Origin: a virus
DNA: 21,052 nucleotides
Strand: one strand, 5' to 3'
Virus record (IMG/VR): IMGVR_UViG_3300032342_000087
Location: 1-21,052 of that record
Translations under genes and position numbers: made by a program
Notes under the pieces: model-generated
Told to the model about the DNA's origin: nothing
Seen by the model: only the letters and a program-made list of their open reading frames with translations
Database searches by the model: none
Shown: positions 1-21,052 of the stretch, in pieces
Layout of the letters: every line of letters begins with the position of its first letter
How positions within the stretch are numbered: the stretch's first letter is position 1

Positions 1-27
1 CGGTAAGACCACAAACCACGAACAGTG

Positions 28-32
28 AGGAG
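28..32 (+). promoter_or_regulatory. Shine-Dalgarno site that sets the start of the glycosyltransferase gene
   Basis: AGGAG lies four bases before ATG 37. It overlaps the alternative GTG at 25, so it cannot serve that codon. This favours the shorter protein. Confidence 0.6.
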
Positions 33-36
33 CGGA

Positions 37-1608
37 ATGTCTCGGACCAACATTCCCCGACCGAGGGTGCTGATGGCTTGCCCCACTTGGAGCGGCGGCG
101 AGTACGCGCTCAAGCAGTGGGCTGCGTCCTGGAAGGCCCAGACCTACCCCGACGTGGGCGCCTTCATGGTCGACAACAGCGAGGAGAACCTGCACTACGC
201 GCACACCGTGCGCGCACAGGGGATCCGCTGCGCGTGGCTCACGCGCCGCATGCCCTACCTCTGGGACACCCTGGAGCTCGCCTGGACGGGTGAGGGCGGC
301 ATCATCGACTACGCGCACCAGAACGGCTACGACTACATCTTCTCGGTCGAGCACGACGTGGTCATCGCGCCAGAGGCGACGGAGATCATGGTCGCGCGCT
401 CGCAGAAAGCGGCCAAGGACGGCAAGCCGGCCGTGGTCAGTCACCGCTACCATCCCCGCGGCCAGGAGGGACCGTCGTTCGCCTGGGACACGCTGGGCTG
501 CACGCTGCTGCCCACCGAGCCGCTGTGGCAGGACCGCCTGCTCGCCAAGGCCAACTACGAGATCGAGTGCTTCATCGTCTGCAAGCGCCTGGGCTACCCG
601 CGCGAGCGCGTGCGCGATCTCTTCTCCATCGACCACCTCAAGGATCCCGAAGACCACCGCGACGACAAGTTCAGTGCCACGCCGGCCTACGACCTCTACG
701 CGAAGCGCAAGATCGAGTTCAACGCGAAGAAGGAGGGTGAACTGCCACCGCCTGAGACGACTCCCGACCCGCAGCCGACCGTCAAGTTGGGCGCGCAGGG
801 GATGACCACTGAGCCAGAGGCCGGTGCCAAGAAGCAGATGACCCCCGGTCCCGCGAAGTTGGTCGGCGGCGACCCGCCGCCGGCGCAGCCCTCGGAACTG
901 AAGATGAAGCAGCCCGTCCCGCCGGCAGGCAGCGACGCACCCATCAACCTCCAGGGCGTCAGCGACAAGGACGACCTTCTGAGCATCCTGCGGCAGGAGA
1001 ACCGCATCCGTCTCAACCTCGGCTGCGGCTACCAGCAGATCGCCGGCTTCATCGGCGTCGACTTCGACCCCGACCTCGACCCCGACGTGGTCAGTCCCGT
1101 CGATGACCTCTCCTGGCTGGAAGACGACACCGTCGACATGATCTACGCCTCGCACGTCCTCGAGCACCTGACGATGGAGGAGAGCCGCGTAGCCCTCAAG
1201 GAGTGGCTCCGCGTCCTCAAGCCCGGTGGGCACCTCGACGTCATGGTGCCAGACGTGAATCAGGTCTACCTGCTCTGGCGCAAGGGCGCCAAGTGGGGCG
1301 ACTACGCGCAGATATGCGACGAGCTCTACATCAACGCCACGGCCTTCGGCGCCAACCTGCTGGCCGACGCGATCCCCGAGATGCACGACACCTATGGTGG
1401 CCCCGGCCACCAGCACAAGCAGATCTTCATCCACGACATGCTCTTGCAGCGTGTCCTAGAGGCAGGCTATGTCGAGGCCCACGAGGTAGACCAGTGCTTC
1501 CTGCGTCGCTCCAACATCGGTGAAGTGATGGTGCAGGCGCGCAAGGTCTGGTATCCCGAGCAGCCCCCGATGCCGGCCGATCCCCCAGCAACAGTCAAGA
1601 AGGAGTAA
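37..1608 (+). CDS. Glycosyltransferase-methyltransferase fusion protein
   Basis: The protein is 523 residues in two enzyme-like halves. Residues about 8-220 look like a GT-A glycosyltransferase: a beta-alpha start (VLMACPTWSGG), a VDNSEE segment near residue 45, and an EHD triplet at 105-107 after a hydrophobic strand, in the place of the metal-binding DxD motif. A Pro-rich, probably flexible linker covers about 235-300. Residues about 310-505 are a class I SAM-dependent methyltransferase with LNLGCG at 326-331 (SAM loop), an acidic strand end (GVDFDP), YASHVLEHL near 370 and VLKPGGHL near 395. I chose ATG 37 over an in-frame GTG at 25 because AGGAG at 28-32 fits ATG 37 and overlaps the GTG. 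Phages use such enzymes to modify virion proteins or surface glycans. Here the nearest candidate target is the Ser/Thr-rich repeat protein downstream. The substrate is inference; the two folds are fairly secure. Confidence 0.8.
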   Translation: MSRTNIPRPRVLMACPTWSGGEYALKQWAASWKAQTYPDVGAFMVDNSEENLHYAHTVRAQGIRCAWLTRRMPYLWDTLELAWTGEGGIIDYAHQNGYDYIFSVEHDVVIAPEATEIMVARSQKAAKDGKPAVVSHRYHPRGQEGPSFAWDTLGCTLLPTEPLWQDRLLAKANYEIECFIVCKRLGYPRERVRDLFSIDHLKDPEDHRDDKFSATPAYDLYAKRKIEFNAKKEGELPPPETTPDPQPTVKLGAQGMTTEPEAGAKKQMTPGPAKLVGGDPPPAQPSELKMKQPVPPAGSDAPINLQGVSDKDDLLSILRQENRIRLNLGCGYQQIAGFIGVDFDPDLDPDVVSPVDDLSWLEDDTVDMIYASHVLEHLTMEESRVALKEWLRVLKPGGHLDVMVPDVNQVYLLWRKGAKWGDYAQICDELYINATAFGANLLADAIPEMHDTYGGPGHQHKQIFIHDMLLQRVLEAGYVEAHEVDQCFLRRSNIGEVMVQARKVWYPEQPPMPADPPATVKKE

Positions 1609-1611
1609 CAG

Positions 1612-2034
1612 ATGGCTAACAACCTCGGACAGCAGTCCCAGAAGGATCTTCTGGACATCGCGCTGCGGACGACCGACTCGACCAACTGGGCAACCCCCGG
1701 TTCGATCTGGGTGGGCCTCTGCACGGCAACGCCGACCGACACGACGACCAACGAGACGACCAGTGGCAACAACTACGTCCGCAAGCAGATCACCTTCGCG
1801 CCGGCCTCGCTCGCCGCGCCGGCCGTCTCCACCGGGCCGACCATAGTCTGCACCTTCACCAGCGCCGGCGGTAGCTGGGGCACCATCAGCGGCTACGCGC
1901 TCTTCGCCGCCTCGACCGGCTCGAGCGGCACCAGCCGCTACATCGCCTACGGCACCGTGTCGCCCACGGTGGCGATCACGACCAACGACGTGGTCGAGTT
2001 CGCCGCGGGAGCCATGTCGCTCTCCTTCGACTGA
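1612..2034 (+). CDS. Small virion structural protein, phage Gp80/tail-fibre-like
   Basis: This 140-residue protein has a short helical N-terminus (residues 1-18), then a beta-rich body with the signature IWVGLCTATPTD near residues 31-42. That pattern (W/Y-VGL-T-A-P-T) is typical of small structural proteins in actinobacteriophages and related phages, annotated as Gp80-like or tail-fibre proteins. The ending, DVVEFAAGAMSLSFD, also fits that family. AAGGAG overlaps the stop codon of the preceding gene and lies about seven bases before ATG 1612, so translation is probably coupled. Where it sits in the particle is not shown. Its position ahead of the head genes leaves both a capsid fibre and a tail fibre role open. 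The assignment rests on pattern recognition. Confidence 0.65.
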   Translation: MANNLGQQSQKDLLDIALRTTDSTNWATPGSIWVGLCTATPTDTTTNETTSGNNYVRKQITFAPASLAAPAVSTGPTIVCTFTSAGGSWGTISGYALFAASTGSSGTSRYIAYGTVSPTVAITTNDVVEFAAGAMSLSFD

Positions 2035-2059
2035 TCATGACCGAAGGAGCGCGAACATC

Positions 2060-2497
2060 ATGCCAGCCTCTACCTTCGGTGAACTGCTAGTCGGCAAGAC
2101 CCCGAACGAAAAGGCGGCGCTCAAGGCGCAAGGACTCGCCGCCATAATGAACGACGGTGAGTTCACGGTCGGCAACAAGACCGTGACCCTGGCAAAGCTG
2201 GTCGGGTACGACTACACGCTGAACGGCGTCACCATCACGCTGACCGGCGCGAGCTTCGACGGCGTCACGCTGATCGTGAACTGCACGGCGTCGGACGCCA
2301 ACGGGCCGCTGCCTGCCTCGACCGCCAATGCTCACCGCTTCGTCAACCCGCCGCTCATGGTCTGGATCCGCGCGCCTGGGACCAATGGTGAGTCCGACCC
2401 CGGCGATGCGACCGAGAACGTCATCACCACGGCCAAACAGTGGCTCTACGACTCCGTCGTGACCTACGCTGAGAACCACGGGTGGACTCTTGGCTAG
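2060..2497 (+). CDS. Hypothetical virion-associated protein
   Basis: I do not recognise a family for this 145-residue protein. Residues 1-35 look helical and charged (TPNEKAALKAQGLAAIMNDG). A beta-rich middle follows, with alternating hydrophobic and Thr residues (YTLNGVTITLTGASFDGVTL), and the C-terminal 20 residues look helical and aromatic. No signal peptide or membrane segment is evident. GAAGGAG about 11-12 bases before ATG 2060 supports the start. It lies between two beta-rich surface-type proteins on the same strand and shares their Thr/Ser/Gly-rich character, so a structural role is the best inference. Confidence 0.6.
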   Translation: MPASTFGELLVGKTPNEKAALKAQGLAAIMNDGEFTVGNKTVTLAKLVGYDYTLNGVTITLTGASFDGVTLIVNCTASDANGPLPASTANAHRFVNPPLMVWIRAPGTNGESDPGDATENVITTAKQWLYDSVVTYAENHGWTLG

Positions 2498-3149
2498 TCC
2501 GCTCACGGTATGGAGTTCGACGGCGGACGGGTATGCGCGCTCGTGGGACTCCTCTTATACGATAGCCCGTCAAACCGCAGGACTCGTGGGTTCTACAGGG
2601 ACATCGTCACAGGTTGGTCAAGCCTTCTCCAGTCCGAACTATATGTGCTACGAGCTTTTCACCAGCTTTGACACCTCCTCCGTAGGGGCAGGGGTAACCG
2701 TTACAGTGGCGACCCTGTCTTTCTATATGGATATCGACCTGTCGACCACTGCTGACTTCACAGTCGATGCCCGCATCTACAATTGGGGAGGAACGCTCGA
2801 AGCGGGGGATTTTCGCTCGGGAGTCCCAGCCGACGCGAACAGTCTTGATGAGTACACCTTAGTCGCCTCAAGGAGTACCACTCCAGACTGGTCTACCAGT
2901 GCCTACAGCGCCCTGACTAGTGAGTCGGCCTTCCTCACAAACGTCGCGCTGACCGGGACAACCTACGTCATCCTTAACTCCAGTAGACACCTAGCCGGAG
3001 ATGCGCCGACTGGGAGTGAAAACTTATATCTGTACCTGGCCGACGACAACACCGGCGGCGGCGGCACCGACCGCGATCCGAAGCTGTACGTGGAGTACAC
3101 AGAGGGCGCCGGCTTCGTCGGCATGACCGTGAGAAGGCCGGTGGGCTGA
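2490..3149 (+). CDS. DNRLRE-like beta-sandwich adhesin/structural protein
   Basis: The protein is 219 residues with a TTG start that overlaps the previous gene by eight bases; GGTGGA just upstream is the likely ribosome site. The core has FTSFDTSSVGAGVTVTVATL near residues 57-76, then a beta strand (SFYMDI), and ends with DPKLYVEYT near 197-205. This order (an 'F.FDTS..' strand, a 'V..ATL.FY' strand and a final 'P.L.VEYT' strand) is that of DNRLRE/CBM96-like beta-sandwich domains in surface and phage proteins. It probably binds glycan or forms part of a fibre. The gene is unlike its neighbours: bases 2581-2760 hold 95 G/C of 180 (53%) and codons ending in A or T are common, which suggests separate origin or recent transfer. 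Confidence 0.65.
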   Translation: MASPLTVWSSTADGYARSWDSSYTIARQTAGLVGSTGTSSQVGQAFSSPNYMCYELFTSFDTSSVGAGVTVTVATLSFYMDIDLSTTADFTVDARIYNWGGTLEAGDFRSGVPADANSLDEYTLVASRSTTPDWSTSAYSALTSESAFLTNVALTGTTYVILNSSRHLAGDAPTGSENLYLYLADDNTGGGGTDRDPKLYVEYTEGAGFVGMTVRRPVG

Positions 3150-3150
3150 C

Positions 3151-6027
3151 ATGGCTATCGCCTTCGTCGGAGCCGCCGTCACCGCTGGCGTCGCCAACCC
3201 CACCGGGGCGCAAACCTGGCCCATCCACGCCTCGTCTGCCGTGGGTGACTATGCGATAGGGATGCTCTACAGCCGAGGCTCCACGAAGACGCTTCACGCC
3301 ACCTCAGAGAGCGCCGCCAACCTGGGCGTCGATCTCATCATCGAGAACGGCATCAACTCCAGCTACGGCAAGCTCATCATCGTCGGCAAGACACTCGTTC
3401 AGGGCGACATCACGGTGGGCTACTTCGGCACGATGGATTTGCTCTCGGTAGCCAACGCCACGACCGGCTGGGGTTCGCTGGTCTTCTCGGGCGTCGATAC
3501 GGCTGCTCCCATCGACGCCGAGGCGACCATCGCCGGGGGAACCGCGTCCACGGCCCCGGACTGTCCCGCCGTGACCGTAGGGACCACAGGTTCCGCGATC
3601 GTCGCCGTCTGGGGTTCTGGTCAGGAGACGACCAACAACCTCGACTCGGACTTCTCGATCCCGTCCACCTACACCCTGACCACGCTGCGCTGGACGACGA
3701 CCTTGGGGTCGGACGCCGCCATGCAGGCGTTCTACAAGCTCAACGCCTCATCGGGTTCCAACGACCCCGGCACCTCGACCACCATCGTCAGCAGCTATTG
3801 GTACGCGCACACCATCTCGCTGGAAGCCAGTACCAAGAAGGCGCTGGTCACGACGGCCTCTGCGGCATCACTCAGTGCCAATAGCGCCTATCTCATCAAG
3901 CAAGTCAGGACTACTGCGGCAACGGCGAGCCTCACCGCCTCCAGCGCCTATCTCATCAAGCAGACGAGGACTATCGCGTCGTCGGCTACTCTGACGGCTT
4001 CCGACGCCCTGCTCTCCAAGGTGGCGGCGAAAAAGCAACTCCTGACTACGGCTTCGAGCGCCAGCCTCACCGCCGCTGCGGTCACCACGCGCATGTACTA
4101 TGTCGTCCAGGCGCAGGCCGCGATGACGGCAGTGCTGACCACGTCTACCGCGCTGCTCTCGAAGGCGACGAGCGTCAAGCAGATGACGACGACCGCTTCG
4201 GCGGCGTCCTTGACCGCCGACAACGCTCGTCTGTACGTCCGCAACCTGCGGACGCTGGCCTCTGCGGCTGCCCTCGCGGCGTCCACCGCCTATCTCCTCA
4301 AGCAGGCGCGTACCACGGCGTCCTCTGCCAGTCTCACCACGGGCGTCGCCAGACTGTACGTCCGCAACCTGAGAACCACGGCCTCGTCCGCCTCCCTGGC
4401 GGCCTCGACTTCGTATCTCCTCAAGCAGGCGCGTACCACGGCCTCATCGGCAAGCCTGACCACCAGCCCTGCGAGACTCTACGTCCGCAACCTGAGAACG
4501 ATCGTCTCCAGCGCCTCGCTGACCACCTCTCCGAGCGCCATGTCGAAGAGCGGGACGACCCAGTTGATCACCGTCGCCTCGACTGCTTCCCTGAGCGCCG
4601 GCAGTGCCTACCTCCTGACGCAGGCGCGCACCCTCGCCTCGTCCTCCTCGCTGACGACGACCAGCCTCCTGCTCACGAACCGCCACGGCGCCCAGACCTT
4701 GGCCGCAAGCGCCTCGCTGACAGGATCGGCTGCCTACCTGCTCAAGCAGGCGCGGACGCTGGCCGCGGATGCGGCGCTCACGACTTCGTCTGCTCGCCTG
4801 CGTCTTCGCAGCCTCAACACCACGGCGTCGAGCGCCGCGCTGACGGCATCTGCCGCGTACCTAATCGACCAGGCGCGCACGCTGGCTTCCAGCGCCTCCC
4901 TGACGGCTTCGACCGCGAGACTGCGCCTCCGCAGCCTGAGCACGACCGTCTCGAGCGCCTCGCTGGAGACTGGGACGGCGCGGCTCCGCATCCGCAGCCT
5001 GAACACTCTCGTCTCCGCGACCAACTTGGTGACAGGCAGCGTCGCGCTGAACCGACAGGGCAAGGTCTACCCGGTCACCCAGCCGTCGAGTGCCAGCCTC
5101 ACCACCGGCGTCGCTCGCCTGCGAATCCGCAGCCTGAACACCGTCGTCTCCAGCGCCGAGCTCACCACCGCGAGCAGCTACCTGCTCAAGCAAGCGCGCA
5201 CCGTCGCCTCCTCGGCCTCGCTGACCAGCACCTCTGCCCGCCTGCGCCTCCGCAGCCTGAACACGGTCGCCGCCGACGCGGTCCTGAGTTCCTCCAGCGC
5301 GTACCTGCTCAAGCAGGCGCGGACGACGGCCTCGACGGCCAGCCTGACCGCCTCGACGGCGCTCCTGACCAAGCAGGCCGCCAACAAGCAGCTTCTCACC
5401 ACGGCCTCCAGCGCCACGCTGACCGCCTCGCAGGCGTCCACGCGCGGGAACCTCAAGACGATCGCCTCCAGCGCCAGCCTGACGGCCGAGGGCCACATCC
5501 ATATGCGGAGCCTGCGTGCCACGGCTTCCTCGGCCTCGCTGACGGCTTCCAGCGCCTACCTCATCAAGCAAGCCAGGACGACAGCCTCGAGTGCCAGCCT
5601 CACCGCCGGCAACATCTCGCTCACCAACCGCCACGCGCTGATGACCGTGGCCTCGGCCTCGACGGTCACGTCCTCGAGCTCCCTGCTCCGCAGCAAGCAC
5701 GTCATGCAGACCACCGCCGGCGCCGCCTCATTCAGCACCTCGAGCGCGACGATGAAGATGACCCACCGTCTGATGACGACCGCCTCCGCGGCGTCGCTGA
5801 CGGCGGCCGACGCATGGCTGGGACGCGAGGGCTTCGTCCGCATCCAGACGCTGCCCAGTTCGGCCTCGCTCACGACCTCTGCGAGGGTGCGCCTCAAGGC
5901 GACCTACCACATCACCAGGGCTGAGATCTCCTACAACGGCTGGCGTACCCGCGGCATCACTACGACATGGAACGCTCCCCAGAAGGTCGATAAGGGCCAC
6001 TGGACAGCCAAGCTGGAAGAGAGGTGA
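3151..6027 (+). CDS. Long Ser/Thr-rich repeat protein, probable virion fibre
   Basis: The protein has 958 residues. Residues 1-230 form a beta-rich domain of a kind seen in phage fibre proteins: an early hydrophobic strand, SSAVGDYAIGMLYSRG, GSAIVAVWGSGQET, then an aromatic strand (SSYWYAHTISLEAS). Residues 231-911 contain about 32 imperfect repeats, mostly 19-25 residues long, with the core TTASSASLTASSA. Two lead-in types recur and often alternate: YLLKQAR and RLYVRNL or RLRLRSL. The last 47 residues form a non-repeated cap (ITRAEISYNGW, then a Lys/Trp-rich end). The repeat length is compatible with a beta-solenoid coil, but the fold is unproven. Ser and Thr dominate the cores, so dense O-glycosylation is possible. 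ATG 3151 follows the previous stop by one base, with only a weak GAGAAGG site. The virion location is inferred from context. Confidence 0.75.
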   Translation: MAIAFVGAAVTAGVANPTGAQTWPIHASSAVGDYAIGMLYSRGSTKTLHATSESAANLGVDLIIENGINSSYGKLIIVGKTLVQGDITVGYFGTMDLLSVANATTGWGSLVFSGVDTAAPIDAEATIAGGTASTAPDCPAVTVGTTGSAIVAVWGSGQETTNNLDSDFSIPSTYTLTTLRWTTTLGSDAAMQAFYKLNASSGSNDPGTSTTIVSSYWYAHTISLEASTKKALVTTASAASLSANSAYLIKQVRTTAATASLTASSAYLIKQTRTIASSATLTASDALLSKVAAKKQLLTTASSASLTAAAVTTRMYYVVQAQAAMTAVLTTSTALLSKATSVKQMTTTASAASLTADNARLYVRNLRTLASAAALAASTAYLLKQARTTASSASLTTGVARLYVRNLRTTASSASLAASTSYLLKQARTTASSASLTTSPARLYVRNLRTIVSSASLTTSPSAMSKSGTTQLITVASTASLSAGSAYLLTQARTLASSSSLTTTSLLLTNRHGAQTLAASASLTGSAAYLLKQARTLAADAALTTSSARLRLRSLNTTASSAALTASAAYLIDQARTLASSASLTASTARLRLRSLSTTVSSASLETGTARLRIRSLNTLVSATNLVTGSVALNRQGKVYPVTQPSSASLTTGVARLRIRSLNTVVSSAELTTASSYLLKQARTVASSASLTSTSARLRLRSLNTVAADAVLSSSSAYLLKQARTTASTASLTASTALLTKQAANKQLLTTASSATLTASQASTRGNLKTIASSASLTAEGHIHMRSLRATASSASLTASSAYLIKQARTTASSASLTAGNISLTNRHALMTVASASTVTSSSSLLRSKHVMQTTAGAASFSTSSATMKMTHRLMTTASAASLTAADAWLGREGFVRIQTLPSSASLTTSARVRLKATYHITRAEISYNGWRTRGITTTWNAPQKVDKGHWTAKLEER
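3841..5883 (+). repeat. In-frame tandem repeat array, about 32 units of 57-75 bp
   Basis: Direct repeats lie within the reading frame. The exact period is 60 bp at the start: a block ending AGCGCCTATCTCATCAAG recurs at 3883-3900 and 3943-3960. A higher-order 123 bp dimer is visible where TATCTCCTCAAGCAGGCGCG occurs at 4291 and again at 4414. Other units are 57-75 bp. Later units share protein sequence but use many different synonymous codons, so most duplications look old. Confidence 0.85.
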
Positions 6028-6031
6028 GTTT

Positions 6032-6346
6032 ATGACCGTCGAATACGTCCACGACTCGGTCGAGTACATCCGAGTGCAGATGACGGTGGAGAAGAACGGC
6101 GCCGTCTTCGACCCCACGAGCGATGTGGTGAAGATGACCTTCACCGAAGAAGACAGTCTCGTCGGGACGGAGTCCTGGTACGTCGGCTCTTGGGAGACGG
6201 CGGGCAGCAAGTACTTCGCCCGCTGCCTCGTCGGTCCCGCTCCCGGCCTCGTGGAGCTCACGCACGGTACGTGGTTCGTCTGGGTCAAGGTCACCGACAA
6301 CCCTGAGACGCCCATCAAGCGCGCCGGCGTGGTCGAAGTGTACTGA
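6032..6346 (+). CDS. Hypothetical beta-rich phage structural protein
   Basis: The protein has 104 residues and a beta-sandwich-like pattern: YVHDSVEYIRVQMTV (4-18), DVVKMTFTEED (31-41), SWYVGSWET (48-56), KYFARCLVGP (60-69) and THGTWFVWVKVTDNPE (77-92). I cannot name a family with confidence, though small proteins of this kind occur in siphovirus structural clusters. GAGAGGTGAG overlaps the previous stop and lies just before ATG 6032. The stop overlaps the next start in TGATG, so it is probably coupled to the minor head gene. A role as capsid-surface or fibre-attachment protein is inference from its place between the repeat protein and the head genes. Confidence 0.6.
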   Translation: MTVEYVHDSVEYIRVQMTVEKNGAVFDPTSDVVKMTFTEEDSLVGTESWYVGSWETAGSKYFARCLVGPAPGLVELTHGTWFVWVKVTDNPETPIKRAGVVEVY

Positions 6347-7212
6347 TGCTCGCGGAGGCTCTGGACAAGGCGCTTCAGCACACGCTCTACCTGCACCGCA
6401 TCGAGGCGCTCGCGCCTGCGGTGGCGCAGCTTGAGCGCGACGCAGGACGCATGTTCATCCTCCAGAGCTACGACGTGTTGACGGAGATCTACCAGGCCGA
6501 CCTCTCCGAGGCGACGCAGGAGGAGAAGGACGACCGCCGGCTGGCGCTCATCCTCGCGGCGATCGCCGCCGCCCTGGCCGCCCGCATCGGCAAGGACGTG
6601 CTCATCCTGCGGCCGGGGCTGCTCGCGGCCCTGACCGCTGCGGTCACCCAGTCGGCGCTCGCCAAGTACGGCATCACCGGCGACCTCCGCTCCGTCCGCG
6701 CCCAGCAGTACCTCATCGAGCACGGCGCGGATCTCGTCAAAGGCATCAACGACTACACGCGCGAGCGCATGGGCCGGCTCATCGCCCAAGGCCTCGCCAA
6801 GGGCCAGAGCGTCGAGGACATCGCCGGCACCCTGATGACCAGCTTCGATGACATGGGCTGGGCACGCGCGCGGCGCATCGCCATCACCGAGGCCAACAAG
6901 GCGTGGAGCTACGCCGAGCTCGAGAGCGCCTACGACATGGAGAAGGCCGGCTACGGGATGGTCAAGGAGTGGATCCTCGGCCCGATGCATCCACGCTACG
7001 ACATCTGTGACCACAACAACGAGCAGGGCGCCATCCCTGTTCACAACCTCTTCTCGAGCGGCGACATGGCACCGCCGCAGCACCCGAACTGCGGGTGCGG
7101 ACTCATCACTTACCCAGCGGACGGAAACCAACCCTGGGGCAGCCAGGTGAACGGCCAGACGCCGCTCATGCCGTTTGGGTTCGACCAAGGAGATCAGAAT
7201 GCCAACCGATGA
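6346..7212 (+). CDS. Phage Mu gpF/SPP1 gp7-like minor head protein
   Basis: The protein has 288 residues, close to a minimal MuF-type protein. Residues 1-110 are helical and Ala/Leu-rich, including a hydrophobic helix at about 64-80 that need not be a membrane segment. The C-terminal half carries the MuF signature: RARRIAITEANKAW at 174-187, a Trp strand (KEWILGP), PRYDICDHN at 216-224, and PPQHPNCGCG at 243-252 with Cys249 and Cys251. The Asp/Cys/His pattern resembles the family's conserved metal-binding-like core. In Mu and SPP1 this protein binds portal or capsid and enters the procapsid, where it affects DNA handling. The portal gene would be expected just upstream but is not here, since the surface block lies there instead. 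The end overlaps the protease gene by 14 bases. Confidence 0.88.
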   Translation: MLAEALDKALQHTLYLHRIEALAPAVAQLERDAGRMFILQSYDVLTEIYQADLSEATQEEKDDRRLALILAAIAAALAARIGKDVLILRPGLLAALTAAVTQSALAKYGITGDLRSVRAQQYLIEHGADLVKGINDYTRERMGRLIAQGLAKGQSVEDIAGTLMTSFDDMGWARARRIAITEANKAWSYAELESAYDMEKAGYGMVKEWILGPMHPRYDICDHNNEQGAIPVHNLFSSGDMAPPQHPNCGCGLITYPADGNQPWGSQVNGQTPLMPFGFDQGDQNANR

Positions 7213-8371
7213 CGACCTGAAGACCGAAGAGACGGCAGACTTCGACACCGAGATGGTGCCGCTGGTCGAGCGCGCCGTGCGCCAGGACAACACCATCGAC
7301 CTGAAGCTCATCGCCCCCGGCTGGGGATCGAGCGGCTACTACAGCGCCGAGCTCCTGCGCGAGGACGGCCCCAAGGCGTGGGCACCGGGCACCCATATGT
7401 ACCTCGACCACCCGACCGAGAGCGAGTCCAAGGAGCGCCCCGAGCGCAGCGTCAAGGATCTCGCCGGCGTCATCGTCAGCGTGCCCGAGTTCCGCGAGAA
7501 GGGCGCCGCCGGCCCCGGCCTCTACGCCAAGGCCAGCGTCCTGCCGCCCTACAAGGATGTCATCGAGGCGCTCGCGCCGCACATCGGCGTCTCCATCCGC
7601 GCGCACGGCTCGTTCTCGCCGGGTGAAGCGGAGGGCCGCGAGGGCCGCATCATCAACCACATCGCCAAGGGCGAGAGCGTCGACTTTGTCACCAAGCCCG
7701 GTGCCGGCGGCAAGGTGCTCGCCCTCATGGAGAGCCTGCGCCAGAAGGGCTCTCAGGATGTGCCAACATCCAACGTGATGAACAGCAACTTCGTACAGGT
7801 CGAGGGAAGCTCGGCTCTCCCGACGATCACGACAACCACCACGGCCGCCAGTGGGACGTTCTACATCCCGGCCGGCGGCACCGTGTCCGAAGGACAGACC
7901 CAGGAGGAACGCGATATGGAGCTCAAAGAAGCTCAGGAGCAGATCACCACGCTCCAGACCGAACTCGAAGAGTCCAAGGAGACGACCACCGAGGCCACCA
8001 TCCGCGCCGACCGCGCCGAAGGTGCTCTCGCCATCCTCGAGGCGCAGCGTGAAGCCGCCAGCCTGATGGAGAACGTCAGCCTGCCGGCCGCGGCGAAGCA
8101 GCGCATCACCGCCAAGGTCACCATCAATCCCAAGCGTGCCGAGGACGGCACCCTCGACAAGGACGCCCTCAAGGAGGCCGTCGAGGTCGAGAAGAAGATC
8201 GAAGCCGACTACATCGAGTCCATCGTCGGCGCCGGCAAGGTCACCGATCAGGGCAGCAAAAGCGGCGAGCCCGTGGACGACACCAAGGTCAAGGAAAGTC
8301 TCGGTCACGGCTTGGGCAAGTTCTTCGGCCTGAGTGACGAGGCCGCGAAGCGCGCCGTTGACGGCCGCTAG
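7199..8371 (+). CDS. Capsid maturation protease fused to scaffold
   Basis: The full product is 390 residues. Residues about 30-185 form the protease domain with landmarks LKLIAPGWGSSGYYSAELL (35-53), GTHMYLDHPT (64-73), SVKDLAGVI (84-92) and HIGVSIRAHGSF (128-139). By comparison with phage prohead proteases, His71 and Ser132 are the best candidates for catalytic residues; this is inference. A Thr/Gly-rich linker covers about 186-235. Residues 240-390 are charged and helical with a likely coiled coil at 240-290, as in scaffolds. The protease cuts scaffold and itself in the procapsid so DNA can enter. AAGGAG at 7187-7192 lies six bases before ATG 7199, favouring it over an in-frame TTG at 7175. 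An internal start for free scaffold is listed separately. Confidence 0.85.
   Translation: MPTDDDLKTEETADFDTEMVPLVERAVRQDNTIDLKLIAPGWGSSGYYSAELLREDGPKAWAPGTHMYLDHPTESESKERPERSVKDLAGVIVSVPEFREKGAAGPGLYAKASVLPPYKDVIEALAPHIGVSIRAHGSFSPGEAEGREGRIINHIAKGESVDFVTKPGAGGKVLALMESLRQKGSQDVPTSNVMNSNFVQVEGSSALPTITTTTTAASGTFYIPAGGTVSEGQTQEERDMELKEAQEQITTLQTELEESKETTTEATIRADRAEGALAILEAQREAASLMENVSLPAAAKQRITAKVTINPKRAEDGTLDKDALKEAVEVEKKIEADYIESIVGAGKVTDQGSKSGEPVDDTKVKESLGHGLGKFFGLSDEAAKRAVDGR
7902..7907 (+). promoter_or_regulatory. Internal Shine-Dalgarno site for the scaffold start
   Basis: AGGAGG lies inside the protease-scaffold gene, eight bases before the in-frame ATG at 7916. It is as strong as the site of the major capsid gene, and it lies exactly where the linker ends and the coiled coil begins. 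Confidence 0.7.
7916..8371 (+). CDS. Internally initiated scaffold protein
   Basis: This in-frame internal product is 151 residues and equals residues 240-390 of the protease-scaffold fusion. The start codon follows an AGGAGG at ideal spacing. The protein begins with a heptad-like, charged helix (MELKEAQEQITTLQTELEES) and ends in a charged region with a Lys/Arg-containing tail (EAAKRAVDGR). Phage lambda makes Nu3 from inside C, and other phages make scaffold from inside the protease gene, so the logic is established. Many scaffold copies and few protease copies are needed per procapsid, which internal initiation would provide. That the site is used here is inference from sequence. Confidence 0.7.
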   Translation: MELKEAQEQITTLQTELEESKETTTEATIRADRAEGALAILEAQREAASLMENVSLPAAAKQRITAKVTINPKRAEDGTLDKDALKEAVEVEKKIEADYIESIVGAGKVTDQGSKSGEPVDDTKVKESLGHGLGKFFGLSDEAAKRAVDGR

Positions 8372-8384
8372 GAGGTAAAGAGAC

Positions 8385-8741
8385 ATGCCGACCAACGAAG
8401 TCTACAAAGACGCGGTCAACATCCCGCTCGTCGTGGGGGCCAGCGTGGCCGCCCGCAACCCGGTCCTCGTGGGCAAGATCCCCGGCGTCACCCAGACGGC
8501 CACGGGTGCCTCGGGCACCACGACCGCCACCGTTGCCACCGAGGGCATGTACCGCTGCTCGGTCACCGCCAACGATGGCAGCGCCACCACGGTGGCCCAG
8601 GGCGACATCCTGTACTTCTCGGGCACCAACGCCTCGCCGACGCTCAACAAGAACACCGGCGGCACCCGCTGGGGATACGCCGCCGAGGCGATCTCCGCGA
8701 GCGGTGCCCAGCAGACCATCAAAGTCATCGTCGGATACTGA
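8385..8741 (+). CDS. Head decoration protein, DUF2190-like
   Basis: The protein has 118 residues. It opens with IPLVVGASVAARNPVLVGKI (13-32), continues through GMYRCSV (54-60) and VAQGDILYFSG (70-80), and ends TIKVIVGY. This short beta-barrel pattern (an early 'V..G..V..G.PV..G' region, a 'G.Y..', a '.GD.LYF' strand and a final I-V strand) matches DUF2190-type capsid decoration proteins, which lie between protease/scaffold and capsid genes in many phages. GGAGG at 8371-8375 lies nine bases before ATG 8385. It probably sits on the outer capsid surface and stabilises it. The next gene encodes an enlarged paralogue. Confidence 0.75.
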   Translation: MPTNEVYKDAVNIPLVVGASVAARNPVLVGKIPGVTQTATGASGTTTATVATEGMYRCSVTANDGSATTVAQGDILYFSGTNASPTLNKNTGGTRWGYAAEAISASGAQQTIKVIVGY

Positions 8742-8757
8742 GGGTGGTGACTGACTG

Positions 8758-9999
8758 ATGGCGACGAACGAACAGTACAAGAAGGCGTGGATCGTCCCAC
8801 TGACCGTGGGAGCAAGCGTCGCCGCGCGTACCCCGATGTGCGTCGGCAAGTTGGCCGGCGTCACCCTGACCCCGACCGGCTCCAGCGGCACCCAGGTCGC
8901 CTCGTTCCTGCGCCACGGCGTCGTGAACGTGCCCGTGGTCAGCGACTGCGACGCCGTGACCCTGGCTCTGGCCTCGGTCACCAACACGCAGACGCTCATC
9001 ATCAACGGCTTCACCTACACGGCGACCACGGCGACGACCACATGGTCGACGCGCAACTACTCGATCGCCGGCACCGACGCCCAGGACGCCGGCCTGCTCC
9101 TGAAGGCCATCAACGGCGGCCCCTACGTCACTCTGGCCGGCGCAGCCGCGGCCGACTGGGTCAGGGTGAACGGTCTGACCTTCACCGCGCACACCAGCAC
9201 CACCACGGCGGCCAACCGTGAGTTCTCCATCGCGGGCACCGACACGCAGGACGCCACCGAACTCGTGACCGTGCTGAACGACGCCACCTACGGCATCGCT
9301 CCGTACGTCGCCACGCAGAGCTCCGCGGGCGAGGTCATCATCCAGCCCCCGACAGGCTACCCCTGCGCGGCCTACCCGGCAGCGGTCGTCACCTCGAGCA
9401 ACGGCACCCGGCTGGCAGTCGCCACGCTGGCGCCGCTGAAGGACTGCATCGCCACGCTCGCGACCGCGACCATCACGGTCAAGTCGAGCGAGGTCATCAG
9501 CGCAGTCACCGGCACGGCCTCTGGCGCGACGGTCACGGTCAACCACGCGGTCACAAGCACGAAACCCGTGTTCCAGGGTGACAGCGTCTACTGGACGACC
9601 CCGAGCACGCTCAACTGCAAGGCTGAGACGGGCACCGCCTTCTACGGTCGCGTGACCGAAGCCGGCGGCGTTCAGGACCGCAAGATCACCCTCGCCTCGG
9701 TGACCAACAGCCAGACCGTGGTCATCAACGGCATCGTGTTCACGGCGCACACCAACACCACGACGATGAGCACGAAGACCTTCAGCATCAGCGGCGACGA
9801 CACCGCGGACGCTGCCGAGCTCGCTTCCATCATCAACAGCCCCATCTACGGTCTGAGCGGCTTCACCGCGACGGCCGCGGTCGGGGTCATCACCCTGGCC
9901 TACAACGGCGACATCGTCGTGACAGGCACAGCTCGTACCGCCGGCACCCTCACGGTCGCCCCTGGTACGCGCACCATCAAGGTCAAGATCGGCTACTGA
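8758..9999 (+). CDS. Enlarged decoration paralogue with inserted display modules
   Basis: The protein has 413 residues. Residues 1-62 align with the preceding decoration protein (IVPLTVGASVAARTPMCVGK against IPLVVGASVAARNPVLVGKI). Residues about 247-304 continue that fold (VFQGDSVYWT against VAQGDILYFS), and the end IKVKIGY matches IKVIVGY. Extra sequence is inserted at two points: about 66-245 and about 305-397. These hold three related modules (about 66-125, 131-196, 308-380) with the pattern V-x-I/V-NG-x-x-F/Y-TA, then F/Y-SI-x-G-x-D-x-x-DA, then IN or LN. Similar beta-rich modules occur in other phage structural proteins. The likely role is a capsid-surface spike that displays adhesive domains. 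The ribosome site before ATG 8758 is poor (GAGGGTGGTGA), so expression may depend on coupling. Confidence 0.72.
   Translation: MATNEQYKKAWIVPLTVGASVAARTPMCVGKLAGVTLTPTGSSGTQVASFLRHGVVNVPVVSDCDAVTLALASVTNTQTLIINGFTYTATTATTTWSTRNYSIAGTDAQDAGLLLKAINGGPYVTLAGAAAADWVRVNGLTFTAHTSTTTAANREFSIAGTDTQDATELVTVLNDATYGIAPYVATQSSAGEVIIQPPTGYPCAAYPAAVVTSSNGTRLAVATLAPLKDCIATLATATITVKSSEVISAVTGTASGATVTVNHAVTSTKPVFQGDSVYWTTPSTLNCKAETGTAFYGRVTEAGGVQDRKITLASVTNSQTVVINGIVFTAHTNTTTMSTKTFSISGDDTADAAELASIINSPIYGLSGFTATAAVGVITLAYNGDIVVTGTARTAGTLTVAPGTRTIKVKIGY
8953..9132 (+). repeat. Display module 1 (coding repeat)
   Basis: This encodes about residues 66-125 of the enlarged decoration protein, with LASVTNTQTLIINGFTYTAT and YSIAGTDAQDA as landmarks. 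It is related to the modules at 9148 and 9679. Confidence 0.6.
9148..9345 (+). repeat. Display module 2 (coding repeat)
   Basis: This encodes about residues 131-196, with WVRVNGLTFTAHTSTTT and FSIAGTDTQDATEL as landmarks. It lacks the ALASVTN lead-in shared by modules 1 and 3. Confidence 0.6.
9679..9948 (+). repeat. Display module 3 (coding repeat)
   Basis: This encodes about residues 308-397, with TLASVTNSQTVVINGIVFTA and FSISGDDTADAAEL as landmarks. It lies in a different loop of the decoration fold from modules 1 and 2. Confidence 0.6.
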
Positions 10000-10016
10000 G
10001 CCGACAGGAGGAACAC

Positions 10017-11201
10017 ATGCCCGACGAGATCATCACCAAGATCGAAGAGACGAAAGATGAGGCGAGCACCGACGCCGACCTCATGAGCGTCCTCGGTCGT
10101 GAGAGCGGCTTCGCGAAGAAGCGCTACTCCAAGGAGGTCGTCAACACCTTCATGGAGACGCTGAACCGCGCCGCCGAAGGCAGCAACTTCGCCTACTACC
10201 AGTTGAAGGAGGCGATGGTCACCGCCGACTTCGCCTACCTGTTCGGTGACGTGCTCGACCGCAGCCTCATGGCCGCGTGGGGCACGACCATGCCGTCCTG
10301 GCGCAGCTACATCCAGACCGGCACGGTGCGCGACTTCCGTCAGGCCAAGATGCTCGGCATCGAGGGCATGGGAGCCGTGCTCGACAGCGTCGGGGAGCGC
10401 GCTGAGTACCCCGAGCGTGGACCGAGCGAAGAGACGCCGATCACGCGCCAGGTGAGCAAGTACGGCGCCCGCTTCGGCATCTCGTTCGAGGCCATGATCA
10501 ACGACGACCTCGGCGCCCTGCGCGACCTCCCCAACCGTCTGGTCGAGGCCGCCCGCCGCACCGAGGCTCTCGCGGCCAGCAAGATGTACGTAGGGACGGC
10601 CGGTTTCAACACGGCCATGTACAACGACGCCACCTATGACAACATCGTGAACACCCACGCGGGTGCCGCGAGCAACAACCCCGTCCTCTCACTGGCGAAC
10701 CTCGCCCAGGGGTTCCTGGTGCTCGGCAGCCACAAGGACATCGACGGGTTCCCGATCGTCATGGACGCCGTCACCCTCGTGGTGCCGCCGGCCCTGCGGA
10801 TCACCGCCAACAACATCCTCAACGCGACTGAGATCATGGTCGCCTCGGGTGGCGGCGCCTACAACGCCGCCGACCAGATCCGCGTCGCCAACTGGATGCG
10901 GAACAACCTGACCGTCGAGGTCGATCCCTACATCTCGATGACGGCCACCAGCAACGCCTCGACGTGCTGGTTCCTGTTCGCCTCCAAGGGTGCGCCGCGC
11001 ACCGCAGTCCAGATGGACTACCTGAGCGGCCACGAGAGCCCCGAGCTGTTCGTGAAGACCCCCAACGCCTCGCGCGTCGGCGGCGGCACCGTTCCTGAGT
11101 CGTTCGAGAACGACAGCCAGGAGTTCAAGTGCCGTCACGTCTTCGGGCTCACCCAGATCGCCCCGTGGGCGACCGTGGCGTCGAACGGCTCTGGCGCCTG
11201 A
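10017..11201 (+). CDS. Major capsid protein, HK97 fold
   Basis: The protein has 394 residues, a usual size for an HK97-fold capsid protein that lacks a large cleaved N-terminal domain. AGGAGG at 10006-10011 lies five bases before ATG 10017 and is among the best ribosome sites in the window, which fits high expression. Recognisable parts are an N-terminal helix region, FRQAKMLGIEGMGAVLDSV near 103-121, an E-loop-like segment (PERGPSEETPITRQVSKYG, about 127-145), FGISFEAMINDDLGALRDLP near 147-166, and a C-terminal domain with VPPALRITANNIL and RHVFGLTQIAPWA. The position after protease, scaffold and decoration genes and before connector genes is standard. It resembles Mu gpT-type capsid proteins more than lambda gpE, but that finer placement is uncertain. 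Confidence 0.88.
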   Translation: MPDEIITKIEETKDEASTDADLMSVLGRESGFAKKRYSKEVVNTFMETLNRAAEGSNFAYYQLKEAMVTADFAYLFGDVLDRSLMAAWGTTMPSWRSYIQTGTVRDFRQAKMLGIEGMGAVLDSVGERAEYPERGPSEETPITRQVSKYGARFGISFEAMINDDLGALRDLPNRLVEAARRTEALAASKMYVGTAGFNTAMYNDATYDNIVNTHAGAASNNPVLSLANLAQGFLVLGSHKDIDGFPIVMDAVTLVVPPALRITANNILNATEIMVASGGGAYNAADQIRVANWMRNNLTVEVDPYISMTATSNASTCWFLFASKGAPRTAVQMDYLSGHESPELFVKTPNASRVGGGTVPESFENDSQEFKCRHVFGLTQIAPWATVASNGSGA

Positions 11202-11206
11202 CAGTC

Positions 11207-11461
11207 ATGAGGCATCCGCATGACATCCCTCCTAGAGACGATACGGACGAACTCCTTATCGCCATCTTCGACATGCTTGTGGAGATCCGCGATGCACTGG
11301 CTCCGACGCTCCTCGTAACGTCGGAGTTGGTGTCACCGGAGATGCCGAAAGGCGCGGAGGCGGCAGATGAGACGCCAGCCTCCGCGCCGCAGGCATCCGT
11401 CAAGGCTCCCGCCAAGCGTAAGCCGGCAGCCAAGAAGCCGGCGAGGAAGAAGCCAGCATGA
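11207..11461 (+). CDS. Small protein with a Lys/Ala/Pro-rich basic tail
   Basis: The protein has 84 residues from ATG 11207. Residues 11-35 form an acidic amphipathic helix (DDTDELLIAIFDMLVEIRDA), followed by a Pro/Ala spacer and a basic tail at 66-84 (VKAPAKRKPAAKKPARKKPA), which resembles histone H1-like tails. An in-frame ATG at 11129 would overlap the capsid gene by 73 bases and is less likely. No good ribosome site precedes ATG 11207, so coupling to the capsid stop five bases upstream is likely. The end overlaps the next start as ATGA. I recognise no family. The helix could oligomerise or bind capsid while the tail binds DNA; this is inference. Confidence 0.65.
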   Translation: MRHPHDIPPRDDTDELLIAIFDMLVEIRDALAPTLLVTSELVSPEMPKGAEAADETPASAPQASVKAPAKRKPAAKKPARKKPA

Positions 11462-11844
11462 CCTGGAGCTACGACCCCAGCACTGACATCGGCAAGGTGC
11501 GGCTGCTCGTGTCCGACACCGATCCCTCACGCCGCGTCATGGACGACGAGGACTACCAAGCCTTCCTCGACATGGCCGGAGGCTCCGTCACCCTCGCTGC
11601 CGCGAAAGCTCTTGAGACGATCGCGGTCAACGAGGTGCTGTGCTTGCGCGTCGTGAACCTCATGGGCGCCATCGTCACCGACGCCGCCTCGGCGGCCAAG
11701 CAGCTACTGGCTCAGGCCAAGACGCTGCGGGCCGAGTCCGCGGAGCTCGGTGACGGTGGCGTCGGGTTCCTCTCCATCGAGATGGTCAACGGGCCTGAGA
11801 TGCGTGAGGAGAAGTTCTGGAAGGTGACGGAGGCCGAAGGCTGA
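11458..11844 (+). CDS. Head-tail connector adaptor, HK97 gp6/SPP1 gp15-like
   Basis: The protein has 128 residues. It starts MTWSYDPSTDIGKVRLLVSD, the usual opening of this adaptor family (a Trp-Tyr-Asp-Pro start, then V-R-L-L-V-x-D-T-D), followed by a D-E-D-Y helix start at about 30-33 and a long Ala-rich helical middle. These proteins form a 12-13-mer ring below the portal. The ATGA overlap with the upstream gene and TGATG with the downstream one place it in a coupled connector series. Family assignment is from pattern and position. Confidence 0.75.
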   Translation: MTWSYDPSTDIGKVRLLVSDTDPSRRVMDDEDYQAFLDMAGGSVTLAAAKALETIAVNEVLCLRVVNLMGAIVTDAASAAKQLLAQAKTLRAESAELGDGGVGFLSIEMVNGPEMREEKFWKVTEAEG

Positions 11845-12242
11845 TGATCCGCGCGGCGACAGCCGGCGGTCCCAGCATGGCTGGCCTCCTCGCCGGGTTC
11901 TTTACATCAGAAGTCACCATCGTGCGCGCGACCGCGCTCGCGAACGAGTACGGCGAACCCATCAACACCTGGGCCGTGGTCCCTGACCTCATCGGGTTGC
12001 CGGCGCTCGTGGCCGGCGGCGACGTGTCGATCAGGATGAAGCGTCAGGAGATGCGGACCAGCCAGCAGGTATACGAGATGGAGTACCGCAGGGTGCTCCT
12101 GAACGGCTCCTACGACGACATCCAGCACGAGGATCGCGCCCAGTTCGCTGATCGCGACTGGGCCATCGTCTCCATCACGCAGGACGTGACCAGCACCTTC
12201 ACCGAGCTCCTCTGCGAGTCGCTCGAGCCTGGGAACGTCTGA
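11844..12242 (+). CDS. Head closure/stopper protein, SPP1 gp16-like
   Basis: The protein has 132 residues. After a short leader there are beta strands (VTIVRATALANEYGEPINTW), a middle with a Met/Arg/Gln-rich strand, and an RAQFADRDWAIVSITQDVTS segment near 97-116, which fits the small beta-barrel of head-tail stopper proteins ('D...DRDW.I..I'). Such proteins plug the filled head and form the tail docking face. The start at 11844 overlaps the previous stop as TGATG. An internal ATG at 11877 lacks a better ribosome site. The order adaptor, stopper, gp10-like, DUF3168 supports the call more than the sequence alone does. Confidence 0.65.
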   Translation: MIRAATAGGPSMAGLLAGFFTSEVTIVRATALANEYGEPINTWAVVPDLIGLPALVAGGDVSIRMKRQEMRTSQQVYEMEYRRVLLNGSYDDIQHEDRAQFADRDWAIVSITQDVTSTFTELLCESLEPGNV

Positions 12243-12724
12243 TGATGAGCGCCACCGTCATCGGAGACGAGGCGCTGGCGGCCAAGTTCACCGCCGCTGC
12301 TGTCCAACTGCAAGCAGAGAGAAAGACCTGGCTGCCCGAGGTCGCTGAGATGGTCGAGACAGCCATCGAGGGCAACATCGCCAGACAGGGACTCATCGAC
12401 ACCGGCGACCTCATCGACAGCGGTCGCATCTTCTACCAGACCGCCAATGGCATCAGTGTCGGTTTCGGCAACATGCTCGGCTACGCTGCGGCGCTGGAGT
12501 TCGGTTCCCATCCGCACTGGATTGACGCAGGAGCAGGCTGGTGGAGCAGTGCCAGCAACCTGTACTTCCAACTGCCGAGCGGAAAGTACTTCTACGGGCC
12601 GAGGGTCTGGCATCCTGGCAACCAGCCCTACAAGTTCATCAATCGCGGCGCGATGGAGGCGTTCTACCCCATCTGCCTGTTCTTCATGGCGAAGCTCCGC
12701 GGCATCTTTGGAGGCTCCCTATGA
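12242..12724 (+). CDS. HK97 gp10-like tail completion protein
   Basis: The protein has 160 residues. Residues 5-50 are helical (GDEALAAKFTAAAVQLQAER). Then comes QGLIDTGDLIDSGRIFYQ near 49-66, the 'TG.L..S' pattern of gp10-like proteins, then a VGFGNMLGYAAALEFGSHPH segment near 73-92 matching the family's 'Y....EFG'. The C-terminal part is aromatic and ends with a helix. In HK97-like phages this protein acts at the head-tail junction during tail completion. It starts at the TGATG overlap with the stopper gene and ends in an ATGA overlap with the terminator gene. Confidence 0.75.
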   Translation: MMSATVIGDEALAAKFTAAAVQLQAERKTWLPEVAEMVETAIEGNIARQGLIDTGDLIDSGRIFYQTANGISVGFGNMLGYAAALEFGSHPHWIDAGAGWWSSASNLYFQLPSGKYFYGPRVWHPGNQPYKFINRGAMEAFYPICLFFMAKLRGIFGGSL

Positions 12725-13089
12725 GCTTCCAGTCAGACCTCTACTCAGCCATCACCGCGCACGCCGGCCTGACGGCTCTCATCGGGACGCGCCTGTACCC
12801 GAACGACGCGGCGCAGAATGCCACCCTGCCCTACATCGTCTACTACGAGTTCGCTACGCCGCGCGAGCAACTCATGTCGTGCGACATCGGAATCTCCAAG
12901 CCTCGCATCCAGTACAGCGTCTACGGCGAGTCCTATGCCGACGCGCTGGCCGTCGCAGACGCTCTGCGCGCGGCTCTGGACGCGACCAGCTACATGGTCA
13001 TCTTTGAGGATGAGCGCGGCAACAGCGACATGACCACCGGCCTTCACCGGCGTGACATCGACGTGAGGATCCCGCATGTCGGAGTCTGA
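12721..13089 (+). CDS. Tail terminator/completion protein, DUF3168-like
   Basis: The protein is 122 residues from ATG 12721, which overlaps the previous stop as ATGA and has GGAGG about seven bases upstream. The opening SFQSDLYSAITAHAGLTALI, then RLYPNDAAQNATLPYIVYYE near 24-43 and IQYSVYGESYADALAVADAL near 63-82, match DUF3168 (the lambda gpU-like terminator fold). These proteins form a hexamer that stops tail tube growth and joins the head. Longer in-frame starts upstream would run through the gp10-like gene and are rejected. Confidence 0.8.
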   Translation: MSFQSDLYSAITAHAGLTALIGTRLYPNDAAQNATLPYIVYYEFATPREQLMSCDIGISKPRIQYSVYGESYADALAVADALRAALDATSYMVIFEDERGNSDMTTGLHRRDIDVRIPHVGV

Positions 13090-13339
13090 CGTGAAGATCG
13101 AGCTCTCCGCATCCAACGCGCAGTTGGTGTCATCGCTGATCACTGCACGCGCGGCTCTGGACGCTGCTCTTCTCATGCTGACCCAGGAGTCGCTGCCCAA
13201 GCCGCCGGCGGCCCCGGTCCCAGCCACGGCGGCCGGCAGCGGCGTTGAATGCAAACACGAGAACCGCAAGGACGTGCGGACCTTCGGCTCTGCGGAGCAC
13301 TGGATCTGCCCAGACTGCGGATACGAGTACAGGAGGTAG
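13076..13339 (+). CDS. Small zinc-ribbon protein
   Basis: The protein has 87 residues. Residues 5-38 look helical. A Pro/Ala-rich hinge covers 40-55. The C-terminus holds Cys59-x-His61 and Cys78-x-x-Cys81 (CKHENRK, then ICPDCGYEYRR), with His75 as another possible ligand, so one zinc could be bound. It overlaps the terminator gene by 14 bases, with GAGGA about nine bases before ATG 13076. I know no standard structural protein of this kind at this place. It might be a small regulator or an assembly factor; function unknown. Confidence 0.65.
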   Translation: MSESDVKIELSASNAQLVSSLITARAALDAALLMLTQESLPKPPAAPVPATAAGSGVECKHENRKDVRTFGSAEHWICPDCGYEYRR

Positions 13340-13342
13340 CAG

Positions 13343-13543
13343 ATGCCGAAATCGTATCGGGCGCTCGTCGGGTTCAGTTGTCCTGCGGACCCCGAGTCCC
13401 TGAAGAAGTGGAAGGCCGGCAAGAAGGATCAGGCCAAGCTCATGGTCGTCAAGAAGGGTGACAAGGTCGAGCCCTTCAACGAAGACATCCTCAAGTCCTG
13501 GCTCGCCAATGACGCGGTCGAGGAGGTGAAGTCGAATGGCTAA
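13343..13543 (+). CDS. Small conserved-type phage protein before the tail tube gene
   Basis: The protein has 66 residues: a strand (YRALVGFSC), a Lys-rich middle (KKWKAGKKDQAKLMVVKKGD), then EDILKSWLANDAVEEV. Short proteins with this layout ('Y..LVGF', a basic middle, 'W.....A.EE') are found next to tail or head completion genes in many siphoviruses. AGGAGG overlaps the previous stop and lies nine bases before ATG 13343. The end overlaps the tail tube gene by eight bases. The function is not known. Confidence 0.65.
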   Translation: MPKSYRALVGFSCPADPESLKKWKAGKKDQAKLMVVKKGDKVEPFNEDILKSWLANDAVEEVKSNG

Positions 13544-14312
13544 GTACTCGTCCAAGGACGTGGGCTTCATGCTGCTCGGCTCCTACTCCGTCCTTGCCGC
13601 CGTCAGCAGCATCGAGGACACCGTCACCCTCAAGCTCAACGAGACGTACGCCCTCGGGGAGGACGACGAGTCCTTCTGGTCGGGCGGCGCCAAGCAGACG
13701 GAGATCGTGCAGGAAGGCTGGTACGACGACGCGGTCGGCAACCTGCACCAGGCCATGACCGACCTCTCGACCGTGGCCCTGCCGATGACCATCGCGCCGT
13801 TCGGTAACGCCATCAACGTGGTCCCGACGAGCGGCACCGAGATCGACATCTACCAGAGCGTCCAGCGGGTCGGCTACACCGTCCAGTTGGCGACCAGCGA
13901 GGTCACCAAGGCGCAGGCCCGCTACGGCATCTGGTATGGCAAGAAGCGCGGCAAGTTGGCCGCTCCGCTGGCGACCAAGTCGGCCGCCGCCAACACCGAC
14001 GCCGACGACGCGCTTGTGTCGGCCGCGCAGCCGGCGGGCACCAACGGCGGCGCGATGGTGCTGCACATCACCGCCCTCACGGGCACACCGACCAACGTCA
14101 CCATCACCCTGCGCCACAGCGTCGATGGCACCACCTACACCGACAAGACCGCCTTCAGCGCCTTCACGCCGGCCAACGTCCTCGCGGGCGTGGCGTCCGA
14201 GTACAAGGTGCTCTCGGGCCAGATCAACAAGTGGGTATCGGCCGCCTGGGCCTACACAGGCGGGACCGGCCCGACAGTGACCTTCGCGGTCGGCGTGTAC
14301 GTCGCCCCATAA
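13536..14312 (+). CDS. Major tail tube protein with C-terminal beta domain
   Basis: The protein has 258 residues. Residues 1-140 match the tail tube type: MAKYSSKDVGFMLLGSYSVL, a 'LGEDDESFW' segment near 42-50, IVQEGWYDDAVGNLHQAM near 57-74, and KAQARYGIWYG near 126-136. Residues about 165-258 form a second, Thr-rich beta domain (VTITLRHSVDGTTYTDKT, then KWVSAAWAYTGG), as is common for surface-exposed tail tube extensions. AGGAGG at 13521-13526 lies nine bases before ATG 13536. A paralogue without the extension follows at once. Which copy forms the bulk of the tube is not settled by the sequence. Confidence 0.78.
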   Translation: MAKYSSKDVGFMLLGSYSVLAAVSSIEDTVTLKLNETYALGEDDESFWSGGAKQTEIVQEGWYDDAVGNLHQAMTDLSTVALPMTIAPFGNAINVVPTSGTEIDIYQSVQRVGYTVQLATSEVTKAQARYGIWYGKKRGKLAAPLATKSAAANTDADDALVSAAQPAGTNGGAMVLHITALTGTPTNVTITLRHSVDGTTYTDKTAFSAFTPANVLAGVASEYKVLSGQINKWVSAAWAYTGGTGPTVTFAVGVYVAP

Positions 14313-14327
14313 CTCAAGGAGAACAGC

Positions 14328-14759
14328 ATGGCGAAGCATGGTTCCAACGACGTAGCCTTCGAGATTGACACCGCAGATGCCGGTGCCCTCTCGACCGGCT
14401 TCGGCACCACCTACCTCACGAAGATTGGCGACTACGTCGTCAACCGTGAGGCCGTCGAGGCGACGCCCTTCGGCGTCGTGGACGAGCAGTACCTCATCGG
14501 CGTCATCAAGAAGCGCGAGCCCCTGGTCATCGAGGGCTGGTACGACGACACCGCCTCGACCGGCCCCGACGCCATCCTCAACATCGGCCGCGTCACGCAC
14601 GCGGTCACGCGCTCGACCGTCCTCACCTTCGCCACGGGCAAGACCGTGACCGGCGAGGTCTGGATCGAGAAGTACACCCGCACGATGGCGATTGGGGAGT
14701 ACCACGGGTTCTCCGCGACGCTGCGCTACACAGGCACCATCACCGAGGCTTTCGTCTGA
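14328..14759 (+). CDS. Second tail tube-like protein, without extension
   Basis: The protein has 143 residues. The opening MAKHGSNDVAFEIDTADAGA resembles MAKYSSKDVGFMLLG of the preceding gene. VIEGWYDDTASTGPDAIL near 66-83 matches VQEGWYDDAVGNLHQAM, and EYHGFSATLRYTGTITEAFV forms the last strands. It lacks the C-terminal beta domain. AAGGAG lies about seven bases before ATG 14328. It sits between the larger tube protein and the chaperone genes, the normal slot of the main tube protein. It may form a mixed tube with the larger copy or a specialised ring at the tail end; this is inference. Confidence 0.7.
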   Translation: MAKHGSNDVAFEIDTADAGALSTGFGTTYLTKIGDYVVNREAVEATPFGVVDEQYLIGVIKKREPLVIEGWYDDTASTGPDAILNIGRVTHAVTRSTVLTFATGKTVTGEVWIEKYTRTMAIGEYHGFSATLRYTGTITEAFV

Positions 14760-14778
14760 TAGGCGAGGCTTCCCGAAC

Positions 14779-14783
14779 GGAGG
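14779..14783 (+). promoter_or_regulatory. Shine-Dalgarno site that sets the chaperone start
   Basis: GGAGG lies seven bases before ATG 14791 but only one base before the in-frame ATG at 14785. The spacing favours 14791. Confidence 0.6.
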
Positions 14784-14790
14784 TATGAGT

Positions 14791-15132
14791 ATGGGACTGC
14801 TCAACCAGAAGAAGCGCGTCGACCTCGAAGACAACGAGTGGGTCGACGTGCGTCCGCTCTCCATCGGCGCGCTGCGCGAGATGCGGCGCAAGGCGGCTTC
14901 CATCGAGCCGGTCGAGGGAGAAGAGAAGGAGGAGGCACAGGGGTTCGCTCTTACGCAGATGGCGCTCGAGGCTTGCATTGTGGCCTGGAGCGACGAGGCG
15001 CCTGTGACTCCCGACAACATCAGTGAACTGCCCTATGAGATGACCTTCGAGATCGCAGCCGCGGTCGGCATCGGGGAGAAGGAGCGCCCTTTGCCGAGTG
15101 GGTCGAGTTTGGCCGATACCTCCGAGGAGTAA
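14791..15132 (+). CDS. Tail assembly chaperone, short form (gpG-like)
   Basis: The protein has 113 residues. It has an acidic and helical character: RVDLEDNEWVDVRPLSIGAL near 8-27, a charged helix to about 52, then ACIVAWSDEAPVTPDNISEL near 61-80, and a helix before the shift site. Its place between the tube and tape-measure genes is that of lambda gpG. These chaperones bind tape-measure and tube proteins during assembly and are absent from the virion. Most ribosomes should end here at TAA 15130; a fraction should shift at CCCTTTG to make the long form. The start is chosen by ribosome-site spacing. Confidence 0.8.
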   Translation: MGLLNQKKRVDLEDNEWVDVRPLSIGALREMRRKAASIEPVEGEEKEEAQGFALTQMALEACIVAWSDEAPVTPDNISELPYEMTFEIAAAVGIGEKERPLPSGSSLADTSEE

Positions 15133-15359
15133 AGGGAGCGAAGGAGCCCGATGAATGGCTGACCAGCGTCATCTGCCAGGAGTTCGACTGCACTCCAACG
15201 GAGGCAGACGGGCAAGACTACGAACGCTGCCAGCGCATCATGGCGCTCCGCGCATTCGCGCACTCCTGGCGTCAGGTCGAGTCGGGAGTCGAGCAGAAGG
15301 ATCTGACGCGAGGTCCGATGCTCGAGAAGGTCATCAAAGTCCAGTTGTCAGAAAGGTGA
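14791..15359 (+). CDS. Tail assembly chaperone, frameshifted long form (gpGT-like)
   Basis: The long form is made by a -1 frameshift: residues 1-101 are read in the gpG frame to TTG at 15091-15093, then base 15093 is read again as the first base of GCC. The second part adds 88 residues to a TGA at 15357-15359, giving 189 in all. The added part begins AEWVEFGRYLRGVKGAKEPD and includes EWLTSVICQEFDCTPTEAD and a basic end (KVIKVQLSER). It has no start of its own but is open from before the shift site to just before the tape-measure gene, as expected for the T part. In lambda the T domain recruits tube protein while G coats the tape measure. Without this product, 15133-15365 would look like a rare non-coding gap. 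Confidence 0.82.
15087..15093 (+). promoter_or_regulatory. Slippery heptamer CCCTTTG for -1 frameshift
   Basis: The sequence is C CCT TTG in the gpG frame, an X XXY YYZ heptamer. After slipping back by one base, CCC and TTT still pair with the tRNAs at the two wobble-tolerant codons. It sits 37 bases before the gpG stop and inside the overlap of the two frames. No downstream stem-loop was demonstrated by eye. Confidence 0.8.
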
Positions 15360-15365
15360 GCGAGA

Positions 15366-18194
15366 GTGGCTAACTTCTACGGCGAACTCGTCATTCGCAT
15401 CACCAGTGACACTACTGGCCTGAAGAAGGGGCTGAACGAGTCGGCCGCTGCCGTCGCCTCCACGGGGGCCGCGGCGAACAAGAGCGGCCGACTCGCAGCC
15501 CAGCGCATGGAACACGTCGGCCGGCAGATGCAGAACGTCGGCCGGCAGATGACGCAGTTCGTCACCCTGCCCATCGCCGCCGGCTTTGCAATTGCCGGCG
15601 TGGCTGCCTTCAAGTACCAAGACAACCTGATGAAGATTCAGAACCTCACTGGGACTAACGCGGCCCAGACGAAAGCGTGGGGCGACGAACTCTTGAAGCT
15701 CGGGGCCGCCACCGGCCAGACTCCCATCAAGCTCAGTGAGGCGCTCTACTTCGTGGCGAGCTCTGGCTTTGCCGGCGCCGAGGCCATGAAGGTCATCGAC
15801 GTGTCGGCTAAGGCCGCCGCCGCCGGTATGGGCGATGTCATGGTCACCGCCGATGTTTTGACGAGTGCGATGAACGCCTATGGTCATTCCGCGTACACCG
15901 CCGCAGAGGTCACCGACTACCTGATGAAGACAGTCGAGGTCGGCAAGGCCGAGCCGGTCGCCCTGGCGAACTCCCTCGGCCGCATCATGCCGGTCGCCGC
16001 CCAACTCAAGGTCGGCCTGGACGAACTCGGCGGCAACGTCGCCGCCCTGACCCTTGGCGGCCTCTCGAGCGCGGAGGCGGTCACCGCCCTGCGCGGCACG
16101 ATGATGGCCCTCGTCGCGCCGGCGAAGATGAGCATCGACCAACTGAAGACGATGGGCCTCTCCTATCAGGATGTCACCGACTCAATCGCCAAGAAGGGCT
16201 TGCTGCCGACGCTGAAGATGCTCTGGGAGCGCACCGATCACAACATGCTCTCGATGCGGAAGATCATCCCCAACGTGCGCGCCCTGAACGGTGTACTGTC
16301 GCTGCTGGGTGCGAACTACCAGAGCAACCTCAAGGTCATCGACAAGGTCGCGAACGCGCACGGCGCCCTTGACCGCGCCATGAAGAACACCGCCCAGCAG
16401 CCCGTGCAGAAACTCAGGCAGGCGTGGGCATCGTTGCAGGCGTCGTTCATCAAGGTCGGCGCTGTCGTGCTGCCGTTCTTCGCGCGCATCGCCGCATGGC
16501 TCGCCAAGGTGGCTGACAGCCTCGCCTCGATGTCTCCTGGCTGGCGCAACTTCATCCTCATCATGGCTGCGGTCGCCGCTGCGGTCGGTCCCGTGGTGAT
16601 GATTCTCGGCACGTTCATCAACGCCATCGGCCTCATCCGCGGAGCTCTTCCCGGCCTCATGATCGTGAAGTCGCTCGGCGCGCTGTTCTCTGGCTTCCAA
16701 GCCGGCGGCGCGGCCAGCGGCGTGATGGCCTTTACCGCCGCTCTCGGGCCGCTCAGGTTGGCCCTGCTGGGCGTCGCCGTTGCCGCCGCTGCCTTCTACG
16801 GCTTCGTCAAAGTCAGCGACTGGCTTGACGGCACGACGGAGCGCATTGGCGCCATGAGGAAGGCTGCTGAAGCTGCTGCCGCAGATGACTCGCTCAAGCA
16901 GTGGGCCGACAAGTTCCTCGGTGGTCACCTCGAGGCAGTAGGCAAGAACGACTTCGTCTTCAAGGCGGCCGTCGAAATAGACACTCCGACCGACCTCATC
17001 AAGAACTGGGTCGCGACGGCTGCGGCACAAGCGAAGGCGGCTGCGAACGAGGGCAAGCAGCAGAGCATGATTGACCAGGCTCTCGGCCAGAAGGCCGACT
17101 GGGAGCAGCGCATCCACGAAATCGAGAGTATGCCGGCGCTGTCGCGCAACATCGGCGGCGCGAACGAAAAGATTATGGCAGATCGCAATGCCGAGATAGC
17201 CGCTCTCAAGCAGAATCTCTTGGGCCTACAGCCCCTGCTCGGCTCGCTCGGCATTCAGATGGCCGACCTGAAGGTTCACGACCAGGCGATGGTCTTCAAG
17301 GCCAACATGACCGACATCAAGACCAAGGTCAAGGACGTGAACCAGCAGCTCCAGGGGCTCAAAGGTAAGCCGCACACCATCAAGCTCATCCTTCGTGAGA
17401 TGGCCCTGCGCGACCGTCTAAGCGCCCTCAAGAACCAGTTGAGCAAGGTGGCCGGCAAGAGCTATCAGGTCAGACTTCACGTCCGCATCGAGACGCTGGA
17501 GACGAAGATCGACCAGGCGAAGCGACGCCTCGCAGAGCTCGTCGGCACAGGAACGGGCGCCGGGGGAAAGCGCAAGTACTCTCCCGAGGTCAGCGCGGAC
17601 ATCAGGAAGATCACGAGGTTCCTCAAGAAGGCCGAAGCTCAGTCGGCGGCCATGAAGACGAAGGTCGAGGCGGCCAAGCCCACGATCGACATGAACGCGG
17701 ATTCTGCACTGGACAAGTTGGCGGCCGTCACGCAGGCGATGGACGGCATCAACGGCAGAGATGTCACCGGCACCGTGAACATCATCGTGAACCAGATCCC
17801 CGGCAGCGACGGCAAGGGTGGGCACAGAGGCGGCATCTTCAGCGGGCCGCACTCAGGCTATCCGATGACGCTCCACGGCCGCGAGGTCGTGCTTCCACTC
17901 GAGCACCCGAACCTCATCCCTGGACTTCTCCAGCGCGCCGGCGTCACGAAGCTCATCCAGCCCGAGGCTGTCCCACTCCAGAGCACCAGAGGAGCCGCTT
18001 CCGTGCAGCGCCCACTGGCCGCTACTGGGACTGACGGATCGCCGGCGGTGACCGAGCTCCACTACCACTCGCACGTCTACGTTCCCGGTGGCACGACCAT
18101 CGTCGGAACGGCTGAACAGGTCGCGACGACCCTGGCGCCGCACATCGAGCGGTCCCTGGCTAAGACCCACAGTCGCAGGGGAAGAGGCCGCTGA
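15366..18194 (+). CDS. Tape-measure protein
   Basis: The protein has 942 residues, starting at GTG 15366 with an AAAGGTGAG site just upstream. Residues about 60-290 hold the PhageMin_Tail core: YQDNLMKIQNLTGTNAAQTK, ALYFVASSGFAGAEAMKVID, and LDELGGNVAALTLGGLSSAE. Hydrophobic stretches lie at about 396-430 and 462-481, as expected for the part that enters the host membrane. Residues about 560-800 are long, charged helices. The C-terminus has GGIFSGPHSGYPM and HGREVVLPLEHPNLIPGLLQ near 836-858, a frequent ending of such proteins, and a basic tail (SRRGRGR). At about 0.15 nm per helical residue the tail would be about 140 nm; this is an estimate. No lysozyme or peptidase motif was noticed. Confidence 0.9.
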   Translation: MANFYGELVIRITSDTTGLKKGLNESAAAVASTGAAANKSGRLAAQRMEHVGRQMQNVGRQMTQFVTLPIAAGFAIAGVAAFKYQDNLMKIQNLTGTNAAQTKAWGDELLKLGAATGQTPIKLSEALYFVASSGFAGAEAMKVIDVSAKAAAAGMGDVMVTADVLTSAMNAYGHSAYTAAEVTDYLMKTVEVGKAEPVALANSLGRIMPVAAQLKVGLDELGGNVAALTLGGLSSAEAVTALRGTMMALVAPAKMSIDQLKTMGLSYQDVTDSIAKKGLLPTLKMLWERTDHNMLSMRKIIPNVRALNGVLSLLGANYQSNLKVIDKVANAHGALDRAMKNTAQQPVQKLRQAWASLQASFIKVGAVVLPFFARIAAWLAKVADSLASMSPGWRNFILIMAAVAAAVGPVVMILGTFINAIGLIRGALPGLMIVKSLGALFSGFQAGGAASGVMAFTAALGPLRLALLGVAVAAAAFYGFVKVSDWLDGTTERIGAMRKAAEAAAADDSLKQWADKFLGGHLEAVGKNDFVFKAAVEIDTPTDLIKNWVATAAAQAKAAANEGKQQSMIDQALGQKADWEQRIHEIESMPALSRNIGGANEKIMADRNAEIAALKQNLLGLQPLLGSLGIQMADLKVHDQAMVFKANMTDIKTKVKDVNQQLQGLKGKPHTIKLILREMALRDRLSALKNQLSKVAGKSYQVRLHVRIETLETKIDQAKRRLAELVGTGTGAGGKRKYSPEVSADIRKITRFLKKAEAQSAAMKTKVEAAKPTIDMNADSALDKLAAVTQAMDGINGRDVTGTVNIIVNQIPGSDGKGGHRGGIFSGPHSGYPMTLHGREVVLPLEHPNLIPGLLQRAGVTKLIQPEAVPLQSTRGAASVQRPLAATGTDGSPAVTELHYHSHVYVPGGTTIVGTAEQVATTLAPHIERSLAKTHSRRGRGR

Positions 18195-19966
18195 TGGCCG
18201 CTCCATGCGTCATCAGTGCGGGCACGGTGGTCGAGGACTTCAGCGACAAGGCCGAGTTCACGGCAGACGGGACTCAGATCGTGTCCACGTATCATCACTG
18301 GCGCTGCCTTGACGATATGTCGAAGCGCGGCGTGGCGACGCGGCACAGCTACACGGCGACTCCGACCACCGGGTACATCACGAAGACCGGCATGAGTCTT
18401 AGCTTGGCCGGCCTGAACGCCCTGCGCTTCGACTTCCGTCACTACGCACCAGCCGAGGCTTACAGCACTCCCTGCGCCCTCGGTCTTGAGTTCTCCTCGA
18501 CGGGCGACTTCGGCACGAAGTGTATGCGCGCGACGTACGGGCCGACGACCAATCTCCCGCCGGGGTACGGGCCTTTCCGCTGGCTCATCGGATCGTCTGA
18601 GTGGACCTCAGTGGGCAGCGAGTCGTGGTCGAACACGATGGTCGCCATGCGCGTCAGCCTGACTCCGCTGTGGCCTGCCTACGGCATCATGTACTCGCCG
18701 TACTTCTTCCTCGACAAGTTGGTGCTGAACCCCGTGACGACCCCGCTCGTGGTGCTGTCGTTTGACAGCGCAAGCACGGCGACGACAGACATCACGCAGG
18801 ATGCGCTGGCCGACTACGGTTTCAGCGGTAAGGGATTCGCCAACATGGTCGACTCCGACAACGTCGGAGACACGGGCTACAACACTTGGCCCCAACTCAA
18901 GGCTCTCGACTCAGCCGGTCTTCGGATGATCCCACAGCACACGAACTGGCTGCTTCAGTCGCCGCGCAACACTGACGGCATCCTCAACAGGCCGGTCCCG
19001 CCGTACCCCGTCGAGGACACCGACTACGTCGGGGCAGACGACTCCACGAACAACGTCTTCGTCAGCTACGAGCACTTCGCCTTGATAGACCAGTACCTGC
19101 GCTCCATCCACGCCTACTACGGCATCCCGTGGACACGCGACCTGTTCAACCCGCACTCTGGTCTGGCGAACGGTCTGGACGTGACGCGCTTCTACCGCGA
19201 TTTCGGCTTCAGGTCCGTTGCCGTACGCGCCGACTGGCAGTCGAGCACCATCAAGCAGACGCCCTACCACACGCTGCCGATAGTCGAGGGCAACTTCTGC
19301 GCGTGGAACATCGCCACGTCTACGGCGACGCACGCCAACGTGATGAGCGCCATCGCTGAAGTCGTGTCCTACGGTCGCTACCTGCATCTCAGCTACGGGC
19401 CAGTACCGGGCTCTTGGACAGAGGCAGATTTGCGCCTGGAGCTTGCCGAACTGCGACGGCTGGAAGACCTCGGCAGCCTTACGGTCGTGACGCTCTCAGA
19501 GTTCCTTGATCTGAACGGCGTCCCGCCTACTTCTGATGGGAGCGTTGACGTGAGCCTGACCTTTGGAGCATCAAACCTCGACATCAACGACCACGTCACC
19601 TACTTCCTGATGCCCGACGTGGACTTCGGTGAGAGAGCGAAGATCTACGACGAGTTCCGCAGCTACGGCGACAGTCTCACGGTGGCACAGTGCAACGTGA
19701 CTGAGGCGTCCATCATCCCGATGGCTATCCCGCTTCTCGTGAAGGCAGCCACGCCGACTGCACTCCGCACCGCCATCGACGCCATCAACGCCGTCATCGA
19801 CGGTGGCCCTTGCCCCCTCGTCTACAACGACGGCTCAGGGGCTCTCACGTACCACGTCCTGCACTCACCGCGCGTGAACTATGTCAGATCACAGGACTCG
19901 ATTCTCGGCTGCTATACGAACATCACGCTGAACCTCGTGCGGACGCCCATCGTGGACGGAGCCTGA
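18194..19966 (+). CDS. Tail tip protein with degenerate polysaccharide-deacetylase domain
   Basis: The protein has 590 residues in three parts. Residues 1-185 look like a carbohydrate-binding beta-sandwich (VVEDFSDKAEFT, then PYFFLDKLVLNPV). Residues about 186-430 follow a NodB/polysaccharide-deacetylase pattern: VVLSFDSAST at 187-196, QLKALDSAGLRMIPQHTNWL at about 234-253, FNPHSG at 318-323, FYRDFGFRSVAVRADW and LHLSYG at 397-402. The usual FDDG is FDSA here, and H-S/T-x-x-H is H249-T-N-W-L253, so two metal ligands appear missing and catalysis is doubtful. Residues about 447-590 are a separate beta-rich domain, which may anchor to the tail. The gene directly follows the tape measure, the slot of Dit-like proteins, with a TGATG overlap. 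Receptor or cell-wall glycan binding is the best guess. Confidence 0.7.
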   Translation: MAAPCVISAGTVVEDFSDKAEFTADGTQIVSTYHHWRCLDDMSKRGVATRHSYTATPTTGYITKTGMSLSLAGLNALRFDFRHYAPAEAYSTPCALGLEFSSTGDFGTKCMRATYGPTTNLPPGYGPFRWLIGSSEWTSVGSESWSNTMVAMRVSLTPLWPAYGIMYSPYFFLDKLVLNPVTTPLVVLSFDSASTATTDITQDALADYGFSGKGFANMVDSDNVGDTGYNTWPQLKALDSAGLRMIPQHTNWLLQSPRNTDGILNRPVPPYPVEDTDYVGADDSTNNVFVSYEHFALIDQYLRSIHAYYGIPWTRDLFNPHSGLANGLDVTRFYRDFGFRSVAVRADWQSSTIKQTPYHTLPIVEGNFCAWNIATSTATHANVMSAIAEVVSYGRYLHLSYGPVPGSWTEADLRLELAELRRLEDLGSLTVVTLSEFLDLNGVPPTSDGSVDVSLTFGASNLDINDHVTYFLMPDVDFGERAKIYDEFRSYGDSLTVAQCNVTEASIIPMAIPLLVKAATPTALRTAIDAINAVIDGGPCPLVYNDGSGALTYHVLHSPRVNYVRSQDSILGCYTNITLNLVRTPIVDGA

Positions 19967-21052
19967 TGCCACACGGAGATCCTCTAGCGACGGTAACCGG
20001 CCTCGACCCGGCCAGCGGTCCTCCTGGCACGATGGTCGTCATCACCGGGACGCACTTCCACGTAGACACCGTAGACGTGCGCTTCGGCGCGGTCAGCGTC
20101 GGGGCGAACTTCAGAATCCTGAGCGACGAGTGCATCGTCGCCTATGCGCCCGACAACACCGGGGCTGTCGATGTCCACGTCGACAACATGGGCGGCACCG
20201 GCACCGCGCATACTGTGTTCACCTATGACACCTACGTCGGCCCACCCGGCGGCGGGGGCGGCGGTACTCCTACGGTGACCAGTGTCGTGCCGAACGTCGC
20301 CGTCAAGAACGACGGTGGCGACGCGATAGCCGTTCTCGGGACGAACTTCACCACGGCCAAGGCGGTCAGGTTCCAGAAGTCGTTCAAGGTCGTTGCCGGG
20401 TCCAGCGTACAGCTTCTCGCCGGGAAGGCCGATGGCGGCTTGACTGAGGGCAACAACGCCGACCCGACCTCTACGTGGGACAATCTCGCCGGGACAGACG
20501 GCACGCTGACCAACTTCGGCTACGTGCTTGGCGACCGCCCGCGCACCAACACCGAGACGGACAAGGCGGTCTGGAGCGACCAGTCCCAGTACGGGAACGA
20601 CGGTACTCTCAACGGGTTCGCCTACACTCCCGCGAGCGGCTGGGCAGGAGACGGCTCGGGAAGCAACCCGTATCGGCTCGTCTTCGACGGCAGCAACGAC
20701 TATGTAGCCCTGCCCGACCTTGGCACCGCAACTATCGAAGATGGCTCAGCCAGCTACGAAGTCTGGTTCATGACCACCAGTACGGCGTCTGGCGATCATC
20801 CCATCATCGGTGAAGACAACGCGGGCTCCTACCCGGCAGCGGCGTTGCTTGTCAACGGTGGCTATCTCAAGGCGGTCACATGGGACTCGGGTGGAGTCGC
20901 TGCGGTAGTGACGAGCCCCGGTCAGGTGTCTAACGGACTGCTTCATCATGCGGTCATCACTGTGGCGAGCACGGTCCAGACCTTGTATCTCGACGGCTAT
21001 GCGGTTACCCCCAACCCGACCACTACCGCGAAGACTGTCGGGACGGTGACCA
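19966..21052 (+). CDS. IPT/TIG and LamG-like tail fibre protein, partial
   Basis: The reading frame starts at ATG 19966 in a TGATG overlap and is open to the window edge, so 362 residues are visible. Residues 8-89 are an IPT/TIG domain (VTGLDPASGPPGTMVVITGT, then VDVRFGAVSV and AVDVHVDN). A Gly-rich hinge lies at 93-102. A second IPT/TIG begins at about 103 (PTVTSVVPNVAVKNDGGDAI, VLGTNFT, KAVRF) but stops after about 40 residues. From about 160 a concanavalin/LamG-like domain follows, with DGTLTNFGYV and later NDGTLNGFAYT, LVFDGSNDYVALP at 238-250, SYEVWFMTTS and LYLDGYAV. This is a carbohydrate-binding fold. Tail-tip or fibre function fits the position. Confidence 0.78.
   Translation, partial: MPHGDPLATVTGLDPASGPPGTMVVITGTHFHVDTVDVRFGAVSVGANFRILSDECIVAYAPDNTGAVDVHVDNMGGTGTAHTVFTYDTYVGPPGGGGGGTPTVTSVVPNVAVKNDGGDAIAVLGTNFTTAKAVRFQKSFKVVAGSSVQLLAGKADGGLTEGNNADPTSTWDNLAGTDGTLTNFGYVLGDRPRTNTETDKAVWSDQSQYGNDGTLNGFAYTPASGWAGDGSGSNPYRLVFDGSNDYVALPDLGTATIEDGSASYEVWFMTTSTASGDHPIIGEDNAGSYPAAALLVNGGYLKAVTWDSGGVAAVVTSPGQVSNGLLHHAVITVASTVQTLYLDGYAVTPNPTTTAKTVGTVT

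Follow-up and report, generated by a model that had tools for sequence, protein, structure and literature searches.

A 32-unit Ser/Thr repeat protein among viral head genes: a candidate C-terminally anchored adhesion fibre with an exchangeable repeat array

What kind of structure is encoded by a long open reading frame that consists mostly of short Ser/Thr repeats and lies within the virion genes of a virus, and how much of it is kept in related genomes? The whole stretch of DNA analysed here (the window) is an IMG/VR virus record of 21,052 bases with a G+C content of 64.6%. Our favoured answer is that positions 3151-6027 encode a virion adhesion fibre of a tailed phage, anchored by its C-terminus, with a beta-arch shaft, attached to the head in preference to the tail, and with repeat arrays that can be exchanged; on this claim as a whole we are evenly divided. 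Two related loci, L005 (IMGVR_UViG_3300032164_000188) and L016 (IMGVR_UViG_3300031918_000082), carry the comparison. The relevant features of the window are as follows.

1612-2034, plus strand: phrog_240 'head protein', with a homologue in the same module of L016.
2490-3149, plus strand: 219-aa protein directly upstream of the proposed fibre gene; the L016 homologue is 32% identical in alignment.
3151-6027, plus strand (ATG at 3151, stop at 6027): 958-aa repeat protein, the proposed fibre; 98 kDa, pI 10.8.
3151-3849, plus strand: non-repeat N-terminal domain, residues 1-233, acidic (pI 4.5); proposed distal binding domain.
3850-5910, plus strand: 32 tandem units of 20-26 aa each, with two predicted strands per unit.
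5911-6024, plus strand: C-terminal cap, approximately residues 921-958 (~38 residues, Trp/Lys-rich), with NGWRTRG..TTWNAPQKVDKGHWTAKLEER.
6032-6346, plus strand: 104-aa protein directly downstream; found at the same place in L005 and L016 with 46-50% identity.
6346-7212, plus strand: MuF/minor head protein, 59% identical to that of L005; marks the head block.
7175-8371, plus strand: head maturation protease (phrog_15531, 2e-29).
10017-11201, plus strand: major capsid protein; protease and capsid PHROGs both match.
15366-18194, plus strand: tape measure.

The virion block on the plus strand reads, 5' to 3', phrog_240, a 145-aa ORF, the 219-aa gene, the repeat protein, the 104-aa gene, MuF, protease and capsid, and is followed by connectors, two major-tail-protein-like genes, the tape measure and tail-tip candidates. 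Placement of the repeat gene in a virion block, as proposed in an earlier note on this DNA, is thus supported by phrog_240 upstream and by MuF, protease and capsid downstream. The 219-aa gene stops one base before the ATG of the repeat gene, as in translationally coupled phage genes; its product looks like an all-beta jelly-roll by sequence impression and has no match in Pfam. Genes typical of the region behind a tape measure occupy 18194-21051, away from the repeat gene. Among isolated viruses, the closest capsid proteins have only 28-35% identity to that of the window, those of Methanoculleus viruses leading, and no comparable module was found between the portal and MuF/protease genes of Blf4, L008, Molivia and Yappy.

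Several other plus-strand products of the window were noted. A 527-aa protein inside the virion block (25-1608) contains a Methyltransf_11 domain (Pfam E 6e-9), and its N-terminal half reads as glycosyltransferase-like. At 8385-8741 and 8758-9999, the start of a 413-aa protein resembles a small protein that L005 and L004 encode one position earlier (M[PA]TNExYK..PLTVGASVAAR). The 413-aa protein contains three copies of a motif of ~50 aa (..INGxxFTAHTxTTTxxxxxFSIxGxDxxDAxEL..), also present in L004, L005 and L016, and may be a capsid decoration protein that was duplicated and received additional domains. Behind the tape measure, the middle of a 590-aa protein (18194-19966) reads as a polysaccharide deacetylase (NodB), with no match in Pfam or NCBIfam, and a frame with TIG and laminin-G domains (19810-21051), cut at the end of the window, is a probable tail-tip adhesin.

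Segmentation of the repeat protein gave exactly 32 units between residue 234 and approximately residue 920, composed largely of Ser, Thr, Ala and Leu. Twelve of the 32 units are 20 residues long and eight are 21, the others ranging from 22 to 26 residues; the last unit continues into the cap. The unit core, T-T-A-S-S-A-S-L-T-A/T-S, leads into a second segment that mainly takes one of two forms: AYLLKQAR in type A, the 20-residue units (consensus TTASSASLTASSAYLLKQAR), and ARLYVRNLR or ARLRLRSLN in type B, the 21-residue units (consensus TTASSASLTTSxARLRLRSLN). Counts in the core columns (n = 32 units) are 30 for T1, 26 for A3, 26 for S4, 28 for A6, 29 for L8, 23 for T9, 21 for A13 and 26 for L15. 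The turn column 11 is occupied by Ser in 17 units and by Gly in six, and no turn Gly or Pro is invariant. Altogether Ala, Ser, Thr and Leu account for 67% of the repeat region and Gly for 2.4%. The region is strongly basic (pI 11.8 for residues 234-899, with 65 Lys/Arg against 10 Asp/Glu), and the protein plots on the folded side of the Uversky hydropathy/charge diagram.

Self-identity of the protein equals 0.268 at lag 20 and 0.307 at lag 41, compared with a maximum of 0.184 over lags 15-49 in 1000 composition-preserving shuffles, so the 20/41 periodicity is beyond chance. The two lead-in types alternate more often than expected (10 adjacent A-B contacts against 5.0, p=0.005), with a clean fit to type A or B for only 18 of the 32 units; this alternation accounts for the 123-bp period reported by Tandem Repeats Finder at 4234-4521. 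The repeat spacing, the two lead-ins and the shared core that had been read from the DNA by eye are therefore real features of the gene. Inter-unit dS ranges from ~0.9 to 1.3, and dN/dS equals 0.24 among type A units, 0.42 among type B units and, in the 12-residue core across all units, 0.47, values that are rough because synonymous divergence is near saturation; random codon pairing as a control gave a pN/pS of 1.21. Given dN/dS of 0.24-0.47, not near 1, with dS near 1, the units are old copies constrained at the protein level and not freshly slipped ones. The synonymous drift with protein-level conservation noticed earlier likewise holds.

A capsid search of IMG/VR retrieved L004-L007 at 69-88% identity, plus more distant loci; the capsid protein of L005 is 86% identical to that of the window. 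In the corresponding slot L005 encodes a 628-aa protein with ~24 units, mostly of 23 residues (GFTSEAKSAVVVAGSKTDWIAEA), followed by homologues of the 104-aa and MuF genes. L016, located via a search with the 104-aa gene, encodes an 810-aa protein with ~30 units of 23 residues (EMTLTKESVSAVTVAPSVAHAVL) in the order portal, phrog_240, structural-looking ORFs, 219-aa homologue, repeat protein, 104-aa, MuF, protease and capsid. Profile alignment identifies the L005 array as a homologue of the L016 array (hhalign probability 97%, E 1.4e-11). In contrast, no homology to the window array was detectable for either (hhalign probability 0.1 and 0.05, in a comparison with a working positive control), and the unit HMMs concur. 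Both relatives also have acidic repeat proteins, with pI 4.7 in L016 and 5.1 in L005. The L005 protein matches PF13229 (3.6e-7) but also SymE_toxin (1.6e-9), and its repeats may inflate both scores.

The ends of these proteins behave differently. A C-terminal 'GW' cap, SGWRTS..GNWTVSAPESGWPMKKPR, is common to L005 and L016. The window cap NGWRTRGITTTWNAPQKVDKGHWTAKLEER weakly resembles that of L005 (local score 45, reached by 1 of 1000 shuffles), and its score against the L016 cap is 36, reached by 23 of 1000 shuffles. The 5' parts of the L005 and L016 genes differ and contain no equivalent of the N-terminal domain of the window protein. Thus the slot proteins share their position, a similar unit length (23 residues in L005 and L016), richness in Ser, Thr, Ala and Val, a Trp/Lys C-terminus and, for L016, two predicted strands per unit, whereas they differ in repeat family by profile comparison, in charge (the window array being basic, not acidic) and in the N-terminal domain of the window protein, for which L005 and L016 have no equivalent. 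Because the syntenic repeat proteins are not detectably homologous to the window array, built of 23-mers and acidic, we conclude that the slot is conserved, whereas its array varies between genomes in sequence, in period and in charge. The 'exchange' of arrays is drawn from three genomes, the only loci found with this slot, and the window-type repeat from one example.

Additional observations were made at the related loci. One unit of the 810-aa protein of L016 (6495-8927) is interrupted by ~38 residues resembling part of a fibronectin-III domain (LTGLTAGEHYYVRFYATNPDGTGYGGEVQF), and a partial motif similar to this insert occurs in the L016 ORF at 3698-4789. In L005, a laminin-G ORF (200-550, Pfam E 1.3e-10) occupies the place of the 219-aa jelly-roll-like gene of the window and L016; therefore the neighbour gene of the fibre may be exchanged too. 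L014, the other end of IMGVR_UViG_3300037486_000231 with 88% capsid identity, has one ORF that looks like a tyrosine recombinase and another that looks like a DNA cytosine methyltransferase, which suggests a temperate phage.

Searches for further relatives of the window protein gave uniformly negative results. Neither the protein nor its N-terminus matched Pfam, PHROGs or NCBIfam; sequence matches in the PDB were at chance level; and tblastn against phages (INPHARED) and plasmids found no relative, with a low-complexity filter that may mask repeats. The earlier note's impression that this is not a described family is accordingly sustained within Pfam, PHROGs, NCBIfam, PDB and INPHARED. The N-terminal domain and the repeats had no match in IMG/VR, and no fetched locus yielded a homologue of the domain. 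The codon pattern for YLLKQAR-T occurred as nine single matches in IMG/VR and as 40 single matches in GTDB genomes, none of them within a matching repeat array. A capsid-profile scan of GTDB genomes detected no prophage relative, and scans with MuF, the 104-aa protein and the L005 repeat returned L005 and L016 only. An autocorrelation screen found no repeat protein in the distant loci L006-L013, while the L004 contig begins too far downstream for the slot, its early genes lying at the other end.

Structure prediction with AlphaFold2 was applied to units 6-11 of the window protein, with the protein's own other segments serving as a shallow pseudo-alignment. The best model has a mean pLDDT of 69.7, a pTM of 0.63 and two strands per unit; it is the one good model in five, the remaining four having pLDDT of 39-56. 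The L016 array with its cap also gave two strands per unit (pLDDT 56, pTM 0.54), and the cap itself is predicted to be disordered (pLDDT below 50). Foldseek searches with both models returned mostly beta-solenoids as top PDB matches (FapC amyloid, GlmU, LpxD, ice-binding proteins, hemolysin A and HxuA), although none was significant, all E-values being at least 0.1 for the PDB and at least 0.03 for BFVD. With modest confidence, the models thus support beta structure and are compatible with a solenoid without proving it. Of the beta-solenoid suggested earlier, the beta part with two predicted strands per unit stands for the six units modelled, where full disorder was not predicted, but the solenoid is not established.

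Known repeat families were compared with the window unit. The curlin (CsgA) repeat has 23+/-5 residues, a strand-arc-strand fold, an N-x-psi-x-psi-x-Q signature and X-G-X-X loops, and some curlin relatives have Ser/Thr cores (PMC10192328). The window unit of 20/21 residues falls within this range, has two strands predicted with modest confidence and would similarly alternate small or hydrophobic residues inside with polar residues outside. However, curlin membership was rejected: the unit contains neither the N...Q nor the X-G-X-X signature, no conserved core Asn or Gly and no Pfam curlin match. The window also lacks csg genes, and its repeats form a long single-chain array with non-repeat ends. 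Triple beta-spirals of adenovirus and reovirus are trimeric and consist of ~15-residue repeats in which a turn Gly/Pro is conserved. As proposed for the window protein, these fibrous shafts place short beta repeats between anchor and distal domain, but the period of 20/21 instead of ~15 and the variable turn residue exclude this assignment. A collagen-like phage fibre (Gly-X-Y) was dismissed for the low Gly content of the repeat region, and profiles of right-handed parallel beta-helices (tailspike/pectate-lyase type) did not match the protein.

In the mechanism that we propose, each unit would form two short beta-strands joined by turns, and the units would stack into a stiff shaft with Ala, Leu and Val inward and Ser, Thr, Arg and Lys outward. 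The short Trp/Lys-rich C-terminus would fasten the fibre to the virion, more probably to the capsid than to the tail. The N-terminal domain would be distal and, together with the basic shaft, could bind the anionic cell surface reversibly before the tail engages. Swapping of the array as a block between related phages would alter the length, charge and binding of the fibre and leave the slot itself in place. Since the cap is the end shared by L005 and L016 and the N-terminal domain has no equivalent there, we infer that the fibre is more likely to be rooted by its C-terminus, with the N-terminal domain at the tip. The base, shaft and tip layout outlined in the earlier note therefore survives in its three parts, but its polarity is probably reversed.

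Attachment to the head is favoured because of the gene order, and the same position among head genes counts against a tail fibre or minor tail protein encoded outside the tail module, with its N-terminus on the tail and its C-terminus distal. N-terminal anchoring is the usual polarity of tail fibres, which suits this alternative; a tail position keeps substantial probability because the phages Molivia (gene 23) and Yappy (gene 49), related by capsid, carry 'minor tail protein' genes just before terminase/portal. Nevertheless, the end conserved in L005 and L016 is the C-terminus, the N-terminal domain having no homologue in the fetched loci, and we rate such a tail fibre as rather unlikely. Basic repeats next to head genes might also belong to an internal or ejected head protein that binds packaged DNA. 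The neighbouring genes resemble exterior beta-sandwich and lectin-type proteins, and the acidic occupants of the slot in L005 and L016 show that DNA binding does not go with the slot as such, which leaves this explanation most improbable.

The shaft of the proposed fibre could alternatively be trimeric, triple beta-spiral-like or other, rather than a single-chain solenoid; the function would be the same and the two compete on shaft detail only. Phage fibres are mostly trimeric, either architecture would suit strands of 6-9 residues whose side chains point inward and outward in turn, and modest confidence in a monomer model is expected if partner chains are missing. Against these points stand repeats of 20-21 or 23 residues instead of 15, no invariant turn Gly/Pro, and the mostly single-chain beta-solenoids among the nearest, non-significant Foldseek folds, so that we see a trimer as possible but unlikely. 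An array produced by low-complexity slippage, with no fold or selected function, would agree with the dominance of four residues in the repeat region and with an array that has no homologue in the searched collections. It is very improbable in view of the inter-unit dN/dS at dS near 1, the conserved hydrophobic columns, the placement on the folded side by hydropathy and charge, and the repeat proteins kept in this slot by two relatives.

Head fibres and decorations of the Hoc, pb10 and gp12 type are established parts in host adhesion (PMC7602432, PMC12796354). The proposed C-terminally anchored fibre resembles phi29 gp8.5, SPP1 gp12, T4 Hoc, T5 pb10 and the capsid fibres of Agrobacterium phage 7-7-1 in its placement among head genes, as seen in the window, and in forming a putative virion extension. 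It would also share with capsid fibres and decorations an initial or non-essential role in adhesion and the succession of anchor, shaft and distal domain. On the other hand, the fibres of phi29 are built of alpha-helices, SPP1 gp12 resembles collagen, and Hoc and pb10 contain Ig domains. A Ser/Thr beta repeat of 32 units occurs in none of them, and no sequence link was found between the window protein and phi29 gp8.5, SPP1 gp12, T4 Hoc or the 7-7-1 capsid fibres.

What is new is therefore an undescribed repeat family within a known kind of structure, together with a whole-array exchange that rests on three loci. In its strongest form, the whole shaft of a C-terminally anchored, monomeric, curli-like beta-arch fibre would have been replaced by an unrelated family, with a switch in surface charge from acidic to basic, among phages whose capsids are 86% identical; we consider this full combination doubtful. 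With 32 natural variants of an undescribed and very regular beta-repeat inside a single gene, the array is useful for repeat-protein structure work. Accounts of how phage host range evolves usually centre on the swapping of fibre tips or of receptor-binding domains. If true, the present reading would add a whole-shaft analogue of tail-fibre tip swapping, in which the small anchor and the neighbour genes are kept, and would provide a natural series for the contribution of the shaft itself through its length, charge and stickiness.
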